The notes under the pieces: model-generated
The model's database searches: none
Seen by the model: only the letters and a program-made list of their open reading frames with translations
Told to the model about the DNA's origin: nothing
Shown: piece after piece, positions 1 through 43,971 of the stretch
How positions within the stretch are numbered: position 1 is the first letter of the stretch
Layout: each line of letters starts with the position of its first letter
Translations under genes and position numbers: made by a program
NCBI GenBank assembly: GCA_017455065.1
Contig: JAFTBU010000018.1
Location: 1-43,971, forward strand
DNA from: Bacteroidales bacterium
Lineage (GTDB): Bacteria; Bacteroidota; Bacteroidia; Bacteroidales; UBA932
Direction of reading: 5' to 3'
DNA: 43,971 nucleotides

Positions 1-315
1 CACACCCATTAGGGCACGGAAAGCCAGCAGTACCCAGATATCATCGACAAAAAAAGCCCCTGCTCCGGAGAACACATATAGGGCAAGTCCTGCCAGCGCA
101 AGAGTGCGGGTTTTCATCAAGCGGCAGATCCAGGGAAATACCAGGTTCGTGAGGATGATAAAAAGCGCAGGAAGGCTTACGATGAATTGGATAAGCAGCG
201 GATTCCTGCCTGTGAAATGGGTACTGATGACACCCAGCGCCGGGGCGATGGCGGCACCCGCCATGACGGTAAGCAAACTGATGGAGAGAATGGTATACAG
301 CAATCTCTTTTTCAT
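1..315 (-). CDS. MFS transporter, N-terminal part (runs off left edge)
   Basis: The reading frame opens with ATG at 313-315 (minus) and stays open for 105 codons to the window edge, so only the N-terminal quarter is visible. It shows a positively charged start (MKKR), a first membrane helix ending near AAIAPALG, a second helix rich in Leu/Ile, then a short basic loop (CRLMKTR) and a third and fourth helix. The segment LLAFRALMGV at the edge matches the loop/helix pattern of major facilitator transporters, where an acidic or basic residue follows the fourth helix. The substrate cannot be told. A leader of about 65 nt separates it from a TACCTTTG element at 386-393. Frame and topology support the call; family assignment is by pattern only. 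Confidence 0.75.
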   Translation of the reverse strand, partial: MKKRLLYTILSISLLTVMAGAAIAPALGVISTHFTGRNPLLIQFIVSLPALFIILTNLVFPWICRLMKTRTLALAGLALYVFSGAGAFFVDDIWVLLAFRALMGV

Positions 316-345
316 AAAAAACAAGGTTAAATAACAGTGGAGATT

Positions 346-380
346 GCAGCTCTACCAAGCTGCGAAAAAAGCCTTTTCGC
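346..380 (-). other. two overlapping hairpins in the MFS gene leader
   Basis: A 6-bp stem (346-351 with 358-363) and a 7-bp stem (362-368 with 374-380) share bases 362-363, so both cannot be fully formed at once. They lie in the predicted leader of the minus-strand MFS gene, between its -7 element and its start codon. A regulatory role is only a possibility. Confidence 0.3.
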
Positions 381-385
381 GGGTG

Positions 386-393
386 CAAAGGTA
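386..393 (-). promoter_or_regulatory. -7 promoter element of the MFS transporter gene
   Basis: On the minus strand this reads TACCTTTG, matching the Bacteroidota -7 consensus TAnnTTTG and identical to the element before the initiator tRNA. No -33 TTTG is seen at the usual 18-21 nt. It would give a leader of roughly 65-70 nt. Confidence 0.5.
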
Positions 394-445
394 GCATTTT
401 TTTCGGATTCCCAGGGTCGAATCACCAAAAGCGGATTTTCCCCGT

Positions 446-494
446 GCCCCTGGGGGCAGCCGCGTTGCGGCGGGGGTGGAAGGGGCAAAGCCCC
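446..494. other. GC-rich intergenic hairpin cluster
   Basis: Between the MFS leader and the tRNA hairpin lie three small GC-rich inverted repeats: GCCCC/GGGGC (446-450 with 453-457), GCCGC/GCGGC (459-463 with 467-471) and GGGGC/GCCCC (482-486 with 490-494). No gene is supported in 394-505. The block resembles a dispersed intergenic repeat, but only one copy is in the window. Confidence 0.35.
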
Positions 495-505
495 CTCAAG
501 GCGGA

Positions 506-548
506 GAAACGAAGAACAGCAGCCTTTCAGGTTGCTGTTCTTCGTTTC
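506..548 (-). terminator. 20-bp hairpin directly after initiator tRNA gene
   Basis: Bases 506-525 pair with 529-548 (20 bp including one G-T pair) around a 3-nt loop, starting 2 nt after the tRNA 3' end on the minus strand. It probably ends the tRNA transcript or guides its 3' processing. A classic T-run is lacking after the stem, so intrinsic termination is inferred rather than shown. Confidence 0.5.
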
Positions 549-549
549 G

Positions 550-622
<73 letters not shown>

Positions 623-634
623 ATGTTGGGATTG

Positions 635-666
635 CAAAGGTAAGTCGTTTTTTTCAATAATCCAAA
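635..666 (-). promoter_or_regulatory. tRNA-fMet promoter (-33 TTTG, -7 TACCTTTG)
   Basis: On the minus strand TTTG (663-666) is followed after 20 nt by TACCTTTG (635-642), the full Bacteroidota housekeeping promoter pattern. The predicted start lies near 628, just before the tRNA 5' end at 622. The -33 box ends right next to the hisS stop codon (668-670). Confidence 0.8.
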
Positions 667-667
667 T

Positions 668-2068
668 TCAGCCACGCAGGAAGGCTGCTATGGCCTCCGT
701 CTCGGCTATGCCGTAGCTGCGCTGCTCGCCCGAAGAGAGGTTCTTTATATTGACAGTGCCGGCGGCCGCCTCCTCGCTTCCGTTGATGGAAATGAAGGGT
801 ATGGACTTGCGGCCGGCGTAGTCGAACTGCTTCTTCAATTTGGAGGGGTCCGGGTAGATTTCCACGGGGATGCCGGCGTCGCGCAGGGCCGATGCAAGCG
901 GCAGCACATAGGCTGCTTCGCCCATATTGGCAAACAGCAGGGTCGTCGCACTCGAGAGCGATGCGGGGAATTTGCCGAGACCTTTGAGCACATCGTAGAT
1001 ACGGTCGGCGCCGAAGGAGACGCCCACACCGGACATGTCGGGCAGTCCGAAGATACCGGTGAGATTGTCATAGCGTCCGCCGCCGCAGATACTGCCGATC
1101 TGCCAGTCGAGAGCCTTGACTTCGAAGATGGCTCCGGTATAATAATTGAGTCCGCGGGCAAGGGAAAGGTCGATCTCGCATGCCGTGGAGATGCCGGCGG
1201 CACCGATGTAGCCGAAGAGTTCCTCCAGCTCGTCGAGGCCCTTCAGACCCGTCTCGGAGACCACTCCGGAAGCGCTTCCACCGTTCATGAGACCGCGCAT
1301 CACGCCGATCTTGGCGGCAGTGTCCCCGGACAGCGACAGCACCGGCTCGATGACCTGCACCGCCTGAGGCGAGAGACCCTTTTCGAGCATCTCAGCCTTG
1401 ACGGCGTCCAGGCCGATCTTGTCAAGTTTGTCGATAGCCACGGTGATGTCCACCACTTTGTCGGGGAAGCCTGCGATCTCGGCGAGGCCGGTGAGGACCT
1501 TGCGGTTGTTGATCTTCATCACCACCCTGACATCCAGCAGGCGGAATACCTTGTCCACGATCTGGACCAATTCGAGCTCGCAGAGCTGGGACTTGCTGCC
1601 TATGGCATCCACGTCGCACTGGTAGAACTCGCGGTAGCGGCCTTTCTGGGGACGGTCCGCCCTCCACACAGGCTGTATCTGGAATCTTTTGAAGGGGAAG
1701 GGAATCTCATTCTGGTGCTGCACCACATAACGGGCGAAAGGCACGGTGAGATCGTATCTGAGGCCTTTTTCGCAGAGCTTCAGGGACAGGGCCTTGGAAT
1801 TCAGGGACCCGTCCTCCTGCCTGTACTGCTCGGGATCCACCCCGGCGAAAGCGTCGCCTGAGTTGAGGACGCGGTAGAGGAGTTTGTCCCCTTCATCGCC
1901 GTACTTGCCAAGCAGGGTCGAGAGATTCTCCATGGAAGGAGTCTCTATCTGCGAATAACCGTAAGTGCGGAAAACTGACCTGATGGTGTCGAATATATAA
2001 TTCCTTTCAGCCATTTCCTGCTGGCCGAAATCCCTTGTCCCTTTCGGAATTGACGGTTTCTGTGACAT
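668..2068 (-). CDS. hisS: histidyl-tRNA synthetase
   Basis: Charges tRNA-His with histidine in the cytosol. The 466-aa protein has the class II synthetase layout: KGTRDF near residue 9, [12 protein letters not shown] at 104-115 (ATP and histidine pocket), motif 2 with [17 protein letters not shown] around 136-152, the histidine-specific [10 protein letters not shown] at 303-312, motif 3 [11 protein letters not shown] at 347-357, and a C-terminal anticodon-binding domain from about 375. Length is in the usual range for the family with a small insertion near residues 75-95 ([17 protein letters not shown]), as in other Bacteroidota. The start codon lies 1 nt after the stop of the upstream channel gene, so the two are co-transcribed. 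Recognised with high certainty. Confidence 0.97.
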
Positions 2069-2069
2069 T

Positions 2070-4673
2070 TTATTCTGTAGATACTATCCTGACATCCCTC
2101 TGCGGGAACGGTATCGTGATGCCGTTGGCATTGAGAGTCTCGTAAATGATTTCTTTGGCTTTGTTTATGTACCCCATGCGCTCCGGCACCAGTACGAACT
2201 GGCGGACAGCTATGTTGACGGAACTGTCGGCGAAATCGTCGAAGGCGACGGTCACCCCGCGTTTCAGGTCCACCACGTCACGGCCGAAGGTATCCTTGGT
2301 CTGGAGCGGCACCAGGGCTTCCTGGAGTATAGTCCTGACCTTGTCGATATCGGTTCCGTAACTGACGCCCACCACTATCTTGACGAACTCGTAAGAGCTG
2401 TTCATGGTGAGGTTCTTGAAATTCTTGTTGAACAGGGAAGCGTTCAGGAAAGACATGACCGCCCCGTCCGGGAGCTCGATCTGGGTACTCTGATAGCTGA
2501 TGGCCGACACCTTTCCGCGTATGCCGTCGCATTCGAGCCAGTCCCCCACCCTGAGGCGTCCGGACATGAGCTGGATGCCGTAGATGAAGTTGTTCAGGAT
2601 GTCCTTCATGGCGAGACCGACACCGGTGGCGAGACCTGCGGCGACTATGGACAGGGCCCCTGTAGGGATCTTGAGCATGATGATGCAGGTGATGATGAAC
2701 ACGCCCCAGACGAGGATCTCTATCACATTGTCGGCGAGGGCCAGGTTGACTTCGTTGGTATGGATATGCCTCTTGCCGTTCTTTATGCGGAGGTTGTCGA
2801 GCCTGAGCTTCTTGTAGAAAGCCTTGGCGGCATAGCTGATATAGCGGAACAGGAAATACAGGCAGGCCGTAAGCACTATCTTGTAGAAAGACAAGTGGAG
2901 TATGACATTGCCTTCCTTGTCATGGAAATCGAAGAACGGGGTGTAGAACAGCACCCGGCGTATCTCAGTGAGGTCGAAGACATCCAGGGCCAGCACTATG
3001 CACAGGGGCAGGGACAGGGTGGCAAGTATGGGGACGAGCGCCTTGTCGATGAAATCGAAATGCCAGGTGTTGGCGATATACTCTCCCGCCTCAATCTTCT
3101 GCCTGACTGACTTGGAATCTGAATTGGGAACCTTGGCTGCGATATGGGCATCGCGGTATTTCTTGATGATGGTCCCGATGGCATAGAGAGTCTCTATCGC
3201 AGCTACCTGGAAGAGCCACCATATCATCACCACCAGGCTCAGGAAGGTGAATCCCGCCCAGGACAGTATGGTCGCCACCGCTATCAGCACCAGGGTTATC
3301 CAGCTGATAGTATTGTCAGAACGGTCAGCCTTGGAGGACTGCTTGCGGCAGGTATTGAGCTGCCAGAAGAACACGGCCAGCAGCAACAGCGGGAACAGCA
3401 GATTCATCATGCTGTTGGGGACGAACAGGATGCGGACCGACACTTCTATGATACCCAGCGCGATGAGCGGAAGGTAGAGCTTGAGGCCGGGGTTGATATG
3501 CTCGGGCTTGAGCCGGATGACCATCGAAAGGAATATGGCCGCCAGCAGCCAGGCCAGGGTCATGAGCAAGTCCGAAGCCGCCTGGAAGAAATGGTTGGGC
3601 ACGAAGATCATCGTCAGGGACACTGCGATCGCGAAGATCACAGATCCCACCAGCAGGCTCACGCAGAAACGCCGCCGGGGGAAATCCTCTGTCTGGAATG
3701 CTTTCACCTTTTTCTGCAGCACCGACACCACCACCCTGCCCAGGAAGAATGCGACGCCGAGGCACAGCAGCACCAGCAGCATGAAGAGGGTGACAATGGG
3801 GCCGCGCCATTCGCTTCCCCGCAACCTCATGCCTTCGGAGGTGCGGCGGCTGTATTTATTGACAGCGTCGTCCCAGGCACGGGAAATATAGATCCCCGGG
3901 GACCTGAGTATCCTGAAATAGCCGCCCTGGCTCTGGAAGAACATCCGCCTCTGAAGATTGAAATACCGCTCCTGGGCATAGTCGTAAGACTCTTTCAGCC
4001 GGCCCAGGGCATCCTCGTAATGCTCGTTGTCAGCGATGATCCCGTCCTTGGCCTCCTGATACATGAGCAACAGATTGGTAGCATAGCGTATACATGAATC
4101 GCGGTCTTCCTGCCCGGCTTCATCCAGGAAGAAGGCGTGCATATGACCGTAAGCGTTGAGACTGTCCACTATGGTCATCTGAGCCTCCGGGATAGAAGCG
4201 ACTTTCAGACTGTCGTTGTGATAGGCCAGGCTGTCAGGGAGGCCCTCGACGGTCTTGAGCTCGGGAGGGAGGCGCCTGAGGGACTCGATAAGACGTGAAT
4301 AGCTTTCTATCTCAGCGTCGAGGCGCTCCATTATCTGGTCGAACGGACGTCTTTCCTTGTTGAAGTCCTCATACTGGCGGGTCACCGCCTTGAGGGCATA
4401 GGTTATGTCGAAAGTATAATCCTGGTTCTGGGAATACAGGACGAGGGCGAGCTCGTTGCTGTTCTTCAGGATATCGACCATCTGAGTGTGCTGGGCACGG
4501 CTGCGCTGGAGGATACGCGACCTGTTGCTCTCATCCCTCGCGACTTTCTGCCGGAGTTCGAAACGGAGCACGGACAGCGTGTGCGCCAGGTCCTTTTCGT
4601 TCAGGACCGCACCTGCCGGTACCATCAACAGTAACAGCAGCGCCAACAGGGATATTAATCTCTTTTTCTTCAT
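2070..4673 (-). CDS. large MscS-family mechanosensitive ion channel
   Basis: An 867-aa inner-membrane protein. It starts with a signal peptide ([10 protein letters not shown] to about residue 22), then a roughly 260-residue helical periplasmic domain with coiled-coil character, then many membrane helices. The MscS core is at the C-terminal end: a Gly/Ala-rich pore helix ([17 protein letters not shown], about 673-690), then the beta domain beginning [13 protein letters not shown] near 710 with [14 protein letters not shown]. Length and the periplasmic domain resemble the large MscK/MscM-type channels rather than the small MscS. It opens under membrane tension to release solutes during osmotic downshock (family knowledge). 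It is first in an operon with hisS. A near-match to the -7 box (TATATTCG, 4689-4696) lies 15 nt upstream of the start codon. Confidence 0.9.
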
Positions 4674-4721
4674 AACCGTTCCGTGGTGCGAATATAAGAA
4701 ATAAATTCACGCAAAAATAAT

Positions 4722-4729
4722 TATATTTG
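4722..4729 (+). promoter_or_regulatory. -7 promoter element of sppA
   Basis: TATATTTG matches TAnnTTTG; the sppA ATG follows 22 nt later. No clear -33 box is seen. The 78-nt gap between the divergent channel gene and sppA is AT-rich and holds only promoter-like sequence. Confidence 0.6.
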
Positions 4730-4751
4730 AGGCTCGTAACGCAAATTCGAT

Positions 4752-6560
4752 ATGAAAGATTTTCTTAAAACCACCCTCGCCGTCATAGTCGGCGTATTCA
4801 TCTGCTCACTGATCTGCCTGATGCTCACTTTCGCCATCATCGGTGGCATGGCATCTTCCGGCAAGTCCGAGCCCGTCATCCCCAAGGAAGGCGGAGTCAT
4901 GGTCGTGGATCTCTCGAAGATCTCCATCACTGAGCAGACCCAGGAGGCCAATCCCATGGCTTCCCTCTCCTCAATGGCACCCGCAGGTCTGCTGAACGTC
5001 TCCGTCCCCGGAGCGTCAGTAGGAATACTCGACGCAGTGCGTGCAGTGAACGCAGCTGCTGAGGATCCGGCCGTCAAATACATCTATCTCAAACCCGACG
5101 GCAGCACCACGGAGCTGGTCCTGCTCCAGGAATTCCGCAAATCGCTCGAGAACTTCCGCAAGAGCGGCAAGCCCGTCGTAGCCTACACCGAGAACCTCTC
5201 CACCAGCGGCTACTACCTCGCATCCGTCTCCGACAAGATCTACATGATCAGCCATATCGGCGGCTCCTACAACTTCAACGGAGTGAGCTCCCAGCTCGTT
5301 TTCCTCAAGGACCTCCTGGACAAACTCGGAGTCAACATGCAGCTCATCCGCCACGGAAAATACAAATCAGCAGGTGAGATGTACATCCGCAGCGAGTCCA
5401 GCCCTGAGAACCTCGAGCAGAACCAGGTGATGATCAACTCCATGTGGCGCACGATTTCCACTGACATCGCCGCCAGCCGCGGCATGAGTCCGGAGACCCT
5501 CAACTCCATCATCGACAACATGGAGCTCTGCGAGCCCCAGGATTTCCTCGACAAGGGTTTCGTGGACGGACTCCTGACCAGGGAGGAACTCCACCAGAAA
5601 CTCGCCGACCTGGCAGTCGTGGACAAGTTCAAGGACCTCAAGGCCTTCTCCCTCGCCGATTACGCTTCAGTCAAGGTAAAGAACAATTTCAAAGCCAAGA
5701 AGAAGCTCGCCATCATCTACGCCGAGGGTGAGATCGTCGACGGCAGCAGCAAGGACAATGTGGCCGGCGACCGCTTCGCCTCAATGATAGCGAAGGTCCG
5801 CGAGGACTCCACCGTCAAGGCCGTGGTGCTCAGGGTCAACTCCCCCGGCGGCAGCGTCGTCGCCTCCGAGAAGATCAAGGCTGAGCTCGACCTGCTCGCA
5901 GAAGGCAGGACCGTAGTCACTTCCTATGGCTCCTACGCCGCTTCCGGCGGTTACTGGATCTCTTCCAACTTCGGCAAGATCTACACCGATCCCGCCACCC
6001 TGACCGGCTCGATCGGAGTGTTCGGACTCATCCCTGATTTCAGCAAGACCATCAAGAACATCGCCCATGTCAATATCACCAGCGTGAACTCCAACAAGCA
6101 CAGCGACTTCGGCAACCTCACCAGGCCCCTTGACAAGGTCGAGACCGACTACATGTACCGCTCCATCGAGGACATCTACAGCAGATTCCTCAGCATAGTC
6201 TCCACCGGCCGTTCGATGCCCACCGAAGATGTGGACGAAATCGCCCAGGGCCGCGTGTGGTGCGGTGTGGATGCCATCGGCATAGGACTCGTCGATGAGA
6301 TCGGTTCCCTGGAGGATGCAGTGAACTGGGTGATCGCTGAAGCCGGAGACGCCGACCTCTCCAACTGGAACATCGCCGGCTATCCCAAGCCCAAGTCCAG
6401 CCAGGAGATGTTGATGGATATGTTCAATACCGGAAACAAAGACGCCAACGTTTTCGCAGGCACATTCCTCGAGGGCACAGCCTCGACACTGCTCAAGCTC
6501 AGCACCCAGAAAGAGCCGCAAGTGCTTGTCAGGATGCCTTACGACATCGTCATCAGATAA
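4752..6560 (+). CDS. sppA: signal peptide peptidase SppA (67K type)
   Basis: A 602-aa membrane-anchored serine protease that degrades leftover signal peptides at the inner membrane. One membrane helix spans about residues 7-32. Two tandem S49-type domains follow, as in the long SppA of Escherichia coli. The Ser/Lys dyad is visible: Lys205 in HGKYKSAGE (first domain) and Ser398 in SYAASGGYW (second domain). The second domain also carries LRVNSPGGS (360-368) and the TGSIGVFG segment (about 418-425). Its 3' end overlaps the convergent DoxX-like gene by 8 nt, so there is no room for a terminator between them. All key residues are present. Confidence 0.95.
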   Translation: MKDFLKTTLAVIVGVFICSLICLMLTFAIIGGMASSGKSEPVIPKEGGVMVVDLSKISITEQTQEANPMASLSSMAPAGLLNVSVPGASVGILDAVRAVNAAAEDPAVKYIYLKPDGSTTELVLLQEFRKSLENFRKSGKPVVAYTENLSTSGYYLASVSDKIYMISHIGGSYNFNGVSSQLVFLKDLLDKLGVNMQLIRHGKYKSAGEMYIRSESSPENLEQNQVMINSMWRTISTDIAASRGMSPETLNSIIDNMELCEPQDFLDKGFVDGLLTREELHQKLADLAVVDKFKDLKAFSLADYASVKVKNNFKAKKKLAIIYAEGEIVDGSSKDNVAGDRFASMIAKVREDSTVKAVVLRVNSPGGSVVASEKIKAELDLLAEGRTVVTSYGSYAASGGYWISSNFGKIYTDPATLTGSIGVFGLIPDFSKTIKNIAHVNITSVNSNKHSDFGNLTRPLDKVETDYMYRSIEDIYSRFLSIVSTGRSMPTEDVDEIAQGRVWCGVDAIGIGLVDEIGSLEDAVNWVIAEAGDADLSNWNIAGYPKPKSSQEMLMDMFNTGNKDANVFAGTFLEGTASTLLKLSTQKEPQVLVRMPYDIVIR

Positions 6561-7599
6561 GCAGCATCACTGCAAAGACATATAGCAGGAAAGCCTGAAG
6601 GAAGACCTGACCGCGGGATGTGCCATCAGCCATCACATCGGTCGGGTCTTTTTTCATGACCGACTTGAGAGTATCAGGAGATGGTCTGCGGACTGCGGCC
6701 CATTTGCGTATCACTTTCCCGGAAGCCAGATAAGTGACGCCGCCGTTGGAGCGGTTCAGGGTAATTACGCTCTTCCAGTCCCCGTAGCGTATACGGGACA
6801 CCCTTCCCCCCAATATCCCGGCCATACGCTCCGGGGTGCCGCTTACCAGCACGACAGGGCTGAAACCCTCCGCGGCGGCATTGTCGGCAAAGGCGAAAAT
6901 ATCATCCCAGGCCTTCCGGGAGAGTCTTTCGGGATAATAGACGGACACGGCCATTACCCTCGGGGCAATGGCTTCCTCGTCGTGATAGTTCCCTTCGGCA
7001 TCGCTGAGGGAGAGCACCGGAGCATTCTCGAAATCCTCCTCCGCCGCTTCGTAAAGTATGGCTCCCGGGGCGAAAGGGGTATAGTCCCTCAGGGGCAGGC
7101 CCACGAGGGAGAAGAAAGTCAGCACACCCACGGACAGGCAGACCAGTGCGAAGGTGGCATATTTGACTTTGCGGGGCTTCTCCAGGGAGCTCAGGGGCAC
7201 GAACGCCAGCACCCACAGGACGCACAGGGCTATGTTTTTCAGGAAAGTCTGGAACTGGGTCAAATGGATGGCCTCGCCGAAACAGCCGCACTCCATCTCC
7301 GTATCGGAGACCCAGAGCACGAAAGTGATGACGGTGAAAGCAGCTGTCATGACGCCGCTGGCTATGGCCGTCTGGCGGCGCCATACTCCCGTGATCAGGG
7401 CGGCGCCCACTACGGCCTCGAGCAGGCCCAGGGCCACTCCGGCCACACGGGAAGAGAAATCCAGGAAGGAAATGCCCAGGAAATTGTAATATCCCCTGAC
7501 TATCAGGGAAGTCCCGACAGGGTCGATGAGTTTGAATACGGCGGCAATGAAAAAGACGGTGCCGATGACCAGGGCGAAAATCCTTCTAAATTTTTTCAT
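6553..7599 (-). CDS. BT_3928-type DoxX/MauE-like membrane protein
   Basis: A 348-aa membrane protein. The first 150 residues carry four membrane helices with the motif ECGCFG (Cys104, Cys106), the hallmark of the MauE/DoxX redox-associated family. Another helix near 152-170 is followed by a soluble region of about 140 residues and a last hydrophobic stretch at the C-terminus. In Bacteroidota this family (BT_3928 type) is widespread and its role is not established; relatives are linked to disulfide or quinone redox work in the envelope. It is the last gene of an operon, overlapping the end of tmk by 14 nt. Confidence 0.8.
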   Translation of the reverse strand: MKKFRRIFALVIGTVFFIAAVFKLIDPVGTSLIVRGYYNFLGISFLDFSSRVAGVALGLLEAVVGAALITGVWRRQTAIASGVMTAAFTVITFVLWVSDTEMECGCFGEAIHLTQFQTFLKNIALCVLWVLAFVPLSSLEKPRKVKYATFALVCLSVGVLTFFSLVGLPLRDYTPFAPGAILYEAAEEDFENAPVLSLSDAEGNYHDEEAIAPRVMAVSVYYPERLSRKAWDDIFAFADNAAAEGFSPVVLVSGTPERMAGILGGRVSRIRYGDWKSVITLNRSNGGVTYLASGKVIRKWAAVRRPSPDTLKSVMKKDPTDVMADGTSRGQVFLQAFLLYVFAVMLLI

Positions 7600-8263
7600 C
7601 GACTATCTTCCTTACCTTGGCAAATATTTCCTCCGGCGGCAGCATGGAACCGTCTGGGGCGGAGCAGTCCACCGTGACGAAAGACGGATCGACGCTGGCC
7701 TGGCGGCGGTACATGTCCCGGACTTTCTCCTGGAAGCGTATGTCCGCCTCATGTATGTCCTTGCGGCCGTGCAGGTATCCCCTGTCGTCCCCGGAGCGGT
7801 TGGAGGTGAGGCTCTTCTCCACGAATCCTAGGGGTACGTCCAGGAAGATGTTCAAGTCCGGACGGGGCAGGCCGAAGCTGCCGTATTCAGTATTGATTAT
7901 CCACTCCCTCAGGTACTCGGCTTCGGAATAGTTGGCGGTCTTGGCGCATTGGTATGCGATATTGGAATACACATAGCGGTCCAGCAGCACGTCGCCGCCA
8001 CGGGCGAGCACCTCGCGGATCGCGGGACCGGCGTCGCGCCTGTCCCCGGCGAACAGCAGGGCCACCAGCTGGGGATGGACGCTGCCGTTGGCACCGAAAT
8101 CCCCGCGGAGGAACCTGCCTATGAGATCCCCCCACACGGGAGCGTCGTACCTGGGGAAATGTATGTATTCCAGACCCGGGCGCACGCCTTCGAGATAATC
8201 CCTGAGCATACGCACCTGGGTGGATTTGCCGGCTCCGTCAAGCCCTTCGAGTACGATGAGCAT
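7586..8263 (-). CDS. tmk: thymidylate kinase
   Basis: Phosphorylates dTMP to dTDP for DNA synthesis. The 225-aa protein has the P-loop LEGLDGAGKST at residues 5-15 and the DR-Y motif LLDRYVYSNIAYQ in its middle. A charged lid segment (SNRSGDDRGY) replaces the shorter lid of many bacterial enzymes. Slightly longer than the usual 205-215 aa. It sits in a tight minus-strand operon: 4 nt after the CPBP protease gene and overlapping the DoxX-like gene by 14 nt. Confidence 0.93.
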   Translation of the reverse strand: MLIVLEGLDGAGKSTQVRMLRDYLEGVRPGLEYIHFPRYDAPVWGDLIGRFLRGDFGANGSVHPQLVALLFAGDRRDAGPAIREVLARGGDVLLDRYVYSNIAYQCAKTANYSEAEYLREWIINTEYGSFGLPRPDLNIFLDVPLGFVEKSLTSNRSGDDRGYLHGRKDIHEADIRFQEKVRDMYRRQASVDPSFVTVDCSAPDGSMLPPEEIFAKVRKIVDEKI

Positions 8264-8267
8264 GGCC

Positions 8268-9158
8268 TTATCCTATGAGGGGTTCCTGCTTGTCGCTGTT
8301 GCCCGCGGGGGATTCGAGCGGGATGCGCTTGAACACATTGAATATGAGCACAAGCAGCAGAGCGCAGGCCAGGTAAATGATCCAGTAGGCCTGAGGCTGG
8401 AGGATATCAGTCCAGTACTCTGATCCGTCAAAAGCATCCAACTGGCTCATTATCAAGGAGAAGGTGTTGTTGGTGAAATGGGCCAGCATGGTCAGCAGCA
8501 GGGATCCGGTCTTGTAATAGATATAGCCGAACACGCAACCGAAAATGAATGCGGGGATGGCCTGCCAGGGATTCAGATGGATGAATGCGAAGAACACGGC
8601 TGAGATGACGATGGCCCAGACGGGTTTCACGTTGTGGTGGAGCAGTCCCCTGAGTACGACGCCGCGGCACAGCCACTCCTCGAAGAAAGGAGCCATGATG
8701 GAAACGCACAGGAAATTGATCCAGAAGTTACCTCCGGTCAGGCTCCTCAGGGCCTCTTCCAGGAAGGACGGCATGGGCGGCAGGATGCTGACGAAGAAGT
8801 CGGCGCAGAAACCAGCGGCCAGGGTTGCGAGGATAGTCAGCAGGGCGCAGACCAGTCCCCCGGCATTGCCGAAATGGGCGCTGTTCAGAAGGACTCCGGG
8901 ATGGGAGAAACTCCTGGAGCGGCTCTTGACACTGCAATATATCATCGCAGGGATGAACATCAGGGGATAGGAAAGCACTGTGCTGTACTCAGCGACCTTT
9001 TCCTGAGGCAGGGCCAGAGCGAACGGCATGGTCACCAAGCCTCCTACGATGGCACCGAGCAGGAGCCAGAGGAGCAGGATGAAGATATCCGAAACGGCCG
9101 GCAGGTAATAAGTGTAGTTGCCGAAAAGATTGTAATTACGGGGACTTCTGCGTGCCAT
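8268..9158 (-). CDS. CPBP family intramembrane metalloprotease
   Basis: A 296-aa protein with about seven to eight membrane helices. The ABI/CPBP signature is complete: Glu160-Glu161 and Arg165 in FFEEWLCRG, His194 in AFIHLNPW, and HFTNN at 227-231, which together form the presumed metal site. Members are related to the CAAX prenyl protease Rce1, but bacterial substrates are mostly unknown. It lies 7 nt downstream of the nucleotidyltransferase gene and 4 nt upstream of tmk, so it is inside the same operon. Confidence 0.9.
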   Translation of the reverse strand: MARRSPRNYNLFGNYTYYLPAVSDIFILLLWLLLGAIVGGLVTMPFALALPQEKVAEYSTVLSYPLMFIPAMIYCSVKSRSRSFSHPGVLLNSAHFGNAGGLVCALLTILATLAAGFCADFFVSILPPMPSFLEEALRSLTGGNFWINFLCVSIMAPFFEEWLCRGVVLRGLLHHNVKPVWAIVISAVFFAFIHLNPWQAIPAFIFGCVFGYIYYKTGSLLLTMLAHFTNNTFSLIMSQLDAFDGSEYWTDILQPQAYWIIYLACALLLVLIFNVFKRIPLESPAGNSDKQEPLIG

Positions 9159-9165
9159 AACTGTA

Positions 9166-10095
9166 TCAATAAAGGGGTGAAGGGTAGATGCCTTCCTTTA
9201 CAAGTTCTGCGAATTTGGCCACCACGCCCGGACGGTCTTCCTTGTAGGTGACGCCGAACCAGTGGGATGAAGTGGAGAGTACGTCGGTGGAGGCGTAGCC
9301 TTCCTTGACCATGCAGTCCACTGCGTAAGGGATGTAGTATTCTTTCTTGAGCTCAGTGCTGTTCTGTGCGAGGAAGTCCTTGAAGATCTCCCAGGCCCTG
9401 GGGAAGAAATCGGGGGTGAAGCCCCACATGTTCATGGAGCAGAGGGCGGAGGAGTCGAGGACCACCCTTTCGGAAGTCACCGAATTGTCGCCGCGCACCT
9501 TGCCGTCGGCCTCGAGGACGATGTTCAGATGCTCGACTATGCCTGTCAGATGCATGTCCTTGTCATAGTGGCATATACCCCTGGACACGCCGCCGGACTC
9601 GGAGAGGGTGTGGTCCAGCTCGAAGCCCACGATGCTGAAGACGCCGCGGGAATTTTCATGGGCGCGGCACCACTCGGCAGCTATCCTGAAGGAATCGGCA
9701 CCGTAGAAATCGTCACCGTTGATCACCACGAAGGGCTCGTGGATGACATCCTTGGCCATGAGCATGGCGTGGGCGGTACCCCAGGGTTTCTGCCTCTCGG
9801 GGTTCAGGGTGAAGCCTTCGGGGATCTTGTCCAGCTCCTGGGTGACGAAGACGAACTCCAGGGGAGAACCGTCGGTGCAGCGCACATGGCTGTATTTTGC
9901 CGCCACCGTCTGTTTGAACTGGTCCAGGAAGGACTCGCGGACTATATAGACAACTTTTCCGAAGCCTGATTTGACGGCATCGTAGATGGAATAATCGATG
10001 ATAGTTTCTCCGGACGGGCCGAGACCGTCCATCTGCTTGAGGCCGCCGTAACGGCTGCCCATACCGGCTGCTAGTACAAGTAATGTAGGTTTCAT
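9166..10095 (-). CDS. sugar-phosphate nucleotidyltransferase family protein
   Basis: A 309-aa protein with the GT-A nucleotidyltransferase fold. The nucleotide-binding signature LVLAAGMGSRYGGLKQM begins at residue 6, and the metal-binding aspartates sit in VVINGDDFYG in the middle of the chain. Such enzymes couple a sugar 1-phosphate to an NTP. The PWGTAHAM segment after the loop resembles UTP-glucose-1-phosphate uridylyltransferases, but the exact sugar is not readable. It is first in the operon with the CPBP protease, tmk and the DoxX-like protein. Its promoter abuts that of the divergent FtsB-like gene. Confidence 0.85.
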   Translation of the reverse strand: MKPTLLVLAAGMGSRYGGLKQMDGLGPSGETIIDYSIYDAVKSGFGKVVYIVRESFLDQFKQTVAAKYSHVRCTDGSPLEFVFVTQELDKIPEGFTLNPERQKPWGTAHAMLMAKDVIHEPFVVINGDDFYGADSFRIAAEWCRAHENSRGVFSIVGFELDHTLSESGGVSRGICHYDKDMHLTGIVEHLNIVLEADGKVRGDNSVTSERVVLDSSALCSMNMWGFTPDFFPRAWEIFKDFLAQNSTELKKEYYIPYAVDCMVKEGYASTDVLSTSSHWFGVTYKEDRPGVVAKFAELVKEGIYPSPLY

Positions 10096-10117
10096 GGGTT
10101 AGTGTTTTCCAAGTTTA

Positions 10118-10125
10118 CAAATTTA
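10118..10125 (-). promoter_or_regulatory. -7 element of the nucleotidyltransferase operon
   Basis: Reads TAAATTTG on the minus strand, 22 nt before the start codon at 10095. It is only 2 nt from the rightward -7 element of the FtsB-like gene, so the two promoters occupy the same DNA back to back. Confidence 0.6.
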
Positions 10126-10127
10126 AT

Positions 10128-10135
10128 TATTTTTG
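10128..10135 (+). promoter_or_regulatory. -7 element of the FtsB-like gene
   Basis: TATTTTTG matches TAnnTTTG. A TTTT at 10105-10108 lies 19 nt upstream where -33 TTTG would be. Only 12 nt separate the element from the ATG at 10148, so the transcript would have a very short leader or none. Confidence 0.55.
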
Positions 10136-10147
10136 CAACAATTCACC

Positions 10148-10438
10148 ATGAAGAAAGACAAAGACACCAGGAAACAGTCATTCCTCCGCTACGCTGTGAT
10201 CGTAACGGCAGTGGCCGTGCTGTTCCTGTTCCTCAAACGGGACAATGTGGTCCATTGGGTCAAGGCCGGCATCACCAGACACAGGCAGGAAGCCCGCATC
10301 GAGGAGTACAAGGACCGCATCAACAGCCTTGAGGAAAGGATCCACGACCTCAGCACGAACCGTGATTCCCTGGAAAAATACGCCCGCGAGCAGTATTATT
10401 TCTCCGTCCCCGGTGAAGACGTGTATATCGAAGAATAA
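10148..10438 (+). CDS. FtsB/DivIC-like septum formation initiator
   Basis: A 96-aa bitopic membrane protein: a basic start, one membrane helix at about residues 14-30, then a coiled coil ([17 protein letters not shown]) and a short C-terminal part with [10 protein letters not shown], the conserved end of the DivIC/FtsB family. It would join the divisome complex with FtsL and FtsQ. ATG at 10148 is chosen; an in-frame TTG 15 nt upstream overlaps the -7 element and is unlikely. The last 43 nt overlap the convergent MurU-like gene. Confidence 0.88.
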
Positions 10439-11154
10439 AGGACCTGTGCCTCTTCCAGGCGCTCGGGACTGCCCACATCCACCAGATTCAGACTTTCAGG
10501 CTCCCATCCGTAGATAGGGTGCGCAGCGGCCTGCGCGAGGTAGAAATCGATGATAGAGAATTTCTCCGGCCAGCTTTCCATCAGGGCGAGGGCCTCCTCG
10601 GCTATGATGTGGATGCCGGCGAACGAGTATTTCCTGCAGGCGGCGGGGTCGAGTGCGGGATACGGGGACTTCACCTCCCCAGTCACCACATTGGTCCATC
10701 CCACCAGGCGCATGTCGTCGTCGAAAAGGAGATAGCGGGTGGTGTTCCGCTTGCTCACGACGAGGGTCGCCAGTGCCCCGGGCCGCGCCGCCGCCATGAA
10801 AGCGGGGAGGTCGAGGTCGGAGAGGATGTCGGCATTGTGCACGAGGAAGGGGCCGCTGCCGGACAATGCCGCCGCAGCCTTGCGTATGCCGCCGCCGGTT
10901 TCCAGGGGCTCGGGCATCTCCAGGGACAATGTGATATCGGCGCCGAAATCGCCGTTTTCCCTCAGGAAATCTTCTATCTGAGTGTGGAAATGATGGGCGT
11001 TCACCACGAATTCCCTGATCCCGGCGGCCATGAGCCGGCGGATCACTATCTCCAGCATGGGGACGCCGCCCACCTTGACCAGAGCCTTGGGCATAGTATC
11101 CGTGAGAGGCCGCAGCCGGGTCCCCAGGCCGGCGGCGAAAATCATCGCTTTCAT
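10396..11154 (-). CDS. MurU-like nucleotidyltransferase
   Basis: A 252-aa nucleotidyltransferase with the classic N-terminal loop [19 protein letters not shown] (residues 7-25) and a metal-binding Asp in [12 protein letters not shown]. It resembles MurU, which makes UDP-MurNAc from MurNAc alpha-1-phosphate in the peptidoglycan recycling route known from Pseudomonas and from Tannerella in this phylum. The neighbour supports that: the upstream gene is an AmgK-like sugar kinase, and their stop and start codons overlap (TAATG). Other sugar 1-phosphate substrates remain possible. Its 3' end overlaps the FtsB-like gene by 43 nt. Confidence 0.82.
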
Positions 11155-12155
11155 TACTTCAGAGGCTCCCAGTCGTAAGCGAGGGTGTGCAGGACTTCGG
11201 TGAGATAGGGATAGCGGGCGAAGGGCTCTTCGATGAGCTCACGCACGCAGCCCAGCGCCGGAGGGACGCAGTCGATGAAGAGCTGCTTGCGCTCGTAGTA
11301 GCCTCTGAAACCGTAGGCTCCGAATTCCTGGAGCATGCGCACGAGGGTGATGAGGCGGTAGCGCTCGCGGAACTCGTCCTCATCCACTTTCTGGAACTCG
11401 GAAAGGGCGGCGAGATACTCCTGCTCGAGGGCTTTCTTGACCTGTTTGGGGAAATGCGTGCCGGCGTTCCACAGGAACGAAGCCAGGTCGTACTGGACGG
11501 GGCCGCGGCGGCCTCCCTGGAAGTCAATGAACCAGGGCTCTCCGTTGCGGACCATCACGTTGCGGGCCTGGAAATCCCTGTACATAAAAGTATTGCCTAT
11601 GGACTGCAGGGAGTCCTCCACCAGGGTGTCGAAATCGTCCTGGAGACGGATCTCGCTGAACTCGAGTCCGGTGAATTTCAGGAAATCGTATTTGAAATAA
11701 TTGAGGTCGAAATTGACCATGCGGGAGTTGAACTCCCTGTCGGGGAAGCAGATGCCCCAGTCCAGACCCTCTGCGGTGCGGTACTGGATGGCTGGCAGGG
11801 CGGCGATGGTCTTGCGCAGCAGCGCCATCTCCTCAGGGGAGAATGCGCCCTTGTCCACGGAAGGGCGGAGCATTTCGAAAAGCTGGCAGTCTCCCAGATC
11901 CTCCTGGATGTATACCATCCCGTCCTGGCTCACGCCATAGACGGCCGGAGCCTTGATGCCCTTGGAGACCATGTTGGCGTCGATGGTCAGGAAGGCTTTG
12001 TTTTCAGCGGGATTGGTACCGATCACTCCGACGACGCTGCGGCCGTCGGCCGAAAGTCGGTAGTACTTGCGGGCGCTGCCCGAAAGAGGCAGGGGTGAAA
12101 CCGACTCCGGAGCTTTGCCGGTGAAGGATTCGAAGAGTTTTTCCAGTCTTTTCAT
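11154..12155 (-). CDS. AmgK-like anomeric sugar kinase (aminoglycoside phosphotransferase fold)
   Basis: A 333-aa protein with the APH/choline-kinase fold. The catalytic loop reads YRDFQARN (Asp194, Asn199), with Tyr-Arg in place of the usual His-Gly, and the metal-binding segment is WFIDFQGG (Asp211). An ATP-binding strand region lies at residues 25-60. AmgK phosphorylates the anomeric carbon of MurNAc or GlcNAc; the next gene is a MurU-like uridylyltransferase, which fits the salvage pathway that bypasses de novo UDP-MurNAc synthesis. Substrate is inferred from context. Its -7 element ends 8 nt before the ATG, so it may be leaderless. Confidence 0.83.
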
Positions 12156-12163
12156 AACAATGG

Positions 12164-12193
12164 CAAATTTACGCTTTTTTGAGTATTCTCAAA
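12164..12193 (-). promoter_or_regulatory. amgK-like gene promoter
   Basis: On the minus strand TTTG (12190-12193), an 18-nt spacer and TAAATTTG (12164-12171) form a full promoter. The ATG at 12155 begins 8 nt after the -7 box, about where transcription should start. It interleaves with the divergent porin promoter. Confidence 0.7.
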
Positions 12194-12208
12194 AAGTCCG
12201 TACATTTG
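12178..12208 (+). promoter_or_regulatory. porin gene promoter
   Basis: TTTG (12178-12181), a 19-nt spacer and TACATTTG (12201-12208) form a full match to the Bacteroidota promoter pattern. The ATG at 12218 is 9 nt beyond the -7 box. Its -33 box lies between the -7 and -33 boxes of the divergent AmgK-like gene. Confidence 0.75.
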
Positions 12209-12217
12209 CCTTTTACA

Positions 12218-14803
12218 ATGAACCTTTTGTCCAGGATATTATTTCCGGCAGCAGTGCTGGCATATGCGGTGGGAGGCGTCTCGGGCGCCCTCCGGCCCGA
12301 CCCGGGTTATTCCGGGGTGACGGTGCTCTCCCCCGTCTCCGACACCGTGGTCTACCAGTCCGACGGCTACCGCGCCAGGCGTACAGGAGATTTCGAGCCC
12401 TACACCATACCCGACAGCATCCTCTCTTCCCTGGGAGTGTTCAGCATCGAAGTGAAGCAGGAGCTCACCGCCCTCGACACCCTGGTACCTCCGGATTCAT
12501 TGAAATACTCCGACCCCTTCAGGTACAAATACTACGCGGCGCTCATCGACTCCTACGCCCACTCTTTCGTACACGACACCTTGAGCGAATCGTTCACGGC
12601 CCGCTCCGAATCGAATGATTCGCTGATCCTCAAGCTGGCAAGTGCCGACTCCCTGGACCTGGCGCTGCTGGACTCCACTTTCTTCGCCGACTCGCTCATT
12701 GCAGCAGAGATCGCCCTCCAGGAAAGGCTCGCCGCCATGAGCCCCAAGGAGAGGAAGGCCTGGGAGAGGGAGCAGAGGGAGCTCGCGAAACTCGCCAGGG
12801 CCGACAGCCTCGCCGCCGCCAAAGAAGAGAAGAAGGCCTACAAGGATTCCATCCTGCAGGCCACCCCGAGGATACTCGAGACCTACACGCTGCAGGACAG
12901 CATGACCCGGCATCGCATCATCACATGGACGGTGGACCAGGACTTCCATCAGATGGATGTGAAGGATGTGGACACCACCTACAATTACCATTACTACGAC
13001 TATCCCTTCCAGAAGCAGGATGTCAATTCGACCTGGCTGGGAGTCGCAGGCTCCCCGGTGCAGCCTTACGATTTCTTCAAGCGCGAAGGCCGGGAAGGGG
13101 TGGAATTCTACAAGGCCATGGAGAGCTGGAACTACTCCCCCTCCACCGTGCCCCATTACAACAGCAAGACCCCTCACACTGAGCTCGCCTACTACGGCAC
13201 CATACTCGCCAAGGATGAGAAGGAATCCGACAACATCCATATATTCACCACCCAGAACGTCACCCCCGAACTGAACCTTTCCTTCCTCTACGACCGCTTC
13301 GGCGGCGGAGGCATGCTGGACAATGAGGAGACCAAGAACAAGACCACTGTCATCAATTCGAACTATCTGGGCAAACGCTATTCGATGCATGCCGGCTTCA
13401 TACGCAACAACGTAAGCCACGAGGAGAACGGAGGGATGGCCGACAACACCTGGATCAGGGACACCACACTGGACGCCCGTGAAATCCCCATAAATCTGGG
13501 CAGCGGCCTGTCGATCCTGAAAAAGAACACCGTCTATCTGGACCAGCAGCTCAGGATCCCCTTCAATTTCATCTACCGCCTGCGCGAGAAGAACAACCCC
13601 GGCTACCACCACGACCCGGACAGCCTCGACAGGGACATCACCACGGCTTTCATAGGCCACAGCAGCGAATTCTCCAATTACTCCCGAGTCTATACAGACC
13701 ACATGAGCAGCCTGAAGGAGAGGGCGTTCTTTAACGAGGTCATGAATTTCGGCACCACCTCCAGCAACGATTCCTTGAGGGTCATGAGGCTCGAGAACAA
13801 GGTGTACATCAAACTGCAGCCCTGGTCGGCAGACGCCGCGGTCTCCAACCTCAACCTCGGCCTGGGAGACACGTTCGAGCTGTATCACGACAGCACCGCC
13901 GTGAACACTTCGCACAGGGAGAACTCCATCTATGGCTACGCCGGAGCCGGAGGCAGGGTCAGGAGGTATTTCGAATGGGATGCCAAGGCGAGGTATTATA
14001 TCGCCGGATACAAGGCGGGGGATTTCAATGTCGATGCCACCGCCCGCTTCAACTTCTATCCTTTCCGCAGGGCGAGGAACCTCCCAGTGAGTTTCGGAGC
14101 CCGTTTCGAGACCAGCCTCAAGGAGCCCAACCACTACCAGCAGTTCTTCCGCTCCAACCATTACATCTGGGAGAACGCGTTCGCCAAGACATCCATGACT
14201 TCGCTGAACGCCTTCATCGATGTACCATACTGGGATTTCTCCGCCAGCGCCACCTACGGCCTGGTCAAGAACTACGTCTATTACGACGAAACCGCGATGC
14301 CGGCGCAGAACGGCGAGCTGATGAACGTGCTGAGCGTCAAACTTCAGAAAGACTTCCACATAGGGACTTTCCTGCATCTGGAAAACCAGCTCCTGTACCA
14401 GCACTCCTCCATGCCTGACATCGTGCCCGTACCCGACCTGGCCGTGAATCTCCGCTGGTATTTCCAGTTCGTCCTCCAGCGCAACGAAAACAAGGACAAG
14501 ATACTGGAGATGCAGGTCGGCGCCAACGCATTCTACAATACCGCCTGGCACTCTCCGGGCTGGAATCCCGTGATGGGCGTCTTCCACAACCAGACCGCCA
14601 ACCTCTACAACAACGGCCCTTATTTCGACGCTTTCGTCAACTTCCAGTGGAAGAGGGCCTGCATTTTCATCAAGGTGGAGAACGCCGGTCAGGGATGGCC
14701 CATGGAAAAAGCTGATTATTTCTCGGCTGACAACTATATAGTGACCCAGAGATCCATCAAGCTCGGAATCTTCTGGCCTTTCTACATACAGCCGACCAGA
14801 TGA
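12218..14803 (+). CDS. putative porin (Porin_10-type outer-membrane protein)
   Basis: An 861-aa exported protein with a signal peptide of about 24 residues (MNLLSRILFPAAVLAYAVGG...). A charged, helical low-complexity stretch rich in Glu, Lys and Arg lies near residues 170-210. The rest shows alternating aromatic and polar residues typical of an outer-membrane beta barrel, and the last strand ends in aromatic-rich FWPFYIQPTR. Layout and length match the Bacteroidota putative porin family (Porin_10). ATG 12218 is chosen because an upstream alternative start falls in the promoter. It overlaps the lytic transglycosylase gene by 4 nt (ATGA), so they are translated together. Confidence 0.85.
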   Translation: MNLLSRILFPAAVLAYAVGGVSGALRPDPGYSGVTVLSPVSDTVVYQSDGYRARRTGDFEPYTIPDSILSSLGVFSIEVKQELTALDTLVPPDSLKYSDPFRYKYYAALIDSYAHSFVHDTLSESFTARSESNDSLILKLASADSLDLALLDSTFFADSLIAAEIALQERLAAMSPKERKAWEREQRELAKLARADSLAAAKEEKKAYKDSILQATPRILETYTLQDSMTRHRIITWTVDQDFHQMDVKDVDTTYNYHYYDYPFQKQDVNSTWLGVAGSPVQPYDFFKREGREGVEFYKAMESWNYSPSTVPHYNSKTPHTELAYYGTILAKDEKESDNIHIFTTQNVTPELNLSFLYDRFGGGGMLDNEETKNKTTVINSNYLGKRYSMHAGFIRNNVSHEENGGMADNTWIRDTTLDAREIPINLGSGLSILKKNTVYLDQQLRIPFNFIYRLREKNNPGYHHDPDSLDRDITTAFIGHSSEFSNYSRVYTDHMSSLKERAFFNEVMNFGTTSSNDSLRVMRLENKVYIKLQPWSADAAVSNLNLGLGDTFELYHDSTAVNTSHRENSIYGYAGAGGRVRRYFEWDAKARYYIAGYKAGDFNVDATARFNFYPFRRARNLPVSFGARFETSLKEPNHYQQFFRSNHYIWENAFAKTSMTSLNAFIDVPYWDFSASATYGLVKNYVYYDETAMPAQNGELMNVLSVKLQKDFHIGTFLHLENQLLYQHSSMPDIVPVPDLAVNLRWYFQFVLQRNENKDKILEMQVGANAFYNTAWHSPGWNPVMGVFHNQTANLYNNGPYFDAFVNFQWKRACIFIKVENAGQGWPMEKADYFSADNYIVTQRSIKLGIFWPFYIQPTR

Positions 14804-15843
14804 GTACAGCCAAGGTAACAGCCATAACCACTGCCGTCTTCATCTTCATGACCGGCCTGCTGGCTCTCTTCACTTACAGGAGACCCGAGCCTCTCATACA
14901 TAGGGAGTACACCCACTTCCGCTGCGCCATCGAGTTCGGCCACTACGACGACACCACAGCCGGACTGATCACCGGATACAACTATTATCTCCTGGAAAAA
15001 TACGCCACCGACAGGGGCGCCACCGTGGATATACAGCTTTCGGACAGCCTGGCCCTCGAACGCCTCAAAGTCGATTCCACCGACCTGGTGATCATCCCTT
15101 ACCTCGAACCGGAGTTCCATCCCGACAGCGTCTTGGTGTCCAGCCCCATAGACAGCCTGAGCCTCTGGGTGGTGAGAAACGAAGACACGGCCTTGCTTTC
15201 CGACATCAACGACTGGCTTGAGGACTGGCACCGCTCGCCTCAGCACGACACCGTCAGGCGGGTGTTCATGACTTCTTATTACAATCCCTACAGGAGAAGG
15301 TCGGTGATGCGCTATCTGAGCCCCTACGACGATTATTTCAAGGAGGCGGCGGACAGCATAGGCTGGGACTGGAGGCTCATCGCCGCCATGGCCTGGAAGG
15401 AATCGCATTTCCGCATCGACGCACGGTCCCGGCGGGGAGCCGGCGGACTCATGCAGATGATGCCCCACACCGCCACCACCATGGGCGCCGACAATGTGCT
15501 GGATCCCAGGCAGAGCATCATGGGCGCGGCCTATTATCTGAAGAGGCTGACGAGGTACTTCCCCGACGCCGCGGATGCCGGCGAGAGGATAAAATTCACC
15601 CTGGCCGCATACAACGGAGGTGAAGGCTACATCAAGAACTGCATCACCTACGCCGCCAGCAAGGACGCAGACATCAGCGTCTGGGACAGCGTGGCGGTGT
15701 TCATACCCATGATACGGGACGAGGAGGATGCCGTACTGGACTCCCTCGGAATCGCCAGGATCAAGGGAGATGAAGTGCTGAATTACGTGGAAAGCGTCAC
15801 CGGCCTGTGGAATGAGTTCCGCCGGATAAGCGGTACTCCCTGA
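14800..15843 (+). CDS. MltF-like membrane-bound lytic transglycosylase
   Basis: A 347-aa protein with an N-terminal membrane anchor (about residues 8-26), a solute-binding-like domain (about 35-160) and a C-terminal SLT domain. The catalytic Glu201 sits in AWKESHF, followed by GAGGLMQMMPHTA (213-225) and AAYNGGEGYI near 262-271, the full family 1 transglycosylase signature. It cuts the glycan strand of peptidoglycan to give anhydro-MurNAc ends. The pair of domains is that of MltF. It is coupled to the porin gene by a 4-nt overlap, and its 3' end overlaps the convergent symporter gene by 47 nt. Confidence 0.9.
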   Translation: MSTAKVTAITTAVFIFMTGLLALFTYRRPEPLIHREYTHFRCAIEFGHYDDTTAGLITGYNYYLLEKYATDRGATVDIQLSDSLALERLKVDSTDLVIIPYLEPEFHPDSVLVSSPIDSLSLWVVRNEDTALLSDINDWLEDWHRSPQHDTVRRVFMTSYYNPYRRRSVMRYLSPYDDYFKEAADSIGWDWRLIAAMAWKESHFRIDARSRRGAGGLMQMMPHTATTMGADNVLDPRQSIMGAAYYLKRLTRYFPDAADAGERIKFTLAAYNGGEGYIKNCITYAASKDADISVWDSVAVFIPMIRDEEDAVLDSLGIARIKGDEVLNYVESVTGLWNEFRRISGTP

Positions 15844-16774
15844 GTTCCCAACTGTTCACAAGATTCTGCCAGACGCAGTAGAAACCTGCGGCTATGGCTA
15901 TCATGGGCGACATGTAGGCGTAGGCGAACCAGAGGATGAAAGTGTTGTTCTTCTGCCCGAGCACCTGACCGGAAGTGACGCTCTGGGTGTATCCGTAACC
16001 TTTTCCTATCAGACGGCCCAGGCGGAACTGCATCAGGCAGGCCACCAGGGAGACTGCCCCTATCGCAGCGAGCCAGCCTATCCCGAGCCGGGTGTTGACT
16101 ATGGTCTTGGTCGTGAGGCAGAGGGCGATGGAGAGAGTGATGACCCAGATGTTGAAGGCCCAGCCCACCCTTTCGCTGATCCAGGCGTGGAGTTTCGGGG
16201 ACAATGCCCTGATAGTCCATGCCGCGACCGCAGGGAAGAGCAGGGTCGGGAAGACTTTCCTGAGGATGACCCACATGCACTGCATGAAAGAAAGCCCCTC
16301 CATGGGATGTATCATGGGATTGAAAGCGGGCAGGAGCAGGGCGACGAGGCAGTTTATGAGCACCACATAGGTGATGTCGGCCGCCAGGTCTCCGCCTATC
16401 TTGCTGGTGATCACCCCGGAGGCGGCAGCCGCGGGGCAGATGATGCAGGCCATGAGCGACTCCACGAGCACCTTGGGCATGCCTTCCGTCATCCGGAGCA
16501 CCAGGACCACGAGAGCCACGTACACTATGCCCTGGAAAAGCAGCAGCCACAGATGCCAGAGGCGGGGTTTGATATCCTTGGGGGAAACCTTCGCGAACTG
16601 GAAGAAGAGCATGAAGAATATCAGCACCGGCTGCATGCGGACAGCAGCTTCATGCAGGAAGGGACCTGCAGGATAGAGCGCCGGCGTGAAATGATAGACC
16701 AGGTAGGAGATGATTCCCACGCACATCGACAGGGGCAGGGCCCAGTTCTTTATGAAAGACTTCAACTTGCTCAT
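15797..16774 (-). CDS. bile acid:sodium symporter (BASS/SBF) family transporter
   Basis: A 325-aa protein with about nine or ten membrane helices. It shows SBF-type features: an FFMLFFQFAKV helix, a helix-breaking CPAAAASGVIT segment in the middle that resembles the ligand-binding crossover, and a C-terminal KNNTFILWFAYAYM segment. Substrates in this family include bile acids, pyruvate, pantothenate and arsenite; none can be chosen here. The start is ATG at 16774; an in-frame TTG seven codons upstream overlaps the probable -7 box (GATATTTG, 16793-16800). Its 3' end overlaps the MltF-like gene by 47 nt. Confidence 0.82.
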   Translation of the reverse strand: MSKLKSFIKNWALPLSMCVGIISYLVYHFTPALYPAGPFLHEAAVRMQPVLIFFMLFFQFAKVSPKDIKPRLWHLWLLLFQGIVYVALVVLVLRMTEGMPKVLVESLMACIICPAAAASGVITSKIGGDLAADITYVVLINCLVALLLPAFNPMIHPMEGLSFMQCMWVILRKVFPTLLFPAVAAWTIRALSPKLHAWISERVGWAFNIWVITLSIALCLTTKTIVNTRLGIGWLAAIGAVSLVACLMQFRLGRLIGKGYGYTQSVTSGQVLGQKNNTFILWFAYAYMSPMIAIAAGFYCVWQNLVNSWELREYRLSGGTHSTGR

Positions 16775-16811
16775 TGGCTTCCGATCTGGCCGCAAATATC
16801 GTAAATTTACC

Positions 16812-16819
16812 TAAATTTG
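16812..16819 (+). promoter_or_regulatory. -7 element of the LolE/FtsX-type permease gene
   Basis: TAAATTTG matches the consensus, 16 nt before the ATG at 16836. It is back to back with a weaker leftward element GATATTTG (16793-16800, minus) for the symporter gene. Confidence 0.55.
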
Positions 16820-16835
16820 CAATCGCCACGGGACA

Positions 16836-17999
16836 ATGAATGCCGAATCCTTCATATCGCAGAAACTTGATTTCAAGGGGAAGCTGGCGGTGAGCGCTAT
16901 CGCCGTCTCCTTCCTGGTGATAATCATAGCCGTGGCTGTCGCCGCAGGATTCCGGAAAGAGATACGCCGCGGAGTGACGGACCTCACCGGCGACATCCAG
17001 CTCACCGGTTCCTCATTCAGCTATTTCTCCGAAGAGCAGAGCATCTCTTCCGAACCGTCCTACATGGACAGGCTCCGCTCAGTGGATGGAGTGGAGGAAA
17101 TAGTCCCTGTCATCTACCGCGCCGGCATCGTCAGGCACGGGGACGACATCCAGGGGGTCATAGTCAAAGGTATCCCCTCCTCCGACACGGCGTCCCTGCA
17201 GGTCAGCATCCCTTCGAGGCTCGCCAAGACCATGCAATTGGCCCCCGGTGACGACATGCTCACCTATTTCGTCGGGGACAGGCTCAAACTGCGCCGTTTC
17301 CATGTGAAGGAGGTCTATCAGGAGCTGGTCTCGGACGATGACAATCTCATGGTGTACGCCTCCCTCGAGGACATGCGGCGCCTCAACGGCTGGGAGGGCG
17401 ACGCCGTCTCCGCCATGGAAGTCAGCCTGGAAAACAGGTACAAGGGAGCCGCGGCGAGCAGGGAAAAGGCCGCCGAGATGGGTTCCCTGGCATTGGCATA
17501 CGCCCACGACGGCGACGACATCCTGGTCAGCGCGGCCGCTGCCGACAAATACGCCGCCCTTTTCGACTGGCTCGACCTGATAGATTTCAATGTGGTGGCC
17601 ATACTCATACTGATGACCGTGGTGGCCGGATTCAACATGATCTCGGGCCTGCTGATCATGCTCTTCCGGAACATCTCCACCATAGGCACGCTCAAATCCA
17701 TGGGCATGACCGACAAAGGCGTGGCGGGGGTTTTCAGCCGGGTGGCTTCGAGGATAGTGCTGAAGGGCATGCTGGTCGGGAACGCCGCGGCCCTGCTGTT
17801 CTGCCTGGTCCAGGGCAGCACCCACCTCATCCCCCTCAACCCCGAGAATTATTTCCTTTCCTATGTGCCTGTAGGGGTCAACATCCCCTTCATCATACTG
17901 ACAGACGCAGCCGCCTACATCATAATAATGTTGCTGCTGCGTCTTCCGATGACTTTCATCACCAAGGTCGATCCCGCGAGGACCGTCCGTTCCAGGTAA
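16836..17999 (+). CDS. ABC transporter permease (LolC/LolE or FtsX-like)
   Basis: A 387-aa inner-membrane protein. The layout is that of FtsX/MacB permeases: one membrane helix near the N-terminus (about 18-40, LAVSAIAVSFLVIIIAVAVA), a periplasmic domain of about 200 residues, and three helices in the C-terminal third (about 245-275, 295-325, 345-370). ISGLLIMLFRNISTIGTLKSMGM is the conserved coupling segment after the second helix. LolC/E extract lipoproteins from the inner membrane. No ATPase gene lies beside it, so the partner must be encoded elsewhere. Substrate is not proven. Confidence 0.88.
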   Translation: MNAESFISQKLDFKGKLAVSAIAVSFLVIIIAVAVAAGFRKEIRRGVTDLTGDIQLTGSSFSYFSEEQSISSEPSYMDRLRSVDGVEEIVPVIYRAGIVRHGDDIQGVIVKGIPSSDTASLQVSIPSRLAKTMQLAPGDDMLTYFVGDRLKLRRFHVKEVYQELVSDDDNLMVYASLEDMRRLNGWEGDAVSAMEVSLENRYKGAAASREKAAEMGSLALAYAHDGDDILVSAAAADKYAALFDWLDLIDFNVVAILILMTVVAGFNMISGLLIMLFRNISTIGTLKSMGMTDKGVAGVFSRVASRIVLKGMLVGNAAALLFCLVQGSTHLIPLNPENYFLSYVPVGVNIPFIILTDAAAYIIIMLLLRLPMTFITKVDPARTVRSR

Positions 18000-18002
18000 G
18001 TC

Positions 18003-18926
18003 TTATTTGGCGCCGAGGGCCTGGAGCCTGGCCTGGGCCGCCATCTTTTCAGTCTGCGAATCAGTGACCTGGATGAGCATGGGGAGATATTTCTTCTCCA
18101 TCTTCACGTCCTTGCCCCTGCGGGCCATCAGTACGCAGTTCTTCACGGCGGCATAGTTGCCGGGGTCGAGCTTGAGCACCTTGGTGTAATAGCTCAGGGC
18201 CTTGCGGTTGTTGCCCTTGGCGACAAACCAGTAGGTCCCCAGATTGCTCAGGAATTCGGTGTTCTTGGGATAGAGCTTGTTCATCTTCTCCGAGATGGCC
18301 CTGAAAGATTCGTAGGAATTGGGGGTGCCGGTACGGTAGAAATTGTAGCAGTACTGCTGCACCACAGAGAGGAAATTCTCCCTGTCCACCGGCTCTCCGT
18401 CATAGGTCCAGGCGGGAGAGGAGGACTTGTCATAATCCACCAGGGCGGTCAGCTCCGCGGCGGCGAGGTCCGGGCTGTCCTTTTCGTAGTCCATCAGGGC
18501 GCTGATCTTGTCCAGGCGGTACATCAGCTCGTCCGGATACAGGGAGATGGCCCTGTCCACCGCCTTCTGGGCTTCGGCGAAATCCGCCTCGTCGTAGTAG
18601 TGGACCTCGAAATAGTTGATCTTGGTCCCGGTGCTGTCAGGCAGGGAGAACGCCGGGGGATTGCCCAGGTACCTCTCGCCTCCGACGGGCTCTATCTTGG
18701 TCGTGAGGGATTTGGCGAAATAGTAGTTGAAGCGGCCTTCGAGCATGGCTCCGTCGTCGGGGAAATCGGCTTCCCACTTGTTCAGGATGGTCTCCACGCC
18801 CACTCCTGAGTATCCCACATTGCGCACCTGCCTCGTATAGGAGTCGAGATACTCACGGGCAGTGGTCTGGGCCCCCGCGAGCAGCGGGCACAGCGCCAGG
18901 CTGACGATAATCAAAGTCTTTTTCAT
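18003..18926 (-). CDS. exported TPR protein
   Basis: A 307-aa protein with a signal peptide ending in LLAGAQ (about residue 20). Tetratricopeptide-like helical repeats follow, clearest near the end (TEFLSNLGTYWFVAKGNNRKA, then LSYYTKVLKLDPGNYAA), where a TPR unit is easily read. It likely acts as a periplasmic scaffold; no catalytic motif is seen. ATG at 18926 is used because it opens the signal peptide; it overlaps the stop of the RsmF-like gene as ATGA, so the two are translationally coupled. Function is not recognised beyond the fold. Confidence 0.82.
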   Translation of the reverse strand: MKKTLIIVSLALCPLLAGAQTTAREYLDSYTRQVRNVGYSGVGVETILNKWEADFPDDGAMLEGRFNYYFAKSLTTKIEPVGGERYLGNPPAFSLPDSTGTKINYFEVHYYDEADFAEAQKAVDRAISLYPDELMYRLDKISALMDYEKDSPDLAAAELTALVDYDKSSSPAWTYDGEPVDRENFLSVVQQYCYNFYRTGTPNSYESFRAISEKMNKLYPKNTEFLSNLGTYWFVAKGNNRKALSYYTKVLKLDPGNYAAVKNCVLMARRGKDVKMEKKYLPMLIQVTDSQTEKMAAQARLQALGAK

Positions 18927-20059
18927 CTTATATCCATCAAAATGCGGCGCCCCTGGGGGTGCAGGTTGTTGCATCTGCGCCCGAGATTCTTCACGAATCC
19001 CAGAGGGAGGCCTTCATAGGTTATGGCAATATATCCCGTGGGAGCGTCCGGCAGGACGAGGGTGTCCCTGTGAAGGAACGCAAGGGCTGTCATCCTGTCC
19101 ACTTCCACGCACGGGTAATCATTCTTATCAAAAACCATGCTCAGGGCATAGTCGGGGTCGGGGATGAAATCCTTCCCCTTCATCTCCCCTTTGCGCACCC
19201 CTTCCCGGAGGGGATGCAGGTCCCGGAGCGGCAGGCACTTCCCCGCCGGAGTGGCGGAAGTCCGCACCAGGGCGCCGACCCATTGGCCTTCACCGGTGTC
19301 GCTGATGTCGAGCCGGTGCCCGCGAGGGGTGAGGGTCACCGCATCGAAGCCGCTCTGAGGGGACAATATCTCCCCGCCCAGCTCCGAGGCTGCCCACTCG
19401 AGGTTGTCGTCGTTTTCCTTCTGCTCGAAGGTGCAGGTCGAATAGACGAGCAGGCCTCCCTGGCGAAGCGAAGGCCAGGCGTCGGCGAGTATGCGTTTCT
19501 GGCGCGCCGCGCAAAGGTCCACCGTCTCCTCGCTCCATTCGGCCTCGGCGCGGGGGTTCTTGCGGAACATCCCTTCGCCGCTGCAGGGGACGTCGGCGAC
19601 TATGCAGTCGAAAAATCCGGGCATGCGGGCGAATGCCGCGGGGTCCACGCTGGTCACCACCACATTGGGGTCGCCCCAGATGGCGACATTGTCGGAAAGG
19701 ACTCCGGCCCGCTGGCGCATCACTTCATTGCTCACCAGCAGGAAGGCATCCCCGAAAGCTTCCCTCAGCGATGCCGCCAGGTCGGTGGTCTTGCCGCCGG
19801 GAGCGGCGCAGAGGTCCAGGACGCGGACCACATCCCGCCCGCGCATCAAATCCAGGTGACGGCGGAAGACATGCCCGACGAACATGGCGGAAGAATCCTG
19901 CACGTAATAGGCTCCGGCGTGGAAAAGAGGGTCGAGGGTGAAGACCGGTCTCTCGCTGAGCATCCTCCCGTACGGGCTCCAGGGCACAGGGACTCCGTCC
20001 GGACCCTTGCACCCCTTGAATGGATTCAGCCTTATGGAGACCGAGCCCTGGTTCATCAC
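18923..20059 (-). CDS. RsmF-like rRNA cytosine-C5 methyltransferase, short N-terminus
   Basis: A 378-aa AdoMet-dependent methyltransferase of the NOL1/NOP2/Sun family. The AdoMet loop is LDLCAAPGGKTTD (81-93), the first catalytic Cys159 is in DVPCSGEG, the second Cys209 in STCTF. A C-terminal RsmF-like (PUA-like) part follows, ending with VKNLGRRCNNLHPQG. Homologues I know in this phylum and RsmF of E. coli are about 470-480 aa and begin with an extra helical segment before SIRLNP; here SIRLNP is at residue 8, so the N-terminal helices are missing. Translation may begin at GTG 20059 or ATG 20056, the latter overlapping the stop of the previous gene. Confidence 0.88.
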   Translation of the reverse strand: MMNQGSVSIRLNPFKGCKGPDGVPVPWSPYGRMLSERPVFTLDPLFHAGAYYVQDSSAMFVGHVFRRHLDLMRGRDVVRVLDLCAAPGGKTTDLAASLREAFGDAFLLVSNEVMRQRAGVLSDNVAIWGDPNVVVTSVDPAAFARMPGFFDCIVADVPCSGEGMFRKNPRAEAEWSEETVDLCAARQKRILADAWPSLRQGGLLVYSTCTFEQKENDDNLEWAASELGGEILSPQSGFDAVTLTPRGHRLDISDTGEGQWVGALVRTSATPAGKCLPLRDLHPLREGVRKGEMKGKDFIPDPDYALSMVFDKNDYPCVEVDRMTALAFLHRDTLVLPDAPTGYIAITYEGLPLGFVKNLGRRCNNLHPQGRRILMDIR

Positions 20060-20487
20060 AGTTTGAAATCTTTGGGCATGCGGCCCTCGGAAGCGTCCAC
20101 CATCGAATCCACGATGCGGTCCAGGGCCTGCTGGACACGGCTTCCGAGCATGGCCTTCATCACCAGGTTGAGATCCGCCGAAGCGTCGATGTAGAAATCA
20201 GTCTTGGAAGGGTCGGCGGCCTGGTCGAAATGGAAGTTCAGCTCAAACTTGAAAGGCGCCCCGTCATCTTCGAAACTCAGCAGCGAATAGGGCACTCTCT
20301 GCTTGACCCTGATGCCTATGGAGAAACCCTGGACGGTGGCCTTGATCGAATCGTAATCGGCGGTGACGTCTGCCCTTTTGTCTTCCGGGAGCATCTGCAC
20401 GAAATTGCGCATGTCCACGAAAGCCATGTAGAGCTCGAAAGAGCTTCTGGAGACCGTCCCGTGTTTGCTGTTGTATAGTGCCGGCAT
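20056..20487 (-). CDS. SRPBCC (START-like) family protein
   Basis: A 143-aa cytosolic protein with no signal peptide. The pattern of an N-terminal strand, helices around FVDMRNFVQMLPEDKR, beta strands (VQGFSIGIRVKQ, PFKFELNFHFD) and a long C-terminal helix (ALDRIVDSMVDA) fits the small SRPBCC proteins common in Bacteroidota, which bind hydrophobic ligands. The ligand is unknown. It is first in an operon with the RsmF-like and TPR genes; its stop codon overlaps the next start. Confidence 0.7.
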   Translation of the reverse strand: MPALYNSKHGTVSRSSFELYMAFVDMRNFVQMLPEDKRADVTADYDSIKATVQGFSIGIRVKQRVPYSLLSFEDDGAPFKFELNFHFDQAADPSKTDFYIDASADLNLVMKAMLGSRVQQALDRIVDSMVDASEGRMPKDFKL

Positions 20488-20494
20488 TTTTTCT

Positions 20495-20502
20495 TAAATT
20501 TG
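20495..20502 (+). promoter_or_regulatory. -7 element of the Nudix gene
   Basis: TAAATTTG, with TTG at 20471-20473 placed 21 nt upstream. The ATG at 20534 follows 31 nt later. It lies inside the predicted leader of the divergent SRPBCC gene. Confidence 0.6.
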
Positions 20503-20514
20503 CGTTCTGTCGGA

Positions 20515-20522
20515 CAAATATA
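20515..20522 (-). promoter_or_regulatory. -7 element of the SRPBCC-RsmF-TPR operon
   Basis: Reads TATATTTG on the minus strand, 27 nt before the ATG at 20487. It faces the rightward element at 20495-20502, so both predicted start points fall near 20508. Confidence 0.6.
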
Positions 20523-20533
20523 GCAATTTTCCA

Positions 20534-21145
20534 ATGCACAGGATATATTTCGAGAAGCGCTGCATCATCATCTGCACCCCCGGGGACCAGGCCCTCGGGG
20601 ACCCCAACTCGATAGAATTCCACATAGGTGAAAAGCTGGACATCCACACCTTGGTGAGTATGTTCGAGGCCTCGGCTTCGCTGAGCCGCATCTACATCCC
20701 CACCGACGACATAGAAAAGATGTACGCACGCATATGCGCGGAGTTCAAGGAGGTCAACGCCGCCGGCGGACTGGTCTCCAACCGCCGCTCCGACTACCTG
20801 CTGATCAAGCGGAACGGCCTCTGGGACCTGCCCAAGGGGCATCAGGAAGAGGGAGAGGACATAGCGGTGACGGCGCTCAGGGAGGTGCAGGAGGAGACCG
20901 GCGTGGACCAGCTCGAGCTCGGGAGCCTCATCTGCGTCACTGACCATTGCTACCTCAGGGACGGCCGCTGGTATCTCAAGCACACATGGTGGTACAACAT
21001 GCTCTACTGCGACCCCGTGGACCTCACCCCCCAGAGGGAGGAAGACATAGCCAAAGCCGCCTGGGTGGCACGCTCCAGCCTGCCTCCTTTCCTCAAGAAC
21101 ACCTACCCTTCCATACTCGAAGTTTTCAGGGAAGCAAAAATCTGA
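20534..21145 (+). CDS. Nudix hydrolase
   Basis: A 203-aa protein with a complete Nudix box at residues 102-124: G, five residues, E, seven residues, REVQEETGV, which binds the divalent metal that cleaves a nucleoside diphosphate linked to another group. A 90-residue N-terminal domain precedes it (MHRIYFEKRC...), ending at the substrate strand SDYLLIKRNGLWDLPKG. This two-part layout is common in Bacteroidota; the substrate is unknown. It is the first gene before queA, with 64 nt between. Confidence 0.88.
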   Translation: MHRIYFEKRCIIICTPGDQALGDPNSIEFHIGEKLDIHTLVSMFEASASLSRIYIPTDDIEKMYARICAEFKEVNAAGGLVSNRRSDYLLIKRNGLWDLPKGHQEEGEDIAVTALREVQEETGVDQLELGSLICVTDHCYLRDGRWYLKHTWWYNMLYCDPVDLTPQREEDIAKAAWVARSSLPPFLKNTYPSILEVFREAKI

Positions 21146-21209
21146 TCCGGGGCTGAAACTTTCGGCCGGGTTTCACCGTATATAGAAAGCATGTATTTCC
21201 AAATACGAT

Positions 21210-22259
21210 ATGAAACTCTCACAATTCGACTTCAACCTTACCCCGGACAAAATCGCCAAGGAGCCCTCGCGATGGAGGGATGAATGCAAGCTCATGGTGC
21301 TGCACAAGGACACCGGCGAGATCGAGCACAGACTCTTCAAGGACATCATCGACTATTTCGGCAAAGGCGACGTGTTCGTCCTCAACGATACCAAGGTCTT
21401 CCCCGCCAAACTTTTCGGAAAGAAAGAGAAGACGGGAGCCGACATCATGGTATTCCTCCTCAGGGAGCTCAACCGTGAGCAGAGGCTCTGGGATGTGATC
21501 GTGGACCCCGCCCGCAAGATCCGCATAGGCAACAAGCTGTATTTCGGAGACGACGAGAGCATGGTGGCCGAGGTGATTGACAATACCACCTCCCGCGGCA
21601 GGACCCTCCGTTTCCTCTACGACGGCCCGTACGATGAGTTCAAGCAGGCGCTCTTCGCCCTCGGCCAGACCCCCATACCCGAATGGATCAGGGAGACCCC
21701 GGAGGAGAGCGACGCCGCCAATTTCCAGACCATCTTCGCCGCCAATGAAGGTGCGGTCTCCGCTCCCGCAGCCGGACTGCATTTCAGCCGCGAGCTGTTC
21801 AACAGGATGGTTCTCAAGGACATAGAGAAAGTTTTCATCACCGTGCACATGGGCATAGGCCATTTCCGCAAAGTGGATGTGGAGGATCTCAGCAAGCACC
21901 GCATGGACTGCGAAAGGATGATCATCTCCGAGCAGGCCGCCGCCACGGTCAACAAGGCCAAGAAGGAGCACCACAAGGTCTGCGCCGTCGGCGTGACCGT
22001 CATCCGCGCCCTGGAGACCTATGTGACCACCGACAAGGAGATCAGGCCCAACGACACCTGGACCAACAAATTCATCTTCCCTCCCTACGAGTTCTCCATC
22101 CCCGACGCCATCGTGTCCAACTTCCATCTGCCCGAGTCCACGATGCTCATGTCCGTGGCCGCCTTCGGAGGTTTCGACAAGGTGATGAAAGCGTACCAGA
22201 CCGCCCTGGAGAACGACTACCGTTTCGGGCCTTACGGAGACGCTCTGCTCATCGTCTGA
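21210..22259 (+). CDS. queA: S-adenosylmethionine:tRNA ribosyltransferase-isomerase
   Basis: Moves the ribosyl part of AdoMet to 7-aminomethyl-7-deazaguanine at tRNA position 34, giving epoxyqueuosine. The 349-aa length is normal for QueA. Visible family segments include DVFVLNDTKVFPAKLFG near residue 50, a central AAGLHFSRELF, VHMGIGHFRKV, and the C-terminal TNKFIFPPYEF with SNFHLPESTMLMSV. A clear intrinsic terminator follows. The N-terminus MKLSQFDFNLTPDKIAKEP is typical, so the start is firm. Confidence 0.96.
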   Translation: MKLSQFDFNLTPDKIAKEPSRWRDECKLMVLHKDTGEIEHRLFKDIIDYFGKGDVFVLNDTKVFPAKLFGKKEKTGADIMVFLLRELNREQRLWDVIVDPARKIRIGNKLYFGDDESMVAEVIDNTTSRGRTLRFLYDGPYDEFKQALFALGQTPIPEWIRETPEESDAANFQTIFAANEGAVSAPAAGLHFSRELFNRMVLKDIEKVFITVHMGIGHFRKVDVEDLSKHRMDCERMIISEQAAATVNKAKKEHHKVCAVGVTVIRALETYVTTDKEIRPNDTWTNKFIFPPYEFSIPDAIVSNFHLPESTMLMSVAAFGGFDKVMKAYQTALENDYRFGPYGDALLIV

Positions 22260-22288
22260 GACAGCTAATTTTTATCTTATCACGAAAT

Positions 22289-22320
22289 ATACGTTTCTTA
22301 TCACGGGAAACGTATTTTTT
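22289..22320 (+). terminator. intrinsic terminator after queA
   Basis: A 9-bp stem (22289-22297 with 22307-22315) is followed by a run of T to 22320. It separates queA from dprA, whose start is 37 nt further on. Confidence 0.85.
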
Positions 22321-22356
22321 GTTTTATGTTGGTCCCCATGAATACAAGATTGGGAA

Positions 22357-23517
22357 ATGACTGACATGGAAACCGCGTGCGCCTGCACGCTCAACAGGAT
22401 CTTCGGCTTCCAGCCGCGCATCTCGGGAGAGTTGATACGGGAGCTGGGCAGCTGCAGGGCCGTTTTCGAGCTCCCGGAGAAGGAGCTGAAAGCCTTGCTG
22501 GACCCCGGATCCAAGTATTTCGGCATGATATGCCGCCGGGAGCTGGACGCTTCCTTCGCGGAGCTCGAGCGCCTCGGCCGGGCCGGGTACCGCTTCCTGC
22601 ACATAGGCAGCCCGGGCTATCCGCCGCTGCTCAGGGACTGCGAGGACGCCCCCGTTTTCTTATACATAAGAAGTACGGATCCGCCGGAGGAGGTCTTCTC
22701 CGCACCGATGGTGTCGATAGTGGGGACCAGGGACATCTCCCCGTACGGGAAGGAATGGTGCACCAGGACGGTGGCGGCGCTCTCCGCTTCCGAAGAGAAG
22801 CCCGTCATCGTCAGCGGCATGGCGATAGGGGTGGACATCACAGCCCAGATGGCCGCCCTGGGCTACGGGCTCGGGACGGTAGGGGTGCTGCCCACGGGGA
22901 TAGACGAAATCTACCCGCGCCAGCACTGCGTCGCTGCCGGCAAGATCGCCGCCGCCCGCAGGAGCGCCCTGGTGACGGATTATCCTCCCGGGACAAGTCC
23001 GGTGGCCATCACCTTCCTGCGCCGCAACCGCATCATCGCCGCCCTTTCCTCCGCCACCATCCTCATCGAATCCAAGGTCTCGGGCGGAGGGATGATGACG
23101 GCAAGGCTCGCCGCCGGCTACGGCAGGGACGTGCTGGCATTGCCAGGGAGGGTGGACGACATCCGCTCCGGAGGCTGCAACCAGCTCATAGGGGAAAAGA
23201 TCGCGGAGCCCATGGTGGATCCGGAGGCGGTGGTGTCGATGCTGGGGCTCACCGGCATCAGCCGCAGGCGCAAGACCGGCCTCGAAAGGCTCGTGCGCGA
23301 CCGCTACGCGGGCAGGATGGACGGCGCCCGGACGGAGGACCTGGTCTCCCTTGCCCTGGAGGTCAAGGCCCAGAGGGGGATCACAGTCGAAGAGCTGGGC
23401 CGCGCCCTGGGATGGGAGTACCAGAAGACAGCGATACTGGCGGGTATCCTGGAAAATGACGGATTTATAGAGACGGACTTGCTGCAGAGATGTACCATTA
23501 ATTTCAAAAAAGCGTAA
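22357..23517 (+). CDS. dprA: DNA-processing protein DprA/Smf
   Basis: Binds incoming single-stranded DNA and loads RecA during transformation. The 386-aa protein has the Rossmann-like DprA core: VGTRDISPYG (122-131), SGMAIGVD (153-160, usually SGxAxGID), LPTGIDEIYP (178-187), RRNRIIAALS (222-231) and ALPGRVDD. A C-terminal winged-helix-like part is seen from about 325. Nothing about competence is nearby, and the gene is found in many non-competent bacteria. Its stop codon overlaps the -7 box of the next gene. Confidence 0.95.
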   Translation: MTDMETACACTLNRIFGFQPRISGELIRELGSCRAVFELPEKELKALLDPGSKYFGMICRRELDASFAELERLGRAGYRFLHIGSPGYPPLLRDCEDAPVFLYIRSTDPPEEVFSAPMVSIVGTRDISPYGKEWCTRTVAALSASEEKPVIVSGMAIGVDITAQMAALGYGLGTVGVLPTGIDEIYPRQHCVAAGKIAAARRSALVTDYPPGTSPVAITFLRRNRIIAALSSATILIESKVSGGGMMTARLAAGYGRDVLALPGRVDDIRSGGCNQLIGEKIAEPMVDPEAVVSMLGLTGISRRRKTGLERLVRDRYAGRMDGARTEDLVSLALEVKAQRGITVEELGRALGWEYQKTAILAGILENDGFIETDLLQRCTINFKKA

Positions 23518-23522
23518 ATTTG
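23515..23522 (+). promoter_or_regulatory. -7 element of tatD, overlapping the dprA stop codon
   Basis: TAAATTTG starts with the TAA stop of dprA. The tatD ATG at 23529 is only 6 nt further on, so a transcript from here would be leaderless or nearly so. No convincing -33 box is seen; tatD may also be read from upstream. Confidence 0.5.
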
Positions 23523-23528
23523 TATTCC

Positions 23529-24296
23529 ATGGAATACATCGATACGCACACCCACAACTACGACGAAGCCTTCGCACAGGACTGCGACGAGGTAATCGCA
23601 CGGGCGCGGGCCGCCGGCGTGTCGGTGCTCATCCAGCCGGACGTGGATTCCCGGGAGAGGGACGCCATGTTCAGCCTGGCCGGGAGATACCCGGGAGTGC
23701 TGTATCCCATGCTCGGGCTGTATCCCGGCTCCGTCGGCAAGGACTGGCAGCATGAGATCGAGCTGATGCTCCCCTACCGCGACCGTGGCATCGTCGCAGT
23801 CGGCGAGATAGGGCTGGACTACCATTTCAGCAAGGAATTCGCCGCCGAGCAGCGAGAAGCCTTCCGCTGCCAGCTGGAACTGGCCGCCGGGTGGGACCTG
23901 CCGGTGAACATCCACCTGAGGGATGCCACGGAAGACTTTTTCAAGGTGATGGACGACTGCGCCCACCTGCATCTCAGGGGCAATCTGCACGCTTTCAGCG
24001 GCAGCACCGAGGTGTTCAGGAGGGTGTGCCGCTACGGAGAATGGTACGTGGGGATAGGCGGGGTGCTCACTTTCAAGAACGCAGGCATAGCCAGGGACAT
24101 ACTGGACATCCCCCTGGAGAGGATAGTCCTCGAGACCGACGCCCCCTACCTCACCCCGGTGCCCCACCGCGGGCAGCGCAACGAGAGTGCCTACATCCCG
24201 GACATCGCCGCCTTCCTGGCCCGGCTCAAGGCTGTCCCCACGGAGACGGTGGCACGCGTCACCACGGAGAACGCAAGAAAACTATTCGCCATATGA
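23529..24296 (+). CDS. TatD family metal-dependent hydrolase
   Basis: A 255-aa TIM-barrel hydrolase of the TatD DNase family. All metal ligands are present: His7 and His9 (DTHTH), Glu93 (VGEIGLDYHF), His129 (VNIHLRDA), His154 (LHAFSGS) and Asp204 (LETDAPYLTP). Family members act on DNA ends or D-aminoacyl-tRNA. The start is the ATG before EYIDTHTH; an in-frame TTG 9 nt upstream lies in the promoter box. It overlaps the asparaginase gene by 4 nt (ATGA). Confidence 0.92.
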   Translation: MEYIDTHTHNYDEAFAQDCDEVIARARAAGVSVLIQPDVDSRERDAMFSLAGRYPGVLYPMLGLYPGSVGKDWQHEIELMLPYRDRGIVAVGEIGLDYHFSKEFAAEQREAFRCQLELAAGWDLPVNIHLRDATEDFFKVMDDCAHLHLRGNLHAFSGSTEVFRRVCRYGEWYVGIGGVLTFKNAGIARDILDIPLERIVLETDAPYLTPVPHRGQRNESAYIPDIAAFLARLKAVPTETVARVTTENARKLFAI

Positions 24297-25333
24297 AATA
24301 TGCCAAATCAGCAATCCTCCTGATCTACACCGGAGGAACCATAGGCATGAAGGAAGATCCCTCGGACAGCACGCTCAAGCCCTTCGACTTCAGCGGCATC
24401 CTGTCCGAAGTGCCGGAGCTCGGCAAATTCGCCTGCCGCATCGATTCCTACACTTTCGACCCGCTCATCGACTCCTCCGACGTCGAGCCGGGCCTGTGGC
24501 AGAAACTCGCGGTCCTGATACGGGACAGCTACGACGACTACGACGGCTTCGTGATCCTGCACGGCACCGACACCATGGCCTACTCGGCTTCGGCCCTGAG
24601 CTTCATGCTCTCGGGACTCGGCAAGCCCGTCGTCTTCACCGGAAGCCAGCTGCCCATAGGACGGCCACGCACCGACGGCAAGGAAAACCTCATCTCTTCG
24701 GTGGAGATAGCTTCGGCCAAGGCCCCCGACGGCAGCGCCATGGTCCCGGAGGTCTGCGTATTTTTCGATTCGCTGCTGCTCAGGGGCAATAGGACGATGA
24801 AAGTCAACGCTTCGGCCTTCGACGCCTTCGCCTCCCCGAACTTCCCTCCCCTGGCCGAAGCGGGCATTGACATAAAGTACAATCTCAAGAATATCCATTA
24901 CAAGACTCCGGACGACGGGGACTTCGGCATCAGCACCGAACTGGACACCCGCGTGGCCATATTGAAAGTGCACCCGGGCATCACCGAGCAGATCTGCCGC
25001 CACGTGCTGTGCGACCCCGGCATCAGGGCCTGCATCATCGAGACCTACGGCTCCGGCAACGCCATCTCCAAGCCCTGGTTCGTGGACATCGTCAGGGAAA
25101 GCGCCGCAAGCGGTAAGATATTGCTGAATGTCACGCAGTGCCTCAGGGGTGAAGTCAACATGAGCCTGTATGCCACCGGCATGGCGCTCAAGCGCGCAGG
25201 GGTCCTCTCCGGCAGGGACATCACCACGGAAAGCGCCCTGGGCAAATTGTTCGTCCTGATGGGGTCATGCCCCGACAATGAAAAAGTGAAAGCCCTTCTG
25301 GAGACGAGTTTGAGGGGAGAAATATCAAATTAA
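24293..25333 (+). CDS. ansA: type I L-asparaginase
   Basis: Hydrolyses asparagine to aspartate and ammonia. The 346-aa protein has the N-terminal active-site motif YTGGTIGM with the nucleophile Thr16, and the second motif HGTDTMAYSASALSF near residues 87-101. No signal peptide, so it is the cytosolic type I enzyme. The start overlaps the tatD stop as ATGA. The same frame is open far upstream, but those codons lie antiframe to tatD and are not credible protein. Confidence 0.93.
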   Translation: MKYAKSAILLIYTGGTIGMKEDPSDSTLKPFDFSGILSEVPELGKFACRIDSYTFDPLIDSSDVEPGLWQKLAVLIRDSYDDYDGFVILHGTDTMAYSASALSFMLSGLGKPVVFTGSQLPIGRPRTDGKENLISSVEIASAKAPDGSAMVPEVCVFFDSLLLRGNRTMKVNASAFDAFASPNFPPLAEAGIDIKYNLKNIHYKTPDDGDFGISTELDTRVAILKVHPGITEQICRHVLCDPGIRACIIETYGSGNAISKPWFVDIVRESAASGKILLNVTQCLRGEVNMSLYATGMALKRAGVLSGRDITTESALGKLFVLMGSCPDNEKVKALLETSLRGEISN

Positions 25334-25417
25334 TTCTTGTAAAATGAATTTTATTTGCTAAATTGCAACGATTTTGAAAATTAATATTTTTAAACTAATA
25401 CTATTACCAAAAAAGTT

Positions 25418-26212
25418 ATGAAAAAGATTTTCATGTTACTCGCAGTACTTGGCGTAATGGCCTTCTCTGCAAACATCGCATCCGCTCAGACCGAGCAGGC
25501 AGCTCCTGCCCAGGAGCAGGTTTCCGCTCCTGCTGAGATGACTGCTGCTGACCTTTTCAAGGGATCCGGTGAGGAAGTTCCTCTTCATCAGGCTCTCAAG
25601 ACCAAGTTCATCGAAGGTGGTGCCGGCTTCATGTCCCTCATCATCCTCTGCCTTGTCATAGGTCTTGCACTCGCCATCGAGCGTATCCTTTATCTCACAT
25701 TCTCGAAGATCAACGCCAAGAAGCTCGTCGCCAAAGTCGAGGAGGCTCTTGCCAACGGTGGTATCGAGGCTGCAAAGGATGTTTGCCGTGAGACTAAGGG
25801 TCCCGTCGCATCCATCTTCTATCAGGGACTCCTCCGTTACGACCAGGGTATCGACGTGGTTGAGAAGACCGTCGTTTCCTACGGTTCCGTCCAGATGAGC
25901 GAGATGGAGAACGGTCTTTCTTGGATCGGTCTGTTCATCGCCATCGCCCCTTCACTCGGATTCCTCGGTACCGTTATCGGTATGATCCAGGCATTCGATG
26001 CTATCCAGGCTGCAGGTGACATCTCTCCTAACATCGTTGCAGGAGGTATGAAGGTCGCTCTCATCACCACCGTGGCCGGTCTCATCGTCGCCATGATTCT
26101 CCAGATTTTCTACAACTACATCCTCGCCAAGATCGACAGCATCACCATCGATATGGAAGATTCCTCGATCTGCCTCGTTGATGTCCTTACCAAATACGCT
26201 GAGAAGAAATAA
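25418..26212 (+). CDS. exbB: ExbB/TolQ/MotA-type proton channel protein with signal peptide
   Basis: A 264-aa inner-membrane protein that, with ExbD, turns the proton gradient into motion of TonB. An N-terminal signal peptide (MKKIFMLLAVLGVMAF to about residue 23) precedes an Ala/Gln/Glu-rich linker, then membrane helices at about 67-90, 172-198 and 208-232. The conserved GLFIAIAPSLGFLGTVIGMIQAF segment lines the pore. The added signal peptide is usual in this phylum. The 84 nt before it are AT-rich with no firm promoter call. First of a four-gene unit closed by a terminator. Codons favour the forms typical of highly expressed genes. Confidence 0.93.
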   Translation: MKKIFMLLAVLGVMAFSANIASAQTEQAAPAQEQVSAPAEMTAADLFKGSGEEVPLHQALKTKFIEGGAGFMSLIILCLVIGLALAIERILYLTFSKINAKKLVAKVEEALANGGIEAAKDVCRETKGPVASIFYQGLLRYDQGIDVVEKTVVSYGSVQMSEMENGLSWIGLFIAIAPSLGFLGTVIGMIQAFDAIQAAGDISPNIVAGGMKVALITTVAGLIVAMILQIFYNYILAKIDSITIDMEDSSICLVDVLTKYAEKK

Positions 26213-26227
26213 TTCAAGTACACTATC

Positions 26228-26668
26228 ATGAAACTCAATAAGATATTCAAAATAAGCTTGTTGGTATTGATAGTCGTCAGTGTCGCAGTGCTGATCTACG
26301 GAGCCGTCGTCGGTTTCGAGAGTTCTGACGGTCAGCCCGTCGACCTCCTTCTCTACTGGGCTTACATCATGGTCGGTATCGCAGTCGCAAGCTGCATCCT
26401 CATCGGCCTGATCGTAAGTATCAAGAACGATCCGAAGAGTCTCATCAGGATCGGACTTGTCCTGGCAGGTGCGGCTGTCCTTTGCCTCATCTCCTTCCTT
26501 CTCGCCCCGGGTTCACCCGCAGTGGGATACACTGGAACGGAGGAGCTTACACACACCACGCTCAAACTTACGGATACCATCCTTAACCTTACATACATTT
26601 GCGGTGCAGGTGCCATCCTCGCTATCATCATCGGTGAGGTCCGCATGGCCATCGCAAACAAGAAATAA
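26228..26668 (+). CDS. small four-helix membrane protein in the exbB-exbD operon
   Basis: A 146-aa protein with four predicted membrane helices (about residues 8-30, 40-65, 74-96 and 118-140) and short loops. No known motif is recognised. It lies 15 nt after exbB and 8 nt before the first exbD, so it is almost certainly made with them. A protein of this kind at this place is seen in other Bacteroidota; it may be an extra subunit of the motor, which is inference. Confidence 0.75.
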   Translation: MKLNKIFKISLLVLIVVSVAVLIYGAVVGFESSDGQPVDLLLYWAYIMVGIAVASCILIGLIVSIKNDPKSLIRIGLVLAGAAVLCLISFLLAPGSPAVGYTGTEELTHTTLKLTDTILNLTYICGAGAILAIIIGEVRMAIANKK

Positions 26669-26676
26669 AGAGCACT

Positions 26677-27258
26677 ATGGGTAAAAAGAAAGTACCAGCA
26701 ATGAACACCAGCTCGACCGCGGATATCGCGTTCCTGCTGCTGTGCTACTTCCTGATGACTACGACTATGGGTTCGCAGCTCGGACTTTCACGCCGTCTCC
26801 CTCCCATGCCGGACCAGAATCAGAAAGTTGAAGATCAGAAGGTCAATCGCCGCAATATCATCGTGGTGAAGATCAATTCTTCGGATAGAATTCTTGCCGG
26901 TAGTGACCCTATAGACATCAGCCAGCTCAAAGATAAGGTAAAGGAATTCCTTTCCAACCCTGCCGGAAGGGAGGATCTCCCCGAGAGAGTCCCCACCGAG
27001 ATCGAAGGTTACGGTACTTATCCCGTTTCCAAGGGTGTCATTTCATTGCAGAACGACCGTGGTACCAGTTACCGCGCCTACATTGAAGTCCAGAACGAAC
27101 TCGTGAAGGCTGTCAATGAACTCCGCGATGATTTCGCCCGCAGCGCATTCGGCAAGGTTTATCTCGCCTGCACCGAGGAGCAGCAGGATATCATCAAGAA
27201 GGCTGTGCCCCAGAATATTTCCGAGGCTGAGCCCAAGGACGTTTCAAAGAGAAGATAA
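26677..27258 (+). CDS. exbD: ExbD/TolR family protein (first copy)
   Basis: A 193-aa bitopic protein. The membrane helix begins at about residue 14 with the proton-carrying Asp16 (STADIAFLLLCYFLM). The periplasmic part is longer than in E. coli ExbD (141 aa), with a large insertion around 60-110. A Pro-rich segment (RRLPPMPDQ) follows the helix. It pairs with the second copy directly downstream; hetero-oligomers are likely in this phylum. Confidence 0.9.
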   Translation: MGKKKVPAMNTSSTADIAFLLLCYFLMTTTMGSQLGLSRRLPPMPDQNQKVEDQKVNRRNIIVVKINSSDRILAGSDPIDISQLKDKVKEFLSNPAGREDLPERVPTEIEGYGTYPVSKGVISLQNDRGTSYRAYIEVQNELVKAVNELRDDFARSAFGKVYLACTEEQQDIIKKAVPQNISEAEPKDVSKRR

Positions 27259-27259
27259 C

Positions 27260-27265
27260 AGGAGG
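27260..27265 (+). promoter_or_regulatory. strong Shine-Dalgarno site of the second exbD
   Basis: AGGAGG lies 7 nt before the ATG at 27273, a perfect ribosome-binding site. Few other genes here show one, as expected in Bacteroidota, so this stands out and may set the ratio of the two ExbD proteins. Confidence 0.6.
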
Positions 27266-27272
27266 ATAGATT

Positions 27273-27743
27273 ATGTCTAAATTCGGTGGATCAAACAACA
27301 AGAAGGAAGTGCCGGCAATGACCAGCAGCTCCCTCTCCGATATCGTGTTCATGCTCCTGTTCTTCTTCATGGTGACCACGCAGATGCGTGAGACCGAGAA
27401 CAAGGTCCAGGTGAGTATCCCTCAGGCTTCCGAGGTCGTGAAACTCGAGCGCAAGGACCTCAACTCTTACATCAACATCGGTAGCCCTATCAGGTCTCTC
27501 CAGGCCCAGTACGGTACCGACGCACGTATCCAGCTCAACGACTCCTTCAAGACCGTGGATGACATCCGCGACTTCGTGGCAGCAGAGCGCGACAGCAAGA
27601 GTGAGGCTGACCGCCAGTTCATGACCATCAGCATCAGGGCTGACGAAGATGTCAGAATGGGTATCATTACAGATGTTAAGCAGGAGCTCAGACGTTGCTC
27701 CGCACTTAAGATCATGTACTCAGCAAGAAGACCTTCAGAGTAA
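27273..27743 (+). CDS. exbD: ExbD/TolR family protein (second copy)
   Basis: A 156-aa bitopic protein with the membrane helix LSDIVFMLLFFFMVTT; Asp23 is the expected proton carrier. The periplasmic domain ends with the ExbD-type fold, including VRMGIITDVKQELRRCS. It is the last gene of the exbB unit, 14 nt after the first exbD, and is followed by a strong terminator. Sequence differs clearly from the first copy beyond the membrane helix, so it is an old duplication. Confidence 0.92.
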   Translation: MSKFGGSNNKKEVPAMTSSSLSDIVFMLLFFFMVTTQMRETENKVQVSIPQASEVVKLERKDLNSYINIGSPIRSLQAQYGTDARIQLNDSFKTVDDIRDFVAAERDSKSEADRQFMTISIRADEDVRMGIITDVKQELRRCSALKIMYSARRPSE

Positions 27744-27764
27744 AATCTGAATCTAACTGATATG

Positions 27765-27794
27765 AGCAGCCCCCTTCATGAGGGCTGCTTTTTA
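27765..27794 (+). terminator. intrinsic terminator after exbB-exbD
   Basis: An 8-bp stem AGCAGCCC/GGGCTGCT (27765-27772 with 27782-27789) is followed by TTTTTAAAA. It ends the exbB unit 19 nt before asnS. Confidence 0.9.
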
Positions 27795-27812
27795 AAATAC
27801 ACAAATACCTAA

Positions 27813-29237
27813 ATGAAAGAAATACAGAGAATGAAGGTCAAGGACCTTCTGAAGATGCAGGCGGGACAGGAAGTCCGCGCCAAGGGTTGGGTAAGAACCA
27901 AGAGAGGAAACAAGGAAATAGCATTCATAGCCTTGAACGACGGCTCCACGATCAACAATATGCAGATAGTCGTGGACAAGAATGCAGAGACAGAGCCCAT
28001 ACTCGCCAAGATCAATACCGGAGCTTGCATCCGCGTGGACGGACAACTCGTCGAGTCCATAGGCAGCGGACAGGCCGTGGAGATCCATGCATCTGAGATA
28101 GAGGTTTACGGCACCTGCGACCCCATGAGATATCCTCTCCAGAAGAAGGACACCTCATTCGAGTACCTGCGTACCGTGGCTCACATGCGTCCCCGCACGA
28201 ACACTTTCGGAGCGGTCCTCCGCCTGCGCAGCCAGATGGCCTACGCCATCCATGATTACTTCCATTCAAAGGGATTCGTGTATCTCAACACTCCGCTTAT
28301 CACAGCTTCGGACTGCGAAGGCGCAGGACAGATGTTCCAGGTAACCACCCTGGATCTGAACAACGTTCCCCGCAACAAGAAAGGCCAGCCGGACTTCTCC
28401 AAGGATTTTTTCGGCAAGCAGACCTCCCTCACGGTGAGCGGCCAGCTCGAAGGTGAGCTCGGAGCCACCGCCCTCGGCGAGATCTACACCTTCGGCCCCA
28501 CCTTCAGGGCGGAGAACTCCAACACCCCCAGGCACCTTGCAGAGTTCTGGATGATAGAGCCCGAAATGGCTTTCTACGACATCAAGGACAACATGGACCT
28601 GGCCGAAGACTTCATCAAACACCTGGTGAAATACGCCCTGGACAACTGCTACGAGGACATCAAGTTCCTCGGCGACCGCTATGACAACGGTTCCGACTCC
28701 GAAGACGGCGGCCTGATCGAGAGGCTCAAAGGCGTCATCGGCACAGAATTCGTGCGCCTGGAGTACACCGAGGGCATACGCATCCTGGAAGAAGCCATCA
28801 AGAACGGCGTCCAGTTCGAGTATCCCGTCTATTGGGGCGTGGACCTGCAGAGCGAGCACGAGAGGTATCTGGTGGAGAAGCATTTCAAGCGCCCCGTCAT
28901 CCTCACCGGCTATCCCAAGGATATCAAGGCGTTCTACATGAAGCAGAATGAAGACGGCAAGACCGTCCGCGCAATGGACGTCCTTTTCCCGAAGATAGGC
29001 GAGATCATCGGCGGTTCCGAAAGGGAAGCTGACCTCGGCAAGCTCGAGGCCCGCATTGACGAACTCGGAATGAGCCGTACCAACCTCGAGTGGTACATCG
29101 ACACCCGCCGCTTCGGCAGCTGCCCTCACAGCGGATTCGGACTCGGATTCGAGAGGCTCCTGCTCTTCATCACCGGAATGTCCAACATCCGTGACGTCAT
29201 TCCTTTCCCCCGCACACCCAAAAACTGCGAATTCTGA
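27813..29237 (+). CDS. asnS: asparaginyl-tRNA synthetase
   Basis: Charges tRNA-Asn. The 474-aa protein has an N-terminal OB-fold ([25 protein letters not shown], about 23-47) and a class IIb catalytic core with motif 2 ([25 protein letters not shown]) and motif 3 ([15 protein letters not shown]) near the C-terminus. The [10 protein letters not shown] form is that of AsnRS rather than AspRS. ATG 27813 gives the expected N-terminus. It is followed by udk 1 nt after its stop. Confidence 0.97.
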
Positions 29238-29238
29238 T

Positions 29239-29859
29239 ATGTTGGTAATAGGTATAGCCGGCGGCTCCGGCTCGGGCAAGACCACCGTGGTCCAGGCCAT
29301 AAAGAGAAAGCTCAACCAGGAGAGGGTGATCGTCATCCCCCAGGATTCCTACTACAAGGATTCAAGCGACCTGACGGACGAGGAGAAGAGGGCGCACAAT
29401 TTCGACCACCCCGACGCTATCGACTGGGACCTGCTCTGCAAGCAGCTCGCACAGCTGAAGTCCGGCAAGAGCATTGAGCAGCCCGTGTATTCGTACATCT
29501 CCTGCTCCCGCTCCAAGACCGAGACCGTCAAGGTCAACCCCGCCGACGTCATCATCATCGAGGGCATCCTGATCTTTACCTGCAAGCGCCTGCGCGACCA
29601 GATGGATGTCAAGATATTCGTGGATGCCGATGACGACGACAGGCTGATGAGGGTCATGGAAAGGGATATATCCGAGCGCGGCAAGGACGTGCACTGGGTG
29701 ATCGAGCGCTACAGCAGGACCGTGAAGCCCATGTACCTGCAGTTCATCGAGCCCAGCAAACGCTACGCCGACATCATCATCCCCCAGGGAGGCCACAACA
29801 AAGTAGCTATCGACATCATCACGACCACGGTCGAGAAAGAACTTAAGGAAAGCAAGTGA
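29239..29859 (+). CDS. udk: uridine kinase
   Basis: Phosphorylates uridine and cytidine for pyrimidine salvage. The 206-aa protein opens with the P-loop GIAGGSGSGKTT (residues 5-16); VIPQDSYYKD and NFDHPDAIDWDLL follow in the usual order, as does VIIIEGILIF. ATG 29239 is taken, 1 nt after the asnS stop; an upstream in-frame start would overlap asnS by 47 nt. Its stop overlaps the GTG start of the TonB-like gene. Confidence 0.95.
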   Translation: MLVIGIAGGSGSGKTTVVQAIKRKLNQERVIVIPQDSYYKDSSDLTDEEKRAHNFDHPDAIDWDLLCKQLAQLKSGKSIEQPVYSYISCSRSKTETVKVNPADVIIIEGILIFTCKRLRDQMDVKIFVDADDDDRLMRVMERDISERGKDVHWVIERYSRTVKPMYLQFIEPSKRYADIIIPQGGHNKVAIDIITTTVEKELKESK

Positions 29860-30578
29860 AAAAGATTCCCAGCGAGGACAAGGCCGGACTGTACATCACC
29901 GTCTCAGTGCATCTGGCGGTGCTGATAGTCCTGCTCGCTACCGGACTGGGCTTTTCTCTCCAGCGCGAAAACAGTTTCGTGCTGGATTTTTCTAAACTGG
30001 ACGAGATAGAGCGCCTGCAGCAGGAGCTGGAATTCAAGCAACAGATAAACCGCCAGCTGGAAGAAAGGCTCGCCGAGCAAGGCATCACCGCAAGTTCGGC
30101 CATCAGGAACGTCGCCGTGGACCGCTCGGCCCTCAGGGACGACCGCGGCACCGATGCAGCCGAGTTGTACCGCGATGCCGAGCGTCTGCAGAGAGAGCTG
30201 GAAGGAGGCTTCAAGGCCCCCGACGAAAGTGTGGCGGAAATATCCCCTGAGATCAATCCCGCCAAACAGGACACCCCTCCCAAGAAGGAGACCTACTCCG
30301 GTCCTTCAGTGCTGAGCTACGAACTCTCCGGGCGCAAAGCCAGCAAACTCCCCATCCCCGCCTACAGATGCATGGGCAAAGGAGAGGTGAAGGTCAATAT
30401 CACGGTGGACAATTCGGGCAACGTGACCATGGCTAAAGTCGATGACGGCGCGTCATCCTCCGACAGCTGCCTCAGGAATTTCGCAATAAGGGCGGCAAGG
30501 CTCTCGAAATTCTCAATGGATCCCAAGGCTCCCGCCGCCCAGAAAGGTTCGATCACCTATCAGTTCATTGCTCAATAG
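29856..30578 (+). CDS. TonB-like energy transducer protein (GTG start)
   Basis: A 240-aa bitopic protein. One membrane helix lies at about residues 12-34 (TVSVHLAVLIVLLATGLGF). A charged, helical periplasmic part with coiled-coil character follows (about 45-115), then a Pro/Lys linker (NPAKQDTPPKKE). The C-terminal 80 residues (GEVKVNITVDNSGNVTMAKV and on) fit the TonB C-terminal fold. GTG at 29856 overlaps the udk stop (GTGA), so the start is set by translational coupling. It may work with the ExbB/ExbD unit 2 kb upstream. The last 14 nt overlap the convergent protease gene. Confidence 0.78.
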   Translation: MKKIPSEDKAGLYITVSVHLAVLIVLLATGLGFSLQRENSFVLDFSKLDEIERLQQELEFKQQINRQLEERLAEQGITASSAIRNVAVDRSALRDDRGTDAAELYRDAERLQRELEGGFKAPDESVAEISPEINPAKQDTPPKKETYSGPSVLSYELSGRKASKLPIPAYRCMGKGEVKVNITVDNSGNVTMAKVDDGASSSDSCLRNFAIRAARLSKFSMDPKAPAAQKGSITYQFIAQ

Positions 30579-32100
30579 CAGCCTTGATATCCCTGTCGAT
30601 AGGGACGAAGAGGTGATAATAGGCAGCGTCTCCCAATTTGCTGTAACGACCTACAAGAGCCCTTACCTGAGCCATCAGGTAAGGCTTTTCTTCATTCCAG
30701 CTGCCCGGCTCCGGCACCAGGCCGTCCACCTGGCGGGCGAAGGAGAGGAAACGGCTCTCGAGCGAAGCGCGGTCCAGGTAACGGATAAGCGCGTCATAAT
30801 CATCTATGGCCCCGAGCTCGGTTCCGTGGGAGTCGAAATAAGCCGATGCGAAACGCATGGTCGTAGCCTTGGTACGGCAGGCTATATAGAAATCCGAGGC
30901 CTTGGTGGTGTCCACGGGGACGAACACATCGGGCAGTATACCGCCGTTCTCCACTTTCATGCTGTCAGCGGCGAGCATTTCCCCGCCTTCGTAGCGGCGC
31001 AGTATCTCATAGCCGTAGTCATCTCCGTAAGGCTTCTGGAGGCATCTCCCGGAAGGGGTGTAGAAGCGTGCCACAGTGAGCCTTACGCCCGATCCATCGG
31101 AGAAATACACCGGCTCCTGGACCAGTCCCTTGCCGAAAGAGCGGCGCCCGAGGATGGTGCCTCTGTGATTGTCCTGGATGGCACCGGCGAAAATCTCGCT
31201 GGACGAAGCCGAGCCTTCGTCTATGATCACCACCAGCTGCACATCGCGCAGGAAACCGCGTCCGTCAGCTTTGAACTCCTCCCTTGCACGGTGCTCCCCT
31301 TCCATATAGACTATCATCTGCCCCCTGTCGAGGAAAAGATTCGAAAGGTTCAGCGCCTGGTCGAGGAAGCCGCCGCTGTTGTCCCTCAGGTCCACGATGA
31401 GTTTCTTCATGCCTGAAGAAAGCAGGTCGAGGGCGCCCTGGCGGAATTCGGTGAAGGTGTTGCGGGAAAATTTGGCGAGCTTGATATAGCCCGTAGTGTC
31501 ATTGACCATGAATGAGGCATCCACGGAGTGCAGCGGGATCTTGCCACGGGTGATTTCGAAAGGAATGGTGTCCTCTCCCCTCTTGACAGTCACTTCCACC
31601 TTGGTGCCGGCCAGACCCCTCATCCTGCGGACCATGCTGTCCTGGGGATAGCCTACACCTGCGATATTGATGGAATCCACTTTCATGAGGCGGTCGCCGG
31701 GGCGCAAGCCTATCTTCTCCGAAGGACCGCCGGGGATGACTTCCAGGACAATGGCTGTGTCGTTGGGTACGTTGAATTGGATGCCGATGCCGTCGAAATT
31801 GCCCGCAAGCTCCGTCTCAGAGGCCTCCAGGGTCTGGGGTGGCATATATACCGAATGGGGGTCGAGAGTGCCGAGGACTGCTGTAATGGCTGCCTCTCCG
31901 GCTTTTTCGTAATCTATCTCGTCCACATAGTTGGCATCGATCTGTTCGAGGACCAGCTCGAGCTTGCCCCACTTGGATTTATCGAGTTTCTGCCTCTTCC
32001 CGCGGGAAGACAAGGCCTGGATATTCAGGACAGCAAGCACGCCTATCGCCACACCAGTCAGGGAGATCAACAGTGTGGTGAGAAAATCTTTCTTAATCAT
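30565..32100 (-). CDS. S41 family C-terminal processing peptidase (CtpA/Prc-like)
   Basis: A 511-aa envelope protease with an N-terminal membrane anchor or signal (about 8-30). A PDZ domain covers about 97-175 (ELAGNFDGIGIQF, GLRPGDRLMKVD). The catalytic core has the Ser299/Lys324 dyad: DEGSASSSEIFAGAIQD, then SFGKGLVQ. The spacing of 25 residues is the same as in Prc of E. coli. It trims C-terminal ends of periplasmic proteins. It is the last gene of an operon, 1 nt after the dCMP deaminase gene. Confidence 0.93.
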   Translation of the reverse strand: MIKKDFLTTLLISLTGVAIGVLAVLNIQALSSRGKRQKLDKSKWGKLELVLEQIDANYVDEIDYEKAGEAAITAVLGTLDPHSVYMPPQTLEASETELAGNFDGIGIQFNVPNDTAIVLEVIPGGPSEKIGLRPGDRLMKVDSINIAGVGYPQDSMVRRMRGLAGTKVEVTVKRGEDTIPFEITRGKIPLHSVDASFMVNDTTGYIKLAKFSRNTFTEFRQGALDLLSSGMKKLIVDLRDNSGGFLDQALNLSNLFLDRGQMIVYMEGEHRAREEFKADGRGFLRDVQLVVIIDEGSASSSEIFAGAIQDNHRGTILGRRSFGKGLVQEPVYFSDGSGVRLTVARFYTPSGRCLQKPYGDDYGYEILRRYEGGEMLAADSMKVENGGILPDVFVPVDTTKASDFYIACRTKATTMRFASAYFDSHGTELGAIDDYDALIRYLDRASLESRFLSFARQVDGLVPEPGSWNEEKPYLMAQVRALVGRYSKLGDAAYYHLFVPIDRDIKAAIEQ

Positions 32101-32101
32101 G

Positions 32102-32506
32102 TCAGTCTATCTTTTCCACCTCTATTCCGACCCTTCTCAGGAGGTCGATGCCGTCGGTGAGACGATACTCATCTTTGTAGACGACGCGCTTTATACCGGC
32201 CTGGATGATGAGTTTGGAGCACTCCATGCAGGGAGACGCAGTGACATAGAGCGTAGAGCCTTCAGCGCTGTTGCCGGATTTGGCCACTTTGGAGATGGCA
32301 TTGGCCTCGGCGTGCAGGACATAGGGTTTGGTCACCCCGTTCTCGTCTTCGCAGATATTCTCGAATCCGGAAGGCGTACCGTTGTAACCGTCGGAGATGA
32401 TCATCTTGTCCTTTACTATCAAGGCGCCCACCTTGCGGCGTTTGCAATAGGAATTCTCCGCCCAGATGGCAGCCATCTGCAGGTATTTGTCGTCAAATTT
32501 GTTCAT
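32102..32506 (-). CDS. deoxycytidylate (dCMP) deaminase family protein
   Basis: A 134-aa zinc-dependent deaminase. The zinc site is complete: His65 and Glu67 in LHAEANA, Cys93 and Cys96 in SPCMECSK. The CKRRKVGALIVKD and SDGYNGTPSGFEN segments are those of dCMP deaminase/ComEB, which turns dCMP to dUMP. Short for the family (usual length 140-160). It sits between an acyl-CoA ligase (4 nt upstream) and the S41 protease (1 nt downstream). Confidence 0.92.
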   Translation of the reverse strand: MNKFDDKYLQMAAIWAENSYCKRRKVGALIVKDKMIISDGYNGTPSGFENICEDENGVTKPYVLHAEANAISKVAKSGNSAEGSTLYVTASPCMECSKLIIQAGIKRVVYKDEYRLTDGIDLLRRVGIEVEKID

Positions 32507-32510
32507 GTCT

Positions 32511-34166
32511 CTAGTTTCTCTGATACAGGTATCTCTTTATGCTCCGCTTGGGCGTACGCTCGAAATCTTCGGGCATAAATTCAATTTTGCGTATGTTGGC
32601 GTAGACCGGGAGCTTCTTGTTGACCTCAGGCATGGTATCCCGGATCTTAGTTTCAAGGTCTTCTGCTGAGAGGCCGTCCATTTCAGCCTGCCTGTAATCG
32701 GGAAATATGAGCGCAGTCAGACCTCCGTCGTCCTCTATCACCAGGGAGTCCACGACATAGTTTACATTGTTTATCACGCCTTCCAGCTCTTCAGGATAGA
32801 TATTCTGCCCGGAAGGGCCGAGTATCATGCACTTGGAGCGCCCTTTCAGATATACATAGCCGTCCGCATCGATGATGCCCATATCTCCGGTCTTGAGCCA
32901 ATTGTCATTGGTAAAGGACGCAGCGGTGGCCTGACGGTTCTTGTAGTAGCCCATGAAGACATTGTCACCCTTGATCTGTATCTCTCCGGGAATTTTATGG
33001 GGATTCTTGGAGTCGATACGCACCTGGCAGCACTTGATCGGCTGGCCGCAGGAGCCCTTGCGAGTCTTGTACCATTTGCAATATGTCACGAGCGGAGCGC
33101 ATTCCGTCATGCCGTAGCCCACGGTGAAGGGGAAATGGATGGTGCGGAGGAAGGCTTCCACCTCGGGATTGAAGGGGGCACCGCCCAGGATGATCTCCTC
33201 GAAGCGGCCGCCGAAGGCCTCGATGAGACCGTCGCGGAATGTTTTCTGTATGGCCTGGCCGAGCAGGGGCAGCTTGATGAAGGGCTGGGTCCTGTCAGCA
33301 AGGGGCTTGAGCTTGGATTTATAGACCTTCTCTATGATAAGGGGCACGGATATGATGATGTCCGGATGCACTTCCGCGAAAGCACCGAGGATGACCTTGG
33401 GGCTGGGGACGCGCGTAAGGAAGTAAACGTGGGCGCCTATGGTCATCTCGAAGAGAAACTCGAACATCATGCCGTACATGTGCGCAGAAGGCAGCAGCGA
33501 CACCACTTCGGATTCGCAGGACATCTGAGGCTCGGCTTCTTCCCTGGCAGCCGTCAGATTAGCGTACAGATTGCGATAGGAAAGCATGACGCCTTTGGAA
33601 AAGCCTGACGTACCTGAGGTATAATTGATCATGGCCAGCTCATCCGCCTCATCTTCATAGTAGCTGAGATCTTCAGGTTTGAGGCCTCCGGGATAAAGGC
33701 GGACGAAGTCCATGTCTATCGCCTCTGAGAGGAACTGCAGCGGCTCTACACGGGAGAAAAGGAGATTCAGGCTGTTCACGGAGACTATGGCAAGAAGCTC
33801 AGGCATCTCGGTCTCAGAGAGATTTTCCCAGATATTGTCGCCGACGAACAATAGACGGGCATCCGAATGGTTCACCAGATAATGTATATTCTCCGGCTTG
33901 AATTCGTGGAGCAGGGGTACAGGTACAGCACCGTAAGTCAATGCTGCGAGGAAACATACGCCCCAATTGGCCTGGTTCCTGGAACAGACAGCGATTTTGT
34001 CGCCTTTGACTATACCGCATTTTTCGAAAAGCAACTGCATACGCCTGATGCCGGTTGCTACATCCCTATAGGTGAGAGTCGAGCCTTTGTAATTGGAAAG
34101 GGCGTCCCGCTCCCAGTTGGACCGGAAACTGCTCTCGAGTATCTTGTTGACTGAATTGAATTTCAT
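32511..34166 (-). CDS. AMP-binding long-chain acyl-CoA synthetase-like protein
   Basis: A 551-aa adenylate-forming enzyme. The AMP-binding loop reads YTSGTSGFSKGVMLSY near residue 180, GYGMTECAPLV lies near 370, and the hinge is WLKTGDMGIIDADGYVYLKGRSK near 450, with the C-terminal lid ending KRSIKRYLYQ. It would activate a carboxylic acid, most likely a fatty acid, as acyl-AMP and then acyl-CoA. ATG 34166 is used because it follows a TATATTTG element; an upstream in-frame start lies over the promoter. First gene of a three-gene operon. Confidence 0.9.
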   Translation of the reverse strand: MKFNSVNKILESSFRSNWERDALSNYKGSTLTYRDVATGIRRMQLLFEKCGIVKGDKIAVCSRNQANWGVCFLAALTYGAVPVPLLHEFKPENIHYLVNHSDARLLFVGDNIWENLSETEMPELLAIVSVNSLNLLFSRVEPLQFLSEAIDMDFVRLYPGGLKPEDLSYYEDEADELAMINYTSGTSGFSKGVMLSYRNLYANLTAAREEAEPQMSCESEVVSLLPSAHMYGMMFEFLFEMTIGAHVYFLTRVPSPKVILGAFAEVHPDIIISVPLIIEKVYKSKLKPLADRTQPFIKLPLLGQAIQKTFRDGLIEAFGGRFEEIILGGAPFNPEVEAFLRTIHFPFTVGYGMTECAPLVTYCKWYKTRKGSCGQPIKCCQVRIDSKNPHKIPGEIQIKGDNVFMGYYKNRQATAASFTNDNWLKTGDMGIIDADGYVYLKGRSKCMILGPSGQNIYPEELEGVINNVNYVVDSLVIEDDGGLTALIFPDYRQAEMDGLSAEDLETKIRDTMPEVNKKLPVYANIRKIEFMPEDFERTPKRSIKRYLYQRN

Positions 34167-34196
34167 AACTGAATGGCGGTCGGTGATCGCACGGTA

Positions 34197-34204
34197 CAAA
34201 TATA
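34197..34204 (-). promoter_or_regulatory. -7 element of the acyl-CoA synthetase operon
   Basis: TATATTTG on the minus strand, 30 nt before the ATG at 34166. It begins 7 nt after the stem of the upstream gene's terminator, so the end of one unit and the start of the next are almost fused. Confidence 0.65.
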
Positions 34205-34211
34205 ACAAAAA

Positions 34212-34237
34212 AGAGAGCGACTCGAAAGTCGCTCTCT
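34212..34237 (-). terminator. intrinsic terminator of the 943-aa lipoprotein gene
   Basis: An 11-bp perfect stem (34212-34222 with 34227-34237) around a 4-nt loop, followed on the minus strand by TTTTTT and GTT. It lies 24 nt after the stop codon of the lipoprotein gene. Confidence 0.92.
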
Positions 34238-34261
34238 CTATTGAGTAAGATTTGTTAGCTA

Positions 34262-37093
34262 TTAGCTGGCAGTACCAGTGGCAACAACCTTGACCTCGCC
34301 CTTGATGACGTCAACCTTGTTGTAGTCGAGATAGTACTCGATGGTCACAGGGACGTAGACAACCATGGTCGGGTTGTGGCTATCACCCTTGATGGTGAGG
34401 TTCATGCCGGCACCTGCATACTCGGTGGAGTTCAGAGGACGACGTGCACCGCCATCAATGGTACCCTCAACCTTGGTCCAATCAGGAGTAACAACGACCT
34501 TGTAGTCGATGGTACCGGTCTGGAGACCAGTGGTAGGATCGATAATGTTCACGTTGGGCTTCAGGACACCGTAAACCTTGAGGTTCTTGGCGATCGAGAA
34601 GGTGGTATCAGCACCGACAGGGCGGTCGAGAGCGATGTCACCGAAGGTAGCGGTAACAGGCTTCTGGGCGATGAGGGTGAGATCGATGGAATCAACGGTC
34701 TGAGCACCAGCCTTGAGGGCGACGTGAGCGAAGATCTTGCGGCCTTCGTAGTTAGCCCAGTTGATGTTGGTAGCAGCGTCGATGAGACCAGCGGTAACGT
34801 TTGCAGGATCGGTAGCGATGGTAACAGTCTCGGAGTTGAGGACAGTGTCGGTACCATTGTCGAACAGGGTGGAATCCTCGAAGGTGAGGGTGGTCTTAAC
34901 CTGCAGGTTGGCAACAGCGCTGAGCTCGCCAGACTCCTTGTCACGGACAGTGAGGTAGTTCTTGATGAATGCCCTAGCAATGGTGTAAACACCAGGAGTA
35001 GCGATGGTATCACCCTCGACGGTCACCTCGTTGTTGGCGTTGACGTTCTCAGTCTTAGCGAATGCGAAGGTAGCCTCAGGAACGATGACATCAAACTCGA
35101 ACTTGTAGGTCTGGCCGAAGACTTTCTTGGTGAACTTCACCTTGTAGTTCTGGCCGAAGCCGAGGACACCGTTTGCGAATGCTACGTCACCGGTGGTGGT
35201 GTTGAGGACAACCTGAGTGCTGGTGAGAGCGATGGTGGTGGCGGAACCGTCAGCCTTGGTCACGATAGTGGTATCGTACACGAAAGGAACTGCATCGAAT
35301 GCTGCGTAGAGAGCTGCAGAGGTACCGGTGAGGTCACCGAAGTAAGCAGTGGTATCAGCCTTAGGGATAGCAGCGTACTTGACCTGAGGGTTGAAGGTGA
35401 AGGTCTTGTTGGTGTTGAGGACATCGGAGATAACATAGGTGCTGTCGCCGAGATCAACTGCGGTCTTGCCAGGGAACTCTGTAACGGTGAAAGGAACAGT
35501 CAGCTTGAGGGTATCGGAAGTATTGATATACTCGAGCTTGGTGGTCTGGTCACCAGGAGCGGTGGTCGGGAAGTTGTTGAAGGTGATGGTAGCCTGAGGA
35601 TGGCCGAGGTCATCATAGTCGAAGACTGCGGTGACAGCGGAGTCAGCCTTGGTCTTACCATTGACTGCAGGTCCTTCAGGGAAGAGCTTGTTAGCGGTGA
35701 CATCGATGTCGCCAGGCTCGGTGGTGAAGGTGTAAACACCGGTGTAGTTCCACTTCACGGTCTGTGCAGCGAAGGTACCAACTTCCTTGACGGACTTAGC
35801 AACCCTATACTTATAGGTGACAGGAACGACGTTTGCGAGAGCGCTCTTGTCCTTTGCGAGGAAACCGTTGTTCACGTTGACATCCTCGTTGCCGGTGTTG
35901 GCATAGATGTTAGCCTTAGCGGTGAGAACGTCGACAATCTCGAAGGACTGGTCAGCCTTGGTGTACTTGACTGCAGCAGCAGGGATGGTAGCGACAGAAA
36001 CAGCGGAGGTGTCACCAACTGCGGTGAGAGTCTCAGCGATTCCGAGGAGAGCTGCACCCTCAGCAGGAGTGAGAGCGTTGCCACCGATGACCATCTTGAT
36101 GGAGTAGTCAGCGAGAGGAGCCCACTTGCTGTCAGCTGCATCGTAAGGAACTGCGATGGAGTCGGTAACGGCTGCGGTGAGCTTGGTGTCGCCCTTGAAC
36201 CTGAAGTACAGGTCGTTGATGCTGGTGACGTTGTTGGCTACGGTAGCCTTTGCATAGTCACTGATGACATCATATGTAGAATCAGCATCGTCCTTGGCGG
36301 TGAAGTCGATAGCATAGTACACTGCGTAGTTTGCATCGGCGGCGCCGGAGACGCTGTTGCCCTTCTTGGAAGCGAAGACCTCGATGATACCATCTTCCTT
36401 ATAATTAAGGGTGGTGATGTCGAGAGTGGTCGGGATCTTGTTGGCGACAGCCTTGGTACCCTCAGCGATGAGGATCTTGGCGTTGTCCTTGGTGATCTGG
36501 CTGGCAGCCTCAGCAGGCCTTACGGCGAACTTGGCGGAGAACACGGTCACGGTGTCGGAGCTGGAGCCCTGGATACCGATGCTGGAAAGGGTGGTATCCT
36601 TGGAGGGAACAGGAACGATGTTGGTGATACGTGCAGCCAGAGCGGAGACGAAGTCGAGGAGATCCTCGGCGGTGCCATTGAAAGCGGTCTGGGCATTCTT
36701 GAGGGCCTCGATGTCTGACTGAGCGGTGCTGACATCAGAGAGGAGGTCGGCAATAGCACTGGCGTTCGAGTTCACGGAGCTCTGAAGGCCGGTGATAGCA
36801 GTAGCATTTGCGTTCACGATAGGCTTGAGGTTATCAACCTCGGTCTTGAGAGCCTGAACAGTGGATGCATCAGCCTTGGCGGCAATTGCAGTTGCATTTG
36901 CCTGGATAGCAGCTTTTGCTTCTGTCTTGTACTGCTCAAGAGCGTTGTTGACATCGTTGACCTTGGTCTGCAGAGCGGTGACCTCAGAACTGATCTCCTT
37001 CACGTCTCCTGAGTAATCCTTAGTACAGCCTGTGTACAAAAGTGCGGCGCCGGCGAGGGTGCACACAATTGCCATTCTGAAAATTTTGTTCAT
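34262..37093 (-). CDS. 943-aa surface lipoprotein with N-terminal coiled coil
   Basis: A large exported lipoprotein. The lipobox LLYTGC puts the lipidated Cys at residue 23, the only Cys I see. Residues about 30-150 are a heptad-rich coiled coil (VTALQTKVNDVNNALEQYK; repeated NANATAI and NSNASAI units). The remaining 790 residues are rich in Val, Thr, Ala and Asp with beta-strand patterns, probably a row of Ig-like domains; no enzyme motif is seen. Codon choice is strongly biased, as in the nearby ompA, which points to high expression. It has a full promoter, a leader of about 90 nt and a strong terminator, and is alone in its unit. A structural surface or layer protein is my inference; no known family is recognised. 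Confidence 0.85.
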   Translation of the reverse strand: MNKIFRMAIVCTLAGAALLYTGCTKDYSGDVKEISSEVTALQTKVNDVNNALEQYKTEAKAAIQANATAIAAKADASTVQALKTEVDNLKPIVNANATAITGLQSSVNSNASAIADLLSDVSTAQSDIEALKNAQTAFNGTAEDLLDFVSALAARITNIVPVPSKDTTLSSIGIQGSSSDTVTVFSAKFAVRPAEAASQITKDNAKILIAEGTKAVANKIPTTLDITTLNYKEDGIIEVFASKKGNSVSGAADANYAVYYAIDFTAKDDADSTYDVISDYAKATVANNVTSINDLYFRFKGDTKLTAAVTDSIAVPYDAADSKWAPLADYSIKMVIGGNALTPAEGAALLGIAETLTAVGDTSAVSVATIPAAAVKYTKADQSFEIVDVLTAKANIYANTGNEDVNVNNGFLAKDKSALANVVPVTYKYRVAKSVKEVGTFAAQTVKWNYTGVYTFTTEPGDIDVTANKLFPEGPAVNGKTKADSAVTAVFDYDDLGHPQATITFNNFPTTAPGDQTTKLEYINTSDTLKLTVPFTVTEFPGKTAVDLGDSTYVISDVLNTNKTFTFNPQVKYAAIPKADTTAYFGDLTGTSAALYAAFDAVPFVYDTTIVTKADGSATTIALTSTQVVLNTTTGDVAFANGVLGFGQNYKVKFTKKVFGQTYKFEFDVIVPEATFAFAKTENVNANNEVTVEGDTIATPGVYTIARAFIKNYLTVRDKESGELSAVANLQVKTTLTFEDSTLFDNGTDTVLNSETVTIATDPANVTAGLIDAATNINWANYEGRKIFAHVALKAGAQTVDSIDLTLIAQKPVTATFGDIALDRPVGADTTFSIAKNLKVYGVLKPNVNIIDPTTGLQTGTIDYKVVVTPDWTKVEGTIDGGARRPLNSTEYAGAGMNLTIKGDSHNPTMVVYVPVTIEYYLDYNKVDVIKGEVKVVATGTAS

Positions 37094-37189
37094 AAGGAAT
37101 AGAATAATTAATAAAGTTTAACTATAAAAATATCGTTTTTTTCACTATTCTAACGCTGACGCGCCTTCACATAAAGACACTTCAACGCG

Positions 37190-37220
37190 CAAATTTATGT
37201 AGATTTTTTCACTTATGCAA
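37190..37220 (-). promoter_or_regulatory. promoter of the 943-aa lipoprotein gene
   Basis: On the minus strand TTGC (37217-37220), a 19-nt spacer and TAAATTTG (37190-37197). Transcription should start near 37183, giving an AT-rich leader of about 90 nt. Confidence 0.7.
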
Positions 37221-37294
37221 CTTATTTCATCTATTTTTTCGCTGCATAAATCCACTTAAACATAGATGCAGTCGGGCACCGCAGCGTTGCATAA
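37213..37294. repeat. three copies of GYTGCATAA in the divergent control region
   Basis: The 343-base gap 37094-37436 holds no gene. It contains GTTGCATAA on the minus strand (37213-37221), GCTGCATAA on the plus strand (37241-37249) and GTTGCATAA on the plus strand (37286-37294). The first copy covers the -33 box of the lipoprotein promoter. They could be binding sites of a shared regulator of the lipoprotein and ompA genes; this is inference. Confidence 0.4.
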
Positions 37295-37357
37295 TCCGGG
37301 CGGCAAAAGTTGATAATAAATATAAAGGTGTCATTTTTATCCTATGCTGAGCTAAAA

Positions 37358-37389
37358 TTTGGATAAGTGCTGAAAAATATGTAATATTG
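37358..37389 (+). promoter_or_regulatory. probable ompA promoter
   Basis: TTTG (37358-37361), a 20-nt spacer and TAATATTG (37382-37389), one mismatch from the -7 consensus. The leader to the ATG at 37437 would be about 40 nt and AT-rich. Confidence 0.55.
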
Positions 37390-37436
37390 CGCGATTTTAA
37401 GTGTTTAGTCATTAATTTCAATTTATTATAACAATT

Positions 37437-38624
37437 ATGAGAAAATCATTATTTGTAATCGCTTCTCTGTTCGTGCTTGGTACAACCGCCATGGCACAGG
37501 AGACCTTTTACCCTGACTGGTATTTCCAGGTAAAAGGCGGCGCCACCTACACCGCAGGTGAGTCCACATTCAAGAACCTGATCTCCTACCCCACTATAGC
37601 ACTGGGCGCAGGTTATCAGTTCACCCCCGCTTTCTCCCTCCGTGGAGAGCTCTCCGGCTGGCAGGCCAAGGGTGCGCTTCCCGCAATTGACAAGATTTAC
37701 AATTTCAAGTATGCCCAGCTCAACGCTGACGCCGTGCTCGACATCTGCAACATCTTCAATTACAAGTCCACCCGTTTCCTGAATCCCTATATCTTCGCAG
37801 GTATAGGTGGAAACCTTGCATTCGACAATGCCGACGCTCAGTCCGTGGCAGCATCATTCCCTCTTGAGAACAAGCTTTGGGACGGTATGCTTCCTTCATT
37901 CACCGGACGCTTCGGTGCAGGTTTCGACATCCGTCTCGGAGAGGCTGTAGCCCTCCAGCTCGAGGTCGTCGACAACGTGCTCACCGACAAGTTCAACTCC
38001 AAGAAGGGTGACGCCATGCATCTTGGCAACCTCGCTCTTGATTTCGACTACAACCTCAGCGCCCTCCTCGGCCTCAAGTTCACCTTCGGTCAGGCCAAGA
38101 AGAAAGCAGAGGCAGCAGCAGCTCTCGCAGCAGCTGAGGCAGCAGCCGCAGCTAAGGCAGCAGCTGACGCAGCCGCAGCAGCAAAGGCAGCAGCTGATAA
38201 GGAAGCAGCCGAAAGGGCAGCCCGTGAGGCAGCAGCCCGCGAGGCAGCTGAAAGGGCAGCCCGTGAGGCCGCAGAGCGTGAGGCAGCAGCCCGCGCAGCA
38301 GCTCGCGCAGCTGAGGAGCACGTGCTCTTCATCATCGGCAGGACCAACATCCGTGCAAGCGAGACTCCGAAGATCGATCACATCATCGACATCATGAACA
38401 AGTATCCTGAGGCAGTCTGCACCATCACCGGATACGCCGACAAGAACACCGGTACCGCCAAGGGCAACCTCTCACTCTCCAAGAGACGTGCTGAGGTCGT
38501 GACCGAGGCTCTCATCAAGGCTGGTATCTCCGCTGACCGCATCACCACCAAGTGGGTCGGTGACACCGAGGCAGTTTCTCCTATCCCTGCTGAGAACCGT
38601 GTCGCAGTCCTCGTGACCAAGTAA
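37437..38624 (+). CDS. OmpA family outer-membrane protein with Ala-rich linker
   Basis: A 395-aa outer-membrane protein. Signal peptide to about residue 20 (MRKSLFVIASLFVLGTTAMA), an eight-stranded-type beta barrel (about 25-218), an Ala/Glu/Arg/Lys-rich helical linker (220-294), and a C-terminal OmpA domain (about 296-394) that binds peptidoglycan, with ITGYADKNTGT and NLSLSKRRAEVV. The final ENRVAVLV replaces the usual NRRVE. It ties the outer membrane to the cell wall. Codon bias, its own promoter and a strong terminator suggest an abundant protein. Confidence 0.93.
   Translation: MRKSLFVIASLFVLGTTAMAQETFYPDWYFQVKGGATYTAGESTFKNLISYPTIALGAGYQFTPAFSLRGELSGWQAKGALPAIDKIYNFKYAQLNADAVLDICNIFNYKSTRFLNPYIFAGIGGNLAFDNADAQSVAASFPLENKLWDGMLPSFTGRFGAGFDIRLGEAVALQLEVVDNVLTDKFNSKKGDAMHLGNLALDFDYNLSALLGLKFTFGQAKKKAEAAAALAAAEAAAAAKAAADAAAAAKAAADKEAAERAAREAAAREAAERAAREAAEREAAARAAARAAEEHVLFIIGRTNIRASETPKIDHIIDIMNKYPEAVCTITGYADKNTGTAKGNLSLSKRRAEVVTEALIKAGISADRITTKWVGDTEAVSPIPAENRVAVLVTK
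38097..38318 (+). repeat. low-complexity tract encoding the OmpA linker
   Basis: About 220 nt of near-repeats built from GCAGC, GCTGA and GGCAGCC units encode A, E, R, K and D in short runs such as AAREAAER. Such tracts can gain or lose units by slippage, so linker length may vary between strains. Confidence 0.7.
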
Positions 38625-38646
38625 TCAGGCGACAGCTTGTAAAACA

Positions 38647-38676
38647 AGTGGCCGGCTCAAAAAGCCGGCCACTTTT
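38647..38676 (+). terminator. intrinsic terminator after ompA
   Basis: An 11-bp perfect stem (38647-38657 with 38663-38673), loop CAAAA, then TTTTATT. It lies 22 nt after the ompA stop codon and may also serve the convergent operon ending at 38711. Confidence 0.92.
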
Positions 38677-38710
38677 ATTATCTGGAATCGAGCTTTCCGC
38701 TGGGTTGGAA

Positions 38711-39571
38711 TCACTGTTTTTTGTACTTATTCAACAGCTGTTCCAGAGCAGAAGCACCCTGGTCAATCTTTTCGCGCATGTTCTCGCGGGAACCATCATT
38801 ATTTTTGCCATCCAGTTGCTGGTAACGGGCTTTCATCTGTTCCTCAAACTTCTTGTAGGCGTCCAGGCCGGAAGACATGTCCTGAACTACCATCTTATAG
38901 TCCGCAGGTAGTTCGAACACCTCAGGATATGGCACTCCCAGATGTATGTTCCTCATATAGGTTACAATGCCGTCGGCATCTTCGCAAAGAGTAATCCCGG
39001 TCTCCGGGTCGATATAACTGGTACGGTAATGCTCTTCGGTATTGGCGCCATACGGGCCTTCGAAAAGTTCAGTCGTCACAACCGTTTTCATATAACACCA
39101 GCGATCGCAAGCATAGGACATTTCCTCTTCTGTCATCTGCTCAGACTTAGACTTGACATCAACATTGCCGAGGGCCTGCATTCCATCGCCCGGAATCTTG
39201 GTGATGGTGCGTGAAGCATCGTCGATCCTGTATATGGCGAGACTGTCAGGAATCGAGAGAGTCTTGATGATCTGATTCTCCCCCGTCGCCGGATTGATGC
39301 CGGACGAGACGCTGAACTGGCGTTTGCTGGCAGCGTCGTAGAAAACCTTCGCAGGGGTGCCGTGATTCCCGATGCGATAAGCACAGAAGGACACCTGCGG
39401 CCGGGGTTTCTGCATGCCCGGCTGTTCGCCCTCCTCATGGGCAGGAAGGCCCAACGGCACATCCAGAGCCACATTTGGGACGTCATTGTAGGTATATGGA
39501 TTTGGGACTTGCGCCATAGCGGCCACGCCGATGGTCAGTAGCACCGACGTAATGTAAAGAGTCTTTTTCAT
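38711..39571 (-). CDS. exported protein of unknown function, end of LuxR-linked operon
   Basis: A 286-aa protein with a signal peptide ending AAMAQ (about residue 21). Pro-rich start of the mature part (VPNPYTYNDVPN), a beta-rich middle with YIDPETGITLCED and FELPADYKMVVQD, and a helical charged C-terminus (EEQMKARYQQ to KYKKQ). The middle resembles the gene just upstream (a Cys, then a Tyr-Ile/Val-Asp strand and turn), and recalls LolA/DUF4412-type beta folds, but this is only a pattern resemblance. Last of five genes; 12 nt after the preceding lipoprotein gene. Confidence 0.75.
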   Translation of the reverse strand: MKKTLYITSVLLTIGVAAMAQVPNPYTYNDVPNVALDVPLGLPAHEEGEQPGMQKPRPQVSFCAYRIGNHGTPAKVFYDAASKRQFSVSSGINPATGENQIIKTLSIPDSLAIYRIDDASRTITKIPGDGMQALGNVDVKSKSEQMTEEEMSYACDRWCYMKTVVTTELFEGPYGANTEEHYRTSYIDPETGITLCEDADGIVTYMRNIHLGVPYPEVFELPADYKMVVQDMSSGLDAYKKFEEQMKARYQQLDGKNNDGSRENMREKIDQGASALEQLLNKYKKQ

Positions 39572-39583
39572 TTTATTGAATGA

Positions 39584-40321
39584 TTAAGGGTTATCCGTGA
39601 ATGAAGTCACAAGGAAATGTGACTTGTCCTTATAGTTCACGCCCAGATTGCTTGAGGCGCTGCTCTTTTTCTCGTAGATGAAGCCATATTCCTTGTCAAC
39701 GTAATAGACGTCCTCTTTGCGGGTGCTGTACCCCAGAAGGGCCTCCTCCGTGACCTTGGAGACCACCCAGCAAGGACGGCCGCATCGGGTATCGCTCTTG
39801 CTTGTGGCTGCCGGCGCAGGATAATTACCGATGACTCGCAGATTGGTCTTGCTACTGTTCAGGTAGAGCTTGATGACGTCTTCGGGCGTCCTTTCCATGG
39901 TATAGGTACGGATATACTGGCCGTTATGGTACACTTTACCCTGTATGGTACCGTTGTCCAGAATATCCATATCTTCCTTCTGGGTCTTGCCGCCACCCTT
40001 GCCCTCGATGGTCATCTTTTTACCCTTACGGGTGTACGTGTAGGTAACTTTTTCATCCAGATCAACAACGGTGATGGAATAATCCTTCTCATACCATTTG
40101 AGCTCGCGGGCAGGTTCTTCCTCTGAAATCTCTTCCTCAACGGGTTCCTCGCTTACGGACTTGGCGTCCGTTGTCTGCATCGATTCAGCGATTGAGCCGA
40201 GGATCTCTTTTAGCAGTTCCTCGGCCTGTGGCTCAATGGAGTTTTCCCCCTGACGGTTTCCGGTGAAACCGCAGGAGGAAAGCATCAGTAAGCCAGCTGC
40301 AAATAAAAGCAGGCGTTTCAT
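39584..40321 (-). CDS. lipoprotein of unknown function
   Basis: A 245-aa lipoprotein: MKRLLLFAAGLLMLSSC puts the lipidated Cys at residue 17. An acidic stretch rich in Glu (about 55-72, PVEEEISEEEPA) is followed by a beta-rich domain with two Cys (TRCGRPCWVV) and a DVYYVDKEYGFIYEKK strand pair similar to that of the next gene product. No known function. It lies 5 nt after the FISUMP-type gene and 12 nt before the last gene of the operon. Confidence 0.75.
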   Translation of the reverse strand: MKRLLLFAAGLLMLSSCGFTGNRQGENSIEPQAEELLKEILGSIAESMQTTDAKSVSEEPVEEEISEEEPARELKWYEKDYSITVVDLDEKVTYTYTRKGKKMTIEGKGGGKTQKEDMDILDNGTIQGKVYHNGQYIRTYTMERTPEDVIKLYLNSSKTNLRVIGNYPAPAATSKSDTRCGRPCWVVSKVTEEALLGYSTRKEDVYYVDKEYGFIYEKKSSASSNLGVNYKDKSHFLVTSFTDNP

Positions 40322-40326
40322 TGCCG

Positions 40327-41046
40327 TCAGTCTTTGACCGGACGGATTGGAAGTCCGTTTTCACGGTAAACGGCATAGCAGTCCGTGTGGCCGAAACGCA
40401 TGGCATCTGCCCTCCTGCGGTCATGCCATTCCAGAGCGTCCTCACTGCCAACCGGAGTACCAACCTGAAGGGCCATGGACGCGGTCCAAAGCCAGGTATA
40501 GCGCTCTTCCTGCTGTTCTGTCCCATAGTAATACCCTGTTGCCTTCGGGAAGTCGATGCTATTGCCGTTGGGACCGGTTACGGTGATTAAGCCAGGTTTG
40601 TCATAGCTGAATTTGCACTTTGTAAAGAGTTCCATGGCCTCTGCACGGGTGGGCATACGCCAGCCTTTTCCCAGGGCAGCAGTGGCTGCATCATCTCCGG
40701 GCTCAAGGACAATCAATTTGTCAGCTGCGCCGCTGCTGGTTTCGCTATCTTCTACGGTGTACTTCTTGAACTTGGTTCCATCCTTGAATATATAGGTGGC
40801 ACCATTGAAATCTTTCTTCGATTTGGTCTCACCCCAGGCGTAATAATTGCCCGGATCGGACGCATCCTTCGCGCCCAGGTTGGCCTTTGCCCATTTGACG
40901 CTCAAGCCCAGATCAACTGCGTCGGATGTAGCTACGGAAGTCTTGATATCGGCGGGCTTGCCATTGCCTTTTGCATTGGAGCTGCCGCCACAGGATACTA
41001 TTGCAAGGGCGGTTGCGCACATTAGGATGATCGATAACTTTTTCAT
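40327..41046 (-). CDS. lipoprotein with FISUMP-type (Fib_succ_major-like) domain
   Basis: A 239-aa lipoprotein with Cys19 in the lipobox AIVSC. After a low-complexity segment (GGSSNAKGNGKPAD) comes a domain with the pattern VDLGLSVKWAKANLGA, YYAWGETKSK, GKGWRMPTRAEAMEL, WLWTAS and GLPIRPVKD. This order is that of the Fibrobacter succinogenes major-domain proteins common on Bacteroidota surfaces; their role is unknown, though the fold is lectin-like. ATG 41046 is chosen as it starts the lipoprotein signal. Third gene of the operon, 10 nt after the OmpA-domain gene. Confidence 0.82.
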   Translation of the reverse strand: MKKLSIILMCATALAIVSCGGSSNAKGNGKPADIKTSVATSDAVDLGLSVKWAKANLGAKDASDPGNYYAWGETKSKKDFNGATYIFKDGTKFKKYTVEDSETSSGAADKLIVLEPGDDAATAALGKGWRMPTRAEAMELFTKCKFSYDKPGLITVTGPNGNSIDFPKATGYYYGTEQQEERYTWLWTASMALQVGTPVGSEDALEWHDRRRADAMRFGHTDCYAVYRENGLPIRPVKD

Positions 41047-41056
41047 GATGTCAGTA

Positions 41057-42085
41057 TTATTTTTTGATGAATTCAACTCTGCGGTTCTTTGCACGACCTT
41101 CATCGGAACTGTTGTCTGCAATCGGCTCATGTGAGCCCTTGCCCACGGCAGTCAAACGGTCTTTGGATAATCCCATTTCCACCAGGCGGGCAACGATGGC
41201 CTCGGCGCGCTTCTGACTCAGAGGGTCATTCACGGCATCGGTGCCTGTATTGTCGCAGTGGCCCTGGACCTCAAACTTAAGGGAGGCATCCTTGGCCATC
41301 AGTTCCTTGATGCGGTTAATCTCCACGTCGGCCTCTGGCTTAAGCGTAGCCTTGCCGGTATCGAAAGTGATGGCATAGGTAACAATCTTTCCGTCGCTGG
41401 ACAGGCGGTCATAGAGAGGCACTGCACCTTTGGCGATGCGGATATTGGTAACACCCATAACCGGCTCGAATATAGATGCAAGCGTAAACCAGCCGGGAAC
41501 AACCGACACATTCGGCAGATTGATGACGCGTTCACCGTCAAGATATAGTTTGAGTGCTCTCTTGTTGAAGGAAAGAGCCAGGTGGTGCCATTGTCCTGAA
41601 GTAAGGACAACACCGGGCTTTTCGCCATCTTTATCTCCTGACGATGTCTTCCACCACCAGAGGAAACCATAACTCTCCTTATCATTCAACACAGGCATTT
41701 CCACTACGAAGACCGGTTCATCGTCGATGTCTGCGGGCAGAAAAGCCCACCTTAAGGTTCCTTCTTCTTCTCCTGTATAAAACATGTCAAATTCAACAGT
41801 GAAGACATCACCAAGGAAGTTGTGCGGATTCTTCATCAATGGAGAAATGCAGTCGCCGTCATGCTGGAGTGCAATACATCTTCTGCCATTAATTTCCATC
41901 ACCTGGGCTTCACCTCCAATCAGTTCCCACATAGAGGGGAATTCTCCCATCTGCTCGCCTTCCAATGAGTCATCGAAAATTATTTCATCACCCGGGACAA
42001 AGTCGTTTTTGACATAGGCAGTCTGCGCCTGTGCCCACATGCACATAAGCGTAACAGAAAGAATGAGCAATAACAGTTTTTTCAT
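41057..42085 (-). CDS. exported protein with LamG/concanavalin-like and OmpA domains
   Basis: A 342-aa envelope protein. Signal peptide to about residue 21 (ending WAQAQ), then a jelly-roll domain (about 35-220) with the laminin-G/concanavalin pattern GQWHHLALSFNKRALKLYLDGE, and a C-terminal OmpA domain (239-342) with GHCDNTGTD, NDPLSQKRAEAIV and KNRRVEF; the Asp and Arg that hold diaminopimelate are kept. It would anchor a sugar- or protein-binding module to peptidoglycan. It follows the small LuxR gene by 21 nt. Confidence 0.85.
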   Translation of the reverse strand: MKKLLLLILSVTLMCMWAQAQTAYVKNDFVPGDEIIFDDSLEGEQMGEFPSMWELIGGEAQVMEINGRRCIALQHDGDCISPLMKNPHNFLGDVFTVEFDMFYTGEEEGTLRWAFLPADIDDEPVFVVEMPVLNDKESYGFLWWWKTSSGDKDGEKPGVVLTSGQWHHLALSFNKRALKLYLDGERVINLPNVSVVPGWFTLASIFEPVMGVTNIRIAKGAVPLYDRLSSDGKIVTYAITFDTGKATLKPEADVEINRIKELMAKDASLKFEVQGHCDNTGTDAVNDPLSQKRAEAIVARLVEMGLSKDRLTAVGKGSHEPIADNSSDEGRAKNRRVEFIKK

Positions 42086-42106
42086 CGTGGTTAAAAATTA
42101 TGATGG

Positions 42107-42322
42107 TTACAAGATTTTCTGTGCGACCGCTTTCATCAACATCTCTCCCGTGGTAGCCGCATTGAATTTGGACTTGAGTCTTTGCCGATACCATTTGATA
42201 GCCGACAGGCTGAGATGCAGACCTTCTGCTATCTCAGTACTTTTCTTTCCTGCCGCCAGCATCTTCAAAACCTTTTCCTCCGTGGCGGTCAGAATGATCT
42301 CGTCATTGAATAAATCTTCCAT
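42107..42322 (-). CDS. 71-aa LuxR-type HTH protein (DNA-binding domain only)
   Basis: The protein is just a LuxR/GerE-type helix-turn-helix: LTATEEKVLKMLAAG, STEIAEGLHLSLSAIKWYRQRL and KFNAATTGEML. No receiver or sensing domain. By hand alignment 29 of 61 residues match the HTH of the divergent membrane protein, including IKW-RQRL and EML-KA. It leads the five-gene operon. It could be an autoregulator, a co-activator or, as a free HTH, a competitor of the membrane protein; none is shown. The start follows an inverted repeat at 42325-42367. Confidence 0.85.
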   Translation of the reverse strand: MEDLFNDEIILTATEEKVLKMLAAGKKSTEIAEGLHLSLSAIKWYRQRLKSKFNAATTGEMLMKAVAQKIL

Positions 42323-42324
42323 TC

Positions 42325-42367
42325 GCTTGGGACTAGTTTACAATTACAAAGTTCGTCAATCCCAAGC
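42325..42367. promoter_or_regulatory. 8-bp inverted repeat before the small LuxR gene
   Basis: GCTTGGGA (42325-42332) and TCCCAAGC (42360-42367) are perfect inverted copies 27 nt apart, in the leader of the small LuxR gene. It may be an operator or an mRNA stem near the start codon. Confidence 0.45.
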
Positions 42368-42376
42368 ACTTAAGAA

Positions 42377-42392
42377 TTATACAAAAGTATAA
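42377..42392 (-). promoter_or_regulatory. -7 element of the five-gene operon inside a 16-nt palindrome
   Basis: TACTTTTG on the minus strand (42382-42389) fits the -7 consensus. It is embedded in the perfect palindrome TTATAC-AAAA-GTATAA, which could be the site of a dimeric regulator. No -33 box is visible, as expected for a promoter that needs an activator. Confidence 0.5.
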
Positions 42393-42451
42393 AAAAACGT
42401 CACGGTTGTCAGTTTTTCACCCCGGGAGTCATTGAATCATTACGGTTTTGC

Positions 42452-42459
42452 TAACTTTG
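42452..42459 (+). promoter_or_regulatory. -7 element of the TPR-LuxR gene
   Basis: TAACTTTG, with TTG at 42432-42434 (spacer 17, short). Only 7 nt remain to the ATG at 42467, so the transcript is probably leaderless. Confidence 0.55.
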
Positions 42460-42466
42460 TTTTGCC

Positions 42467-43708
42467 ATGAAGCAACTTTTTTTCACGCTTATTATCATAA
42501 CTACCTTTGCCGGCTCAGCCAGCGCACAATACAATGATCATCGTGACCGGAAACTCGATTCACTTGAAAATGTGGTTGCCGGATGGACGCCCGCTCGACT
42601 GGCCCTGGCCCCGTATGAAACTCAAACCGATGTGTGCCTGGCTTTCTCCCAGCTGATGTACGGATACGAGCGCATCAACCCTGACCGCTCGATGTATGCG
42701 GCAAGAAGGGCATATGAACTAGGCAATGAGCTCAAGTCCCTTTACCAGCCTTATCTGGCTGCCAAGTTCATCGGACAGTTGTTCTACAACAAAGAACAGT
42801 ACGACAGTACTATCATCTATTATCGGATAGCACTGGGTTATCTGGACCGCATGTCTGCAGGAGAGGCAGGTCCGGACACGCCGGAAGGGTACCCTCAAGA
42901 AAAGATAGACGATGCTGCTTCCAGCCTGTATGGCAATATAGGTAACCTCTATTATGAGATAGATTCTCTCCCCCAGGCCATGGCCTACTATGCCAAGGCA
43001 GGTGATATATTCAAGAAATACGGTTGGAAAATCAGCAGCTCCATCCTGGAGCACAACATGGGCGACATCTGGGCTGACGAAGGCGAGGATGCCAAAGCAA
43101 TAGAGTATTACAATAGCGCCATAAGTTATGCCAAGGAAGCCGGAGACTCTCTCTGGGTAGCTTCCCCAAAACTGGGTCTTGGTGCCTTGTATATGCGTCG
43201 GGGCAAAGTGACGAAAGCCCTTCAATACCTCCAGGAAGCCGATGAATACTACTCCAAGCATCAAGACCAAGAGTATTACGACCGCATCGCCACCCTCGAC
43301 ATTATGGGCCAGGCATACCGGGCACAAAAACAGCAGCGGACTTTGCTGGCCGCCGCTTTCGCCGTGCTTGCCCTGACCTTGCTGATGCTCCTGGGCCTAT
43401 CCCGCAGGGCGCTGCGGCTGAAGAAAGAGAACGCTGCTGCGGACGAAGCCATCGGCGAGGCTTTGACAGAGCTGGAGATGAATAACTCCCACTCCGGACA
43501 GGAAAGAAGCCGGATGGTTGAATTGAGCCGTGGTGAACAGGAAATCCTTCCGATGATCGCCGAAGGCCTCACCAGCAAGGAAATCGCCAATCGTCTGTTC
43601 CTCACTGAGCAGACCATAAAATGGCGCCGCCAAAGGCTCATTGCCAAATTCGATGCCAAAAATACCGCCGAGATGCTCTCCAAGGCCCGCGAGTGTGGGC
43701 TGCTGTAG
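42467..43708 (+). CDS. membrane-spanning TPR protein with cytosolic LuxR-type HTH
   Basis: A 413-aa one-component regulator. Signal peptide to about residue 20, then a periplasmic helical-repeat region of TPR type (about 50-285; clearest units SSLYGNIGNLYYEIDSLPQA, AKAIEYYNSAISYAKEAGD and LGALYMRRGKVTKALQYLQE). One membrane helix at 292-312 is followed by a short coiled coil (315-340) and a GerE-type HTH (353-410). It could pass an envelope signal straight to DNA. It is divergent from the exported-protein operon led by a related HTH. Known Bacteroidota proteins share this layout, but their signals are largely unknown. Confidence 0.88.
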   Translation: MKQLFFTLIIITTFAGSASAQYNDHRDRKLDSLENVVAGWTPARLALAPYETQTDVCLAFSQLMYGYERINPDRSMYAARRAYELGNELKSLYQPYLAAKFIGQLFYNKEQYDSTIIYYRIALGYLDRMSAGEAGPDTPEGYPQEKIDDAASSLYGNIGNLYYEIDSLPQAMAYYAKAGDIFKKYGWKISSSILEHNMGDIWADEGEDAKAIEYYNSAISYAKEAGDSLWVASPKLGLGALYMRRGKVTKALQYLQEADEYYSKHQDQEYYDRIATLDIMGQAYRAQKQQRTLLAAAFAVLALTLLMLLGLSRRALRLKKENAAADEAIGEALTELEMNNSHSGQERSRMVELSRGEQEILPMIAEGLTSKEIANRLFLTEQTIKWRRQRLIAKFDAKNTAEMLSKARECGLL

Positions 43709-43711
43709 ATG

Positions 43712-43745
43712 TAGTCCCGAGTGGAATCGAACCACTATTTAAAGT
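43712..43745 (-). other. 3' fragment of a tRNA gene (possible attachment site)
   Basis: On the minus strand a T arm AGTGG-TTCGATT-CCACT (43720-43736) is followed by an acceptor 3' strand CGGGACT and discriminator A (43712). The matching 5' acceptor strand AGTCCCG, D arm and anticodon arm are absent upstream. The 3' half most resembles tRNA-Arg(CCT) of Bacteroidota from memory. A lone 3' end is what an integrase leaves at the far end of an element. It begins 3 nt after the stop codon of the TPR-LuxR gene. Confidence 0.65.
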
Positions 43746-43971
43746 GAATGAACATGCTCCGGAAAAGTGAGGGCCAAGGCTTGCTGAAATGTAATGTCTT
43801 GACAATCAACTTTTTGTAATATGCAACGGAGGTCCCTGGATTCAACCGTCAAATGCAACTTTTTTCGTTGTTTTAGTTAAAGAATTAAAAAGTTCATTTG
43901 GAGAGAAAAAGCCAAGTCTTTTTCTCGGCCGATTATTGATTTTATCCTGGATAGCCAGCACCTGCTCTTCG
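43746..43971 (-). mobile_element. end of an IS30-type element or island, boundary not located
   Basis: The stretch between the tRNA fragment and the transposase stop codon (43746-43841) has no gene and should hold the terminal inverted repeat of the insertion sequence. Without the other end the repeat cannot be placed. The DNA here is more AT-rich than the genes to the left. Confidence 0.45.
43842..43970 (-). CDS. IS30-family transposase, C-terminal 42 residues (runs off right edge)
   Basis: An open frame on the minus strand enters at the right edge and ends in TGA at 43842-43844. Its 42 residues contain NNRPRKRLGFFSPNELF and end with KKVAFDG, the conserved C-terminal end of IS30-family transposases (the last part of the DDE domain). 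The rest lies outside the window, so it cannot be said whether the element is intact. Confidence 0.85.
   Translation of the reverse strand, partial: EEQVLAIQDKINNRPRKRLGFFSPNELFNSLTKTTKKVAFDG

Follow-up and report, generated by a model that had tools for sequence, protein, structure and literature searches.

The question raised by this locus is how two LuxR-type helix-turn-helix (HTH) proteins, one tethered to the membrane and one consisting of the HTH only, might share the control of a single operon for exported proteins. According to the original prediction, both HTHs read the same sites and the short protein acts perhaps as an antagonist or as an amplifier. The window, i.e. the whole stretch of 43,971 nucleotides that was analysed, contains the following features of the locus, in which the membrane-anchored regulator is termed BIG and the short protein mini.

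38711-39571, minus strand: sec286, secreted protein of 286 aa, no family above cut-off
39584-40321, minus strand: lipo245, lipoprotein of 245 aa with a lipobox-like N-terminus, not assigned to a family
40327-41046, minus strand: lipoprotein of 239 aa, weakly FISUMP/Lcl_C-like, below Pfam cut-offs
41057-42085, minus strand: exported LamG and OmpA protein of 342 aa, Pfam OmpA and Laminin_G_3 above cut-off
42107-42322, minus strand: mini, ORF of 71 aa, first gene of the minus-strand operon
42347-42354, minus strand: -7-like box of the operon, GAACTTTG, 22 nt from the operator; operon start predicted
42377-42392, no strand: candidate operator palindrome of 16 bp, TTATACAAAAGTATAA, near -41.5 of the operon (predicted start)
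42452-42459, plus strand: putative -7-like box of BIG, TAACTTTG, 7 nt upstream of the BIG ATG
42467-43708, plus strand: BIG, TPR-membrane-LuxR protein of 413 aa, divergent from the operon

The predicted gene order and short gaps agree with the ORF coordinates, the gaps being 21, 10, 5 and 12 nt from mini onward, and mini and BIG are separated by 144 nt. Export signals had been claimed for all four products downstream of mini, and inspection together with a hydropathy heuristic revealed signal-peptide or lipobox-like N-termini in each of them. The 342-aa product matched OmpA (81.1 bits; cut-off 27.2) and Laminin_G_3 (30.4 bits; cut-off 27.6) in Pfam. The 239-aa product had been called a FISUMP-type lipoprotein; its N-terminus is indeed lipoprotein-like, but the FISUMP part of the label amounts to a weak resemblance below the Pfam cut-offs (Fib_succ_major 13.2 versus 33.9 bits, Lcl_C 17.6 versus 34.9 bits). 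Neither Pfam nor NCBIfam gave a family above cut-off for the products of 245 and 286 aa.

Mini (SLSAIKWYRQRL) and BIG both possess a GerE domain above the Pfam cut-off of 23.5 bits (44.9 and 45.2 bits, respectively) and are thus of the NarL/FixJ/LuxR type; profile matches included EsrB, the NarL-DNA structure 1je8, DesR and GerE. The mini ORF is coding, as suggested by dN/dS values of 0.05-0.06 against two relatives (0.057 against L064 and 0.048 against L037, rough values at a dS of 0.98 and 3.0). A PHROGs search gave no match for mini and two weak matches for BIG. In BLASTP, 28 of 55 positions are identical between the two HTHs, and counting by eye from the printed alignment columns yielded the same 29 of 61 as reported originally. 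A recent local duplication of the BIG HTH is not favoured as the origin of mini, since a tree of 52 mini and 67 BIG HTHs mostly parts the two groups. It requires 6 changes compared to 38.7-38.9 after shuffling, although with 63 columns only 8 of its 116 inner branches are supported, which force only 2 changes; one 'mini' in it (L053) is probably a BIG clipped at a contig end.

BIG would consist of a signal peptide, periplasmic TPR repeats (TPR_12, 37.2 bits; Pfam cut-off 30.1), one membrane segment and a C-terminal HTH (residues 353-404) in the cytosol. According to hydropathy, the membrane segment is located near residue 290 and followed by an Arg/Lys-rich stretch; 99 of 100 relatives have a membrane segment. 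Among the Pfam families listed for BIG and mini there was neither a receiver, as in NarL/FixJ response regulators, nor an autoinducer-binding domain, as in quorum-sensing LuxR proteins, and matches to SdiA and similar NCBIfam entries covered the HTH part only. Instead, the activity of BIG would be coupled to the periplasmic TPR part via the membrane helix. This part weakly resembles FimS-type TPR sensor kinases (NCBIfam, 33.1 bits versus a cut-off of 600), BIG carrying an HTH in place of the kinase. In the order sample, the four matches outside the own genome covered the sensor part only, within frames of 583-669 aa. It is the topology and the cargo of the system that suggest sensing of the envelope.

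The arrangement recurs in relatives: BIG lies opposite an operon of mostly exported proteins, and mini is an optional extra, usually as the first gene of this operon. The anticipated co-occurrence of the two HTH genes is supported by 66 of 74 minis, for which the fetched stretch includes a BIG; among the remaining eight, only two truly lack it. Conversely, of 77 BIGs that face a divergent operon, 37 are not directly adjoined by a mini, and in the window's own class mini is missing in 12 of 19 loci, fractions which depend on the sampling because the stretches were picked by HTH matches. The custom gene caller missed BIG in L100 and set the BIG or mini start too far upstream in L043, L057, L088 and L091, labelling these loci 'convergent' though they are divergent. 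What is not supported is the exact gene set. The five-gene set of the window occurs in none of the 18 other loci of its class, which rules out a conserved five-gene operon, and the exported genes are freely swapped. Relatives of the 239-aa lipoprotein and of sec286 were found in 12 and 10 of the 19 class loci, respectively. Ten cargo proteins were scanned: one approached MucB_RseB (20.3 bits, below the cut-off of 22.3), two others revealed BspA-type LRR and WG repeats above cut-off, and the other seven gave nothing above cut-off.

A 16-bp palindrome was detected in 65 of 72 divergent BIG intergenic regions (90 sites, compared to 0.90 in shuffled sequences). The pattern was devised after viewing these 72 sequences, which is answered in part by its presence in 29 of 30 held-out loci. 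In L256 the generic pattern found nothing because the arms there read CTAAAC. In the window, the palindrome predicted at 42377-42392 falls within the interval proposed for a shared site (42323-42466). The gap between the palindrome and the -7-like box of the operon is 22 nt in 46 of 49 loci and in 22 of 22 held-out loci with such a box. Relative to the predicted start, this spacing places the centre near -41.5, an activator position, and a site that overlaps the -33/-35 region at a constant distance is what is expected of a class II activator. At the level of the sequence alone, the inverted repeat of about 16 bp corresponds to a LuxR/GerE site, and the gene pair, the putative operator and its fixed place are established.

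The operon box reads GAnnTTTG in 44 of 46 cases, under a search pattern restricted to G or T in the first position, while the own box of BIG is mostly TAnnTTTG (TAnnTTTG or TAnnTTCG near the BIG ATG in 45 of 65 relatives). Since GAnnTTTG is off consensus, the operon promoter may be weak and in want of an activator. On the other hand, the overlap with the -33 region would also suit a BIG repressor that blocks RNA polymerase until it is released by an envelope signal. This is unlikely, however, in view of the off-consensus box and of a second, in-phase upstream site (see below), which would be more typical of activators. Even less probable is a role of the palindromes as RNA hairpins or as promoter elements rather than as operators. 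Some of them (on one strand, CCACCCGAAAGGGTGG) would form short hairpins, and a -7-like box is present in the window's word, but the palindromes lie upstream of the predicted starts on both strands, stay 22 nt away from the -7-like box and track the DNA-recognition helix of the regulators next to them. Activation by BIG is likely.

Some further observations concern the intergenic region and the rest of the genome. The operon start is predicted near 42343 (minus strand) and that of BIG near 42463 (plus strand); a sigma-70 scan returned 8 sites versus 5.6 expected, which is not informative. The window's palindrome includes a -7-like box, TACTTTTG as read on the strand of the operon, and may therefore serve as a promoter element as well. 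An 8-nt inverted repeat (42325-42332/42360-42367), whose right arm is upstream of the predicted operon start, was seen by eye also in L160 and L162 and partly in L064, but not in L037, L084 and L173. The window's palindrome has a single exact copy in the genome; with up to two mismatches, 4+2 sites were counted versus 1+1 for the reversed control. The single site with one mismatch (C42:32584) overlaps a -7-like box ahead of a lipoprotein gene. A second target, and with it a wider regulon, is therefore not claimed. For the C27 words, 2+5 sites compare with 3+2 in the control, and only two exact sites stand out.

The palindrome sequence depends on the recognition helix (EQTIKWRRQRL in the BIG of the window) by a simple rule: Glu at one column (column 40) goes with C in the palindrome, any other residue with T. 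The rule was followed by the BIGs (39/39 and 26/26; held-out 12/12 and 17/17) as well as by the minis (26/26 and 16/16). Moreover, HTH partners share more residues than re-dealt partners, a value reached in 0 of 5000 shuffles with 67 pairs and in 21 of 5000 with 13 clade representatives; reduced to three clades, the test showed nothing (827 of 5000). The genome studied here contains three paralogues with three helices and three operators. A common DNA specificity of BIG and mini, as originally proposed, is well supported by the covarying DNA-contact columns and by the residue-base rule obeyed by both.

Does mini amplify or antagonise? In classes other than that of the window, a second palindrome, usually at a distance of 22 bp, occurs in 27 of 37 loci with mini and in 1 of 18 without; the rows of this comparison are related, so that its Fisher values are not independent. 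L102 was relabelled by hand as mini-positive, as its mini sits one gene further down, and the 55 exclude two loci in which a second site would not fit. Ten of the 37 mini-positive loci lack the second site. Independent pairs on the BIG tree point in the right direction (3.3 of 6 go with mini, none against) but are few and not significant. In four loci, probably of one clade, minis with SLNT for SLPT go along with an altered second site and an unaltered first one. Sequence comparison thus ties a second putative operator to mini in these classes. By contrast, loci of the window's class have a single site whether mini is present or not (second site in 0 of 8), so that mini need not contribute anything there.

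It is conceivable, if improbable, that mini is a non-activating soluble competitor for the operator. It would then act through negative feedback or guard against leaky activity of BIG by means of a threshold. Mini has no part other than the DNA-binding domain, the window's class offers one site to two readers, and mini is often lost with the operator kept (present in L064, missing in L130 and L132). However, a competitor would not need a second operator 22 bp upstream, which nevertheless goes with mini elsewhere, and LuxR-type domains on their own are able to activate, GerE being an example. An amplifier is favoured over an antagonist, given that the position is activator-like and that a second operator accompanies mini.

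The following model is considered reasonably probable as a whole. BIG would be a one-component, membrane-anchored LuxR-type regulator whose periplasmic TPR part may sense something in the envelope. Its cytosolic HTH would bind the 16-bp palindrome near -41.5, a class II-like site, and activate the divergent operon, whose products are mostly exported and in many loci include soluble mini of the same DNA specificity. Mini may then bind the same operator (window's class) or, in other classes, the second palindrome located about 22 bp upstream of the first, presumably as a feed-forward co-activator free of the membrane.

NarL sites are inverted repeats of the 7-2-7 type, which the 16-bp repeat of this module resembles. 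Like GerE of Bacillus (1fse, profile match 6e-9), mini consists of an HTH alone, about 70 aa long, but it is encoded together with a membrane-anchored regulator of common specificity. RcsB pairs with the auxiliary RcsA or BglJ, a similar case of two LuxR-type HTH proteins, one of them auxiliary, at one promoter. BIG and mini differ in having no phosphorelay or receiver and a partner that is HTH only, and a heterodimer would be hypothetical. In the ToxR/ToxT-like relay, a membrane-anchored regulator and a soluble DNA-binding protein act on genes for exported proteins, a pairing resembled by BIG and mini. However, the DNA-binding folds differ, both readers here probably have one specificity, and the domain order is opposite: ToxR-like proteins have an N-terminal cytosolic winged HTH and a C-terminal periplasmic domain, whereas the HTH of BIG is C-terminal.

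This regulator family of uncultured gut Bacteroidales is apparently uncharacterised in the open-licence literature, which is weak evidence of absence. It is now assigned a defined predicted binding site together with a constant promoter geometry and a set of targets, each of which can be tested without growing the source organism. More tentatively, these loci may represent insulated switches of a 'tethered plus free' kind that form one family. In each of them, the free reader would come from the own target operon, recognise the same DNA word and turn a membrane-limited signal into a self-sustaining cytosolic one; outside the window's class it would also bring along a second operator of its own, located about 22 bp upstream. 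The switches of relatives are tuned to different DNA words, and paralogues in one genome, kept apart by the helix-base code, would be orthogonal pairs and candidate orthogonal switches. The repeated gain or loss of mini together with the second operator would allow a direct test of how auxiliary regulators originate.

The original prediction of a minus-strand unit of five genes was borne out, including the gaps of 21, 10, 5 and 12 nt, the export-like N-termini of the operon products, the divergent 413-aa gene and the identity of the two HTH domains at 29 of 61 positions. The name "FISUMP", proposed for one lipoprotein, is weak (Pfam 13.2 bits versus a cut-off of 33.9). The window corresponds to contig C3 in its entire length; the genome, of 2.1 Mb, is split into 64 contigs. 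The window contains the following features:

42467..43708, plus strand: membrane-anchored TPR-TM-LuxR protein of 413 aa (BIG)
42107..42322, minus strand: HTH-only LuxR-type protein of 71 aa (mini), followed in the operon by OmpA-LamG, the FISUMP-like lipoprotein, a lipoprotein (lipo245) and a secreted protein (sec286)
42325-42332 and 42360-42367: inverted repeat GCTTGGGA/TCCCAAGC flanking the -7-like box of the operon, also found in the genomic stretches L160 and L162
38646-38674: terminator-like stem of 12 pairs between the operon and the gene ahead
37437-38624: this gene, towards which the operon is transcribed, encoding an outer-membrane protein with an Ala-rich linker and an OmpA domain

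With the 71-aa mini as query, a match was obtained in 23 of 61 genus genomes (1e-5), among which the pairing of a short free HTH with a TPR-LuxR protein of approximately 400 aa recurred; a second BIG-mini pair lies on contig C27 of the window's own genome. An HTH alignment of 18 rows gave a match at 1e-5 in 212 of 232 genomes of the genus, a count that takes in any near LuxR domain, and loci were taken from the best matches listed. Twenty stretches from the first sample were fetched, along with 92 of 100 surrounding the matches listed for the second; of the eight left out, two were already included and six had the match where the contig begins. Together with the window, the 112 stretches contain 74 minis and 100 BIGs, and a transmembrane segment is predicted in 99 of the BIGs. 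A BIG was present in the same stretch for 66 minis, labelled as divergent and adjacent (40), divergent with an intervening gene (1), same strand (19) or convergent (6), although four of the last (L043, L057, L088, L091) are really divergent, the home-made gene caller having set starts too far upstream. Eight minis had no called BIG: four are truncated at a contig end (L042, L046, L122, L123), the BIG of L100 was missed by the caller, that of L089 has a deletion in its HTH, and L126 and L146 possess none in the fetched stretch. Upstream of the minis of L126 (7492-7698) and L146 (7495-7710) the family palindrome is still present and, therefore, a regulator encoded at another locus may control them. 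In L089 (7835-8938) the BIG HTH is deprived of its first helices and the mini and both operon genes are retained; unless this is an assembly error, the locus represents a mini-only state that arose naturally.

No mini directly adjoins 37 of the 77 BIGs with a divergent operon, and 19 of these 37 still face an OmpA-LamG gene. Thus, BIG and the exported operon form the core unit, to which the mini is an addition. Heuristically, export-like N-termini were assigned to 124 of 144 operon genes and, outside the operons, to 398 of 877 genes in the same stretches. On the BIG tree, mini presence needs 13 changes, nine of them forced by supported branches. Sequence comparisons indicate that the mini is under purifying selection; dN/dS was defined for 15 of 17 close pairs and was 0.05-0.22 in 13 of these, the outliers being L044/L051 (0.72) and L068/L095 (0.83). 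Over their first half the minis of L044 (9653-9871) and L051 (873-1091) are nearly identical, but from the recognition helix onward they diverge strongly; an exchange of the specificity half is possible, even though their upstream palindromes look alike.

The intergenic regions between BIG and the operon hold a plain 16-bp palindrome, the putative operator. It reads CCACCC-N4-GGGTGG with a BIG helix ET(I/V)(K/R)W, CTATCC-N4-GGATAG or CTATAC-N4-GTATAG with (P/A/S)TIKW, and TTATAC-AAAA-GTATAA in the window's class (helix QTIKWRRQRL). Same-strand loci with a third helix type have different palindromes in a similar position, recognised by eye (ACCCCGTAATTACGGGGG, CACACGTTTATGTGG and further ones). 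One covering pattern detected at least one site in 65 of 72 divergent intergenic regions of at least 60 bp, 90 sites in total, versus a mean of 0.90 (sd 0.73, largest 2) in 50 dinucleotide shuffles. A -7-like box of the operon was recognised in 49 of the palindrome loci and was absent from 16. Its distance to the edge of the palindrome is 22 nt in 46 of the 49, 23 nt in two and 44 nt in one. The box is GAnnTTTG in 44 of 46; the Bacteroides -7 consensus is TAnnTTTG (PMC7366714 and PMC12632263). If the box is placed at -11 to -4, an assumption from which the operon start follows, the operator is centred at about -41.5 and the leader of the window operon comprises about 21 nt, similar to the length of 23 nt in most B. 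thetaiotaomicron mRNAs (PMC7366714). BIG's own -7-like box (42452-42466 region) ends 7 nt before the ATG; in 42 of 65 relatives this distance is 4 or 5 nt. The BIG transcript may thus have almost no leader, a rare condition in B. thetaiotaomicron, in which about 3.7% of 5' UTRs are shorter than 10 nt (PMC7366714). The fixed pattern was applied to 30 held-out loci, which remained of the BIG loci in the later batches after removal of 40 with >90% identity to loci of the first set, of 14 near-copies and of two with <60 bp. It found the operator in 29 of 30 (exception L180), with a gap of 22 in 22 of 22 with a box; seven had none.

Glu at column 40, the alignment position at the start of the BIG recognition helix, goes with C as the fourth base of the distal half-site in 39 of 39 loci and any other residue with T in 26 of 26; the minis of the same loci obey this rule (26/26 and 16/16), as do the held-out BIGs (12/12 and 17/17). 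Of nine loci with Gln at column 47, eight have TTATAC and the ninth (L147) has CCACCC. These associations represent few evolutionary events observed many times. In our alignment, columns 43 and 47 correspond to K188 and K192 of NarL, which contact bases. Partner HTHs share 50.1% of residues versus 45.8% when re-dealt (67 pairs; 0/5000 shuffles), 51.1 versus 47.6 with one pair per clade for 13 clades (21/5000); with only three clades, the partners did not stand out from re-dealt pairs (827/5000). The excess was largest at columns 5, 17, 18, 27, 28, 36-40, 43, 47, 50 and 56 for the 67 pairs and at 5, 27, 28, 39, 40, 43, 47 and 56 for the 13 clades, columns that lie mostly, not only, on the DNA face. 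These residue patterns indicate that BIG and mini have the same DNA specificity. The window's genome harbors three BIGs with three helices and three putative operators.

BIG proteins of the window's genome and their putative operators
Window BIG: TTATACAAAAGTATAA
C27 BIG: CCACTCAAAAGGGTGG and CCACCCTAAAGGGTAG
C34 BIG (helix EQTIKWYRMRL, no mini): CTAAACTAAAGTTTAG

The C34 BIG (C34:218416-219642, equal to L256 8414-9643) faces a 405-aa exported protein with an OmpA-LamG-like N-terminus and two lipoproteins. L180 possesses the C34-type helix, the site CTAAACGAAAGTTTAG and a mini with the same YRMRL stretch.

Two pattern sites occur in 25 loci, spaced by 22 bp in 19. In classes other than that of the window, 27 of 37 loci with a mini and one of 18 without have a second palindrome (score at least 14) at a distance of 19-23 bp. 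The held-out values, the window's class and L180 excluded, were 10 of 12 and two of 10; of these two, L197 has the mini as second gene, and L216 is cut by the contig end, its near-copy L221 having the mini third. In L184, L202, L249 and L215, held-out loci that probably belong to a single clade, the minis have SLNTIKW rather than SLPTIKW and the second site is CCACCCTTTCGGGTAG or near, while BIG and the first site retain their usual form: the second site tracks the mini and the first BIG. However, by a strict count on the BIG tree for the other classes, only 3.3 of six independent pairs go with the mini and none against, significance being unreachable with six. In the window's class a second palindrome was present in none of eight loci (four with, four without mini). 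Because the window has a single site, which would suit competition just as well as cooperation, a mini that acts as antagonist competing at the operator is retained as an explanation, albeit a less likely one.

By inspection, the helix of the window's class is shared by 19 distinct loci with a visible operon side, seven with a mini (window, L037, L064, L084, L160, L162, L173) and 12 without (L076, L130, L132, L136, L161, L167, L170, L171, L172, L174, L175, L176). The expected conservation of gene order was thus refuted in part, regulator and operator being conserved but not the cargo genes: FISUMP-like genes occur in 12 of the 19, sec286 in 10, c55 (a further lipoprotein) in 10, lipo245 in four and OmpA-LamG in two. 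None of the 18 has the five-gene set of the window, to which L162 is nearest (mini, c55, FISUMP, lipo245, sec286). Cargo proteins of L093 (5020-6033) and L102 (7706-9553) exhibit an RseB-like stretch just below cut-off and BspA-type leucine-rich repeats, respectively, which hints at functions in the envelope and at the cell surface.

Among named genomes, a scan yielded 213 BIG relatives; 80 of the 213 were kept, all from uncultured Bacteroidales or Bacteroidia assemblies, and in 37 of these 80 the title refers to a ruminant, either as host and organ or as animal. In the family sample, 18 of 149 genomes (six of 24 genera) matched the BIG alignment at 1e-30, one of them through the HTH alone and another through the sensor alone. 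The order sample gave five of 247, the four outside the own genome by the sensor part only.

Every component is of a known kind. The targeted literature search did not reveal the combination of a TPR-membrane-LuxR sensor, an operon-encoded matched bare-HTH partner, a dedicated operator and paralogues with different words. The gene pair, the site, its geometry, the shared specificity, the link of the second site with the mini and the selection on the mini are supported at the sequence level; an envelope signal, activation and the sign of the mini's effect are inferred. In the most likely mechanism, the site near -41.5 is the one from which BIG activates the operon, with the mini as a co-activator. 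As a product of that operon, the mini would add to activation from the same or the second site, and this feed-forward would release the response from the membrane.
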